Source of the DNA: an uncultured Clostridium sp.
Lineage (GTDB): Bacteria > Bacillota > Clostridia > TANB77 > CAG-508
Reading direction: 5' to 3'
Assembly (NCBI GenBank): GCA_946496575.1
Contig: CAMMHE010000012.1
Coordinates: 1 to 41,151, forward strand
DNA: 41,151 nt
Each line of letters begins with the position of its first letter. Within the stretch, counting starts at the first letter, position 1. Both the position numbers and the translations under genes were made by a program. Positions 1 through 41,151 of the stretch are shown one piece after another. The notes under the pieces are model-generated. The model made no database searches and had not been told where the DNA came from. It worked only from the letters and a program-made list of their open reading frames with translations.

Positions 1-15
1 AAATTACAATAAGTA

Positions 16-50
16 GGGCTGATAGTTAGTTGAAATTATCAGCTCTTTAT
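16..50 (+). terminator. Rho-independent terminator of a gene left of the window
   Basis: A 9-bp stem (16-24 with 37-45, one G-T pair) and a 12-nt loop are followed by TTTAT. No gene in the window precedes it, so it presumably ends a gene lying off the left edge. Confidence 0.55.
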
Positions 51-105
51 TATATAATATGAGCTGTAAAAATAGTAACTTATAGGAGGAATTAAAACGA
101 CTATT

Positions 106-570
106 ATGGCAGGTTTAATAATTATATTTGGTATTTTTGTACAGTTCGCATTACCTGGAATATTATTGGCTACTATAATAATATTGTTCATAAGAAAAAA
201 GTTAATTAGTATAGATAAGAAATCAGAAATGTCAATTTATATTTTTATCATATTAATTTGTGCTTTTGCATCTTGTGTATTCTTATTATGGAAGTTCGAA
301 AAACCAAATGAACTCTATATAAAAATGCAAGAATTTAATAATAATCAAAGCCTTGTTGGATTATCCAAAGAAGAAGTTATTGAGCTATTAGGAGAACCAG
401 AATCTGAATATAATACTGAGGAAAACAAAAAAATATATTATTATGATGCAGGAAATATGAGAAAAGAATGGTACTTTGGCAAGTGCTATACTACGGATTA
501 TTATGAAATTAATATATATTTTGATACGGATGAAAAAGTAGAACATACCAGTATAACAATTATTCCTTAA
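106..570 (+). CDS. Small membrane protein with SmpA/BamE-like C-terminal domain
   Basis: A 154-residue protein. Two hydrophobic segments (about residues 3-28 and 42-61), separated by a short basic stretch, anchor it in the membrane. The rest is soluble. Residues about 83-100 (LVGLSKEEVIELLGEPESE) have the L-x-G-x-(S/T)-x-x-E-V-x-x-L-L-G-x-P signature of SmpA/BamE/OmlA-type folds, followed by a YYYDAG strand typical of that fold. In Gram-positives such domains occur in many small lipoprotein-like or membrane proteins of unknown role. AGGAGG lies at 84-89, a rather long 16 nt before the ATG, and no closer start is supported. It could belong to the chromosome or to the neighbouring island. No specific function is assigned. 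Confidence 0.75.
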   Translation: MAGLIIIFGIFVQFALPGILLATIIILFIRKKLISIDKKSEMSIYIFIILICAFASCVFLLWKFEKPNELYIKMQEFNNNQSLVGLSKEEVIELLGEPESEYNTEENKKIYYYDAGNMRKEWYFGKCYTTDYYEINIYFDTDEKVEHTSITIIP

Positions 571-609
571 AAGTAATTACACAAATTACAATTTATTGAG
601 TAAGAACAC

Positions 610-640
610 AACAGGAGAGCAAATATTTTATTCTCCTGTT
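610..640 (+). terminator. Stem-loop after the membrane protein gene
   Basis: A 9-bp perfect inverted repeat (610-618 with 632-640) lies 40 nt after the stop codon. It has no clean T run behind it, so it is a weak terminator or a stabilising hairpin; the next hairpin (688-718) is a better stop. Confidence 0.4.
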
Positions 641-687
641 TGCGTTACAAATTATAGAAAATGATGAAAATTTATAGTAAAAAAAGG

Positions 688-718
688 GTAAGCAAATAAT
701 GCTTACTCAAAATTTTTT
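688..718 (+). terminator. Rho-independent terminator
   Basis: A 7-bp stem (688-694 with 700-706) and a 5-nt loop are followed by tcaaaatttttt. It separates the upstream membrane protein from the polymerase operon. Confidence 0.6.
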
Positions 719-728
719 AATCCATAAA

Positions 729-742
729 CAAACAAATGTTTA
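729..742. promoter_or_regulatory. LexA (SOS) box overlapping the polymerase promoter
   Basis: The site reads CAAACAAATGTTTA and matches the Firmicute LexA consensus CGAACRNRYGTTYC at 12 of 14 positions, including the core AAC-N4-GTT. It overlaps the -35 box at 739-744, the position expected for repression. The gene it precedes is a Y-family polymerase, a classic SOS target. Confidence 0.7.
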
Positions 743-767
743 CAAATAAAAATAAAAGTGTTATAAT
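739..767 (+). promoter_or_regulatory. Sigma-A promoter of the Y-polymerase/yolD operon
   Basis: TTTACA at 739-744, a 17-bp spacer and TATAAT at 762-767. It drives the polymerase and the YolD-like gene and is overlapped by the LexA box. Confidence 0.75.
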
Positions 768-799
768 GACAATAGATATTGGGAAAGGGAGGTATGAAA

Positions 800-2299
800 G
801 TGAATAAATATGATAAAGTGTATATCGCAATAGATCTAAAAAGTTTTTATGCCTCTGTTGAATGTCAAGAAAGAGGACTGAATCCAATTACAACAAATTT
901 AGTTGTAGCTGATAGTAGTAGAACAGAAAAAACAGTCTGTCTTGCTGTAAGTCCATCACTAAAACAATATGGAATACCAGGAAGGGCAAGATTATTTGAG
1001 GTTATACAAAAAGTTAATGAAATAAATGCTCAAAGGAAAATTAATGCACCAGGACATAAATTTACTTGTTCCTCTTATGACGATATTGCACTAAAGAAAA
1101 ACAAAGATTTAGAATTAAGCTATATAATAGCTCCACCACGAATGAGTTATTATATGAAATATAGCACTAGAATTTATAATATTTATTTAAAATGGTTTTC
1201 TGCTGACGATATATATGTATATTCCATTGATGAGGTTTTTATAGATGTAACCCATTATTTGCAAACTTATAAAACAACACCAAGAGAGCTAGTTACTAGA
1301 GTTATTAAAAATGTATATGATGAAACAGGAATAACTGCAACAGCAGGAATAGGAACAAATTTATATCTTTGCAAAGTTGCTATGGATATTGTTGCAAAGC
1401 ATATAACACCAGATAAGAATGGAGTAAGAATTGCTGGACTAGATGAAATGACATATAGAAAGTATTTATGGAGTCATAGACCATTAACAGATTTTTGGAG
1501 AGTTGGAAAGGGTATATCAAATAAATTAGAAAAAAATGGCATATATACTATGGGAGATATAGCTCGTACTTCAGAAAAAAACGAGGAATTGCTATATAAA
1601 TTATTTGGTATAAATGCAGAATTATTGATAGATCACGCATGGGGATATGAACCTTGTACCATTGAAAGTATAAAGTCATACAAGCCAGTAACGAATAGTA
1701 TAAGTTCAGGACAAGTATTACATTGTCCATACAATTATGAAAAGACAAAATTAATAGTAAAAGAGATGACAGAGCTTCTTACATTGGATTTAGTAAAAAA
1801 GAATTTAGTTACAAGTAAAATGGTTTTAACTATAGGATATGATATTGAAAATCTTTTAAATCCTGAAATAAATAAATCATATTTGGGAGAAGTTACATTA
1901 GACCATTATGGAAGGAAAGTTCCCAAGTCTGCACATGGCACTATAAATATAGATCACAAGACATCATCCACGAAAATAATAACTGACTATGTAATGAATC
2001 TTTATGAAAGTATTATTAACAAAAATTTATTAGTTAGAAGAATAAATATTACAGCTGAAGATGTTGTAAATGAAGATGATTATAAAAATAATAAGAAATT
2101 TGAACAAATAAATTTATTCATAGATTATAATGAAGTTGAAAGACAACAAAACAAAGAAAAATCAGAAAAAGAATTACAAAAAGCAGTATTGGATATAAAA
2201 ACAAAGTATGGAAAAAATGCTGTTTTAAAGGGAATGAATCTTATTGAAGGTGGAACTACAATCGAAAGAAATGGGCAAATTGGAGGACATAAAAGTTAA
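800..2299 (+). CDS. Y-family DNA polymerase (UmuC/UvrX type)
   Basis: Translesion DNA polymerase, about 500 residues. The N-terminus has the Y-family palm signature YIAIDLKSFYASVE, with the first catalytic Asp and the steric-gate aromatic next to it. The second catalytic pair is in SIDEVFID (about residue 145). ATAGIGTNLYLCKVA and the following helix-hairpin-helix (about 230-270) match the fingers/thumb region, and a little-finger domain follows. This is the phage/element-borne UvrX/UmuC branch, which normally travels with a YolD gene, as here. GGGAGG at 787-792 is 7 nt from the GTG at 800 but only 1 nt from the ATG at 794, so GTG 800 is preferred; 794 cannot be excluded. The SOS box upstream predicts DNA-damage induction. 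Likely role: mutagenic bypass of lesions, carried as element cargo. Confidence 0.92.
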   Translation: MNKYDKVYIAIDLKSFYASVECQERGLNPITTNLVVADSSRTEKTVCLAVSPSLKQYGIPGRARLFEVIQKVNEINAQRKINAPGHKFTCSSYDDIALKKNKDLELSYIIAPPRMSYYMKYSTRIYNIYLKWFSADDIYVYSIDEVFIDVTHYLQTYKTTPRELVTRVIKNVYDETGITATAGIGTNLYLCKVAMDIVAKHITPDKNGVRIAGLDEMTYRKYLWSHRPLTDFWRVGKGISNKLEKNGIYTMGDIARTSEKNEELLYKLFGINAELLIDHAWGYEPCTIESIKSYKPVTNSISSGQVLHCPYNYEKTKLIVKEMTELLTLDLVKKNLVTSKMVLTIGYDIENLLNPEINKSYLGEVTLDHYGRKVPKSAHGTINIDHKTSSTKIITDYVMNLYESIINKNLLVRRINITAEDVVNEDDYKNNKKFEQINLFIDYNEVERQQNKEKSEKELQKAVLDIKTKYGKNAVLKGMNLIEGGTTIERNGQIGGHKS

Positions 2300-2318
2300 A
2301 AAAGAAGGAGATGGTTAA

Positions 2319-2747
2319 GTGAAATATGATAAACAATATGATGATATAATAAATTTACCTCATCATGTATCAAAAAAACATCCACAAATGTCTTTGTATG
2401 CTCGTTCAGCACAATTTGCACCTTTTGCAGCATTAACAGGATACGAAGATGCAATAAAAGAAACTTCAAGAGAAACCAGTGAAAAAATAGATATTGATGA
2501 TGAATTAAAGTCAATATTAGATAGTAAATTGCAAATAATTATGGAACAGATAAAGAATAAACCAGAAATATCAATTACATATTTTATTCCTGATTTAAAG
2601 AAAGATGGTGGCTCATATATAACTGTTACAGGTATTGTAAAAAAGATTGATTTATATAATCAACATATATATTTAGCTAATAATACAGATATACCAATAA
2701 ATGATATAATCAATATTTCAGGAGAAATATTTAAAATGTATGAATAA
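2319..2747 (+). CDS. YolD-like protein
   Basis: A 142-residue YolD-family protein. The N-terminal half carries the family's typical run: a conserved HxSKKHPQMSLYARSAQFAPFAAL stretch (about residues 16-40) followed by a helical segment. The C-terminal half is a small beta-rich domain (ITYFIPDLKKDGG, then IVKKIDLYNQHIYL). YolD proteins are encoded beside UvrX-type Y-family polymerases in prophages and elements and have been proposed as functional counterparts of UmuD. The gene starts 19 nt after the polymerase stop with AAGGAG (2305-2310) 8 nt before a GTG start, so the two are co-transcribed from the LexA-controlled promoter. Confidence 0.88.
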   Translation: MKYDKQYDDIINLPHHVSKKHPQMSLYARSAQFAPFAALTGYEDAIKETSRETSEKIDIDDELKSILDSKLQIIMEQIKNKPEISITYFIPDLKKDGGSYITVTGIVKKIDLYNQHIYLANNTDIPINDIINISGEIFKMYE

Positions 2748-2765
2748 ATATATTTTGATAAAAAT

Positions 2766-2792
2766 AAAAGGTAAGAAACTTACCTTTTATTT
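2766..2792. terminator. Bidirectional terminator
   Basis: A 10-bp perfect stem (2766-2775 with 2779-2788) has a T run on the right and, on the other strand, a T run on the left. It serves the convergent YolD-like gene and the minus-strand zinc protein gene. Confidence 0.75.
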
Positions 2793-2799
2793 TTATAAT

Positions 2800-3810
2800 T
2801 TAACCGTTTTTCTCAATCCATCTTTTAAAATCGTCTGGAGATAATTTACCATTTTTGTATTGAGCAACTTTTTTCTTTCCAGTTTCCTTAAATTTATCAA
2901 AATCAGTAATATATTTTGCAATATCAGAATTTCTTGATTTCATCATTGCTTTCCTATTATATAATTGATAGTAAGAAGCAAGTATAGGATCATTATTTTT
3001 ATTATTTTCAAAAACAAGTCTTCTTCCAATTTCTCTACAAGTTTTTTTCTTTTCGCTTGGTGCAATATTTTCACAGTAATTGTATGATTTATTAGTAGCA
3101 ATAAAATATCTACTGCAATTTTTGCATGATTTCAAATATACATTCCCTTTTAAAATGCTACAAATAGACTTGTAGATTATAGCAGATAGATTATAAGGAA
3201 GAATTAAATCATATTCTATAACTGTATTCTTCTTTTGTGATAAAAAATCATATATTTCTTTTTCAGATTCTCCAGGATATGAAGAAAATAAATTTACAGA
3301 ATAATAAGAAGCTTTGTTTTCGTTTAATAGTGTCAAATTATATGCAATTCTTCTTAAAACATATAATCTTTCTATTGGCTTGAAGTTCATTGCTTTTTTA
3401 TTTGGGTTTAATAGGCAATAGTCTAATATCATATCAGTTTGTTCTTGCAATTTTTTATATTCTTTTTTGTTTCTTTCTAATAGTTTTTCTAAAAATTCTT
3501 TAAAATTTACTTCAGAACAAGTATTTTTATCAAATATTTTTTGTATCTTTTTAAAATCTAAAAATGTTAAAGAATATTTAATAAACAATTCAAAAAAATC
3601 TTCAAAAATATCAAAGTCGGCATTTAAGAAGTCGGCTAAAAAAGAGCCTAACTTTTGCATTATTATTTTATAGTTTGTATCCATCATAAATTGCATACTT
3701 TTTTTATCGTATTTTATAGGATAATTTATGATTATTTCACTATTATTTTTTTCGTTTAAGGCTAATCCAAGACCAGATATAATGTCCTGAATATAAGCAT
3801 TTTCATCCAT
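2800..3810 (-). CDS. DUF6076-like protein with Cys cluster
   Basis: A 336-residue cytosolic protein. The first 200 residues are helical and carry no motif I can name. About residues 222-260 hold a probable zinc site, LKSCKNCSRYF, then YC and C in the pattern C-x2-C-x14-C-x11-C. A basic C-terminal helical region of about 75 residues follows. This arrangement resembles the DUF6076 proteins of clostridial mobile elements; the function is unknown. The start is the ATG at 3808-3810 because AAAGGAG lies just upstream of it on the minus strand; an upstream ATG at 3849 in the same frame lacks a ribosome site. The gene is divergent from the HTH gene at 4130 and convergent with yolD. Confidence 0.7.
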   Translation of the reverse strand: MDENAYIQDIISGLGLALNEKNNSEIIINYPIKYDKKSMQFMMDTNYKIIMQKLGSFLADFLNADFDIFEDFFELFIKYSLTFLDFKKIQKIFDKNTCSEVNFKEFLEKLLERNKKEYKKLQEQTDMILDYCLLNPNKKAMNFKPIERLYVLRRIAYNLTLLNENKASYYSVNLFSSYPGESEKEIYDFLSQKKNTVIEYDLILPYNLSAIIYKSICSILKGNVYLKSCKNCSRYFIATNKSYNYCENIAPSEKKKTCREIGRRLVFENNKNNDPILASYYQLYNRKAMMKSRNSDIAKYITDFDKFKETGKKKVAQYKNGKLSPDDFKRWIEKNG

Positions 3811-3887
3811 AATGAACTCCTTTTTGTTAAAAACATAAAAGCAAGGCAAAGTTAAAATGTGTTACAAGCGTTTTTAACTAATACTTA

Positions 3888-3916
3888 TTGACTTTAAAAA
3901 GTTTGGAATTTATAAT
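3888..3916 (+). promoter_or_regulatory. Sigma-A promoter of the HTH gene transcript
   Basis: TTGACT at 3888-3893, a 17-bp spacer and TATAAT at 3911-3916. The predicted start near 3923 gives a leader of about 205 nt before the gene at 4130. Confidence 0.7.
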
Positions 3917-3924
3917 GCAGATAA

Positions 3925-4027
3925 TTAGAAACAAAAACAAATTACACAATGTTTCTAACAGACACATAACATATAGTATAACTGAACTTTCCCCTTTTTA
4001 AATTCCGTTTAATTATACTATATGTTA
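3925..4027 (+). other. Structured 5' leader with two hairpins
   Basis: The 3811-4129 stretch has no gene. It holds the promoter at 3888-3916 and, right after the predicted transcript start, an 8-bp hairpin (3925-3932 with 3951-3958) and a 15-bp perfect inverted repeat (3967-3981 with 4013-4027, 31-nt pyrimidine-rich loop). Neither is followed by a T run, so they are not ordinary terminators. They may form a structured leader, a small RNA or a protein-binding cruciform. Confidence 0.5.
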
Positions 4028-4129
4028 ATAAAAAAATCAATATAGGCAAATTCTAGATATGTCTATATAGAACAACTGTGCAAAGAAATATGTAAACACT
4101 TTTTGAACTAAAATCAGAGAAAGGAGCAA

Positions 4130-4549
4130 ATGATGGACAAGATTGCTATAATTAATGAGTTGTATTTTGAAGAAAAGAAAAATTTAACTGAAATAGCACA
4201 AATTATTGAAACATCAGTTAGCTACATTTCAAGGATTTTAAGAAAAGACCAAAGATATAAAGAGGAAAAAGAAAAACGAAAGAAAGATAATTTGATACAA
4301 AGGAGGGAAACTCAAAAAGAGTTAATATACACAAAACGAAAAAATAAAAAAAACACAGATTATATAGATATGAAAACACAACATGAAAACGCAGCAAAAG
4401 AGTTATCAAAACATTCTAGTATAGGAAATCAAGATTTAAGAAAATGGTGTAGTAGTGCTTATAAATATAATGAAAAGAAAAAATGTTATGAGTTTGATAC
4501 AAAGAATCTACTAAAGCCACCTGATTTTCCTATGTATATTAGGATATGA
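4130..4549 (+). CDS. Helix-turn-helix DNA-binding protein
   Basis: A 139-residue protein. Residues 1-42 form an HTH (IAIINELYFEEKKNLTEIAQIIETSVSYISRILRKD) of the sigma-70 region-4/transposase-like type, with a recognition helix around SVSYISRIL. A highly basic helical linker (about 43-80, rich in K/R/E) and a short C-terminal region without a recognised motif follow. It is probably a regulator of element genes. AAGGAG at 4121-4126 supports the ATG at 4130, with the adjacent ATG 4133 equally possible. It is followed 13 nt later by the next gene, so the two form an operon led by the structured leader at 3925-4027. Confidence 0.7.
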   Translation: MMDKIAIINELYFEEKKNLTEIAQIIETSVSYISRILRKDQRYKEEKEKRKKDNLIQRRETQKELIYTKRKNKKNTDYIDMKTQHENAAKELSKHSSIGNQDLRKWCSSAYKYNEKKKCYEFDTKNLLKPPDFPMYIRI

Positions 4550-4562
4550 AGGAGAAAATAAA

Positions 4563-5039
4563 ATGATTACAGAAAAGCAAGGGATAGCTTATGCTACAAT
4601 TACATTAGATCTGCTTTATAAAATGAAAGTTAAAGTAAATCATAAAAATTTTTCAGAGCAAATGAGATTAATTTATGATCTTTATGAGCCTGATGAAGTG
4701 GAAGAATTATATGAAAATATAGAAAGAAATAACGAGATAATAGAAAAAGCTATTTCTGGAAAAGCAAACTGTTATGTTGTCAATTCATATAATTCAAGAG
4801 AAAAACAAATGAAAATAATTAGAAAATTCTGCAAAGATAGAATAGAGCTAGGAAAAATATATATTTCAACACCAGGTGAAAATACAGATGCTTACTATAA
4901 ACTGATTCAAGACATTAGAAATAAAAATATGGATATTTTACTAATGAATGTATTTACAATTCTTGGTATGAGCGAAAGAGAACTAGCGATGATAATTCAT
5001 CTTTGCAGAGAAAATGATATAACATTTGTAGAAATTTAA
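4563..5039 (+). CDS. Degenerate serine-recombinase N-domain-like protein
   Basis: A 158-residue protein. Residues about 70-158 follow the order of strands and helices of a serine recombinase N-terminal domain: CYVVNSYNSREKQ, then GKIYISTPGE, then DIRNKNMDILLMNVFTILGM and a closing REN-DITFVEI. However, the canonical Y-x-R-x-S-x-x-x-Q start and the DRLxR helix are eroded, and no DNA-binding C-terminus is present. It is therefore unlikely to be an active recombinase and may be a regulatory or vestigial relative. The first 65 residues are helical and unassigned. It starts 13 nt after the HTH gene with GAAGGAG upstream. The family link is tentative; the gene itself is well supported by its ribosome site and compact spacing. 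Confidence 0.6.
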   Translation: MITEKQGIAYATITLDLLYKMKVKVNHKNFSEQMRLIYDLYEPDEVEELYENIERNNEIIEKAISGKANCYVVNSYNSREKQMKIIRKFCKDRIELGKIYISTPGENTDAYYKLIQDIRNKNMDILLMNVFTILGMSERELAMIIHLCRENDITFVEI

Positions 5040-5054
5040 AAGAGGTGTAGTAAA

Positions 5055-5165
5055 GTGAGTATATTATTATTTATAGCAGGTATGATGCTAGGTGCTATTG
5101 TTGCATTTGTATTACATTGTATTTTAATTGTTGGAAAACAGGCAGATGAAAACGCTAAAGATTAA
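5055..5165 (+). CDS. DUF3789-type single-pass membrane microprotein
   Basis: A 36-residue ORF starting with GTG (AGAGGTG at 5041-5047, 8 nt upstream). It is one hydrophobic helix (ILLFIAGMMLGAIVAFVLHCILIVG) with a short charged tail KQADENAKD. The size, the G-M-x-x-G-A helix and the G-K-Q-A-D tail match the DUF3789 microproteins common in clostridial conjugative and mobilizable elements. The function is unknown. It sits 15 nt after the preceding gene, in the same operon. Confidence 0.7.
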   Translation: MSILLFIAGMMLGAIVAFVLHCILIVGKQADENAKD

Positions 5166-5221
5166 TTTTTTTAGTTTAAATTTTTTCTCAAATACTAATA
5201 TAAATTAAATAATTAAATTTA

Positions 5222-5250
5222 AAAAAAGTCAGTAAATCTGGCTTTTTTAT
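5222..5250 (+). terminator. Rho-independent terminator
   Basis: An A-rich stem (5222-5232 with 5238-5248, one G-T pair) and a 5-nt loop end in TTTTTT. It closes the operon 4130-5165. Confidence 0.65.
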
Positions 5251-5263
5251 TATGGAGGTTTAA

Positions 5264-5536
5264 ATGAATAAGAGAGAATGTAAAAAATATATAAGGAAAG
5301 CCTTTTCAAATCTAAAAGCTCAACAAAAAAAAATCTCTATTGAAAATTTATCTATGGAAATGGATAAAGTAATTGAGCAAGAGAAGCAAGTATATATAGC
5401 ATACGCAAAAATTGGATTATATTTAATTAAAAATAGTGCAAATGAAATTACAGCAAATGAAATTATAAAAGAAATTGATGTTATTCCACAAGTATATAGT
5501 TTAGATGATTTATTAAAAAAAGCAAATACTATCTAA
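5264..5536 (+). CDS. Small helical hypothetical protein
   Basis: A 90-residue protein, almost entirely predicted helical, with no recognised domain. A basic N-terminus (NKRECKKYIRKAF) is followed by charged helices. TGGAGG at 5252-5257 supports the ATG. It lies immediately upstream of the excisionase-like gene and the two integrases, which suggests a part in control of the element or its recombination, but nothing in the sequence proves this. Confidence 0.65.
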   Translation: MNKRECKKYIRKAFSNLKAQQKKISIENLSMEMDKVIEQEKQVYIAYAKIGLYLIKNSANEITANEIIKEIDVIPQVYSLDDLLKKANTI

Positions 5537-5593
5537 ATTTTTTTCTCAAATAGAAAAAAATTTAATATGAAAATATAATAACGGAGGTATCCA

Positions 5594-5797
5594 ATGGAAG
5601 ATATAATTTTTAAAGAAAGGAAGTTTTATAATGTAAAAGATATACAAAATATTTTAGGAATTGGTCGAAGTAGAGCTTATGAATATTTAAAAGAAGTACA
5701 AAAGACTGGTGAACCGTTTAAAGTAATAAAAATAGGTACTATATATAAAATTCCAATTCAATCTTTTAATAACTGGATACAAAGTATGTCTGAATAG
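5594..5797 (+). CDS. Excisionase-like HTH protein
   Basis: A 67-residue winged-helix protein of the excisionase/MerR-like HTH_17 type: FYNVKDIQNILGIGRSRAYEYLKE (about residues 11-34) is the HTH and IKIGTIYKIPIQSFNNWI (about 46-63) is the wing and the terminal helix. Such proteins bend DNA at att sites and direct tyrosine integrases towards excision. It has ACGGAGG just upstream and is followed 18 nt later by an integrase gene, the usual xis-int order. Confidence 0.8.
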   Translation: MEDIIFKERKFYNVKDIQNILGIGRSRAYEYLKEVQKTGEPFKVIKIGTIYKIPIQSFNNWIQSMSE

Positions 5798-5815
5798 GGA
5801 GGGAGTAAATCAAAA

Positions 5816-6988
5816 ATGAAAAAAAAGAAAGTAGCTTTCTTTGAAAGAAACTCTTGGTATCATAGGACAAAAACATTGCTTCCAGATCATTCTATTAAAT
5901 ATGGAAAAAAGGGAGGCTTTAAGAGTGAGAAAGAAGCTGAAGAAAGCTATTTCAAAATGGCAGAAGAATTTGAAAGAAGTGTTTCTAAAACTATTATAGA
6001 GAACAAAAATAAAGTAACTCTAAAAAGATATTTAATATATTGGTTTGAAAATATTTATTCAATTAGAATAGAAAATACAACTCAAATGTTGGGAGCTTAT
6101 GTACTATATGATCTTATATTTCCTAATATTGAAGAAGATATTTTATTAAAATACATAAATATAGATTATTTAGACATTTTAATAAAAAAAACATCTAAAA
6201 TATGTGAATCAGCCCCAAACAAATCAAGAGAATTGTTAAATATTGCTTTTAAAGATGCTATTGAGGATGGATTTATTAATATAAATCCTGTAGAAGGAAC
6301 TAAAGCATATAAAAGGAAAAAAGCAAAGGTTGTAGTTTTCAATAAAAAAGAGTTAAAGAAATTTTTAAGATTAGTTTCTGAAGGGAACTGGTATTTAGAA
6401 ATTTTACTAGGTATATTTTGTGGATTGAGAAAAGGTGAAATTTTAGCATTAAAATTTTCTGATTTCAATATAGAGAAACAGACTTTAAAAATTAGTAGAC
6501 AATTAACAACCTGTAGTAGATTAAGTGATGAAATGGATAAAATAGGTTTTAAAGTTGAAGAATATTCATTAGGTACAAAAAGACCTAAAACAAATAATAG
6601 TTATAGAATTATAAAAGTTCCAAAAATTATTATTAATGAACTAGAGATAAGAAAAGAGTATATAGAAAATTTAAAAAGAATAAACTCTAAATTTATTGAT
6701 AATGATTTAGTTAGCTGTAAAGAAAATGGTGGCTTTCACGCTTTTTCAGCATTAAATAACTATATTACAAAGATATGTAACAAAAATAATTTACCTTGCA
6801 TCACAGTTCACTCTTTAAGACATATGTTTGCAACAATATTATTAGAAAGAGGTGTTGTACTTCAAAAAATTTCTGGTTTGTTAGGTCATGCTTCTATCCA
6901 AACTACATTTGAGTTATACTGCGACATAATGGATGAAAGTGAAAAGATTAATAAATTTATGAATAAGAACTTTAAGAAAAAGGAATGA
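5816..6988 (+). CDS. Tyrosine recombinase/integrase A
   Basis: A 390-residue phage-type integrase: an N-terminal arm-binding domain, a SAM-like core-binding domain (about 60-165) and a catalytic domain (about 170-385). Catalytic residues are visible: the box I Arg in GIFCGLRKGEI, HSLR of the H-x-x-R motif in HSLRHMFATILLE, His in GLLGHASIQTT, and the nucleophile Tyr in TFELYCDI. AGGGAGGGAG precedes the ATG. It would integrate or excise the island at 600-8400, probably with the Xis-like protein upstream. It is followed after only 6 nt by a second, different integrase, an uncommon tandem. Confidence 0.9.
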   Translation: MKKKKVAFFERNSWYHRTKTLLPDHSIKYGKKGGFKSEKEAEESYFKMAEEFERSVSKTIIENKNKVTLKRYLIYWFENIYSIRIENTTQMLGAYVLYDLIFPNIEEDILLKYINIDYLDILIKKTSKICESAPNKSRELLNIAFKDAIEDGFININPVEGTKAYKRKKAKVVVFNKKELKKFLRLVSEGNWYLEILLGIFCGLRKGEILALKFSDFNIEKQTLKISRQLTTCSRLSDEMDKIGFKVEEYSLGTKRPKTNNSYRIIKVPKIIINELEIRKEYIENLKRINSKFIDNDLVSCKENGGFHAFSALNNYITKICNKNNLPCITVHSLRHMFATILLERGVVLQKISGLLGHASIQTTFELYCDIMDESEKINKFMNKNFKKKE

Positions 6989-6994
6989 TATTAA

Positions 6995-8320
6995 TTGAAT
7001 ATTGATGAAATATTAGGAGAACAATATATTGATTGGAAAGTAAAACCTGTGATGCACATTGAAGGAAAATATGGATTTAGAATAGTTTTAAAGATGTCAG
7101 ATGGAAACGAGAAAATTAAACAGAAATCAGGATTTAAAACAAAAACAGAGGCTAACAAAGAGAGAAATAATGTTATTGCAGATCTTACTAATGGAACATA
7201 TATAATTAATACTAAAATTAAAGTTGGTCCTTTTATGCTTTTTTGGCTAGAAAAAGCAAAAAAACCTAATATTACTAATGATTCTTATGTAGCATATTCT
7301 AATGCTATAAATAAATACATTATACCAGTTTTAGGAAATATGTATTTAACAAGTATCAATAGAAAAAATATTAAATCTGTTTATAAATTTGCATCTAAAT
7401 CGACTACAACAGGAATTAGGCTTATAGAAACAGTATTAAAAACATCTTTAGATTATGCAGTACATAAAAAATTACTAATAAAGAATCCAACTTTAAATGT
7501 ATCAAAAAAAGATAAGAAAAAAAACACATGGATTGTAAATGTTGATAGTACAAAAACACTATCTTTAGAACAAGTAAAAATTTTAGTAAAAGCAAGTGAA
7601 AACACAAGAATACATATGCAAGTGATATTTGCTGTCCTAATGGGATTAAGAAGAGGCGAAATTAATGGCTTAAAGTATGAAGACATAGACTATACACACA
7701 AAACACTCAAGATTCAAAGACAATTAGGAGTAAAAGCTAATTCTAACAAAAAAGATTTTGCACCTAAAACATATACAAAACAAGAAATACCAACAAAAAC
7801 AGAATCAAGCAATAGAGAATTAATTATACCTGATTATGTTTTTGAAGAAATTTTAAAAGAAAAAGAAAAATATAATAAAAACAAGAAAAGGTATCAAAAT
7901 AAAAAGCAGTATGGTTTTCAAGATTTGGGATATATCTGTTGTTCTAATCTCGGAAGACCAAGAAGTAGGAGTTACGCATCTACTCATTTTAAGCAATTAT
8001 TAAAAGATAATAATTTACCTGATATTAAATGGCACGATTTACGAAGAACATATTGTACTTTATTATTAAAGAATGATTTTAGCCCAAAGGCAGTTTCAAA
8101 AATGATGGGACATTCAAAAGAATTAATTACTGTTGATATATATGGTGATAACAAAGAAATAATAGAAGATTGTTTAGAAGAATTAGAACCATATATTGAT
8201 GAGGTAATACCAAAAGAGAAAGAATATGATTTTTCTGAAGATGTGGATTATATAATTGCTTTAGAAGATTATATAAAAGATTTAAAAATCTTACACGAAT
8301 TTTGCAAGATAGCAATTTAG
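6995..8320 (+). CDS. Tyrosine recombinase/integrase B
   Basis: A 441-residue tyrosine recombinase: an N-terminal AP2-like arm-binding domain (KYGFRIVLKMSDGNEKIKQKSGFKTKTEA), a core-binding domain (about 75-170) and a catalytic domain with Arg in LMGLRRGEI, HDLR in IKWHDLRRTYCT, His in MMGHSKELIT and Tyr in VDIYGD. All catalytic positions are intact. The start is a TTG (6995) with AAAAAGGA about 11 nt upstream; no ATG in frame is available before the conserved N-terminus. An acidic 55-residue tail (EELEPYIDEVIPKEKEYDF) extends past the catalytic Tyr. It is translationally close to integrase A, so the two may act together, and it ends in a terminator directly before uvrB. Confidence 0.88.
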   Translation: MNIDEILGEQYIDWKVKPVMHIEGKYGFRIVLKMSDGNEKIKQKSGFKTKTEANKERNNVIADLTNGTYIINTKIKVGPFMLFWLEKAKKPNITNDSYVAYSNAINKYIIPVLGNMYLTSINRKNIKSVYKFASKSTTTGIRLIETVLKTSLDYAVHKKLLIKNPTLNVSKKDKKKNTWIVNVDSTKTLSLEQVKILVKASENTRIHMQVIFAVLMGLRRGEINGLKYEDIDYTHKTLKIQRQLGVKANSNKKDFAPKTYTKQEIPTKTESSNRELIIPDYVFEEILKEKEKYNKNKKRYQNKKQYGFQDLGYICCSNLGRPRSRSYASTHFKQLLKDNNLPDIKWHDLRRTYCTLLLKNDFSPKAVSKMMGHSKELITVDIYGDNKEIIEDCLEELEPYIDEVIPKEKEYDFSEDVDYIIALEDYIKDLKILHEFCKIAI

Positions 8321-8336
8321 GCTATCTTGTTTTTTG
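8306..8336 (+). terminator. Rho-independent terminator of the integrase operon
   Basis: An 8-bp perfect stem (8306-8313 with 8321-8328) starts inside the last codons of integrase B and ends in GTTTTTT. Confidence 0.8.
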
Positions 8337-8355
8337 TATTAAATTATGCTATAAT
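8327..8355 (+). promoter_or_regulatory. Candidate uvrB promoter
   Basis: TTGTTT at 8327-8332, a 17-bp spacer and TATAAT at 8350-8355, overlapping the integrase terminator. It would give a 140-nt leader. No LexA box was found between here and uvrB, although uvrB is often SOS-controlled; the island may have displaced the native promoter. Confidence 0.5.
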
Positions 8356-8373
8356 TTCCTAGAACGATGCTAG

Positions 8374-8403
8374 TTTGTGTTATTTTGTGTTGTTTTGTCA
8401 GAA
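8374..8403. repeat. 10-bp-period repeats at the island/uvrB junction
   Basis: Two tandem copies of a 10-mer (TTTGTGTTAT and TTTGTGTTGT, 8374-8393) plus a third partial copy (TTTGTC). One helical turn spacing next to two integrase genes suggests arm-type or accessory recombinase sites. No counterpart was found at the other end. Confidence 0.4.
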
Positions 8404-8501
8404 AATTCAAAATAGGTGAGTCAAATTCGTGTAATTGCACAAAATGACATTTATGTAGACTAAAAATCATCATAAAAAAATATAAATTTAGGAGAAAACA
8501 A

Positions 8502-10463
8502 ATGTTTAAATTACATTCAGAATATAAGCCAACTGGAGATCAACCAGTTGCCATAAAACAGTTGAGTGAAGGAATTAAACAAGGGAAGAAATATCAGACA
8601 CTTCTAGGCGTTACAGGCTCTGGAAAGACCTTTACAATGGCTAACATAATACAGCAAGTTCAGAAGCCAACATTGGTGTTAGCACATAACAAAACACTAG
8701 CTGGACAACTCTATTCAGAGTTCAAAGAATTCTTCCCAGAGAACAATGTGGAGTATTTTGTTTCATATTATGATTATTATCAACCAGAGAGTTATATAGC
8801 TCAAAGTGATACATACATAGAAAAAGATGCTTCAATAAATGATGAGATAGATAAACTTAGACATTCTGCCACAGCATCATTGTTTGAAACACGAGATGTG
8901 ATAATAGTAGCTTCAGTATCATGCATATATGGTCTAGGTGATCCAATAGACTACCAGAATATGATAGTATCATTAAGACCAGGTATGAATAAGTCAAGAG
9001 ACGAAGTAATAAAAAAATTAATAAATATGCAGTATACAAGAAATGAAATTGATTTTAAAAGAGGGACATTTAGAGCCAAAGGAGATATTTTAGAAATATA
9101 TCCATCTGATCAAAGTGAAACAGCTATAAGGGTTTCATTTTGGGGAGATGAAGTAGAAAAAATATCTGAAATTAATCCTTTAACAGGAAAATCAACTGCA
9201 ACAAGAGATCATATAATGATATTTCCAAATTCACATTATGTAACTTCAAAAGAAAAGATGGAAAAAGCAATAATAACTATAGAACAAGAAATGAAAGAAA
9301 GAGTAGAATATTTTAAATCACAAAATAAATTAATAGAGGCACAAAGAATAGAAGAAAGAACTAATTTTGACATAGAAATGATGAAAGAAACAGGTTTTTG
9401 TCAAGGAATAGAAAATTATTCAAGGCATATAAGTGGTAGACAACCTGGAAGCCCACCATTTACATTGTTTGACTATTTTCCAGATGATTTTTTATTGTTA
9501 ATAGATGAATCACATGCAACTATTCCACAAGTAAGAGCAATGTATAATGGTGATAGATCGAGAAAAGACTCATTAGTAAATTATGGATTCAGATTACCAT
9601 CAGCATATGATAATAGGCCACTTACTTTTAATGAATTTGAACAAAGACTAAACCAAGTGGTATTTGTAAGTGCAACACCTGCTGAATATGAACAAGAACA
9701 TTCAAAAGAAAATGTTGTAGAACAAATTATACGTCCTACAGGATTACTTGATCCAAAAATAGAAGTTAAACCAGTCACAAATCAAGTAGATGACCTATTG
9801 GAACAAATTAGAATTAGAGTAATGAAAAATGAAAGGGTACTAGTAACAACATTAACTAAAAAAATGGCAGAGGATTTAACCGAATACTTGAAAAATTTAA
9901 ATATTAAAGTAAATTACATGCATTCAGATATAAAGGCACTTGAAAGAATGGAAATTATAAGAAATTTGCGTTTAGGAGAGTTTGATGTATTAGTGGGAAT
10001 CAATCTATTAAGAGAAGGTTTAGATATTCCAGAAGTTTCACTAGTTGCAATATTGGATGCAGACAAAGAAGGTTTTTTACGTTCAGAACGATCATTAATT
10101 CAAACAATAGGACGTGCTGCAAGAAATACCCAAGGGACAGTAATAATGTATGCAGATGAATTAACAGAGTCAATGGAAAAAGCAATAAAGGAAACTAATA
10201 GAAGAAGAAAAATTCAAGAAGCATACAATGAAAAACATAATATTACTCCAACAACCATTAAAAAAGATATTAGAGAAGCAATAAGAGCAACAAAAGTAGA
10301 GGATATTAAAGTTGAATACAAATTAGAAGATGAAAAAGATCTAAAGGAAATCATAAATAAATTGACTGATGAGATGCTTGAATATGCTGGTAAAATGGAA
10401 TTTGAAAAAGCTGCTGAAATACGTGATAAAATCAAAGAATTAGAAATATTATTAGAAAAATGA
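8502..10463 (+). CDS. uvrB: Excinuclease ABC subunit B
   Basis: Full-length UvrB (653 residues), the damage-verification helicase of nucleotide excision repair that works with UvrA and UvrC in the cytoplasm. Visible features: the N-terminal [10 protein letters not shown], Walker A in GVTGSGKTF (about 39-47), the damage-binding beta-hairpin region around [12 protein letters not shown] (about 92-103), the DESH Walker B box (about 338), helicase motif VI in QTIGRAARN (about 540) and the C-terminal UVR domain (about 615-650) that contacts UvrC. GGAGA is 7 nt before the ATG. uvrA lies 2 kb downstream on the same strand, separated by two unrelated genes, so the two are not a simple operon. Confidence 0.98.
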
Positions 10464-10468
10464 ACTAA

Positions 10469-10497
10469 TTGTAATTTTTTTATAAATGTGGTATAAT
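10469..10497 (+). promoter_or_regulatory. Extended -10 promoter of the small Cys protein gene
   Basis: TTGTAA at 10469-10474, a 17-bp spacer and TATAAT at 10492-10497 preceded by TGG (extended -10). It starts a monocistronic unit that ends at the hairpin at 10739. Confidence 0.7.
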
Positions 10498-10527
10498 CAT
10501 AGTAAATCTAAATAGGAGATGTAGCAG

Positions 10528-10749
10528 ATGAATAGGAATCTAAATAGCGAGATGGCATTACTCAACGAGTGTCGGGAATGCCAAAAGAAATTGCTTGAAC
10601 AACTGCCGGGGTTATCACATTTGCAATTAACAGGCATCTGTGGCTCATGCCACGTAGCAGAAGAGATTAGAAAATTGGATAATCCCAATTTTAGGGAAAA
10701 GTTTCCGGATGGGGTGGCAAAAGACCTTGGTAAAGCTGGAGAGCCATGA
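10528..10749 (+). CDS. Small protein with two Cys pairs, unknown function
   Basis: A 73-residue cytosolic protein with CRECQ (C-x2-C, about residues 15-18) and CGSCH (C-x2-C-H, about 38-42). Together these could bind one zinc or an Fe-S cluster, or act in redox. The C-terminus (NFREKFPDGVAKDLGKAGEP) is charged. I do not recognise the family. Its codons (cgg, ccg, gggg runs) are clearly richer in G and C than its neighbours, suggesting separate origin or strong selection. AGGAGATG precedes the ATG by 9 nt. It has its own promoter and a strong terminator whose stem contains the stop codon. Confidence 0.7.
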   Translation: MNRNLNSEMALLNECRECQKKLLEQLPGLSHLQLTGICGSCHVAEEIRKLDNPNFREKFPDGVAKDLGKAGEP

Positions 10750-10778
10750 CATACTATGTCGTCATGGCTCTCTCTCTT
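10739..10778 (+). terminator. Strong rho-independent terminator overlapping a stop codon
   Basis: A 12-bp GC-containing perfect stem (10739-10750 with 10761-10772) is followed by tctctt. The stop codon of the Cys protein (10747-10749) lies within the left arm. Confidence 0.85.
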
Positions 10779-10804
10779 ATAAAAATAAAAAATAATATAA
10801 ATTA

Positions 10805-10833
10805 TTGAAAAACAATAATTATAATGTTAAAAT
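10805..10833 (+). promoter_or_regulatory. Candidate promoter of the pilin-like gene
   Basis: TTGAAA at 10805-10810, a 17-bp spacer and TAAAAT at 10828-10833, about 36 nt before the start codon. Confidence 0.5.
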
Positions 10834-10868
10834 AATAGTAGTTTAAATATAAAATAGGAGAACAAAAG

Positions 10869-12503
10869 ATGTATAAAGAATGCAAATTTGCTAGGAATAA
10901 AAATGGAATAACATTATTATCATTGGCAATAATGATAGTTGTATTATTAATATTAGGTTCTATAGGAGTAAATTATAGTGCAAATTCAATAAAACTTGCA
11001 AGATTAACTAAATTTACTACCGAATTTGAAATTATAGGTACACAAGTATCAATTGCAAGACAAAATAGAGAATATAATAATTCTTATGAAAATTACGGAC
11101 TAGATGAATCTGATACAAGAATAAATGAGATTAATGAACTATTAGACAATAAATTAGTAAATGTATTTAATATTCCAGAATCAAATTTAGAGCTATCCAA
11201 AAAAAGATTCAAATTCTATTCAGAACAAAACATTAAAGAAAATTTTGATATAGATGGAATTGAACAAGAATTTTTAATTAATATTCAAGATAATATTATA
11301 ATAAGTTTTGATGGAATAAAATACAAGGGAAAACTTTATAATACTATGGAAGAATTAGAAGAAGATGGTATAGCAAATAACTCTTATAAAATAAAATACC
11401 ATAAATATGCTAATCCATATATTCCAAAAAACTTTTATTATGTAGGTGGAACATGGGATACTGGTTATGTGATAAGTGATTCTGAAGAAGATAAATATGT
11501 TTCAAATCAGAGTAGAGACTTAAATGGAGATATAATGGCATCATGTAAAGGTAACTTATATGTCTGGGTTCCAGTTGTTGAAAAGGATAGTACATATACT
11601 TGGGGAGTAGATTGGGCAACTGTAACTTCTGAAACAGATTATACAAATATTGAATTAGCATTAAATGAATATAGAGTAACATATAAAAATAGCAATTTTG
11701 TTGATGAATGGTATTATAATGAATTATATTATGCAAATGGCAATATGACAGAACAAGAATATATAAGCTTGTATAACAGTATGTTATCAAGTATATATAC
11801 AAATCAAGGCTTCTATATAGCAGCATACGAAATGGGAACTGGACTAGCAACTGATGCAGAAGTAGCTTCAAACTTAACAAGAACTTATCAATCAAGTGAA
11901 AATAATGATCCATCTTCTATACAAGGAATGCCAAAACCTATAAGTAAAGCAAATGCTGTACAATATACATATATCACACAAAGCCAAGCCCAGATGCTAG
12001 CACAAGAACTTAAATATCCAAACATTACAAGTAGTATAATGTTTGGAATGCAACGTGATATACTTAGTATATTTATAGAAAAATTTGATACAAATAATAA
12101 AGCTACAATAAAATCTGAATGGATATCAACAAACACCTTTAGCAAATTATGGGGAAATTATTTGAATTCTACTTTTACATTAAATAGAGGATTTTATACA
12201 ACATCATTTAATCAAGGTGATAATAATGTAACCAAAGTAACATGGAATATATCTTCACAGAACGAAAAAAAAGAATCTGAACAATTGATTCATACAACAG
12301 GTGCAAGTGATCAAAATTCTAGTCTAAATATTTATGATTTAGCTGGTAATTTAGCAGAGTTTACTCTTGAAAAATATAAAAACTCATCAGATCCAGCTGC
12401 AATATTTGGTGGATGGTCTTATGAAGAAGACTCTGCAAATACTCGTTATATGTTGATTAAACCACATTTTTCAGCAACTTCACGTATTTCATTATGGAAA
12501 TAA
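10869..12503 (+). CDS. Prepilin-like N-terminus with FGE/SUMF1-like C-terminal domain
   Basis: A 544-residue surface protein. Residues 1-13 are a short basic leader ending in NG, followed by a 20-residue hydrophobic helix (ITLLSLAIMIVVLLILGSIG), the layout of class III signal/type IV pilin-like proteins. The usual Glu at mature position 5 is Ser here, so processing by prepilin peptidase is uncertain. After a coiled region (about 35-180), the C-terminal 360 residues resemble formylglycine-generating-enzyme/sulfatase-modifying folds: YVWVPVVEKDSTYTWG, GFYIAAYEMGTG, IYDLAGNLAEFTLE and GGWSYEEDS...R. No catalytic Cys pair is evident, so a binding role, as in many FGE-like surface proteins, is more likely than catalysis. 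AGGAGAAC precedes the ATG. No other pilus genes are in the window. Confidence 0.75.
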   Translation: MYKECKFARNKNGITLLSLAIMIVVLLILGSIGVNYSANSIKLARLTKFTTEFEIIGTQVSIARQNREYNNSYENYGLDESDTRINEINELLDNKLVNVFNIPESNLELSKKRFKFYSEQNIKENFDIDGIEQEFLINIQDNIIISFDGIKYKGKLYNTMEELEEDGIANNSYKIKYHKYANPYIPKNFYYVGGTWDTGYVISDSEEDKYVSNQSRDLNGDIMASCKGNLYVWVPVVEKDSTYTWGVDWATVTSETDYTNIELALNEYRVTYKNSNFVDEWYYNELYYANGNMTEQEYISLYNSMLSSIYTNQGFYIAAYEMGTGLATDAEVASNLTRTYQSSENNDPSSIQGMPKPISKANAVQYTYITQSQAQMLAQELKYPNITSSIMFGMQRDILSIFIEKFDTNNKATIKSEWISTNTFSKLWGNYLNSTFTLNRGFYTTSFNQGDNNVTKVTWNISSQNEKKESEQLIHTTGASDQNSSLNIYDLAGNLAEFTLEKYKNSSDPAAIFGGWSYEEDSANTRYMLIKPHFSATSRISLWK

Positions 12504-12533
12504 TAAAATATAAAAAATTTATAAGAAAGGAAA

Positions 12534-12566
12534 ATGTTAGAACAAATTTATCTAACTAAACAATAA
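12534..12566 (+). other. 10-codon upstream ORF before uvrA
   Basis: An ATG at 12534 opens a 10-codon frame (MLEQIYLTKQ) that stops 3 nt before the uvrA start. AAAGGA is at 12526-12531, closer to this ATG than ideal, while uvrA itself has no Shine-Dalgarno in the 38 nt before its start. It could couple translation into uvrA. Confidence 0.35.
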
Positions 12567-12569
12567 AAA

Positions 12570-15401
12570 ATGAATGACAAAATAATAATAAAAGGAGCAA
12601 AGGAACATAATTTAAAAAATATAAATATAGAAATACCAAGAAACAAATTAGTAGTAATAACAGGACTTTCAGGCTCTGGAAAGTCCTCTTTAGCGTTCGA
12701 TACATTATATGCAGAAGGGCAAAGAAGATATGTAGAAAGTTTATCTTCATATGCACGTCAGTTTTTAGGGTTAATGGAAAAACCAGAAGTGGAATCAATT
12801 GATGGATTATCTCCTGCAATATCAATAGACCAAAAAACCACATCAAAAAATCCACGTTCAACGGTAGGGACTGTAACAGAAATATATGACTATATACGTT
12901 TATTATACGCTAGAATAGGTACAGCATATTGTCCAAATTGTGGAAAAAAAATTGAGAAACAATCAATAGATCAAATAATAGATAATATATTAATTTTGCC
13001 AGAAGGAACTAAAATACAAATTTTAGCTCCAATTGTACGAGGAAGAAAAGGCGAATATCAAAAGCAATTAGAAGATCTAGCAAAACAAGGATTTGTAAGA
13101 GTAAAAATAGATAATGAAATTTTTGATTTAACAGATGATATACAATTAGATAGAAAGAAAAAACATAATATAGATTTAATAGTAGATAGATTAGTGATAA
13201 AGGAAGATATAAGAAGTAGATTAACTGAATCAGTTGAAACAGCATTAAAATACGCTAATAAATTAGTAAAAGTAGACATTATAGGGGATAAAGAAATACT
13301 ATATAGTTCAAATTATGCTTGTCCAGATTGTGGCTTTAGCTTTCCTGAATTAACACCTAGAATGTTTTCATTTAATAATCCTTTTGGGGCATGTCCTGAA
13401 TGTACAGGAATAGGGTATTTAATGAGAATGGATGAAGATTTAATTATTCCTGATAAAAATAAAACTTTATATGATGGTGTAAAAGCATTTGGAGCAAGTA
13501 CTATGAAAAAGGGCGAAACAATGGCGAAAATGTATTTTGAAAGTATAGCGAATCATTATGGAATAGATATAAAACAACCAATAAAAAAATTGCCAAGAGA
13601 ATTTTTAGAAAAGATACTATATGGTACAGGAGATGAAGCAATAGATTTCGAATACACTTCATATGCAGGAACAAGAAAATTCACAGCTCCTTTTGAAGGT
13701 GTAATACCAATATTAGATAGACGTTATAGAGAAACTAAATCACAAGGAATGAGAGATTTTTATGAATTATACATGAGTGAATCTCCATGTCATATATGTA
13801 ATGGAGCAAAACTAAAAAAAGAAATATTATCTATAAAAGTTGGAGGAAAAAATATAAATGAATTAACAGAAATGTCTATCAAAAAAATAAAAGATTACCT
13901 AAACAATTTATCTCTAAATAAAACAGAAACAATGATAGCAGAAATGATATTAAAAGAAATAGATAAAAGATTACAATTTTTGATAGATGTAGGTCTTGAA
14001 TATTTAACACTATCAAGAAGTAGTGGAACATTATCAGGTGGAGAATCACAAAGGATTCGTTTAGCAACACAAATTGGTTCAGGTTTAACAGGAGTGTTAT
14101 ATATTTTAGATGAACCAAGTATAGGTTTGCATCAACGTGATAATGAAAAACTTTTATTAACTCTAAAAAAATTAAGAGATTTAGGAAATACTTTAATAGT
14201 AGTTGAGCATGATGAAGATACAATGTATGCTGCAGATCAAATAATAGATATTGGTCCAGGAGCAGGTATACATGGTGGAAATGTGATGGCACAGGGAACA
14301 GCAGAAGAAATAAAAATGGTACAAGGTTCAATTACAGGTGATTATTTAAGTGGAAGAAAACAAATAAAAGTACCACAAACAAGAAGAAAATTGATAAAAG
14401 GAAAAAATATAGAAGTATGCCATGCTACTGAAAATAATTTAAAAAATATTAGTGTAAAATTTCCACTTGGTGTGTTTACTTGCGTGACAGGTGTATCAGG
14501 ATCAGGAAAAAGTACACTAGTAAATGAAGTACTATATAAAACTATTGCAAAACAATTAAATGGATCAAATGAAAAACCAGGAAAATGTAAAGAAATAAAA
14601 GGATTAGAAAATATTGACAAAATAATAAATATAGATCAATCACCAATAGGAAGAACTCCTCGTTCGAATCCTGCAACATATACAGGAACATTTGATTTAA
14701 TAAGAGATATTTTTGCTGAAACAAATGAAGCAAAAATAAGAGGATATAGTAAAGGAAGGTTTAGTTTTAATGTAGCAGGAGGAAGATGTGAAAGTTGCAA
14801 TGGAGATGGAGTTCATAAGATTGAAATGCATTTTTTACCAGATATATATGTACCATGTGAAACTTGTAAAGGTAAAAGATACAATAGGGAAACTTTGGAA
14901 GTAAAATATAAAGGTAAAGATATTTCGGAAGTATTAGATATGACAGTAGAAGAAGCACTTGAATTTTTTGATAAAATACCAAAAATCAAACAAAAGATTA
15001 AAACATTATCAGATGTAGGTTTAGGATATATAAAATTAGGACAACCATCAACAACATTATCAGGAGGAGAGGCACAACGAGTAAAATTAGCTACAGAGTT
15101 ATCAAAACGTGCAACAGGGAAAACTTTATATATTTTAGATGAACCAACAACAGGTCTTCATATAGCAGATGTACATAGATTAGTTGATATATTACAAAGA
15201 TTAGTAGATACAGGGAACACAATAATAGTAATAGAACATAATTTAGATTTAATAAAAACAGCTGATTACATTATAGATTTAGGACCAGAAGGTGGAGATA
15301 ATGGAGGCGAAATTGTAGCATGTGGAACTCCTGAACAAATATGCAAAAATGAAAGAAGCTATACAGGAAAATTTTTAAAAGACAAATATATAAGTTTATA
15401 A
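12570..15401 (+). CDS. uvrA: Excinuclease ABC subunit A
   Basis: Full-length UvrA (943 residues), the damage-recognition ATPase of nucleotide excision repair. It has two ABC modules: Walker [11 protein letters not shown] (about 31-40) with signature LSGGESQRI, and Walker [11 protein letters not shown] with signature LSGGEAQRV. Zinc modules are intact: CPNCGKK, CPDCGF...CPECTG, and CESCNGDG...CETCKGKRY. The ATG at 12570 is fixed by an in-frame stop two codons upstream and by the standard N-terminus ([16 protein letters not shown]). No ribosome-binding site stands in the usual place, and a 10-codon ORF ends 3 nt before it. A terminator at 15416 closes the gene. Confidence 0.98.
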
Positions 15402-15415
15402 TTAAACAAAAAAGA

Positions 15416-15460
15416 AAAAGCTATTTTGCATTTCAAAGTAAGAAATACAAAATAGCTTTT
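15416..15460. terminator. Long-stem bidirectional terminator
   Basis: A 19-bp stem with one mismatch (15416-15434 with 15442-15460) has A/T runs on both sides. It sits between uvrA and the convergent Asn-rich microprotein gene and can serve both. Confidence 0.8.
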
Positions 15461-15464
15461 AAAA

Positions 15465-15557
15465 TTATCTATTATTGTTTTGGTTGTTGTTTTGGTTATT
15501 ATTGTTGTTATTATTGTTGCTATTATTTTTATTGTTTTTATTATTTTTTTCAGCCAT
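15465..15557 (-). CDS. 30-residue asparagine-rich microprotein
   Basis: On the minus strand, GGAGGTG (15564-15570) stands 6 nt before an ATG that opens a 30-codon frame: MAEKNNKNNKNNS followed by Asn/Gln runs ending in NNNR. About 20 of 30 residues are Asn. It is hydrophilic, has no signal or membrane segment and belongs to no family I can name. The strong ribosome site, correct spacing and the terminator immediately after the stop argue for a real gene rather than a chance low-complexity frame. The AAT/AAC mixture shows it is not a pure DNA trinucleotide repeat. The region 15402-15712 otherwise holds only the terminator and the murD promoter. Confidence 0.65.
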   Translation of the reverse strand: MAEKNNKNNKNNSNNNNNNNNQNNNQNNNR

Positions 15558-15624
15558 TAAAAACACCTCCCACTCGAATACAATTATATTTTGTACAGAA
15601 AATGCAATAAATATTCAAGCTAAA

Positions 15625-15653
15625 TTGTATTTTTTATATAAATAATGTATAAT
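15625..15653 (+). promoter_or_regulatory. Sigma-A promoter of murD
   Basis: TTGTAT at 15625-15630, a 17-bp spacer and TATAAT at 15648-15653, about 55 nt before the murD start. Confidence 0.65.
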
Positions 15654-15712
15654 ATTTTTGACAATAAAATAAAATATATTTTAAGTTAAAATAAGAAGGG
15701 AATGATACTATA

Positions 15713-17113
15713 ATGGAATTCCAAAATAAAAAATTAGAAGAATTCAACAAATTTTTAAAAAATAGAAAAGTAGCTATAATTGGTTTAGGTGTAAGTAATT
15801 TACCATTGATTGATTATTTATATGAAAAAGGTGCAAATGTAACTGTATTTGATGAAAAAACAATAGATGAAATTCCTAAAGAAATTATGGATAAAATAAC
15901 AAAATATGCATTTAAATTCTCTTTAGGAATTTACTATCTAGAAAAACTATCAGGATTTGATTTAATATTCAGGTCACCAAGTTGCCTTCCAACGATTCCA
16001 CAATTAGTAGAAGAAGAAAAAAGAGGAGCAATAATAACTTCAGAGATTGAATTAGTAATAAAAATGACACCTTCTAAAGTAATTGGAGTAACAGGAAGTG
16101 ATGGAAAAACAACAACAACAACCTTAATTTATGAAATCTTAAAACATGCAGGATACAATTGTTTTTTAGGCGGAAATATAGGAGTTCCACTATTTACAAA
16201 AATTAAAGATATGAAACCAGAAGACATAGTTATATTAGAATTAAGTAGTTTTCAATTAATGGGTATGGGAATAAGTCCTAATATATCTGTAATAACAAAT
16301 ATTTCCCCAAACCATTTAAATATACATAAAGATTATCAAGAATATATTGATTCAAAGAAAAACATATTTAAATATCAATATCAAGATGATACTTTAGTAA
16401 TAAATTATGACAATGAAGTAACAAAACATTTTAGTGAAGAGGCGAAAGGAAAAGTAATATATTTTAGTAGTCATGCAAAATTAGAAGATGGCTTTATAGT
16501 TGATAATGATATAATTAAAGAATGTGAAGCAGGACTTAGAAAACATATTATAAATGTGAAAAATATAAAATTAAGAGGAATGCATAATTTTGAAAATATT
16601 TGTGCAGCATTAGCTGCAACTAAAACACTTGTAGATTCCGAAATAGCAACACAAGCGATTGAAAATTTTAAAGGAGTAGAACATAGATTAGAATTAGTTA
16701 AAGAAATTGATGGTGTAAAATGGTATAATGATTCAGTAAGTTCATCACCTACAAGAACTATTGCAGGTTTAAACTCTTATGATGAGCAAATTGTCTTAAT
16801 TGCAGGTGGATATGATAAAAATTTAGACTATACACCAATAGCAAAACCAATTATCGAAAAAGTAAAAACTTTAATTTTAATTGGTCAAACTTCTGGTAAA
16901 ATATTTGAAGCTGTAAAGCAAGAGTTAGAAAACCAGAATAAAAAATTAAATATTTATATGTGTAATTCATTAGAAGAAGCAGTGTTAACAGCAAAAAAAT
17001 CTGCAAAACAAGGACAAATTGTATTATTTTCTCCAGCTAGTGCAAGTTTTGATATGTTTAAAAATTTCGCTGATAGAGGGGAAAAATTTAAGAATTTAGT
17101 AAAACAAATCTAG
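15713..17113 (+). CDS. murD: UDP-N-acetylmuramoylalanine-D-glutamate ligase
   Basis: Cytoplasmic Mur ligase (466 residues) that adds D-glutamate to UDP-MurNAc-L-Ala in peptidoglycan synthesis. The N-terminal Rossmann-like domain begins with VAIIGLGVSNLPLIDYL. The ATP loop is GVTGSDGKTTTTTL (about 121-134), followed by GGNIGVPL and ELSSFQL. ITNISPNHLNIH carries the metal-binding His, and EHRLELV...WYNDSVSSSPTRTI is the MurD-type C-terminal domain. The length is normal. GAAGGGA lies 13 nt before the ATG. It stands alone rather than in the usual mur/fts cluster, which is common in Clostridia lineages with dispersed dcw genes. Confidence 0.95.
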   Translation: MEFQNKKLEEFNKFLKNRKVAIIGLGVSNLPLIDYLYEKGANVTVFDEKTIDEIPKEIMDKITKYAFKFSLGIYYLEKLSGFDLIFRSPSCLPTIPQLVEEEKRGAIITSEIELVIKMTPSKVIGVTGSDGKTTTTTLIYEILKHAGYNCFLGGNIGVPLFTKIKDMKPEDIVILELSSFQLMGMGISPNISVITNISPNHLNIHKDYQEYIDSKKNIFKYQYQDDTLVINYDNEVTKHFSEEAKGKVIYFSSHAKLEDGFIVDNDIIKECEAGLRKHIINVKNIKLRGMHNFENICAALAATKTLVDSEIATQAIENFKGVEHRLELVKEIDGVKWYNDSVSSSPTRTIAGLNSYDEQIVLIAGGYDKNLDYTPIAKPIIEKVKTLILIGQTSGKIFEAVKQELENQNKKLNIYMCNSLEEAVLTAKKSAKQGQIVLFSPASASFDMFKNFADRGEKFKNLVKQI

Positions 17114-17167
17114 CACAAAATCTCTTTGCAAACATAATATAATGTAAAAGTTTGTAAGGAGGTTTTT

Positions 17168-17812
17168 ATGTATAATAATGAATATGAAGAATACATAACT
17201 AATGTATTAGGCATTCGTCCAAAATATGACAGATTAGAATCATCTAGTTTAGAAAATACTATGTATAATAATCAATTTTCAGAAGAAAGTTTTACAGATA
17301 GTATCTATGGAAGACAAAATTTTCAAAATAACAATATTTCAAATGAAGAATTAGAAAGATTATATCCTGACTTATATAGATTATTATATCCAATGGTTCA
17401 ATCAGCTTGTATGAAAAATACAAGACCAATAACAGAAGAAACTATAAATAATATGGTAGAAGAAATTTATTCAAACTTTGTATGTGATGATACTAAAATT
17501 GTTAATATTAATTTAAATAATGATGTAAGAAGTAGCAAAAACGAAGTAAAAAGCAATGTTAGCAAAGAAAATACAAATAAGACAGATTTAAATAGAAGTG
17601 ACAAGCAAGAAACTAGAAATTTAGAAACAGAAGATCGACAATTTAGACCAAATAACCATGTATTAAATGATTTAATACGAATATTATTGATCAGAGAATT
17701 AATTGGTAGACCTGGAGTGTTTCCACCATTTAGACCAGGATTTCCTGGAGGAAGACCTCCACAGAGACCACCAATGAGACCTCGATATGATGAAGATTAC
17801 TTTTTATATTAA
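17168..17812 (+). CDS. Hypothetical coat-like protein with Pro/Arg-rich tail
   Basis: A 214-residue soluble protein. The N-terminal 60 residues are Asn/Tyr/Ser-rich and probably disordered. Residues about 61-105 form a compact helical domain (EELERLYPDLYRLLYPMVQSAC...ITEETINNMVEEIYSNF) found in uncharacterised clostridial proteins. A charged disordered linker follows, and the last 35 residues are a Pro/Gly/Arg/Phe-rich tail (GVFPPFRPGFPGGRPPQRP) resembling spore-coat and exosporium tails. There is no signal peptide. AAGGAGG is 6 nt before the ATG. A spore-coat or spore-associated role is inference from composition and from the YtvI-like gene nearby. Confidence 0.65.
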   Translation: MYNNEYEEYITNVLGIRPKYDRLESSSLENTMYNNQFSEESFTDSIYGRQNFQNNNISNEELERLYPDLYRLLYPMVQSACMKNTRPITEETINNMVEEIYSNFVCDDTKIVNINLNNDVRSSKNEVKSNVSKENTNKTDLNRSDKQETRNLETEDRQFRPNNHVLNDLIRILLIRELIGRPGVFPPFRPGFPGGRPPQRPPMRPRYDEDYFLY

Positions 17813-17818
17813 TATCTA

Positions 17819-17875
17819 TAATAAAATAGTGAGATGCCTCTAAAGAAATTTAGTAGGAGCTCGCTTTATTTTATA
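17819..17875 (+). terminator. Imperfect terminator hairpin
   Basis: A long imperfect stem (A/T-rich flank plus GTGAG pairing with CTCGC, and an inner CTAAA/TTTAG hairpin) is followed by TTTATTTT. It ends the coat-like gene. Confidence 0.5.
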
Positions 17876-17987
17876 TATTTTGCATATTTACATTAAATTT
17901 TATGCATATATTTTATTTTTCTGATTAAAATATATAAAGACAACTTTGAAATCTACAGATATATTTGGACAAGAAAGGATGAATGAA

Positions 17988-18434
17988 ATGAAAGTAAAAG
18001 ATTGTATGTGTAACGAAGTTTGTTGTGCAAAACCAGAAACTACTATTTATGATATAGCAAAATTAATGCAAACTAATAAAATAGGTTGCGTTCCTATTTG
18101 TGACCAAAATAATTGTGTAGTTGGACTAATTACTGATAGAGACATTTTATTAAGAGGAGTTGCTTGTGATAAAGATGCAAAAACAACTCCTATATCAGAG
18201 ATTATGACAACTAATGTTTGTTGTTGTGATTCTAATGAAGAAGTTAATGAAGCAGAAAGAAAAATGTCTGAAAATCAAATAAGAAGATTACCAATTGTAG
18301 AGAATAATAAAATAGTAGGAATATTAACAATAGGCGATTTAGCACATTGGGACAAAGAATTAGGAAAGCAGGAAGTATGTACTACTATAGAAAATATTTG
18401 TTATTGTGATGGACAAGCAAAAAATGCACAATAA
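17988..18434 (+). CDS. Cys-rich CBS-domain-pair protein
   Basis: A 148-residue cytosolic protein made of two CBS motifs (about 5-60 and 70-130), the tandem (Bateman) module that binds adenosyl ligands. Family motifs are clear: VPICD..NCVVGLITDRDILLR and IRRLPIVENNKIVGILTIGDLA. It is unusual in holding about 13 cysteines, including the clusters DCMCNEVCC near the N-terminus, VCCC in the middle and ICYC at the C-terminus, which could bind metal or sense redox. AAAGGA at 17974-17979 is 8 nt from the ATG at 17988, so this start is preferred over upstream TTG and ATG codons in frame. Confidence 0.85.
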   Translation: MKVKDCMCNEVCCAKPETTIYDIAKLMQTNKIGCVPICDQNNCVVGLITDRDILLRGVACDKDAKTTPISEIMTTNVCCCDSNEEVNEAERKMSENQIRRLPIVENNKIVGILTIGDLAHWDKELGKQEVCTTIENICYCDGQAKNAQ

Positions 18435-18461
18435 TCTAAAATAGTGTAGGAGGATAATGAA

Positions 18462-19559
18462 GTGGCTGAAAATGTAAGATATTGGTCAAATGTATTTAAA
18501 CGCATATTTTACATTGCTTTAATAATACTAGGATTTTATTTAGGATATAAGTGTGCAGTATTTTACATGCCATTTCTTATCGCCTTTATAATTTCATTGA
18601 TAATGGAACCTGCAATAAGATTTATAATGAGGAAATTTAAACTAACTAGAAAATTAAGTTCAATAATAATATTTATAATAACATTTGGAATTATAATAGG
18701 CGGAGTTATATGGGGAATAGCCACATTAGTTGCAGAATCTGCTAATTTATTACAAGGATTAAATAATTATACAGAAAAAGCATACATACAAATACAAGAA
18801 ATTATAAATAATTTAGATATTTCAAAAATAAAATTATCAAATGAATTACTAGAAATTTTGCAAAATTCAACTGGAGAAATTTTAGCTAATTTATCTGCAT
18901 GGGCTAGTAGAACATTAAGTAAAACAGTTGATATAGTAACACAAATACCCACGATAGTTATTTATTTAGTAATAACAATTTTAGCATTATATTTTATATG
19001 TATAGACAAAATATATATTTTAGATCTAGCTGAACATCATATGCCAAGAAGTTGGGTAAAAAAAGTTGGAAAGCATATAAGAGAAATTACGCAAAGTTTA
19101 GGAGCTTATTTAAAAGCTGAAGTTATTTTAGTTTTTGTATCGTTTGTTATATCTTTAGTAGGTTTTTATATTTTTATGTTTGTAGGATTAAATGTAAAAT
19201 ATCCTCTTCTTATTGCTATAATAACAGCTTTTATTGATGCATTACCAATACTAGGTTCAGGCACAGTAATGGTACCATGGGCAATAATGTCAGCTATTGA
19301 TGGAGACTTAAATCTGGGAATAGCAATTGTAGTACTTTGGATTATAATGTGTATTGTAAGACAATTTTTAGAACCTAAAGTAGTAAGCAATAAAATAGGA
19401 ATTCATCCAATTTTTACATTAATTGCAATGTATACAGGTTTTAAATTAATAGGAGTATTAGGAATGCTTGTAGGTCCTATTATTTTAATTATTATGAAAA
19501 ATATTTTTTCAACTTTGATAGAACAAGGAGTTATAAAAACAATTTTAGATAAGAATTAA
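18462..19559 (+). CDS. AI-2E family permease, YtvI-like
   Basis: A 365-residue polytopic membrane protein with about eight hydrophobic segments: two close pairs near the N-terminus (about 14-50 and 65-90), a soluble helical stretch (about 95-160), and a C-terminal cluster that includes GLNVKYPLLIAIITAFIDALPILGSG, the hallmark PILG loop of the AI-2E/PerM family. Size and hydrophobic layout match the sporulation integral membrane protein YtvI. The substrate is unknown. It starts with GTG; TAGGAGG lies 8-9 nt upstream. It is 27 nt after the CBS gene and probably co-transcribed. A bidirectional terminator follows. Confidence 0.82.
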   Translation: MAENVRYWSNVFKRIFYIALIILGFYLGYKCAVFYMPFLIAFIISLIMEPAIRFIMRKFKLTRKLSSIIIFIITFGIIIGGVIWGIATLVAESANLLQGLNNYTEKAYIQIQEIINNLDISKIKLSNELLEILQNSTGEILANLSAWASRTLSKTVDIVTQIPTIVIYLVITILALYFICIDKIYILDLAEHHMPRSWVKKVGKHIREITQSLGAYLKAEVILVFVSFVISLVGFYIFMFVGLNVKYPLLIAIITAFIDALPILGSGTVMVPWAIMSAIDGDLNLGIAIVVLWIIMCIVRQFLEPKVVSNKIGIHPIFTLIAMYTGFKLIGVLGMLVGPIILIIMKNIFSTLIEQGVIKTILDKN

Positions 19560-19583
19560 TATAATTATAATTTAAAATGAAAA

Positions 19584-19621
19584 TTACTGACTTGTATGTT
19601 AAGATTTATACAAGTCAGTAA
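19584..19621. terminator. Bidirectional terminator, 14-bp perfect stem
   Basis: Perfect stem 19584-19597 with 19608-19621 and a 10-nt loop, between the convergent YtvI-like and DUF1980-like genes. Confidence 0.8.
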
Positions 19622-19647
19622 AATTAATTAATTTAATGTAAATATTA

Positions 19648-20193
19648 TTATAAAATAGCACTAGTAGGAATATATGTATCTTGAGGTGGTAAAACGAATT
19701 CTTCTTCTGGTTTAGAAATTTTATTTAAAGACGTAATTTTAATAATTGGTATATCTTGGTTATGATATTTTCCTTTAGTAATAGTACCTATTACTTCAAC
19801 CCATATTCCATCATCAAATTCTTTTATTTCACTATATTCACATAAAAAACCTACTACATATGCTTGAGAATCTATAAGCATATTTCTTGCAAGAACAAAT
19901 TGATTATCTGAAAAATCAATTACCCTATATACATATCCAGAAAATTTAATTTCTTTACCTACATAAGAATCAGTATCATTATGTACAGCTTGTAATATAT
20001 TAGTATAATTATCTGGTTTTATTTCTGTAACATTTGAATGTTGTATTTCATCAGAAACTCTAAATAGACCATTAGATGCAAAAAGAAGTTTATATATAGA
20101 TAAAATAAAAATTCCTAAAACAATTAAACCCATTATTATTAAAATAATTTTAAACCACAATTTTCCATTAATTTTAACATTATAAATAAACAT
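19648..20193 (-). CDS. Membrane-anchored DUF1980/YcgQ C-terminal-like protein
   Basis: A 181-residue protein with one N-terminal membrane helix (about 13-37) and an outside OB-like domain. The domain follows the YcgQ/TIGR03943 C-terminal pattern: SYVGKEIKFSGYVYRV, NQFVLARNMLIDS, DGIWVEVIGTITKG, and DIPIIKITSLNKISKPEE. YcgQ normally has its own membrane segments and a permease partner (YcgR); here only the anchored domain is present and no partner is adjacent. The Cys/His pair seen in many YcgQ proteins is not obvious. AGGAG on the minus strand is 8 nt before the ATG. The precise role is unknown. Confidence 0.7.
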   Translation of the reverse strand: MFIYNVKINGKLWFKIILIIMGLIVLGIFILSIYKLLFASNGLFRVSDEIQHSNVTEIKPDNYTNILQAVHNDTDSYVGKEIKFSGYVYRVIDFSDNQFVLARNMLIDSQAYVVGFLCEYSEIKEFDDGIWVEVIGTITKGKYHNQDIPIIKITSLNKISKPEEEFVLPPQDTYIPTSAIL

Positions 20194-20266
20194 ATTATTC
20201 TCCTATCCATTAAAAATAAAAATTTTATTAATAAAATATATGTGAATAAGTTTAATATATTCAAAT

Positions 20267-20306
20267 AAAAACATGAAATCTATGTAAGATCAGATTCCAT
20301 GTTTTT
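20267..20306 (+). terminator. Orphan terminator upstream of secA
   Basis: A 15-bp stem with one mismatch (20267-20281 with 20292-20306) ends in TTTTTATT. It sits between the divergent DUF1980-like gene and the secA promoter, with no plus-strand gene before it. It insulates secA from upstream transcription or ends an unseen short RNA. Confidence 0.65.
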
Positions 20307-20336
20307 ATTAATGATGTAAAAATTACCCATTATATA

Positions 20337-20365
20337 TTGAAAAAAAAGCAAAATAATGATATATT
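20337..20365 (+). promoter_or_regulatory. Sigma-A promoter of secA
   Basis: TTGAAA at 20337-20342, a 17-bp spacer and TATATT at 20360-20365. A start near 20372 would leave about 28 nt of leader before the ATG at 20400, which also rules out an upstream TTG at 20337 as the start codon. Confidence 0.65.
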
Positions 20366-20399
20366 ATCCACATATAAAATCAATTTGAAAGGAAGTTTA

Positions 20400-23198
20400 A
20401 TGATGAGTATATTTAGCAAAATATTTAAATCATATAGTGAAAAAGAAGTAAAAAGAATTTTACCAATCGTAGAAAACATAAATAATTTAGAAGAAGAAAT
20501 TTCAAAATTAACAGATAAAGAATTAAGAAATAAAACAGAAGAATTTAAAGAGCAATTAAGAAACGGAAAAACACTAGATGATATATTACCAGAAGCATTT
20601 GCAGTAGTTAGAGAAGCATCTAAAAGAGTATTAGGAATGAGGCATTTTGACGTACAATTAATAGGTGGAGTTGTATTACATCAAGGAAGAATTGCAGAGA
20701 TGAAAACTGGAGAGGGGAAAACGTTAGTTGCAACTTTACCAGTATACTTAAATGCTCTAACAGGTAAAGGAGTTCATGTTATTACAGTTAATGATTATTT
20801 AGCCAAAAGAGATAGTGAGTGGATGGGAAAACTATATAAGTTTCTAGGTTTATCAGTAGGTTTAGTAATTTCAAGAATGAATCCAAAAGATAAACAAAAA
20901 GCCTATGCATGTGATATTACATATGGAACAAATAATGAATTTGGATTTGATTATTTAAGAGATAATATGGTTATATACAAAGACCAATTAGTACAAAGAG
21001 GATTAGCATATGCTATAGTAGATGAAATTGATAGTATTCTCATAGATGAAGCGAGAACACCACTTATAATATCAGGTAGAGCAAATCAATCTTCTGACTT
21101 ATATAAAAAAGCAAATGATTTTGTAAAAAAATTAAATGCAAAAGTAATTGTAGAAGAAAATGTAAAAGATTTTGAACAAGCAGAAGATAATGAAAATTAT
21201 GATTATATAGTTGATTTAAAAGCAAAATCAGCATCTTTAACACAGAAAGGAATAAAAAAAGCTGAACAAGAATTTAAATTAGAAAATTTTAACGATATAG
21301 AGAATTCAACTTTAGTTCATCATGTTAATCAAGCATTACGTGCGCATGGTATTATGAAAAAAGATATCGATTACATTGTAAAAGATGGAGAAGTACTAAT
21401 AGTAGATGAGTTTACAGGACGTATTATGTATGGTAGAAGATATAATAATGGTCTTCATCAGGCAATAGAAGCTAAAGAACATGTAAAAATAGCTGATGAG
21501 TCTAAAACATTAGCTACCATAACATTCCAAAACTATTTTAGAATGTATGAAAAATTATCAGGAATGACAGGTACAGCATTAACAGAAGAAGAGGAATTCC
21601 AAGAAATATATAATTTGGATGTAGTCTCAATCCCTACAAATAAACCATTAATTAGAATCGACCAAAATGATGTAATATATAAAAATGAAAAAGCCAAATA
21701 TAATGCAATTGTTGAGAGTATAAAAGAAAGCAATAAAAAAGGTCAACCAGTGCTTGTGGGAACAATATCAATTGAAAAATCTGAAAAATTAAGTAGAATA
21801 TTAAGTAAAGAAGGAATAAAGCATGAAGTGTTAAATGCTAAATTTCATGAAAAAGAAGCAGAAATCATAGCACAAGCAGGTAAGTTTGGTGCTGTAACTA
21901 TTGCAACTAATATGGCAGGACGTGGTACTGATATTATGCTAGGCGGAAATAGTGAATTTTTGGCAAAACAAGAAATGCGTAAAAACAAAATATCAGAAGA
22001 ATTAATAGAGGAATCAAACACATATTATGAAACTGAAAATGAAGAGATATTACAAGCTAGAGATACATTTAAAGAACTGGAAAATAAGTTTAACCAGCAA
22101 ATAAAAGAAGAAAAAGACAAAGTAATTAAAGCTGGTGGATTAAAAATTATAGGAACTGAACGTCACGAGTCAAGAAGAATTGATAATCAATTACGTGGTC
22201 GTAGTGGACGTCAAGGAGATCCAGGAGAATCTAAATTCTATATAGGTTTAGATGATGATTTAATGAAGATATTTGGTGGAGATGCAATAACAAAAGTATT
22301 TAATTCACTTGGAGTAGATGAAAATATGCCAATAGATTCAAAAATTATATCTAATTCTGTAGAATCAGCTCAAAAGAAAGTAGAAGGACGTAATTTTACT
22401 ATTAGAAAAAATGTATTAAAGTATGATGATGTAATGAATACACAAAGAGAAATAATCTATAAACAAAGAAGGCAAGTATTAGATGGTGAAAATTTAAGTG
22501 GTAATATTGCTAAAATGATAGATTCAGTTGCAGAAAACATCGTTCTTACATATTACAATGGAGATGAGCATGTTGATGAAATAAATTTTCAAAGCTTAGG
22601 AACAGATATAAGAAATACTTTTGGAATAGAAGTATATGAAGATGCAAAAGAATTTATCAAACAGAATTTTAAAGATAGCAATATTGTAATAGAAGAATTA
22701 AAAAAACAAGCACATAAACATTATGAAGCAAAGGAACTTGAAATTGGAAGTGAACATTTAAGAGAATTAGAAAGAATTGTAATGTTAAAGGTTGTAGACC
22801 AAAAATGGATGGATCATATAGACAGTATGGAGGAATTAAAAAATGGTATAGGTCTTCGTGCATATGGACAAAAAGATCCTGTTGTGCAATATCGAATTGA
22901 AGGATTTGATATGTTTGAACAAATGATAGAAGATATCAAATTAGATGTAGTTAAAATGCTTATGAATTTGCGCAAGCAAGAAGAAGTGCGAAGAGAGGAA
23001 ACAGCAAAAATTATGGGTGCAGCTTTACAAACTTTACAAGGTTTAGATAATAATGGTAAAAAAATGCAAGATAATACTAATTCAGACGCAACTGTTAATA
23101 AAACTGTTGTAAATCAAGAACCTAAAGTAGGTAGAAATGAACCATGCCCATGTGGAAGTGGTAAGAAATACAAAAACTGCTGTGGAAGAAATCAGTAA
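20400..23198 (+). CDS. secA: Preprotein translocase ATPase SecA
   Basis: Full-length SecA (932 residues), the motor that drives preproteins through SecYEG. Visible: the N-terminal YSEKEVKRI, Walker [14 protein letters not shown] (about 101-113), [11 protein letters not shown], the DEAD-like box [22 protein letters not shown], the preprotein-crosslinking domain, motif [31 protein letters not shown], and the C-terminal SEC-C zinc motif [23 protein letters not shown] (20388-20394) places the start at ATG 20400 (or 20403). The last 51 bp are the left copy of a duplicated integrase target, so the present secA 3' end belongs to the inserted element's attL but encodes the normal C-terminus. Confidence 0.97.
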
Positions 23199-23199
23199 T
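23149..23199. repeat. attL: 51-bp core repeat, left copy
   Basis: Identical to 39616-39666. It spans codons for [15 protein letters not shown], the stop codon and 1 nt beyond. Partial identity continues for about 16 bp (tcaatgcttt, then agaga) with two mismatches. Confidence 0.88.
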
Positions 23200-23251
23200 A
23201 TCAATGCTTTTAGAGATTGGTAAAGTAAACATAAATATGAAAACACACTAA

Positions 23252-23276
23252 ATTGTTTGCATTTTGTTTGCAAAAT
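23252..23276. repeat. Integrase arm-type repeat, copy A
   Basis: Two tandem 11-bp units, each beginning with TTGTTTGCA, 53 nt inside attL. A reverse-oriented TTGCAAACAAA lies at 23333-23343. The same 24-bp motif recurs at 39474 and 40232, near the other end of the element, as expected of arm-type integrase sites. Confidence 0.65.
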
Positions 23277-23358
23277 GTTTTCATAGGTCTATTTAAAATC
23301 TTTGAAATACTTGAAAATAAAGAATTACAGAGTTGCAAACAAAGTGAATAGAAATTAT

Positions 23359-23391
23359 AGAAATGTTATCATTCGTGGTAGCATTTCTTTT
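23359..23391 (+). terminator. Terminator-like hairpin between secA and the integrase
   Basis: A 10-bp stem (23359-23368 with 23379-23388, one G-T) is followed by TTTG. It stands 34 nt before the integrase start and would shield the integrase from secA readthrough or act as an attenuator. Confidence 0.5.
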
Positions 23392-23424
23392 GTTTACATT
23401 CGAATTTTGAAAGGAGAATGTAAA

Positions 23425-24696
23425 ATGTCAAATGTAACAATTCAAAAGAGAGGAAAATACTATCAATACAAATTTGAAATTGCAAAAGTTGATGGTAAAA
23501 GAAAATTTTTAAACAAATCAGGATTCAAAACAAAAGCTGAAGCAGAAAAAGAAGGAATAATTGCATATAATGCTTATATTAATACAGGACATGATTTTGA
23601 ACCAAGTGATATGAATTATTCAGACTTGTTAGATTATTGGATAGAAAAATATTGCTATGTTAATTTAAAATATCATACTATAGAGGCTTATCAAAGTATT
23701 ATTAAAAATCATATTAAGCCTAATATTGGATTTTATAGATTATCACAAATTACAAGAGCAATGTTACAAGAATTTATTAATCAAATATATATTAATAAAT
23801 CATTTAGTAAAAATTTTTTGAATAATATAAAAAAAGTTATAAAATGTTCAATGAATTATGCATATGAATATGATTATATAAAAATAAATCCTGCAATAGG
23901 ATTAAAATTACCTAAATATGATATTCCACCAAAAGATCCAGCCCATATATTTACTAATGAAGAAATTAATATGATATTAGAAAGATTTAAAAATAATCAT
24001 TGTGTTTACTATGCATTTCTTACTGCATATTGTACTGGATTAAGAGTTGCTGAAGTATTTGCATTAACTTGGAATGACATAGATTTCAGGAATAAAACAA
24101 TTAGCGTAAATAAAAACATACTAAAAAAGAATCAAAATGGTGCTACAAAGAAAAGACATATAAGTGGTAATTCAACAACAGTATGGTATTTTGGAACTTG
24201 TAAAACACAAACAAGCTATAGAACTATACCAATAGGAGATACTTTATTAAATGCACTTAAAACTTATAAGAAAGAGCAAGAAGAAAATAAAATTAATTAT
24301 GGTGATACATATATGAAACATTATAAAAAGAGTGTTATTAATTCATATAATAACAAAACAGAAACAAAAATTGTAAATGCATATTCTGAAATTGATGTAG
24401 CATTAGAAGAAGTAGATTTTGTTTTTGTAAAGAAAAACGGAGTATATGAAGGTACAGATAGTTGTAAATATCCTTTTAAAGTAATTCATTATGAATTGGG
24501 AATACCTTGCAGATTTCACGACTTTAGAGATACTCATGCGACTAGACTTATTGAGTCAGGAGCAGATATAAAGGCAGTTTCAAAAAGACTAGGACATAGA
24601 AATATTGATATAACATATAACATTTATGTAAGAGTAACGGAAAAAATGGAAAATGAAACAGCAAATAAATTTGAAGAAATATGCAATTTTTTATAA
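23425..24696 (+). CDS. Tyrosine integrase of the secA-inserted element
   Basis: A 423-residue integrase: AP2-like arm-binding domain (VTIQKRGKYYQYKFEIAKVDG), core-binding domain (about 60-170) and catalytic domain. Catalytic residues are complete: Arg in CTGLRVAEVFAL, HDFR in CRFHDFRDTHATR, His in RLGHRNIDIT and Tyr in YNIYVRVT. It sits 225 bp from the attL core, the usual place for the enzyme that recognises that att site, so it is the best candidate for integration into secA. AAAGGAG (about 23410) decides the ATG at 23425 against an in-frame TTG at 23302. It is clearly paralogous to the integrase at 28032 (shared N-terminus VTIQKRGKYYQYKFE). Confidence 0.92.
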   Translation: MSNVTIQKRGKYYQYKFEIAKVDGKRKFLNKSGFKTKAEAEKEGIIAYNAYINTGHDFEPSDMNYSDLLDYWIEKYCYVNLKYHTIEAYQSIIKNHIKPNIGFYRLSQITRAMLQEFINQIYINKSFSKNFLNNIKKVIKCSMNYAYEYDYIKINPAIGLKLPKYDIPPKDPAHIFTNEEINMILERFKNNHCVYYAFLTAYCTGLRVAEVFALTWNDIDFRNKTISVNKNILKKNQNGATKKRHISGNSTTVWYFGTCKTQTSYRTIPIGDTLLNALKTYKKEQEENKINYGDTYMKHYKKSVINSYNNKTETKIVNAYSEIDVALEEVDFVFVKKNGVYEGTDSCKYPFKVIHYELGIPCRFHDFRDTHATRLIESGADIKAVSKRLGHRNIDITYNIYVRVTEKMENETANKFEEICNFL

Positions 24697-24746
24697 AGAT
24701 AATAGTTGAAAGATATATTAAATATAATAAAATTTTACAAAAATGA

Positions 24747-24775
24747 TTGACAATTTATGTAAATGATGATATAAA
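24747..24775 (+). promoter_or_regulatory. Strong promoter of the large ncRNA
   Basis: TTGACA at 24747-24752, a 17-bp spacer and TATAAA at 24770-24775, a near-perfect sigma-A site with no ORF downstream for 600 nt. Confidence 0.75.
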
Positions 24776-24781
24776 ATAAGT

Positions 24782-25364
24782 GTATTCAATAAGAATATAA
24801 CTGAAAAATTAAATATAGATATTTCCCTGTTGTAGGTTGAGCCACTATGTAACTTGATGATAAAATAGCGGTTGATTTTAAAAATCCAAAAAGTACTTCG
24901 CAAGAAAATACTTTGCCCTACTGATCGGAAGCCAGAAGTATAAGGGGCCCTTTTGTTAGTTTCGTAGGCCTGAGTTGGTTTTTATAATTCTTACAGTTAT
25001 AATATAATAATCTCCAACAAATAGATAGAAGTAATATGAAGTCGTAAGTGCTACAGATGTCTTATTTAATTCACAGTAAACAATTATATAATAATGTCCA
25101 AAAACAGAAATGTATTGGGATTATTAAAAGTTACTTTTTATAAAAAAAGTACATTTGTTTATTGAGGATTAAATAGACTTCTGAATATCTCTTATGACTT
25201 TTTTGATATTCAAAAAAGTTAAGAAAAATTTTATGCAAGTATGCAAAAATTTTTCAGTAAGAGTAAACGGAACTTCTGTATCATTTAATGGCTTTTTAGG
25301 GAGATATTTTTAATATATAGATATGATATAAGGTTTCGTTTAGTAAAAAAGCGAAGCCTTTTTT
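24782..25364 (+). ncRNA. Candidate large structured ncRNA (ROOL-like context)
   Basis: About 580 nt without an ORF or ribosome site, bounded by a strong promoter and a strong terminator. A 10-bp long-range helix joins the two ends (24819-24828 with 25298-25307). Inside are several hairpins: one at about 24840-24873, an 8-bp stem at 25182-25189 with 25205-25212, a TACTTTTT stem near 25131-25151 and a 12-13-bp stem near 25223-25255. The 24820-25000 part is more GC-rich and looks conserved (for example CTACTGATCGGAAGCCAGAAG). Size, mobile-element location and closed architecture resemble the ornate large RNAs of Firmicutes (ROOL, GOLLD class); I cannot confirm the class without a covariance search. 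It fills the gene-free gap 24697-25397. Confidence 0.65.
25330..25364 (+). terminator. Terminator of the large ncRNA
   Basis: A 9-bp stem with one G-T pair (25330-25338 with 25352-25360) ends in TTTTTTC. The next ribosome site starts 20 nt later. Confidence 0.8.
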
Positions 25365-25397
25365 CTTGTTATGCTACTTGCTAGAAAGGAGGAAAAC

Positions 25398-26387
25398 ATG
25401 GAGGATTTAAAAATTATTAATGCAGACAACTTATTATACACAACACTTACTGAAAGTGAATTTATAGTTGATGAAATATTACCTGTTGGACTTCATATAT
25501 TCTGTGGAGCACCAAAAGTAGGAAAAAGTTGGTTGATGCTTGATTTATGTATTAAAGTTTCAAAAGGCGAAGAATTATGGGGCTTAAAAACAAATAAATG
25601 TGATGTTTTATATTTAGCACTTGAAGATACACATCAAAGATTACAAAAAAGATTATTTAAATTAACTGATGATATAGATTCTAATTTTCATATAGCAATA
25701 GAGTCAAACAAAATTACAAATGGATTAGTAATGCAATTAGAAAATGCTATAAAACAATATCCTAATATAAGATTAGTTGTTATAGATACTCTTCAGAAAG
25801 TAAGAAAACAAAATAATGATATTAATTATTCTGCTGATTATGGAGAAATGACAACATTAAAAGAATTTGCAGATAAAAATAAATTAGCAATTATATTAGT
25901 TCATCATTTGAGAAAACAAGATGATAGTGATGTTTTTAATAAAATATCAGGTACAACAGGAATAATGGGGAGTAGTGACACAACATTTATATTAGAAAAG
26001 AAATCTAGAGATGATTCAGTTGCAACATTATTTGTAACTGGTAGAGATGTTGAATATCAAACATTTACATTAAGGTTTGAAGAATGTAGATGGAATTTAA
26101 TAGAAAGGTCTTTTCAAAAAGAACTTGAAATAAAAAATGCTCCAGAGATAGTAGGTAACGTTATATCTTTTATCAATGAAAAAGAAATGTGGCAGGGAAC
26201 TGCAACAGAGTTATTGGAAATATTAAATAAAAAAGATATAACACCACAATATCTTACTAAAGTTCTAAACGAATATAGTAAAACAATTTTATTATCTAAT
26301 AAAATAAGTTTTACAACATCAAGGACAAGCACAGCTCGTTTAGTAACTTTAAGGAAAGATATTGATAAAGCTACAGAGCTTAGCTAA
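25398..26387 (+). CDS. RepA-like AAA ATPase (AAA_25)
   Basis: A 329-residue RecA-fold ATPase. Walker A GAPKVGKSW (about 37-45), YLALEDTHQRLQKR (the ED motif typical of RepA/AAA_25), Walker B RLVVIDTL (about 127-134) and the sensor VHHLRK. The C-terminal 80 residues (ATELLEILNKKDITPQYLTKVLNEY) look like a winged-helix. Such proteins are hexameric helicases or regulators encoded beside MobV relaxases on small mobilizable elements, where they may support replication of the excised circle. AAAGGAGG at 25384-25391 places the start at ATG 25398; an in-frame ATG at 25371 lacks a site. Confidence 0.85.
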   Translation: MEDLKIINADNLLYTTLTESEFIVDEILPVGLHIFCGAPKVGKSWLMLDLCIKVSKGEELWGLKTNKCDVLYLALEDTHQRLQKRLFKLTDDIDSNFHIAIESNKITNGLVMQLENAIKQYPNIRLVVIDTLQKVRKQNNDINYSADYGEMTTLKEFADKNKLAIILVHHLRKQDDSDVFNKISGTTGIMGSSDTTFILEKKSRDDSVATLFVTGRDVEYQTFTLRFEECRWNLIERSFQKELEIKNAPEIVGNVISFINEKEMWQGTATELLEILNKKDITPQYLTKVLNEYSKTILLSNKISFTTSRTSTARLVTLRKDIDKATELS

Positions 26388-26388
26388 A

Positions 26389-26419
26389 AATGACATTAGC
26401 ATTTATGATAATGTCATCA
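26389..26419. repeat. 9-bp inverted repeat after the RepA-like gene
   Basis: ATGACATTA pairs with TAATGTCAT around a 10-nt loop, within a run of ATGACA/TGTCAT motifs that continues to about 26465. Possible binding site for the RepA-like protein. Confidence 0.4.
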
Positions 26420-26596
26420 ATGACAATGATGACGCTAAAAGTATGTAGCGATAGAATTGTCATTGAAGGAAGTCCAGATGGAAAATCTGGCACACCAACT
26501 TTTGTAAAAAGTGTAGTGTGTTACACTCATAAATGCGATTTTGAAAAATTGAGTAAAACTGAATTAGCAGATATTATAAAAATTTTTCAAAAATAG
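26390..26596 (+). CDS. Small ORF overlapping oriT, doubtful
   Basis: A 68-codon frame starting 3 nt after the RepA-like gene. The first 16 residues (MTLAFMIMSSMTMMTL) arise from ATGACA-type repeats and look artificial. The remainder (CSDRIVIEGSPDGKSG..., CYTHKCDFEKLSKTELADII) looks protein-like. There is no Shine-Dalgarno, but translation could couple from the upstream stop. The frame spans the oriT hairpin. It may be a real small element gene, possibly starting downstream, or only a decayed remnant. Confidence 0.35.
   Translation: MTLAFMIMSSMTMMTLKVCSDRIVIEGSPDGKSGTPTFVKSVVCYTHKCDFEKLSKTELADIIKIFQK
26510..26527. other. oriT hairpin of MobV (pMV158) type
   Basis: AGTGTA-GTGTGT-TACACT, a 6-bp stem with a GTGTGT loop. 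The pMV158 origin of transfer has the same hexamer loop on an analogous stem and is nicked as GTGTG/T. The MobV relaxase gene starts 264 bp downstream. The loop identity and the adjacent relaxase make this a confident oriT candidate. Confidence 0.7.
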
Positions 26597-26598
26597 GA

Positions 26599-26636
26599 TG
26601 AGTGATTTTTTACTTGCTAAAAGTAAAAAGCACTCA
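26599..26636 (+). terminator. Hairpin after the RepA-like/oriT region
   Basis: TGAGTG with CACTCA enclosing a TTTTTACTT/AAGTAAAAA stem. No T tail follows, so it may be part of an origin rather than a terminator. Confidence 0.4.
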
Positions 26637-26660
26637 GACGGATAAGCATATGAGTGTTAT

Positions 26661-26751
26661 CACGTTTTGATTTTAAATAAATAAAATGCAAATTAAAAAT
26701 TGAACAAGTGTGTCATAGTAATTTCATCGTCATTATCGTCATCAAAACGTG
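26661..26751. repeat. 11-bp inverted repeat upstream of mobV
   Basis: CACGTTTTGAT (26661-26671) and its exact reverse complement (26741-26751) flank 69 bp, ending 40 bp before the mobV start. It could be a regulatory or replication-origin structure. Confidence 0.5.
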
Positions 26752-26790
26752 TGCTACAAAGAAATGCAATAAATGAAGGGAGAATAATAT

Positions 26791-27783
26791 ATGGCATATA
26801 CAATATTGAGATTTAAAAAGGATAAAGGAGGAGCCGTAGCTGGGTGTGAAAGACATAATGAGAGAAAAAAGGAGGCATATAAAAGCAATCCAGATATAGA
26901 TGTAAATAAATCACAATATAATTATCATACAGTACAAGCACCACAATACACATATTCAAGGAAAATAAAAGACTTGATAAAGAAATATGGGTGTAAAGTT
27001 AGAAAAGATAGTGTGAAATTGGTTGAAACTTTAATTACAGCTACCCCAGAGTTTATGAATAAATTAACTGAAAAAGAAAAAAGAGAATATTTTGAAAGGG
27101 CAACAGAATTTATTAAACAGGAAATAGGAGAAGATAGAATAATATCAGCAGTAGTTCATATGGATGAGGCAACTCCACATATGCATTTGGCATTTTGCCC
27201 AATAAATAAAGATGGAAAATTATCAGCTAAAAGTATACTGGGAAATCAAAAGTCACTATCACAGTGGCAAACAAAATTCTATGAATTCATGCATGAAAGA
27301 TGGAAGGAGCTAGAGAGAGGAAGATCAGCACAAGAAACTAAAAGAAAGCATATTCCAACATGGTTATTTAAAATGGCAGATAATCTAGATTATTTATATC
27401 ACAAATTATCTAACGTAATAGAAAACATTAATTTAATTGGTATGAAAAAAGACAAAGCAGAGGCAATTGAATTATTATCTGAGTTTGTACCAAAAGCTCA
27501 AAAATTTTCAGCTAAAGTGAATTCATATAAAGATTATATTAGAGAGTTGGAAATTAAGGTAATCAATCAAAAATACGATAACAAAGAACTTATGGAAGAA
27601 AATAATGAATTGAAAAAAGAAATGGGAGATAAAGAATTTGAAACTAGCATGAAATTAATGAATATGCAAAATCAAATTAAGAAGTATGAAAAATATATAA
27701 AGAAAATTCCAAAAGATGTCCTTGATGAAATTGATAGAAAAGAACGAGAACATAATTATAAAGATAAGGAGATGGAAAGATAA
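26791..27783 (+). CDS. MobV/Pre-family relaxase
   Basis: A 330-residue plasmid mobilization relaxase. Motif I is RHNER with His22, the position of the catalytic His22 reported for MobM of pMV158. Motif III is HMDEATPHMH (about 123-132), giving the metal ligands H123, E126, H130 and H132. The C-terminal 100 residues are a charged coiled coil. It would nick the GTGTGT hairpin at 26510 and lead single-strand transfer using another element's secretion system. AAGGGAG is about 9 nt before the ATG. Its stop overlaps the start of the excisionase gene (TAATG). Confidence 0.93.
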   Translation: MAYTILRFKKDKGGAVAGCERHNERKKEAYKSNPDIDVNKSQYNYHTVQAPQYTYSRKIKDLIKKYGCKVRKDSVKLVETLITATPEFMNKLTEKEKREYFERATEFIKQEIGEDRIISAVVHMDEATPHMHLAFCPINKDGKLSAKSILGNQKSLSQWQTKFYEFMHERWKELERGRSAQETKRKHIPTWLFKMADNLDYLYHKLSNVIENINLIGMKKDKAEAIELLSEFVPKAQKFSAKVNSYKDYIRELEIKVINQKYDNKELMEENNELKKEMGDKEFETSMKLMNMQNQIKKYEKYIKKIPKDVLDEIDRKEREHNYKDKEMER

Positions 27784-28028
27784 TGAAAACAAATGTAATT
27801 GAAGAAAAAATGATTTATACAACACATGAAGTTGCAAAAATACTTCATTCAAGTCCAAATTATATTTATGAATTAATCGAAAAAGGTAAATTAAAAGCGA
27901 TAAAGTTAAAAAGCTTTAAAATAAGAAAATCTGCTGTTGAAGAATTTTTAAAAGAAAATGAAGGAAATGATCTATCAGATATTGATAATATTAAAAAGAT
28001 AATAACTAATAATGAAGAAGGACAGTAA
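27783..28028 (+). CDS. Excisionase-like HTH protein
   Basis: An 81-residue protein with an HTH_17-type domain: MIYTTHEVAKILHSSPNYIYELIEKGKLKAIKLKSFKIRKSAVEEFL (about residues 10-57), the usual form of excisionases that bend att DNA. The acidic tail is disordered. It starts in the TAATG overlap with mobV and ends 3 nt before the second integrase, forming a mob-xis-int operon. Confidence 0.85.
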   Translation: MKTNVIEEKMIYTTHEVAKILHSSPNYIYELIEKGKLKAIKLKSFKIRKSAVEEFLKENEGNDLSDIDNIKKIITNNEEGQ

Positions 28029-28031
28029 GGT

Positions 28032-29309
28032 ATGGGAAATGTTACTATTCAAAAAAGAGGAAAATATTATCAATATAAATTTGAAGTATCAAAAGTAGAT
28101 GGAAAAAGAAAATTTATAAATAAATCTGGGTTTGAAACAAAAGATGAAGCTATAAAGGCAGGAAATATAGCATATACAGAATATTTAAATACAGGATTAG
28201 TATTTAAGGAAAAAGAAATATCATTTAGTGATTATTTAGATTATTGGTATGAAAACTATTGTGAAGTAAATTTAAAATATAATACAAGAAGAACTTATAA
28301 AACAATAATGGATAAGTATTTGAAAAAGGAACTTGGAAAGTATAGATTGAATTCTTTAACAAGTGTTAAATTAAATTCATTTATAGTTGATTTGTGTAAT
28401 AGATATAATTATAAAAAATCTTATTATAGTAATATTTTAAAAGTTCTAAAGAATTGTTTTAGAGTTGCAACTGATGTATATGGTTTTATAAAGTATAATC
28501 CAACAATTACCTTGAAACTTCCTAAAATAGAAGATAACAATGAATTTGAAAAACATTTGTATAATAAGCAAGAAATAAATAGAATTTTAGAGAGATTTAA
28601 AAATGATGACACATTTACATGTGCATTTATTACAAGTTGTTTTACAGGAATGAGAACAGGAGAAGTATGTAGCTTAACATGGGAAGATATTGACTTTAAG
28701 AATAGAATTATAAATGTAAAACATACAGTGTATGATAAGCCAAAAGATGAAAAAGGTAGATGGTATATTGGAACAACAAAAACAAAACAGGGAACTAGAC
28801 AGGTTAATATGTGTAAAACTTTATATAATGCATTGTTAAATTATAAAAAGAAACAAAAATATTTAAAGAAAATGTATGGAAATCAATATATGAGTTATCA
28901 TTTTGAGGATGTTAAAAATAAATATGGAAAAGTTGTAGAAAAACGTATTGTTCAAAATCAAAATAATATTTTACAAATAAATAATGCAAATATGGTATTT
29001 GTACGAGAAAACGGTAAATATGTTGGAAGAAATATTTTGAACTATCCATTTAAGATAATTCATAAAGAGCTTGGAATTGAAAATTGTAGATTTTATGATT
29101 TAAGAGGTAGTTATGCAACTACAATTTTAAGAAATGGCGTCGAAATAAGAGATGTTGCAGATATTTTAGGACATAAATTTATTGAAACTACTGAAAATTT
29201 TTATATCTTAAGTACAGATGAGAATAAAAAGGATGTAAGTGATGTTTTTGATAATCTTATGAGTTCAGATACAATTAATGAAATTATTAAATATGAGATA
29301 GCTTATTAA
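28032..29309 (+). CDS. Second tyrosine integrase, probably impaired
   Basis: A 425-residue paralogue of the integrase at 23425, with the same AP2-like start (VTIQKRGKYYQYKFEVSKVDG) and length. Catalytic Arg (FTGMRTGEVCSL), the second Arg (YDLRGSYATT), His of GHKF and the nucleophile Tyr (NFYIL) are present. The His of the H-x-x-R box is replaced by Tyr, however: FYDLR here against FHDFR in the paralogue. Loss of this His usually weakens catalysis. It is the last gene of the repA-mobV-xis-int module, so it may once have served a separate, smaller element now fused into this one. Confidence 0.85.
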   Translation: MGNVTIQKRGKYYQYKFEVSKVDGKRKFINKSGFETKDEAIKAGNIAYTEYLNTGLVFKEKEISFSDYLDYWYENYCEVNLKYNTRRTYKTIMDKYLKKELGKYRLNSLTSVKLNSFIVDLCNRYNYKKSYYSNILKVLKNCFRVATDVYGFIKYNPTITLKLPKIEDNNEFEKHLYNKQEINRILERFKNDDTFTCAFITSCFTGMRTGEVCSLTWEDIDFKNRIINVKHTVYDKPKDEKGRWYIGTTKTKQGTRQVNMCKTLYNALLNYKKKQKYLKKMYGNQYMSYHFEDVKNKYGKVVEKRIVQNQNNILQINNANMVFVRENGKYVGRNILNYPFKIIHKELGIENCRFYDLRGSYATTILRNGVEIRDVADILGHKFIETTENFYILSTDENKKDVSDVFDNLMSSDTINEIIKYEIAY

Positions 29310-29328
29310 GAAAATAAAATTTATTATA

Positions 29329-29364
29329 TAGATAAACTAATTTTGGTAGATAAACTAATTTTGG
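29329..29364. repeat. 18-bp tandem repeat after the second integrase
   Basis: Two perfect copies of TAGATAAACTAATTTTGG (29329-29346, 29347-29364) and the start of a third. Its place 20 nt after int suggests recombinase or Xis sites of the inner element. Confidence 0.6.
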
Positions 29365-29372
29365 TAGAACTA

Positions 29373-29401
29373 TTGCAATATTATGTAAAATATGCTATAA
29401 T
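29373..29401 (+). promoter_or_regulatory. Extended -10 promoter of the AspRS gene
   Basis: TTGCAA at 29373-29378, a 17-bp spacer and TATAAT at 29396-29401 preceded by TGC. No T-box leader is visible in the roughly 65-nt 5' UTR. Confidence 0.7.
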
Positions 29402-29471
29402 TTAGCTAGGTCTGTTTTGAAAATGCAACTTTATAATTAACATCTTAGAAAAACACAAGGAGGAAATAAGG

Positions 29472-30770
29472 ATGAAATCAATTGCAAAGCTTATACCTGA
29501 AGAAGAAACTTGCATTTTTGGCTTCGTAAGTAATATAAAGAATACGAAGTATATGCTTTTTCTTATGGTAAGAGAAGAAACAGGAGAAATACAGGTTAGT
29601 ATTGACAAGTCAGAGAACCCTGAGGTTTTTGCTGCCGCAGAAGGATTGACTAGAGAATCTACTGTAACAGTATATGGAAAGATGGTCTTAAATACTCATG
29701 TAAGAAATGGTGGGAAGGAATTTATTCCTACTAAACTTGAAGTTGAGACTATTGCAAATCCGTTGCCTATAGGAGAGGAATCTGGAAAATCTGCACAAAT
29801 TGAACACAGAGCATTAAGTATGCGTTTTGCCAAAAATCATCTCGCTATGCAAGTAGCTTCAGCAGTTGAGATGGCTATTTACGCTTATTGGAGCCAAAAT
29901 GAATACACTGTTATTCACACTCCGAAGCTTTTAGGTACACCATCTGAATCTGGAGCAGAGCTTTTTAAGCTTGAGTATTTTGGAAGCGAAGCATATTTGG
30001 CTCAGAGTAATCAACTGTACAAACAGATGGCTATTCAGGCAGGATTTAGAAAATTTGCTGAAATCGGACCTTCTTTCAGAGCTGATAACTCTAATACGAG
30101 CAGACATCAGACGGAATTTACTACTGTTGACTGTGAAATCGCAGGTCCAAGAAGCGTAGAAGAGGTTATGGCTGAACAGGAAAAACTTATTAAATATGTA
30201 TTTGAAAGTTTGATGGCACAGCGAGAACTTGTCAATAAGGTCAAGGAAAAATTTGGTGTAGAAATTGAAAAACCGATTTTTACAAGAATGACTTTTAAAG
30301 AGGCTAAAGAAATCTTGAAGAAGATTGGAGTTTTCGAAGAAAGCGCCAAAGATTTCTCTCCTGAAGAAGAAAGACAGATTTGTCGTTATGCTCTTGAAAA
30401 GTTTGGAGCACAGTTTGTGTTTGTGACAGAGTATCCGATTTCTGTGAGACCTTTTTATCACAAGAGACATTCTGAAACAACAACCGAGTCATACGACTTA
30501 CTGTTTAACGGAACCGAAATCACCACGGGTGCTGTAAGAGAACACAGACCCGAAATATTGGTAAAGCAGATCAGAGAAAAAGCTGAAGAGCTTAATTCTC
30601 CTAATTTAGAAAAATCATTGGAATCATATATTGAATTTTTCAACTATGGTTCTGTGCCACACGGTGGATTTGGAATGGGAGAAGCAAGATTTATTCAGCA
30701 GTTACTCAAAGCAGAATCTATTGAGGATGTAGTATTCCTTTCTAGAACACCTAACAGACTTTATCCATAA
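29472..30770 (+). CDS. Archaeal/eukaryotic-type aspartyl-tRNA synthetase
   Basis: A 432-residue class IIb synthetase: N-terminal OB-fold anticodon domain (about 13-95) and catalytic core with SESGAELFKLEYFGSEAYLAQS (about 158-179), motif 2 FRADNSNTSRHQTEF (202-216) and motif 3 HGGFGMGEARF (397-407). The size and lack of the long GAD insertion of bacterial AspRS place it with archaeal/eukaryotic-type AspRS or its AsnRS relatives; the QLYKQM-type segment favours AspRS. It charges tRNA-Asp, and possibly tRNA-Asn if non-discriminating. It is monocistronic, sits on a mobile element and is richer in G+C than the operon behind it, all pointing to transfer. Immunity against an AspRS inhibitor is a plausible role. 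AAGGAGG is 8 nt before the ATG. Confidence 0.85.
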   Translation: MKSIAKLIPEEETCIFGFVSNIKNTKYMLFLMVREETGEIQVSIDKSENPEVFAAAEGLTRESTVTVYGKMVLNTHVRNGGKEFIPTKLEVETIANPLPIGEESGKSAQIEHRALSMRFAKNHLAMQVASAVEMAIYAYWSQNEYTVIHTPKLLGTPSESGAELFKLEYFGSEAYLAQSNQLYKQMAIQAGFRKFAEIGPSFRADNSNTSRHQTEFTTVDCEIAGPRSVEEVMAEQEKLIKYVFESLMAQRELVNKVKEKFGVEIEKPIFTRMTFKEAKEILKKIGVFEESAKDFSPEEERQICRYALEKFGAQFVFVTEYPISVRPFYHKRHSETTTESYDLLFNGTEITTGAVREHRPEILVKQIREKAEELNSPNLEKSLESYIEFFNYGSVPHGGFGMGEARFIQQLLKAESIEDVVFLSRTPNRLYP

Positions 30771-30799
30771 GTTGCATTAGTTACGAATTGTAACAACAT

Positions 30800-30845
30800 A
30801 ATTCCCAATGCATACCATTTGGTGTGCATTGGGAATTTCTTTTTT
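30800..30845 (+). terminator. Strong terminator of the AspRS gene
   Basis: A 17-bp stem with one mismatch (30800-30816 with 30821-30837) is followed by TCTTTTTTT. Confidence 0.9.
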
Positions 30846-30867
30846 TATATAAATTAAGGATAAAGTA

Positions 30868-30896
30868 TTGAAAAATTATGTAAAACATGATATAAT
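30868..30896 (+). promoter_or_regulatory. Promoter of the ten-gene cargo operon
   Basis: TTGAAA at 30868-30873, a 17-bp spacer and TATAAT at 30891-30896 preceded by TGA (extended -10). No terminator was seen between the genes from 30928 to 39418. Confidence 0.75.
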
Positions 30897-30927
30897 GTCT
30901 CCCAAATTTATAATTAGGGGGTAAAGT

Positions 30928-31953
30928 ATGATAACAGAGCCAAATACTTGGAAAAATCCAAACAAACATTATTTAGAAGCGTTAAGAAACAAATGGTACA
31001 GACAGTTGATTTTATTGGAAAATTTAATTACGGAAGAAACAATGAAATTTTATGAAAAAAAGGGTATTATTACTATGCATTTGCCTGTTACAACAGGATC
31101 AATTTCAAGTCCAATGGGAAGAGGAAGTGATTCGATTCCTGTAAAAGTTAAGTTACAAGGTGTAGAAACATATTTAGCAGATTCTATGCAATTTTTATTA
31201 GAATATGGATGTAGACTAACAGAAAAAGGTTGCTATTATGTAATGCCATCTTTTAGAGGTGAAAATGCAGACGAAAGACATTTGTGCCAATTTTATCATA
31301 GTGAAGCAGAAATCCCAGGAACTTTAGAAGATATTATGAAGCTTGTTGAAGAGTATATTAAATATTTATCTAAAAGAATATTGGAAAGAATGGGTAAGGT
31401 ATTAGAAGAAAATATAGGCGATATTAGTCATATTGAGAAAATAGCTAATTATAAAGGAAGTTTTAAGAAAATAACATTTGATGAAGCTGAAAAAGTTTTA
31501 AAAGAAAAATATCCTAATAAGATAAAAGAGTTTATTGAATACGAAGATGGATGGAGAAACATTACAAGAAAGGCTGAAAAAGAATTAATAGATATATATG
31601 ACGGAATTGTTTGGATAACTAATTATGATGAATTAACAGTTCCGTTTTATCAAAAATTAGATTCAAATATTAAAGGAACAACAAGAAATGCAGATTTACT
31701 AATGGGAATTGGTGAAACAGTAGGTTGTGGAGAAAGGCATGAAACAGATAGCGAATTAATAGAGTCATTAGAAAGGCATTGTGTTAATCCAAATGAATAC
31801 GAATGGTATATAGAAATGAAAAAACATTACCCATATCAAACATCTGGCTTCGGAATGGGAGTAGAAAGATTTTTAATGTGGGTATTAAAATCAAAGGATA
31901 TAAGAAATTTTCAACTTTGTTTGAGATTTAATGGAGAAAATATTTTACCATAA
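30928..31953 (+). CDS. AsnRS-like catalytic core without anticodon domain
   Basis: A 341-residue class II synthetase core close to AsnRS but lacking the N-terminal OB fold. Motif 2 is PSFRGENADERHLCQFYHSE (108-127), ATP-site and dimer elements appear as DLLMGIGETVGCGERH (AsnRS-like) and motif 3 is GFGMGVERF (307-315). Stand-alone AsnRS paralogues of this build (archaeal AS-AR) make asparagine or related amides by activating Asp as adenylate and passing it to ammonia or an amine instead of tRNA. The expected role here is thus an ATP-dependent Asp (or Asp-containing) amide ligase. First gene of the operon; AGGGGG lies 7 nt before the ATG. The acceptor is unknown. Confidence 0.82.
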   Translation: MITEPNTWKNPNKHYLEALRNKWYRQLILLENLITEETMKFYEKKGIITMHLPVTTGSISSPMGRGSDSIPVKVKLQGVETYLADSMQFLLEYGCRLTEKGCYYVMPSFRGENADERHLCQFYHSEAEIPGTLEDIMKLVEEYIKYLSKRILERMGKVLEENIGDISHIEKIANYKGSFKKITFDEAEKVLKEKYPNKIKEFIEYEDGWRNITRKAEKELIDIYDGIVWITNYDELTVPFYQKLDSNIKGTTRNADLLMGIGETVGCGERHETDSELIESLERHCVNPNEYEWYIEMKKHYPYQTSGFGMGVERFLMWVLKSKDIRNFQLCLRFNGENILP

Positions 31954-31969
31954 TAATGGAGGAACTAAA

Positions 31970-33103
31970 TTGATAGTATTAAAAAATTGCCTATTAGATG
32001 AAGAATTAAAAGATATAATGATTATTAATGATAAGATAGTGAAAATGGGTGATATAAGAGTAGAATGTCTTGAACATATATTTAAAGAATTAATTGTTAT
32101 AAATGTTGAAGGGAAGAGAATCATTCCAGGTTACATTGATAATCATGTACATATTATTGGCGGTGGAGGAGAAAGTGGTTTTAGTTCAAGAGTTCCTGAA
32201 ATTAACTTTTCATCTATTATAAGTAATGGGGTGACTACGTTAGTTGGGGTTTTAGGAACAGATTCGGTAACCAGAAGTATAGAGAATTTGGTAGCTAAAA
32301 CAAAAGCACTTAATGAAGAAGGTATTACTGCTTATTGCTTAACAGGAGCCTATGAATATCCGTCACCAACAATTACAGGAAAGATTCAAAATGATATAGT
32401 TTTTGTGAAGGAAATTATTGGAACAAAAATTGCTATTTCAGATCATAGATGTTATAACCCAAGTGAAGAAGATTTAATAAAAATTTTGTCAGAAACAAGA
32501 ATTGCAGGCTTGATTAGTCAAAAAAAGACAAGTGTAAATTTTCATGTTGGCTGGGGTAAAGGTAATATGAATACAATAATAGATATACTAGAAAAGACGA
32601 ATATACCCAAGGAATTAGTAAGACCAACTCATATTTCAAATAATGAAATGAATTTTAAACAGGCATTAAGACTTGCTAAAGCAGGGAGTTATATTGATAT
32701 AACAGCGGGAAAAGATATTGAAAAAACAGTGAAATATATTTTAAAAGTAATAAAAAATGGATGTATAGATAAGTTAACAATGTCCTCTGATGCGAATGGC
32801 TCTGTCCCTAATTGGAATCAAGGTAAATGTATTGGAATTACAGCACATACAATGGATGGAATGCATAAAATTATAAAAAAATTAGTTCTAGAAAATAATG
32901 TTTCGCTTAAAGATGCTTTAAAAATTTTGACAATTAATCCTGCAAATGCGTTGGGATTAGACAATAAAGGAATAATCGGAGAAAATAAAGATGCAGATTT
33001 AATTATTTTAGATGATAAATACAATATAGATACGGTTATTGCTCTTGGAAAGATTGTAGTGCAAAATAAAGAGATAAAGGTAAAGGGAAGATATGAAAAA
33101 TAA
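31970..33103 (+). CDS. Isoaspartyl dipeptidase-like amidohydrolase (IadA type)
   Basis: A 377-residue metal-dependent amidohydrolase resembling beta-aspartyl dipeptidase IadA, which cleaves isoAsp-X bonds. Visible: the metal-binding H-x-H in IPGYIDNHVHIIGGGGE (about 52-68), SNGVTTLVGVLGTDS, the bridging region ISDHRCYNPS, the metal His in VNFHVGWG and RPTHISN, and the catalytic Asp in TMSSDANGSVP. All belong to the IadA signature. The start is TTG at 31970 because GGAGG (31957-31961) is 8 nt upstream; the ATG at 31931 would overlap the previous gene. In the operon it may cut, or in reverse define, a beta-aspartyl linkage made by the upstream ligase. Confidence 0.85.
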   Translation: MIVLKNCLLDEELKDIMIINDKIVKMGDIRVECLEHIFKELIVINVEGKRIIPGYIDNHVHIIGGGGESGFSSRVPEINFSSIISNGVTTLVGVLGTDSVTRSIENLVAKTKALNEEGITAYCLTGAYEYPSPTITGKIQNDIVFVKEIIGTKIAISDHRCYNPSEEDLIKILSETRIAGLISQKKTSVNFHVGWGKGNMNTIIDILEKTNIPKELVRPTHISNNEMNFKQALRLAKAGSYIDITAGKDIEKTVKYILKVIKNGCIDKLTMSSDANGSVPNWNQGKCIGITAHTMDGMHKIIKKLVLENNVSLKDALKILTINPANALGLDNKGIIGENKDADLIILDDKYNIDTVIALGKIVVQNKEIKVKGRYEK

Positions 33104-33773
33104 AGAAAGTATTGTTGAAGAAGTTATAGAATATAGGAAAAAATTTTTTAATGAAAAAAATTTTGAAAAGTATAACGATATATTAGATAAAATGCAAATA
33201 CCAGAAAAATTTGATTATTTAGATTGCATACCTGAAGTTTTTTCTAGTTTAAAATATGAAGATATAAAAAAATTCAAAAATGATAGATATAATTTATTGT
33301 ATAAAGAAGTGAAAGATTATGTTGACAGTAAATTGGAAAAAATATTTGATCTGGATAATGTGATTATTTTGGTTCATCCTTTTTATCCAGAATTAAGACA
33401 TGCAAATTTTTTAATAGAATTTCAAGAATATTATAATAAATATATAGAATATGAAGGAAAAATTGAAGAATTATTATCTAAATCTGAGAACAATATTATA
33501 TTATTTGAAAGTCCAGATAACTTTGCGAGATATACATATAGTTTTATTAATTTTGGTAGCATAAAAAAGGTTTTATTTACGGAACATTCTACAGGAAAGA
33601 TATTAAGCCACGAAAATATAAGTGATTTGAACTTTTTAAAAAATAAAGAAATTAAAATATGTGGATGTTATGGTGACAATTGTATTGTAGATGTTGAAAA
33701 ACAATTACAGGACTTAAATGTTAATATATGTAGAGAAGAAAGTATGATTTTAAATCGTGCATTGAAAATTTAG
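33093..33773 (+). CDS. Unknown operon protein (226 aa)
   Basis: A 226-residue soluble protein, overlapping the upstream gene by 11 bp and so tightly part of the operon. No family recognised. The first 90 residues are charged and helical. The remainder alternates hydrophobic strands and helices (VIILVHPFYPEL, NIILFESPDN, KKVLFTEHSTG, EIKICGCYGDNC), which suggests a Rossmann-like or alpha/beta hydrolase-type fold. CGCYGDNC could bind metal. No catalytic motif can be assigned. Confidence 0.6.
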   Translation: MKNKESIVEEVIEYRKKFFNEKNFEKYNDILDKMQIPEKFDYLDCIPEVFSSLKYEDIKKFKNDRYNLLYKEVKDYVDSKLEKIFDLDNVIILVHPFYPELRHANFLIEFQEYYNKYIEYEGKIEELLSKSENNIILFESPDNFARYTYSFINFGSIKKVLFTEHSTGKILSHENISDLNFLKNKEIKICGCYGDNCIVDVEKQLQDLNVNICREESMILNRALKI

Positions 33774-33782
33774 GAGGTATGT

Positions 33783-35051
33783 ATGAAAAATGTTATATTA
33801 GTTGGAGGTGCAACAGGAAGAGAACATGCTATTGCAAAACAGTTTTATGAAGAAGGATATATATTATCTGCGATATTGTGGGCAGATAATCCATTTATAG
33901 AAAAATTATGTACAGGCAAATATTTAAAAATCAATTTGGATGATGTTGAAAATGTTTATAAAGCTATAATTGAAATCAATCCAGATTATGTTGTTATTGG
34001 ACAGGGAGAAGTTATTCAAAGAGGATTGTGTGATATGTTGAAGGCAAAAGGAATAAAATGTATTGGACCTTCAAAAAAATTAGCTCAATTAGAAGGATCT
34101 AAAACATTTTGTAGAGACTTATTAGCAGAAATTGATGATTCTTTAAATCCTAAACATAGAGATTTTTATACTTTTTCTGAAGAACTAAAGGAATATATAT
34201 ACAATTTTAAAACTAAAATAGTTGTAAAATGTGATGGTGTTATTACTGGACCTAGAGTAAGAATTTATGAAAATAGTGAGAAAGAAGAAGCTTTAAAAAA
34301 TGCAAATAATTGGTTAGAAGATTATGGACATATTATAGTTGAAGAATTTATAGATGGACATGAAGTTGCAATTATGAGTTATACAGATGGAAAAAGTTTA
34401 ATTCATACTCCGGTATTTAAAAATCATAAAAGAGTTGGAGAAGACAATGTTGGAGAAAATACATCAGGTATGGGAACTATAACAGGAAAAGAATGCTTTC
34501 CATATATAAGTGAAAAAGCAGAAAAAAAGATGCATGAAATTACTGAAAAAGTAATGAAAACAATTAATGAAAAATGTGGTGAAAAGTACCTTGGAAGTTT
34601 ATATGGAGAATTTTTAGTTAATGGTGATGAAGTTAAAGTAATTGAGTACAACTGTAGATTTGGTAATCCGTCTTCTATGAATATATTAAATATTATGAAA
34701 ATAAGTTTCCCTAATTTATGCGAACACATATTGAGTGGAAAAATAGATGAATTAGAAGATGTATTTGATGAAGATAATGTTAGTTTATCAGCATATGTTG
34801 TACCTAAAGATTATACAGTAAATAAAAAACATGTAGGAGATGAAGTTGAATTTTCAGAAATTAATAATGATTTATTTTATTGTGGTAATATGAAATATGA
34901 AAATGGTAAATATTATTTAAAAAATAGTAGAGCATTTGCTGTCTGCGCTAAAGCTCCAAGTATTAAAGAAGCAAGAGAAATTGTTTATAGAGAATTAGAA
35001 AAAGTTAAAGGTAATATTTATTATAGAAAGGATATTGGAAATGCAAATTAA
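33783..35051 (+). CDS. PurD-like ATP-grasp ligase
   Basis: A 422-residue ATP-grasp enzyme built like phosphoribosylamine-glycine ligase (PurD). The N-terminal GGATGREHAIAKQF copies the PurD G-x-G-x-R-E-H-A motif that binds phosphoribosylamine. ATP-grasp elements follow: VVKCDGVITGPRV (about 148-160), VEEFIDGHEVAIM, TSGMGTITG and the Mg-binding EYNCRFGNPS (PurD normally reads E-x-N-x-R-F-G-D-P-E). The altered end of that motif and the operon setting suggest a different substrate from purine synthesis, perhaps joining an amino acid such as Asp/Asn to a phosphoribosylamine-like amine. AGGAGG lies 5 nt before the ATG. No other purine genes are nearby. Confidence 0.85.
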   Translation: MKNVILVGGATGREHAIAKQFYEEGYILSAILWADNPFIEKLCTGKYLKINLDDVENVYKAIIEINPDYVVIGQGEVIQRGLCDMLKAKGIKCIGPSKKLAQLEGSKTFCRDLLAEIDDSLNPKHRDFYTFSEELKEYIYNFKTKIVVKCDGVITGPRVRIYENSEKEEALKNANNWLEDYGHIIVEEFIDGHEVAIMSYTDGKSLIHTPVFKNHKRVGEDNVGENTSGMGTITGKECFPYISEKAEKKMHEITEKVMKTINEKCGEKYLGSLYGEFLVNGDEVKVIEYNCRFGNPSSMNILNIMKISFPNLCEHILSGKIDELEDVFDEDNVSLSAYVVPKDYTVNKKHVGDEVEFSEINNDLFYCGNMKYENGKYYLKNSRAFAVCAKAPSIKEAREIVYRELEKVKGNIYYRKDIGNAN

Positions 35052-35628
35052 AAAAATTGGTTTTGATTTAGATGGAGTAATATTAGATAATACTACATTT
35101 AAAAAAGAAAATTATAAAAAAGTATATAATTTAGATTTTGAGAATTGGCAATTATCTGCTAATATAATAGATGAGTTTGTTCCTGATAGAGATATGAGAA
35201 GAAAAATAGGTGCTTTGGCAAGTACTAGAAATTTTACAAAATTGTTAGATAAAAATTGTATTGAAATATTAAATGATTTATATAATAAGAATTATGAATT
35301 ATATATAGTTAGTAGAAGAGGTTTATCAGATAATGGTCAAAAAGCTGCGTGGGAATCAATAAATGAATTAAAACTTGAAAAATATTTTAAAGAAATAATT
35401 TTTTGTGAAAATGAAAAAGATAAAATTGATGCAATTATTAATAAAGATATAGATGTATTTTTTGATGATAGAATGGGAGTTATAGAAGGAATATTAGGAA
35501 AAACAAGAATCTCAGTTTTATTTGATAGTTTTGATTTAGTAGCTAAAAATAAATTAAAAGTTAAAGATGATATTAAAGTTATTAAAGATTTTAAAGGGAT
35601 TGGAGATTTAATTAAAGAAAATGAATAA
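35041..35628 (+). CDS. HAD-superfamily phosphatase
   Basis: A 195-residue HAD hydrolase. Motif I is GFDLDGVILD (nucleophile and general acid Asp), motif II VSRRG, motif III Lys in NEKDKIDAI and motif IV VFFDDRMG. A helical cap is inserted between motifs I and II. This is the size class of small 5'-nucleotidase/phosphatase HADs. It probably dephosphorylates an intermediate of the pathway. The ATG at 35041 (AAAGGA 8 nt upstream) overlaps the end of the ATP-grasp gene by 11 bp, showing translational coupling. Confidence 0.85.
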   Translation: MQIKKIGFDLDGVILDNTTFKKENYKKVYNLDFENWQLSANIIDEFVPDRDMRRKIGALASTRNFTKLLDKNCIEILNDLYNKNYELYIVSRRGLSDNGQKAAWESINELKLEKYFKEIIFCENEKDKIDAIINKDIDVFFDDRMGVIEGILGKTRISVLFDSFDLVAKNKLKVKDDIKVIKDFKGIGDLIKENE

Positions 35629-36592
35629 ATTAATGGAATATGTTAAAAGAATTGAAGATGCTTTAGGAAAGAAAATAGAAGATGCTGAAATTGTATCTGA
35701 ATCTAATAATATAGTTATAAAATTTGCTAGTGATGGCAAAGTATATTTTGCTAAATTTTATAAAAATAAAGGAACACATGTAGATAATGAAGTAATGTTA
35801 TATAGTTGTCTTCCAGAAGAAGGAAAAAAATATTTAAAAGTATTAAATTATTCTAATTTTGATTTAAATGAAGATGAAAAATTTGCCATATTTGAAGAAG
35901 TAAAAGGTAGAACCTTAGCAGAAATAGCTGATCAAGAAGGAATTTCAGATGAGGTTGCTGAAAAAGTTGCAAGTTCAATGTTGGAATATTTTTCTATGAT
36001 TTCACAAGTAAAAACACAAAAATATGGTAATTTGGCAGGAAGTTTAGAAGGAAATTATGATGAATTTTTAAAATATATATATGAATATCAATTTCCAACA
36101 ACAGAAACATTGTTTTTAAATCAAAAAACTAGGAAATTTGCATCTTTACCATATTTATTATTAGAAAAAAATGCGGAATTATTAGATGAAAATTATTCTT
36201 GTTTGACTCCAATAGATTCTAATTTTAATAATATAATGATTGATGAAAATGGTGATGTGAAGATTATTGATCCAGGTGCTGTTATAAGTGCTCCTTTAAG
36301 TATGGGAATTGGTGAATTTGTTGCACATTCATATGGAACTAAAGTATATGATAAATTTATAGAAAAAACAAAAGCAAGTAGTGAAGAAATAAAAAGATAT
36401 AGCATTTATGGAATATTATCATCTATGAATATTATGGCTTTCTTAGTTCGTAATAATATTGGAGAAATAACGAAAAGTAAACCATTTGGAAATAGTAATA
36501 CATTTTTGGAATTAATAAATAAACATTTAAAGGTTATAAGCTCTTGCGAAAATATCAATAAAGATAAAGAACCTGAGGATATTGAGAAATAA
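35621..36592 (+). CDS. APH/choline-kinase-fold phosphotransferase
   Basis: A 323-residue kinase-like protein. The N-lobe has the ATP Lys in VYFAKFYKN and the hinge FEEVKGRTL. The C-lobe has a catalytic loop PIDSNFNNIMID (the D-x(4)-N pattern of the aminoglycoside/choline kinase family, with the usual His-Gly-Asp replaced by Pro-Ile-Asp) and a metal-binding DPG in KIIDPGAV. It should phosphorylate a small hydroxyl substrate. It overlaps the HAD gene by 8 bp, a kinase-phosphatase pair. As a resistance kinase it could inactivate a product; as a biosynthetic kinase it could build it. Confidence 0.75.
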   Translation: MNKLMEYVKRIEDALGKKIEDAEIVSESNNIVIKFASDGKVYFAKFYKNKGTHVDNEVMLYSCLPEEGKKYLKVLNYSNFDLNEDEKFAIFEEVKGRTLAEIADQEGISDEVAEKVASSMLEYFSMISQVKTQKYGNLAGSLEGNYDEFLKYIYEYQFPTTETLFLNQKTRKFASLPYLLLEKNAELLDENYSCLTPIDSNFNNIMIDENGDVKIIDPGAVISAPLSMGIGEFVAHSYGTKVYDKFIEKTKASSEEIKRYSIYGILSSMNIMAFLVRNNIGEITKSKPFGNSNTFLELINKHLKVISSCENINKDKEPEDIEK

Positions 36593-36606
36593 ATGGAGGA
36601 AATAAT

Positions 36607-37509
36607 ATGGTAGGATATTATAAATATATTTCAGAATTAGGTATTGAAGATGATATAAATATGGATACAATAAAATCAGATAAAGATGTATATAATTATT
36701 TTCATAAAGAAATAAGAAATGATTGTAAAAATATTAATGTATCAGATATTGATTTTACACCTATATATCAAAATGATTTGTTAAAAAATTTTGATTATAT
36801 AAAAGAAATTATAGAAAAAGAAATTAAAAACAATTTAATAATTAAAGAAGTAAAAACAACAACGATTATAAAAAATAATAAAAGATTAGAAGAATTGCAA
36901 AAATTATTTGGATTACCAAAGTTTGAATGTAGTCAAGAATATATTTTAGTTCCAGCAAGTGATTTTGGAGTATTTTCTTTATATGAAGATACGAATTTTA
37001 AAAAGGAACAATTACCAACAACAGTTTATGAATTCGCGAAATGTTATAGAATTGAAGATAAGAAACAAGATCCACTAAGAAGACCTACATCATTTAATTT
37101 ACCAGATATTCATTGTTTTATAAATGATAAAGTATATGAAGAGGTTCAAAAACATTTAGTAGTATATGAAGAAATATTAAAAATACTAGAAATACCATAT
37201 TTTATTTCTCTACGTATTACAGAAAAAGAATATAAAGAAAAGAAAGAAGTTTTGAAGAATATTGCTAAAGAGTTACATAAAGATATAATTGTTAATATTG
37301 TGCCGAGTTCAATAAAATATTGGGAATCTAAATTTAAATATATTTATAAAAATTCAAATAATGAATTTATACAATTATCTACAGTTCAAGTTGATTACAC
37401 AACTTCAGGTATTTTTAATATAAAAATGGAAGGAAAGAATATAAGAGTTATACATTCATCAATTGGTAGTATGGAAAGAGTAATATATTCTTATTTGGAT
37501 AAAAATTAA
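36607..37509 (+). CDS. Class II synthetase core, ThrRS-like, without tRNA domains
   Basis: A 300-residue stand-alone class II aminoacyl-tRNA synthetase catalytic domain of the Thr/Ser/Pro group. Motif 2 region: LPTTVYEFAKCYRIED, then RRPTSFNLPDIHCF (about 138-172), in the layout of ThrRS (R-x-x-E-F-...-Y-R-x-E...R-x-F-x-x-D-x-H-x-F). QLSTVQVDY and IHSSIGSMERVIYSYL (motif 3, about 281-297) match ThrRS W-Q-L-x-T-x-Q-x-D-F and H-R-x-x-x-G-S-x-E-R. There is no editing or anticodon domain, so it cannot be a normal synthetase. Such cores activate amino acids for transfer to carriers or small molecules. It is the second such ligase in the operon. Confidence 0.78.
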   Translation: MVGYYKYISELGIEDDINMDTIKSDKDVYNYFHKEIRNDCKNINVSDIDFTPIYQNDLLKNFDYIKEIIEKEIKNNLIIKEVKTTTIIKNNKRLEELQKLFGLPKFECSQEYILVPASDFGVFSLYEDTNFKKEQLPTTVYEFAKCYRIEDKKQDPLRRPTSFNLPDIHCFINDKVYEEVQKHLVVYEEILKILEIPYFISLRITEKEYKEKKEVLKNIAKELHKDIIVNIVPSSIKYWESKFKYIYKNSNNEFIQLSTVQVDYTTSGIFNIKMEGKNIRVIHSSIGSMERVIYSYLDKN

Positions 37510-38069
37510 TGAAAAAAATAGTTATAACAGGACCACATTGTTGTGGAAAAAGTACAGTAATAAGAAAAATTGAAGAAGATATTGGTAATAATAATATTAA
37601 ATTTATACAGTTTAGTGGAAAAGATTCACCAGTAGATTATTCTAGTTCTCAAAAATTAAAAGATAATATTAAATCAGAAATTGATATAACATATTATATG
37701 ATTTGTAAATTATTAGAACGAGAAGTTGATATAGAATATAACGATGGAAATTTAGCAGTATTAGATAGATGCTTAATAGACCAATTAGTATATCCATCAG
37801 TATTATTAGATGAAAAATATTTAAATGATATTTTTGGATATATAAGATTATGGTTAGAGTTTCACCCATATACTCATGTATTTTATGTTCCTAAAAATTA
37901 TGAATTATTGGAAAAATATGGAACCAAGGATAAAAGTAAAGAGTATTTGGATTTGATTGAAGATAAATATTTAGAAATATTAAAAAAACTTAATATTAAA
38001 TATACTATCCTTCCAAATAATCAAGATGACCAAATTAGTATTTTGAAAAAATTTTTTATGAATAATTAA
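37509..38069 (+). CDS. P-loop kinase/NTPase (AAA_28 or nucleoside-kinase-like)
   Basis: A 186-residue P-loop protein. Walker A is GPHCCGKST (about 8-16), and a D-R pair in LAVLDRCLIDQLVYPS (about 82-97) is typical of deoxynucleoside/small-molecule kinases and AAA_28 proteins. HPYTHVFYVP and a Lys-rich lid follow. It probably phosphorylates a nucleoside-like or amino-acid-derived hydroxyl. The start codon overlaps the stop of the previous gene by one base (TAATG). Confidence 0.78.
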   Translation: MKKIVITGPHCCGKSTVIRKIEEDIGNNNIKFIQFSGKDSPVDYSSSQKLKDNIKSEIDITYYMICKLLEREVDIEYNDGNLAVLDRCLIDQLVYPSVLLDEKYLNDIFGYIRLWLEFHPYTHVFYVPKNYELLEKYGTKDKSKEYLDLIEDKYLEILKKLNIKYTILPNNQDDQISILKKFFMNN

Positions 38070-38087
38070 TTTAAGGAGAATGATTTT

Positions 38088-38816
38088 ATGGGAATATTTG
38101 TGTTAATTGGTGGAGGAGAAAATGGTAGACCAGGTACAAGTTACGAGACTGAACAGATAGATAAAGAAATTGTTAGTTTGCTTTCAAAAAATAAAGAAAA
38201 GAATTTTTTATTTATAGCTCATGGAAATGATTATGAAAAAGAGTACTATGAAGTAATGAAGAGAAATTATGAAAAGTTAGGTTGCAAATGTGATATTTTA
38301 TATAAAAAAGAATTAAAAGATATAAAAATTTCAAAGAACAAATTAAGTTGGTCTGATATCATTTATATAGGTGGCGGAAACACTCTTAAAATGATGAATG
38401 CTTGGCGAAGATATAAATTTAATGAAATTTTAAAAGAGGTAAAAAAAGAAGATAAAATATTTTGTGGAATATCTGCTGGAGCTATCACTTTTTGTAAATA
38501 TGGAGTTTCGGATTCAAGAAAAACTTTAAAATATGATAAATATATAAAGGTAAGAGGACTGGAATTTTTTAATATTTTGTTTTGTCCAAGTTTTGATGAA
38601 AAATATAATTATATTGAAAATATAGATAAAATTATGAAAGAAGCTAAAGTTCCAATGTTTGCATTAGAAAAAGGAACGGCATTAATAGTAAATGAAAATA
38701 AAGTTAAAATAGTTAAGAGTATAAATGATAAAAAAGTTTATAAAATTTTTACACATGAACATAAAAAAAATGTTTTAGAATTAACAAATGATAATGTAAG
38801 TAGAAGTTTAATATAA
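38088..38816 (+). CDS. Peptidase S51 (aspartyl dipeptidase/PepE-like) family protein
   Basis: A 242-residue S51-family protein. FVLIGGGE (N-terminus), IIYIGGGNTLKMM and the nucleophile elbow CGISAGAI (Ser about 130) match PepE, which cleaves Asp-X dipeptides, and cyanophycinase relatives. The place where family members have the catalytic His (C/N-P-H-Y/F) appears here as FCPSFDE, with Ser instead. Activity could thus be altered or lost. If active it would remove an N-terminal aspartyl group, a known way to inactivate aspartyl-conjugate antibiotics. AAGGAG precedes the ATG. Confidence 0.82.
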   Translation: MGIFVLIGGGENGRPGTSYETEQIDKEIVSLLSKNKEKNFLFIAHGNDYEKEYYEVMKRNYEKLGCKCDILYKKELKDIKISKNKLSWSDIIYIGGGNTLKMMNAWRRYKFNEILKEVKKEDKIFCGISAGAITFCKYGVSDSRKTLKYDKYIKVRGLEFFNILFCPSFDEKYNYIENIDKIMKEAKVPMFALEKGTALIVNENKVKIVKSINDKKVYKIFTHEHKKNVLELTNDNVSRSLI

Positions 38817-38839
38817 ATTAAAAGGGAGAGATTTGTTAA

Positions 38840-39418
38840 TTGGAGAATAAAAAAGTTATAAAAAGTGTAAAAAGGTTAAAAGAAAATAGTCGTTTTGTTA
38901 AAGAAGCAAAAAAAATTATTTATCCTCATTATGTAGTAAAAAATGGAATAGATGGGTTAGCTCATATTGAACATGTAACACATATTGGAATGGAAATTGC
39001 TGAAAGAGAATGTAGAGATGATAACGATACTGATTTGTTAGGAATAACTTTGGGATGTTTATTACATGATATAGGGAGAGGAAATGAAAAAAAAGGTCAA
39101 AAACATGGTGAAGCAGGAGTTGAAATTTCAAGAGAAATATTAGAACAATATTTTGTAGATTATAATATAGATGTAGAAAAAGTATTATATGCTATATCTC
39201 ATCATGATTTAGGACAAGTTTCAAAAGATAAATTAATAGGTGGTATATGGGATGCGGATAGATTATCGTTATATCGTTTTAAAGGTAGAGAAATAGACCT
39301 TAATCGTTTATCAACAGAAGCAGCTAAAGAATTGTTAGAGTATTCTAAAAGATATATAGCTATGCGAATGAAAGACTATGAAATTAATTTTGAAACAGGA
39401 GAGGAACTAGAAAGATGA
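38840..39418 (+). CDS. HD-domain phosphohydrolase
   Basis: A 192-residue HD hydrolase. Metal ligands: His in HIEHVTHIGME, the HD pair in CLLHDIGRG (about 78-86), His in KHGEAGVEIS, HH in AISHHDLG, and Asp in WDADRLSLYR. The multiple His set indicates a di-iron or two-metal site. HD proteins hydrolyse nucleotides and other phosphomonoesters. The start is a TTG with GGGAGAG 9 nt upstream. It is the last gene of the operon, 197 bp before attR. Confidence 0.85.
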   Translation: MENKKVIKSVKRLKENSRFVKEAKKIIYPHYVVKNGIDGLAHIEHVTHIGMEIAERECRDDNDTDLLGITLGCLLHDIGRGNEKKGQKHGEAGVEISREILEQYFVDYNIDVEKVLYAISHHDLGQVSKDKLIGGIWDADRLSLYRFKGREIDLNRLSTEAAKELLEYSKRYIAMRMKDYEINFETGEELER

Positions 39419-39460
39419 AATACTATTGCATTTTGTAATAAATTGCTATATTATATATAT

Positions 39461-39497
39461 AATGAATGTAAACATTGTTTGCATTTTGTTTGCAAAA
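39461..39497. repeat. Integrase arm-type repeat, copy B
   Basis: 37 bp identical to 40219-40255; its last 24 bp match copy A at 23252. Located 119 bp inside attR. Confidence 0.7.
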
Positions 39498-39615
39498 AAT
39501 TGGTACAATAAATAAAAATAGTACAGATAGTACAATAAATATAAACGGTTATAATCCATAATACAACTAATATACATGAATATTTATAATACAAATAATA
39601 CGGTAAAGAAATCTT

Positions 39616-39666
39616 CATGTGGAAGTGGTAAGAAATACAAAAACTGCTGTGGAAGAAATCAGTAAT
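39616..39666. repeat. attR: 51-bp core repeat, right copy
   Basis: Exact duplicate of the secA 3' end (23149-23199), including the stop codon. This is the original chromosomal tail of secA displaced by the insertion. Confidence 0.88.
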
Positions 39667-39669
39667 TTC

Positions 39670-39798
39670 AATGCTTTCAGAGAATTAATATCAGCAAATG
39701 AAGGCATAAAAAAGCCAGATAAAAAGATATTTAAAATACTACTAGATAGATATTTGCTAGAGCCACAAGAATGTCTTTTATTTCATGAAGAAGAATAA
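39670..39798 (+). pseudogene. Fragment of a HAD-family hydrolase
   Basis: An open stretch without a start codon translates to NAFRELISANEGIKKPDKKIFKILLDRY and on to LEPQECLLF, the motif III region (S-x-x-x-G-x-x-K-P-D-x-x-I-F...P-x-E-C-L) of HAD phosphatases. Motifs I and IV are missing. It begins right behind attR and is a truncated remnant. Confidence 0.65.
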
Positions 39799-39978
39799 AA
39801 ACAATTAAGATTATACATAAAAAGCATTATTCAAAATCCAGATTATGTTGTTATAAAACTAGCATTAGGACAAGATAAAGAACATAATAAAAATTCAATA
39901 ATAACATTAATGAAACTAAATAAAAGGACTTGGAATCAAACCATAAGAAATAGACGGAAAGATTATTTGGAAAAATAA
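39799..39978 (+). pseudogene. Decayed reading-frame remnant
   Basis: In the same frame after one stop, 59 codons stay open and read like protein (NPDYVVIKLALGQDKEHNKNSIITLMKLNK...). No start codon with a ribosome site is present, and I cannot name the family. Confidence 0.4.
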
Positions 39979-39991
39979 GGCCAAAAAAGAC

Positions 39992-40020
39992 TAGACAAAA
40001 ATGAATAAAAGTTGTATAAT
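39992..40020 (+). promoter_or_regulatory. Promoter of the small structured ncRNA
   Basis: TAGACA at 39992-39997, a 17-bp spacer and TATAAT at 40015-40020, with no ORF downstream. Confidence 0.7.
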
Positions 40021-40026
40021 AAAAGT

Positions 40027-40170
40027 ACAATATAAGTAGGTTATTTGAAGTGGACAATAGTGCCATCCACACACCTTTAAAAGGTCAAAAGAGATGCAGG
40101 ACTTGGCACACCTGCCAAATAACCAACGGTAAAAAAGGTAGAGATTTAGGTCTTTACCTTTAATTTTTTT
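40027..40170 (+). ncRNA. Structured ncRNA with four-way junction and kissing loop
   Basis: About 145 nt with its own promoter and terminator and no ORF. P1 is a 9-bp perfect helix (40039-40047 with 40116-40124) enclosing three hairpins: P2 GTGGA/TCCAC (40050-40054 with 40066-40070), P3 ACCTT/AAGGT (40073-40077 with 40081-40085) and P4 GCAGG/CCTGC (40096-40100 with 40111-40115). The P2 loop carries GTGCCA (40060-40065) and the P4 loop TGGCAC (40104-40109), an exact 6-nt complement, so the loops can kiss. P4 and P1 are directly adjacent and can stack. I recognise no described class; it could be a ligand-binding or protein-binding RNA. Confidence 0.7.
40134..40170 (+). terminator. Terminator of the small structured ncRNA
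   Basis: An 11-bp stem with one G-T pair (40134-40144 with 40151-40161) is followed by TTTTTTT. Confidence 0.85.
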
Positions 40171-40218
40171 GAGTAAAATATTGAATTTTTTAGATTATTA
40201 GCATATACTAATCAAAAA

Positions 40219-40255
40219 AATGAATGTAAACATTGTTTGCATTTTGTTTGCAAAA
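40219..40255. repeat. Integrase arm-type repeat, copy C, outside attR
   Basis: 37 bp identical to copy B. The sequence after it is also loosely similar to that after copy B for about 100 bp. No core repeat follows, so it is likely the remnant of an earlier related insertion. Confidence 0.65.
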
Positions 40256-40373
40256 TATTAGTACAAATAATATAATAAATACAAAAGGCTATAATCTGCA
40301 ATATTATTAGTATTAATAGATATTTATTGAAAGTTTTAAATAATCTTGTATCAGGATATTTTGAATTAGTGCT

Positions 40374-40514
40374 ATTGAAAAAGAATATTTAAATGCTTTG
40401 AAAGAAATAAATAATAAAGTTGAGAAAAAGGAAATTGATTTTTCCAATATTAAATTGTTTGTTTTCAGAGCAGATAAAATTAAATATAATTATCCCTATA
40501 AAAATAAAGTTTGA
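40374..40514 (+). pseudogene. Short decayed coding remnant
   Basis: 46 open codons (IEKEYLNALKEINNKVEKKEIDFSNIKLFVF...) have protein-like composition but no start codon or ribosome site. Family not recognised. The surrounding 40256-40676 stretch holds nothing else I can name. Confidence 0.3.
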
Positions 40515-40624
40515 AATTTATCAAATATCAATATAGTCAAGTCTTAAAGTTAGTCTTTTGTACAAAAGTAAAATCTATATTACATAAAACTGGATTTAAA
40601 AAATAAATTCAAGGTAAATATGAG

Positions 40625-40715
40625 TCAGTGGTTAGTTAAAAAAGTAAATTCCACTGCTAAATTTTTTTGAATGTATAAGAGAAATGTCCATAAATTAGGA
40701 TTTTTTCTCTTTTTT
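40625..40715 (+). terminator. Hairpin and terminator-like stem
   Basis: CAGTGG/CCACTG (40625-40630 with 40651-40656) and then an 8-bp AAGAGAAA/TTTCTCTT stem (40677-40684 with 40704-40711) with TTTT behind it. It follows no intact gene. The stretch 40716-40888 holds only a 7-bp inverted repeat (40783-40789 with 40818-40824). Confidence 0.45.
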
Positions 40716-40888
40716 GTATAGCAAAAATTTTTAAAATGTAGTATAATTTAATTAGATTAAAGAAAAATTTGCATGGCAAACAACACAAGCTAAATTTTTG
40801 TTTTAGACTAAATTCCACTTGTGTATTAAAGTAAATTCAGTTACTCAATACTGTGTTTGGATTAATTTATTTGCTTTTTAATTTTTTG

Positions 40889-41151
40889 TTAGTTTTTCTT
40901 TAGTAAGTTTTTGTTTAGTTGAATCTCATTGTTTGGAATTTTAGAGAGATTCAACTTTTTTAATGTTTCTTTTCCTATTAGTATTTTAGCTACATCATAA
41001 GGAGAAGACCAATTCAAACTTTCTCTACCAAGACTATTAATATGATTTATCATCAAGTTAATATCTGTTTGTAGTAAATTATTAAATGAAGTTCCTTTAG
41101 GTAAAACATATCTGATAAATTCATGATTTTTTTCTATCATACCTTTTTGAT
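40889..41151 (-). CDS. IS30-family transposase, C-terminal part (runs off the edge)
   Basis: The minus-strand frame is open to the right edge and encodes at least 87 residues: QKGMIEKNHEFIRYVLPKGTSFNNL...DINLMINHINSLGRESLN...SPYDVA. This is the conserved end of the DDE domain of IS30-family transposases; the E-x-x-x-x-x-x-R-x-x-P-K-G segment is diagnostic. The N-terminal HTH and first catalytic Asp lie outside the window. The IS end should lie between about 40640 and 40880, but I could not fix the terminal repeat from one end. Confidence 0.85.
   Translation of the reverse strand, partial: QKGMIEKNHEFIRYVLPKGTSFNNLLQTDINLMINHINSLGRESLNWSSPYDVAKILIGKETLKKLNLSKIPNNEIQLNKNLLKKN

Follow-up and report, generated by a model that had tools for sequence, protein, structure and literature searches.

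The question raised by this locus is what occupies the roughly 580 nt between a tyrosine integrase gene and the mobilization genes of an integrative mobilizable element in an uncultured Clostridium sp. (GTDB order TANB77, family CAG-508), and what it does there. The DNA analyzed, referred to here as the window, comprises positions 1 to 41,151 of contig CAMMHE010000012.1 (assembly GCA_946496575.1). Large structured RNAs of bacterial mobile elements are few and mostly without known function, and the constant position of this one, ahead of MobV transfer genes, gives a strong hint at its function. As judged from the sequence and its homologues, positions 24782-25364 of the forward strand very probably are a real structured RNA gene of a MobV module. 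The RNA family is large, structured and apparently undescribed, and heads MobV mobilization modules of small integrative mobilizable elements. An RNA gene heading the transfer genes of mobile elements of gut bacteria is probably an unnamed part of what controls or executes their spread. If the RNA does control or join transfer, it would offer a handle on the movement of small hitchhiking elements, resistance carriers included.

A predicted RNA gene with its own promoter and terminator

The features of the element are compiled in Table 1. The AAA_25 gene has its likely start at 25398, after AAAGGAGG, in a frame that is open from 25371. The stretch at 26710-26749 is a candidate oriT variant by its likeness to MobV oriTs. 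An integrase gene is also present upstream of the RNA in the homologous loci L010, L011, L012, L013, L014, L037 and L047. Between the two window flanks tested for element ends, no direct repeat longer than 9 bp was found, and no tRNA gene was found in the window.

Table 1. Positions of the RNA gene, its structural parts and the neighboring genes in the window
Feature	Position	Strand	Remarks
Tyrosine integrase gene (upstream of RNA)	23302-24696	+	One of two flanking integrases
Promoter	24747-24775	+	TTGACA, 17-nt spacer, TATAAA, TG one base 5' of -10; recurs across homologue subtypes
Structured RNA gene	24782-25364	+	About 583 nt; predicted from promoter, fold, terminator and absence of an ORF
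5' hairpin	24781-24799	+	At the predicted transcript start
P1, 5' strand	24800-24810	+	ACUGAAAAAUU; conserved long-range helix
End helix of the sequence-only reading, 5' strand	24819-24828	+	Partner 25298-25307
Central long-helix domain	25015-25199	+	Model from type D homologues matches weakly: 21.2 bits, E 0.07
3' module	25195-25256	+	Penultimate helix plus hairpin, loop region UAUGCAAGUAUGC; match of model R1
P1, 3' strand	25248-25258	+	AAUUUUUCAGU; doubles as 3' arm of the local 3' hairpin
End helix of the sequence-only reading, 3' strand	25298-25307	+	Partner 24819-24828
Intrinsic terminator	25330-25364	+	Hairpin 25330-25360 plus T tract; recurs in type A and Ap homologues
AAA_25 (RepA/DnaB-like) ATPase gene	25398-26387	+	Directly 3' of RNA; Pfam AAA_25, E 2.3e-27
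68-aa ORF	26390-26596	+	Without family match; conserved next to AAA_25 in type A loci
Candidate oriT variant	26710-26749	+	GTGTCATAGT..., about 80 nt 5' of relaxase gene; weak
MobV relaxase gene	26791-27783	+	NCBIfam MobV, 169.8 bits (cut-off 100); Pfam Mob_Pre
Excisionase-like HTH gene	27783-28028	+	Domain match
Tyrosine integrase gene (downstream)	28032-29309	+	Domain match

An earlier reading of the letters alone (the sequence-only reading) had described a structured RNA of about 580 nt on a mobile element, lacking an ORF and bounded by a near-consensus promoter and a strong terminator, and this description holds. The promoter, with its -35 at 24747-24752, its -10 at 24770-24775 and the TG of an extended -10 at 24767-24768, carries 11 of 12 consensus letters as read from the sequence; a simple promoter scan missed it because that scan requires a T at position 6 of the -10. 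Both the -35 and the extended -10 were found again in the homologue subtypes. In all 28 unique 5' segments the 5' hairpin starts 7-8 nt past the TAT of the -10, and its stems comprise several unlike sequences, each of them self-complementary. At the other end, terminator-like sites in the region 23200-29500 number three, as compared to 1.0 expected. No ORF longer than 39 aa lies wholly inside the RNA gene on the plus strand, and the longest overlapping one on the minus strand has 61 aa. Furthermore, the distance from the 5' motif to the 3' motif varies between 288 and 457 nt among 24 unique homologues, with differences that are not always multiples of three; thus, there is no conserved reading frame.

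The predicted RNA folds with a minimum free energy of -142.4 kcal/mol (z -6.35), and none of 100 shuffled sequences folds as well. The opposite strand of the region also folds with a z of -4.04, and AT-rich palindromes score on both strands, as would be expected if the structure had arisen by chance in AT-rich intergenic DNA. Such an origin has a negligible probability in view of the shuffling result, the conservation across the family and the pair changes in the 3' module, which go beyond both shuffled and slid controls as described below.

Covariation in the 3' module

For comparisons, the homologues were divided by eye and by simple motifs into subtypes labeled A, Ap, B, C and D. A model of the 3' module (model R1) was built from 21 type B, type C and L111 sequences, with type A left out. 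R1 recovers the window RNA where it is expected (38.5 bits, E 2.6e-4), and 55 of the 57 sources to which it was applied were matched.

Pair counts for the 3' module were taken from the best match per locus, which are 55 of the 90 rows of an alignment termed A4 and comprise 50 unique rows; A4 as a whole also contains antisense and secondary matches, which arise from the AT-rich, palindromic hairpins. Since A4 was fitted to the model structure, these counts lean toward the model, and near relatives are counted separately. With this in mind, 1256 of 1309 cells are paired (96.0%), as compared to 45-66% with slid partners, and 21 of the 29 pairs are changed on both sides, while 500 shuffles gave a mean of 11.7 and a maximum of 17. 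G-U cells outnumber A-C cells in the 3' module (83 vs 11) as well as in the type A alignment (97 vs 13), which argues that the plus strand is what folds.

A second model (R2), built on the type D core, was applied to the type A core and gave weak matches at the same place in each of four loci (E 0.0019 to 0.07). In L011, L010 and L047 this place corresponds to 25015-25199 of the window (E 0.0019 to 0.032). In L078 and L118, R2 also matches the antisense strand with 33.6 bits, and palindromes can therefore yield scores of this size.

Two long-range helices

A 10-bp helix joining the two ends of the RNA (24819-24828 with 25298-25307) had been proposed in the sequence-only reading. This helix exists and is nearly certain when the window sequence is folded alone (pair probability 0.91-1.0), but it is poorly conserved: standard pairs form in only 63 of 89 cells of a nine-row homologue alignment, and it is therefore not the conserved closing helix. 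A different helix is kept instead. The 11-bp helix P1, formed by 24800-24810 and 25248-25258, has its pairing intact in 99 of 99 cells of the nine-row type A alignment. It is also included in the RNAalifold structure of the nine type A rows, which has 118 pairs, 17 of them changed on both sides at least once. As only one of the 99 cells varies (a G-U), P1 itself represents conservation and not covariation.

In single-sequence folding P1 has a probability of 0 and costs about 13 kcal/mol relative to the optimum. Competition with the local 3' hairpin and a crossing with the helix of the sequence-only reading probably keep it out of that optimum. Together, the local hairpin and the latter helix win by about 13 kcal/mol, so that P1 and the 3' hairpin may be alternative structures. 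Types A and Ap keep the CAGT at the end of the 3' arm constant although the arm of the local hairpin (AAG or ACG) no longer matches it. In the inspected type D loci, 5' ACTGAAAAATT and 3' AATTTTTCAGT are both gone, a joint loss that counts as one lineage-level event in related sequences. The retention of CAGT without its local partner and the joint loss in type D make a long-range P1 credible.

Distribution of the RNA

The homologues form one RNA family whose subtypes share the promoter, the 5' hairpin and the 3' module. A nucleotide search with the window RNA gave matches in 16 of 390 genomes of the CAG-508 family. With the RNA of L022 as query, 60 of 385 genomes of the order TANB77 were matched, 58 of them in the same family as the window and two, partially, in another family. 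A class-wide scan with the 3'-module model under strict filters, by which weak matches are lost, returned two of 391 genomes, both in the family of the window. A pattern scan of the genome_contigs collection yielded 20 stretches, all from metagenome assemblies named Clostridia, Clostridiales, Clostridium or Clostridiaceae; the same kind of scan of viral_contigs gave none, and a search of the phages collection gave no match. The genome of the window itself carries a second copy, of a different subtype, on contig C46. In L023, L038, L044, L050 and L072 the 3' motif is present without the 5' motif. The RNAs of L022 and L036 are nearly identical from ACTGAAAAATT on and differ in promoter and 5' hairpin, as if a block had been exchanged.

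Among 72,556 plasmid records, five carry one RNA copy each, and all five are conjugative plasmids of Enterobacteriaceae; a search of 20,395 E. coli records gave none. The copy on these IncHI2-type plasmids is of type C (L026; L140, pD610-HI2). One copy of the RNA has thus already arrived in enterobacterial IncHI2-type plasmids beside an aminoglycoside resistance gene. On pD610-HI2, the RNA adjoins aac(6')-Ie/aph(2'')-Ia in a Tn4451-like element that has TnpW-family, TnpV-family, MobV and DUF4368 genes. The MobV protein encoded there is 95% identical to the MobV of an element of gut Clostridia.

Tn4451 has a gene for a MobV relaxase, and IncP plasmids mobilize it (PMC5704250, in part). Several of the RNA-bearing elements resemble Tn4451/Tn4453 in combining MobV with a large serine recombinase, and the plasmid copy also in its TnpW- and TnpV-family genes. 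The window element differs from Tn4451/Tn4453 by its tyrosine integrases and its AAA_25 gene.

Association of the RNA with MobV modules

A MobV or AAA_25 gene lies downstream on the same strand at 49 of 55 RNA sites, a count in which closely related copies are entered separately. Two further sites are too short to tell, and the four sites without such a gene are L062, where mobV is deleted, L065 with a truncated RNA, L038, a contig-end fragment, and L077, a remnant. In L065 and L038, the remnants of RNA and oriT-like DNA are followed by similar short DNA and an apparent tRNA-gene end.

The reverse search, with the relaxase of L022 against 243 genomes, gave 26 places in 21 genomes. The RNA is present upstream of the relaxase in 21 of the 26 places of this clade; the five relaxases without it (L127, L129, L131, L133 and L135) have no more than 0-75 nt of upstream sequence before the contig ends. 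In the other subtypes, the RNA mostly lies about 170-440 nt upstream of a different MobV relaxase, so that it accompanies two unlike MobV clades. All 11 loci examined in these subtypes have an oriT-like sequence (AAGTGTCATAGTGGGTTACATACTTTC and variants) 91-162 nt 5' of the relaxase gene; such sequences are candidate oriTs by their likeness to MobV oriTs. A large serine recombinase gene often follows MobV in these subtypes, and the small elements L036, L040, L034, L032 and L048 comprise the RNA, the oriT-like site, mobV and the serine recombinase. In L018, L019, L022, L024 and L026, genes 5' of the RNA promoter tend to point away from it, and a divergent promoter-like stretch gives this side the look of a cargo slot.

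On the sequences searched, the association is not general for MobV. No RNA motif was found in L083-L110, 28 loci matching the window relaxase, not all of which have 1500 nt of upstream sequence, nor at the MobV copies on contigs C45, C24 and C49 of the window's own genome. A Subdoligranulum plasmid (L142) has an apparent AAA_25 gene, an oriT-like site and MobV, and no match of model R1. Because such MobV loci exist without it, the RNA forms a module of its own, separate from oriT.

This bears on the alternative that the region acts as single-stranded DNA, its plus strand folding during transfer. Single-strand origins and Frpo-like sites are signals of this kind, the region adjoins the candidate oriT, and the plus strand folded as DNA reaches a z of -6.95. 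A transcript is indicated, however, by the double-strand promoter, by the hairpin that sits exactly at the start point in 28 of 28 variants and by the intrinsic terminator downstream, and oriT-like DNA with MobV occurs in L142 without the structured region. We therefore regard a single-strand signal as very unlikely.

A possible leader of the transfer genes

What the RNA does can be approached from its position. The sequence features lead us to favor, tentatively and at somewhat less than even chances, a long cis-acting leader or attenuator that governs read-through into the transfer genes. RNA polymerase would start at the RNA's own promoter, and most transcripts would end at or near its 3' end, giving a stable RNA; read-through would carry transcription on into the AAA_25 and relaxase genes and so provide their mRNA. 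The 3' arm AAUUUUUCAGU would pair either with the arm of the local hairpin or with the 5' ACUGAAAAAUU, and this exchange would be the likely switch for read-through, perhaps sensed by a protein of the element or of the host. Support for the switch comes from correlated presence and absence of its strands and not from many compensatory changes, since these strands are largely invariant.

The leader is favored by the location of the RNA directly upstream of MobV or AAA_25 on the same strand in most sites, by its strong promoter, its 5'-end hairpin and its conserved multi-helix fold, and, for types A and Ap, by the strong terminator that separates the RNA from the gene. In none of 11 intervals separating the RNA from the gene that follows was a promoter with at least 10 of 12 letters found; thus, the transfer genes probably need read-through, either from the RNA promoter or from farther upstream. 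Together with the terminator of types A and Ap, this arrangement is that of an attenuated leader, in which the competing pairings of the 3' arm would be a plausible switch. However, types B and D have only an AT-rich 3' hairpin without a clear U tract, so that an attenuator is not evident there, and the absence of P1 from the single-sequence fold also speaks against the switch. In addition, 300-580 nt of elaborate structure are more than a leader needs. The leaders of pT181/pIP501-type plasmid rep genes are structured, have a terminator just before the gene and use alternative pairing of arms; they are shorter and controlled by antisense RNA. The window RNA is longer than these, and no strong antisense promoter stands out.

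A further argument against the leader comes from L062. Here the RNA and the oriT-like site are intact (1604-1720 and downstream) and a small gene and the recombinase are kept, whereas mobV is reduced to a short 3' remnant, which is not predicted for a leader of mobV. This arrangement fits better with the main rival, an RNA acting in trans in mobilization, e.g. in the relaxosome or in relaxase delivery, although the deletion in L062 may be recent. We consider a trans-acting RNA somewhat less likely than the leader. In its favor, the RNA is among the very few constant parts of the small elements and stays with two unlike MobV clades. There is also a precedent, as the sgm-sRNA of SGI1, which derives from a primary RNA of 650-700 nt beside oriT, is required for mobilization (PMC9299015, in part). 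Compared by description, the window RNA is alike in lying within an integrative mobilizable element beside a candidate oriT and mobilization genes. SGI1, in contrast, has the tyrosine-recombinase-like MpsA/MpsB and other hosts, and because it uses MpsA and not MobV, the parallel is functional only. Complementarity between the RNA and the oriT or mob leader does not exceed that of shuffled sequences except for one 13-nt match in L034 (maximum 11 in 20 shuffles). The MobV locus L142, with AAA_25 and an oriT-like site and without an R1 match, and the 28 other MobV loci of the family without the motif likewise argue against a role in trans.

A stronger form of this idea would make the RNA a new class of large noncoding RNA and an obligate third component, beside oriT and MobV, in a widespread family of small mobilizable elements, acting in transfer and timing the event by the partner exchange between its 5' end and the 3' hairpin. 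We give this form about one chance in four; if true, MobV transfer would be RNA-assisted in these elements. The RNA subtypes are small enough for laboratory tests in E. coli.

Relation to known large RNAs

Rfam 15 presumably holds the ROOL, GOLLD, OLE and raiA families. No Rfam covariance model reached its gathering score in the RNA stretch or in the scanned homologues, and at E values up to 10 the window gave only seven unrelated chance matches, with none to ROOL, GOLLD, OLE or raiA. The membership in one of these four classes that the sequence-only reading had left to such a scan is thus not borne out in the window or in the scanned homologues.

The resemblance to ROOL and GOLLD noted in that reading applies in part. 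ROOL, GOLLD and OLE form RNA-only complexes, and ROOL and GOLLD belong to phages and prophages, where tRNA islands are often close by (PMC12286853, in part). The window RNA shares with the three RNAs its size class, its elaborate fold and the lack of an ORF, and with ROOL and GOLLD also the location in mobile DNA; unlike these two, it has no phage genes or tRNA islands beside it and is followed by a MobV/AAA_25 operon. The sequence-only reading is thus right in so far as a mobile element carries a large RNA with a structure that is supported by covariation in the homologues, but neither an Rfam match nor the genomic context links this RNA to ROOL or GOLLD. One might nevertheless imagine a large RNA that is unrelated to transfer and only carried along with the mob genes, such as an RNA-only assembly like ROOL/GOLLD or a decoy against host defence. 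The size, the elaborate fold, the variable interior and the conserved ends recall ROOL, GOLLD and OLE, but the position and strand beside the mob operon are strict and an Rfam match is lacking, and we judge this explanation unlikely.

ARRPOF is a further large RNA of a mobile replicon (PMC12641628, in part), and its likeness to the window RNA is by description only. In the open-access literature we found no description pointing to the MobV-associated RNA. The main text of a study of candidate structured RNAs from human microbiomes (PMC8040213) does not contain relaxase, mobiliz- or conjugat-, and its supplements may list the RNA without comment; the available part of a review on integrative mobilizable elements (PMC5704250) does not mention an sRNA.

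Two observations concern other parts of the window. Positions 4130-8320 contain a sigma-70 region 4-like, a resolvase-like and two tyrosine integrase genes, and perhaps represent another integrated element. At 40040-40123 on the plus strand lies a skipping-rope RNA (RF02924; 68.8 bits), the sole Rfam match at gathering score in the window.

Follow-up and report, generated by a model that had tools for sequence, protein, structure and literature searches.

A structured RNA in a 41,151-nt stretch of DNA from an uncultured Clostridium sp. (hereafter, the window) is a skipping-rope RNA (Rfam RF02924), and RNAs of this family are commonly found a few tens of nucleotides downstream of genes for phage-derived nucleases of the PBECR2 and PBECR3 families. 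We infer that skipping-rope RNA is probably the RNA antitoxin, or immunity RNA, of these predicted BECR-fold ribonucleases, which supposes that the nuclease is toxic and that the RNA binds and inhibits it.

The window RNA and its mobile surroundings

An Rfam search matched window positions 40040-40123 to RF02924 over 80 of the 80 model positions, at 68.8 bits against a gathering cut-off of 36.7 (E = 1.1e-14). Rfam types the family as sRNA, and no second copy was found in the window's own genome. The preliminary description of this DNA had treated the RNA as unknown, which the match corrects; its account of a four-way junction RNA forming an independent structured gene agrees with both the match and the predicted fold (z -3.64 over 147 nt, with 0 of 200 shuffled sequences folding equally well). 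The parts that it had listed were all recovered: a promoter with 17-bp spacing (TAGACA-17-TATAAT, 39992-40020, matching the consensus at 11 of 12 positions), a 9-bp closing helix with three hairpins, and a terminator. From promoter to terminator, the predicted transcript is ~145 nt long. The features of the region are:

39612-39662 (+), SecA 3' tail fragment, belonging to a 68-bp duplicate of the secA 3' end (39616-39683)
39739-39987 (+), degenerate PBECR-type nuclease pseudogene, matching the protein of relative L411 in two fragments
39992-39997 (+), -35 box TAGACA of the RNA promoter
40003-40008 (+), GAATAA, remnant of the nuclease frame end (..LDKNE*), where the stop codon of relatives lies
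40015-40020 (+), -10 box TATAAT of the RNA promoter, also recurrent upstream of homologues
40040-40123 (+), skipping-rope RNA core (RF02924), cloverleaf P1-P4, from the Rfam match and the fold
40039-40047 with 40116-40124 (+), P1, 9 bp
40050-40054 with 40066-40070 (+), P2
40060-40065 (+), P2 loop kissing sequence GTGCCA, pairing with 40104-40109
40072-40076 with 40082-40085 plus G40091 (+), P3
40096-40100 with 40111-40115 (+), P4
40104-40109 (+), P4 loop kissing sequence TGGCAC, pairing with 40060-40065
40134-40171 (+), Rho-independent terminator, 12-bp stem (stem region 40134-40161) and T-run

All 23 nested pairs and all six loop-loop pairs of the window RNA are standard (29 in total). When both loops were shuffled, a 6-nt Watson-Crick match arose by chance in 469 of 100,000 cases, and the loop-loop complementarity of the window is by itself modest evidence against chance. 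Small open reading frames that overlap the RNA (e.g., 39851-40072 on the minus strand) were dismissed as mechanical only, and ARAGORN and Rfam found no tRNA or tmRNA in the window.

The nuclease pseudogene directly upstream covers residues 26-61 and 85-131 of its intact relative; the N-terminus is missing, and the frame carries an in-frame TAA and an internal deletion of about 75 nt. Searches with both Pfam families gave no PBECR match in the genome of the window. Judged from its sequence, the window RNA is a solo, antitoxin-like RNA that stayed intact while its nuclease decayed. Upstream of the pseudogene, 68 bp of the secA 3' end (23149-23216) recur at 97% identity. The preliminary description had rightly seen mobile debris around the RNA, and this copy is among it. 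Several relatives (L374, L411, L383 and L350) have secA upstream of their RNA.

Several further observations concern these surroundings. The two copies of the secA 3' end bracket 16.5 kb that starts with a tyrosine integrase gene (23302-24696), followed by an AAA protein gene, and that also encodes a Mob_Pre relaxase at 26791-27783 and another integrase at 28032-29309; this segment is a candidate integrative element, or elements, at the secA 3' end. Beside the integrases, two class II synthetase-like genes adjoin each other (29472-31953), one of the Asp/Asn/Lys type with an OB fold and the next a core-only paralogue. A 65-nt direct repeat (36 nt identical; 39461-39525 and 40219-40283) flanks the debris and the RNA. 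A 28-nt part of it recurs at 23252, just after secA, and relative L395 has one copy of the repeat. Fused to the PBECR remnant is a frame (39690-39775) that by eye resembles the motif IV region of HAD-like hydrolases (KPDKKIFKILLDRYLLEPQEC).

Conservation of the fold and of the gene signals

The homologues came from three kinds of source: genomes within the same order and class, viral contigs, and contigs of genomes. Viral (IMG/VR) copies were counted only after passing a structure test, the initial pattern being loose and its matches mostly due to chance. Pairing was counted from structure-anchored segments, as a MAFFT alignment placed the loops wrongly. The structure-anchored detector returned 199 distinct cores and had one match in 218 kb of shuffled DNA. 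At almost all positions of P1, P2 and P4, many alternative pairs occur; these helices were, however, detection criteria, which leaves the loop-loop helix, not used for detection, as the sole unbiased test of pairing. Across 129 distinct loop pairs, the mean loop-loop pairing score was 10.16, compared with 8.01 ± 0.18 when partners were shuffled, and the highest score among 500 shuffles was 8.50. The loop-loop helix is thus genuine and kept across these 129 pairs, as the preliminary description had supposed from the GTGCCA/TGGCAC complement; it had also looked to compensatory changes among homologues to decide its model, and for the loop pair these same scores are favorable. Kissing pairs that we saw include, besides the GTGCCA/TGGCAC of the window, CGTGGT/ACCACG, CGTACAG/TTGTACG and GTGAC/GTCAC, and a pseudoknot is already listed by Rfam for RF02924 (PMC7779021). 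A near relative (L005) differs from the window RNA at 6 of 84 positions, with two compensatory double changes, in P1 and P2, each from G-C to A-T, a substitution at an unpaired position, and another that disrupts a loop-loop pair. The RF02924 match and the loop pairing conserved across homologues were decisive in our judging the RNA real.

The signals of a separate gene recur with the fold. An exact TATAAT precedes 107 of 201 homologues, mostly 23-26 nt 5' of P1, versus 17 of 201 shuffled sequences, and terminators follow 114 of the 201 copies, versus 7 in shuffles. Seven loci carry two skipping-rope RNAs in tandem, 13-30 nt apart, and one locus carries three; within a locus, the loop pairs of the tandem copies differ from one another, each matching itself. 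At locus L516 (1856-2181), three skipping-rope-like RNAs with distinct matching loop pairs stand in tandem after a truncated PBECR frame. The window RNA itself had no blastn match among phages and plasmids, while other subtypes did match phages.

The nuclease gene upstream of the RNA

We clustered all open frames around 221 RNA placements with no family preselected. One neighbor family dominated, being present at 128 loci, nearly always upstream and on the same strand, at a median gap of 36 nt. Many of its members are stand-alone proteins of ~120-160 residues, and others form the C-terminal part of minor head proteins of phages. All eight members tested exceed the Pfam cut-off for PBECR2 or PBECR3 (the L439 protein scores 39.9 bits against 27.1), and each of 40 diverse members gives a PBECR2 match at E<0.01. 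A profile search placed a PBECR domain within 400 nt upstream of 34 of the 50 RF02924 matches that had sufficient upstream DNA, while only 12 matches to the domain lay elsewhere across all loci. Intact orthologues of the window's nuclease directly precede the RNA at L411 and L439, and in relatives of the window the spacer of the RNA promoter contains the stop codon of the nuclease, ~30 nt before P1. The Streptococcus suis prophage phiJH1301-1 carries a nuclease-RNA pair 25 nt apart, beside an att site. The preliminary description had called the RNA an orphan; this stands insofar as no gene follows it, but a conserved partner gene precedes it in relatives.

Downstream of the RNA, no family was dominant among the 221 placements, the largest groups being phage structural genes at a few loci. 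We therefore rejected a riboswitch or attenuator, as the preliminary description had done for an ordinary riboswitch; its hint at a ligand-binding RNA has no support, given the lack of a conserved downstream gene and the many copies with their own promoter and terminator.

PBECR2 and PBECR3 are phage Barnase-EndoU-ColicinE5/D-RelE-like nucleases that Iyer and colleagues predicted to be RNases (PMC5512222). According to that study, they are frequently joined to MuF or portal proteins, are probably injected, and have targets that it named tentatively (PMC5512222). Neither PADLOC nor NCBIfam gave a useful name for the nuclease, and no convincing solved relative was found by sequence. We further examined an AlphaFold model of the intact relative L439 (mean pLDDT 95.3). 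Foldseek by itself returned no match under E 0.001, and realigning its candidates placed BrnT (Z 7.0, 76 residues, rmsd 3.0 Å) and the colicin D tRNase (Z 6.9, 87 residues, rmsd 2.9 Å) among the leading neighbors, along with a Salmonella toxin, CdiA toxins and RelE-type toxins. This list of neighbors of a predicted structure agrees with the Pfam name, at middling Z values, under 8. Two His, one Pro and one Lys are strongly conserved in the nuclease.

The association was then read in the reverse direction by searching RF02924, PBECR2 and PBECR3 in the same 391 genomes, in which RNA and PBECR co-occur at the genome level (Fisher p about 5e-31). Of the short PBECR genes above the cut-off, 39 of 43 are followed by the RNA on the same strand, 39-198 nt past the end of the domain. 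Among the four exceptions, G193 has a diverged RNA overlooked by the Rfam search, G299 has a decayed RNA, and G189 is not a true solo gene but part of a larger protein, with the frame running on, which leaves G120 as an intact-looking PBECR gene truly without RNA. Large polyvalent PBECR proteins lack the RNA in 7 of 11 cases. As for the RNAs, 45 of 72 have the nuclease and 27 (about a third) are solo, with no recognizable PBECR upstream. The enzyme thus almost never occurs without the RNA, while the RNA can occur without the enzyme. RNA and nuclease distances are correlated (Mantel r 0.77, with 0 of 2000 permutations as high; 0.67 for protein distances over 0.5), which shows joint inheritance, not function.

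Solo RNAs are also found in phages. The RNA is present, and PBECR absent from the whole record, in Lactococcus phage 949, Enterocloster phage CB457P2, satellite Javan99, phage Javan308 and Dulem virus 33. A toxin-free antidote would be expected of a phage that disarms such a toxin. In Lactococcus phage 949, the solo RNA (L175, 3994-4072) sits within an array of tRNA genes, and in Javan99 the streptococcal sRNA SpF41 (RF02435) lies 42 nt before the skipping-rope RNA (L173, 7856-7958).

Proposed function and comparison with known systems

The near-obligate linkage, the co-divergence, the RNA's own promoter and terminator signals, the tandem arrays, the solo phage RNAs, the toxins among the structural neighbors of the nuclease model and the abiF precedent described below all support an antitoxin. 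Counting against it are a gene order opposite to that of type III systems, the RNA-free PBECR gene G120, the third of RNAs lacking a recognizable PBECR upstream, and the middling structural scores. In the mechanism that we propose, the PBECR nuclease would act alone or fused to MuF-type head proteins of phages. Its gene would come first, with its last codons overlapping the separate promoter of the RNA, which would end at its own terminator. The rigid RNA would bind the nuclease and block the active site, as ToxI does to ToxN, and the nuclease would act when the supply of RNA falls or when it enters a cell free of the RNA. The window would then represent a locus whose nuclease decayed and whose RNA may persist as a solo antitoxin. 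The preliminary description had raised a defense RNA, which fits this antitoxin-like reading and is possible.

Linkage and co-divergence would fit any partner RNA, including a cofactor or target of the enzyme, and the RNA might accordingly be a substrate, cofactor or guide that activates or directs the nuclease instead of inhibiting it. We consider this unlikely because a cofactor should show the opposite solo bias: the RNAs persist alone, both in the window with its dead nuclease and in phages without PBECR, whereas the nuclease is almost never alone. That the RNA is a free-standing gene with its own promoter and terminator signals, of Rfam type sRNA, would also suit a trans-acting sRNA that merely travels beside PBECR genes, or a type I-like silencer of the nuclease mRNA. 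A mere passenger, however, would not accompany 39 of 43 short PBECR genes, and the conserved feature is structure, not an exposed seed. The RNA is predicted to pair about as well with the start regions of other loci's nuclease genes as with that of its own (-23.81 for its own versus -23.48 ± 0.44 kcal/mol), and whole-frame pairing is only slightly better (-30.65 versus -29.67 ± 0.32 kcal/mol). We consider an sRNA of either kind unlikely. Type I antisense action proper was rejected, the RNA lying on the same strand as the nuclease with no excess complementarity to its own start region.

The RNA is on the same strand as the nuclease and often about 30 nt past its stop codon, as would be the case for a structured 3' end of the nuclease mRNA, such as a stability or termination element. 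Yet many loci have a promoter-like -10 box between the stop codon and the RNA, 27 of 72 RNAs are solo and no downstream gene is conserved, and we regard this explanation as very improbable. An antitoxin RNA remains our preferred reading.

The antitoxin may, in addition, serve as a tRNA-shaped decoy. The tRNA (RF00005) and RF02924 consensus structures are both cloverleafs with identical junction spacers of 2/1/4/0 nt. In tRNA, the loops of the first and third arms are in contact, and in RF02924 those of the same two arms are as well. Skipping-rope RNA nevertheless differs from tRNA in having no sequence match, an 8-bp P1, a bulged P3, a Watson-Crick loop-loop helix, no CCA end and its own terminator. 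The tRNA-like junction spacing and the colicin D-like enzyme model make a decoy plausible. More speculatively, and with clearly less confidence than in an antitoxin as such, skipping-rope RNAs could be tRNA-shaped decoys that imitate the substrate of a colicin D-like tRNase, guard both MuF-delivered and solo PBECR nucleases, and travel with other phages and satellites as a free-standing antidote.

The window RNA shares its helices and loop-loop pseudoknot with RF02924, with no structural difference. Type III toxin-antitoxin systems (ToxIN, CptIN and TenpIN) have in common with the PBECR pair a ribonuclease (predicted here) beside a small pseudoknotted RNA with a terminator, an RNA that is sometimes in tandem copies (a minority here, where it is usually single), and links to phages. 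In type III systems, the RNA repeats come before the toxin under one promoter (PMC5086642), whereas here the nuclease gene comes first and the RNA lies downstream with its own promoter, the predicted toxin fold is BECR (RelE/colicin D-like) as opposed to ToxN, and the RNA is about 80 nt long with a four-way junction. If our proposal holds, the pair would be type III-like, yet by gene order no member of type III. The nearest precedent is the abiF-motif RNA: RCd22 of C. difficile neutralizes the adjacent prophage AbiF/Abi_2 toxin by direct binding (PMC12373285). There, the RNA lies upstream of the toxin, and both RNA and protein are unrelated to skipping-rope and PBECR. For the MuF polymorphic toxins of temperate phages, the proposed immunity factors are small proteins (PMC5576092); some PBECR domains form the C-terminal end of a phage head protein whose gene immediately precedes the RNA, and there an RNA would replace the small immunity protein.

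In the open literature on PBECR, MuF, skipping-rope and RNA antitoxins, a scope outside which the original motif description falls, we found no paper linking PBECR to skipping-rope RNA, and none stating a function for skipping-rope or an RNA antidote for PBECR. The RNA and its kissing-loop fold are already known, and the link to a PBECR partner appears new. If true, this link would give a testable function to the widespread skipping-rope family and to the widespread predicted PBECR RNases, and would place an RNA as the immunity factor against polymorphic toxins delivered by phages, and would explain why some phages carry the solo RNA. It would also define a class of toxin-antitoxin systems whose toxin and RNA folds are both new and whose gene order is reversed.
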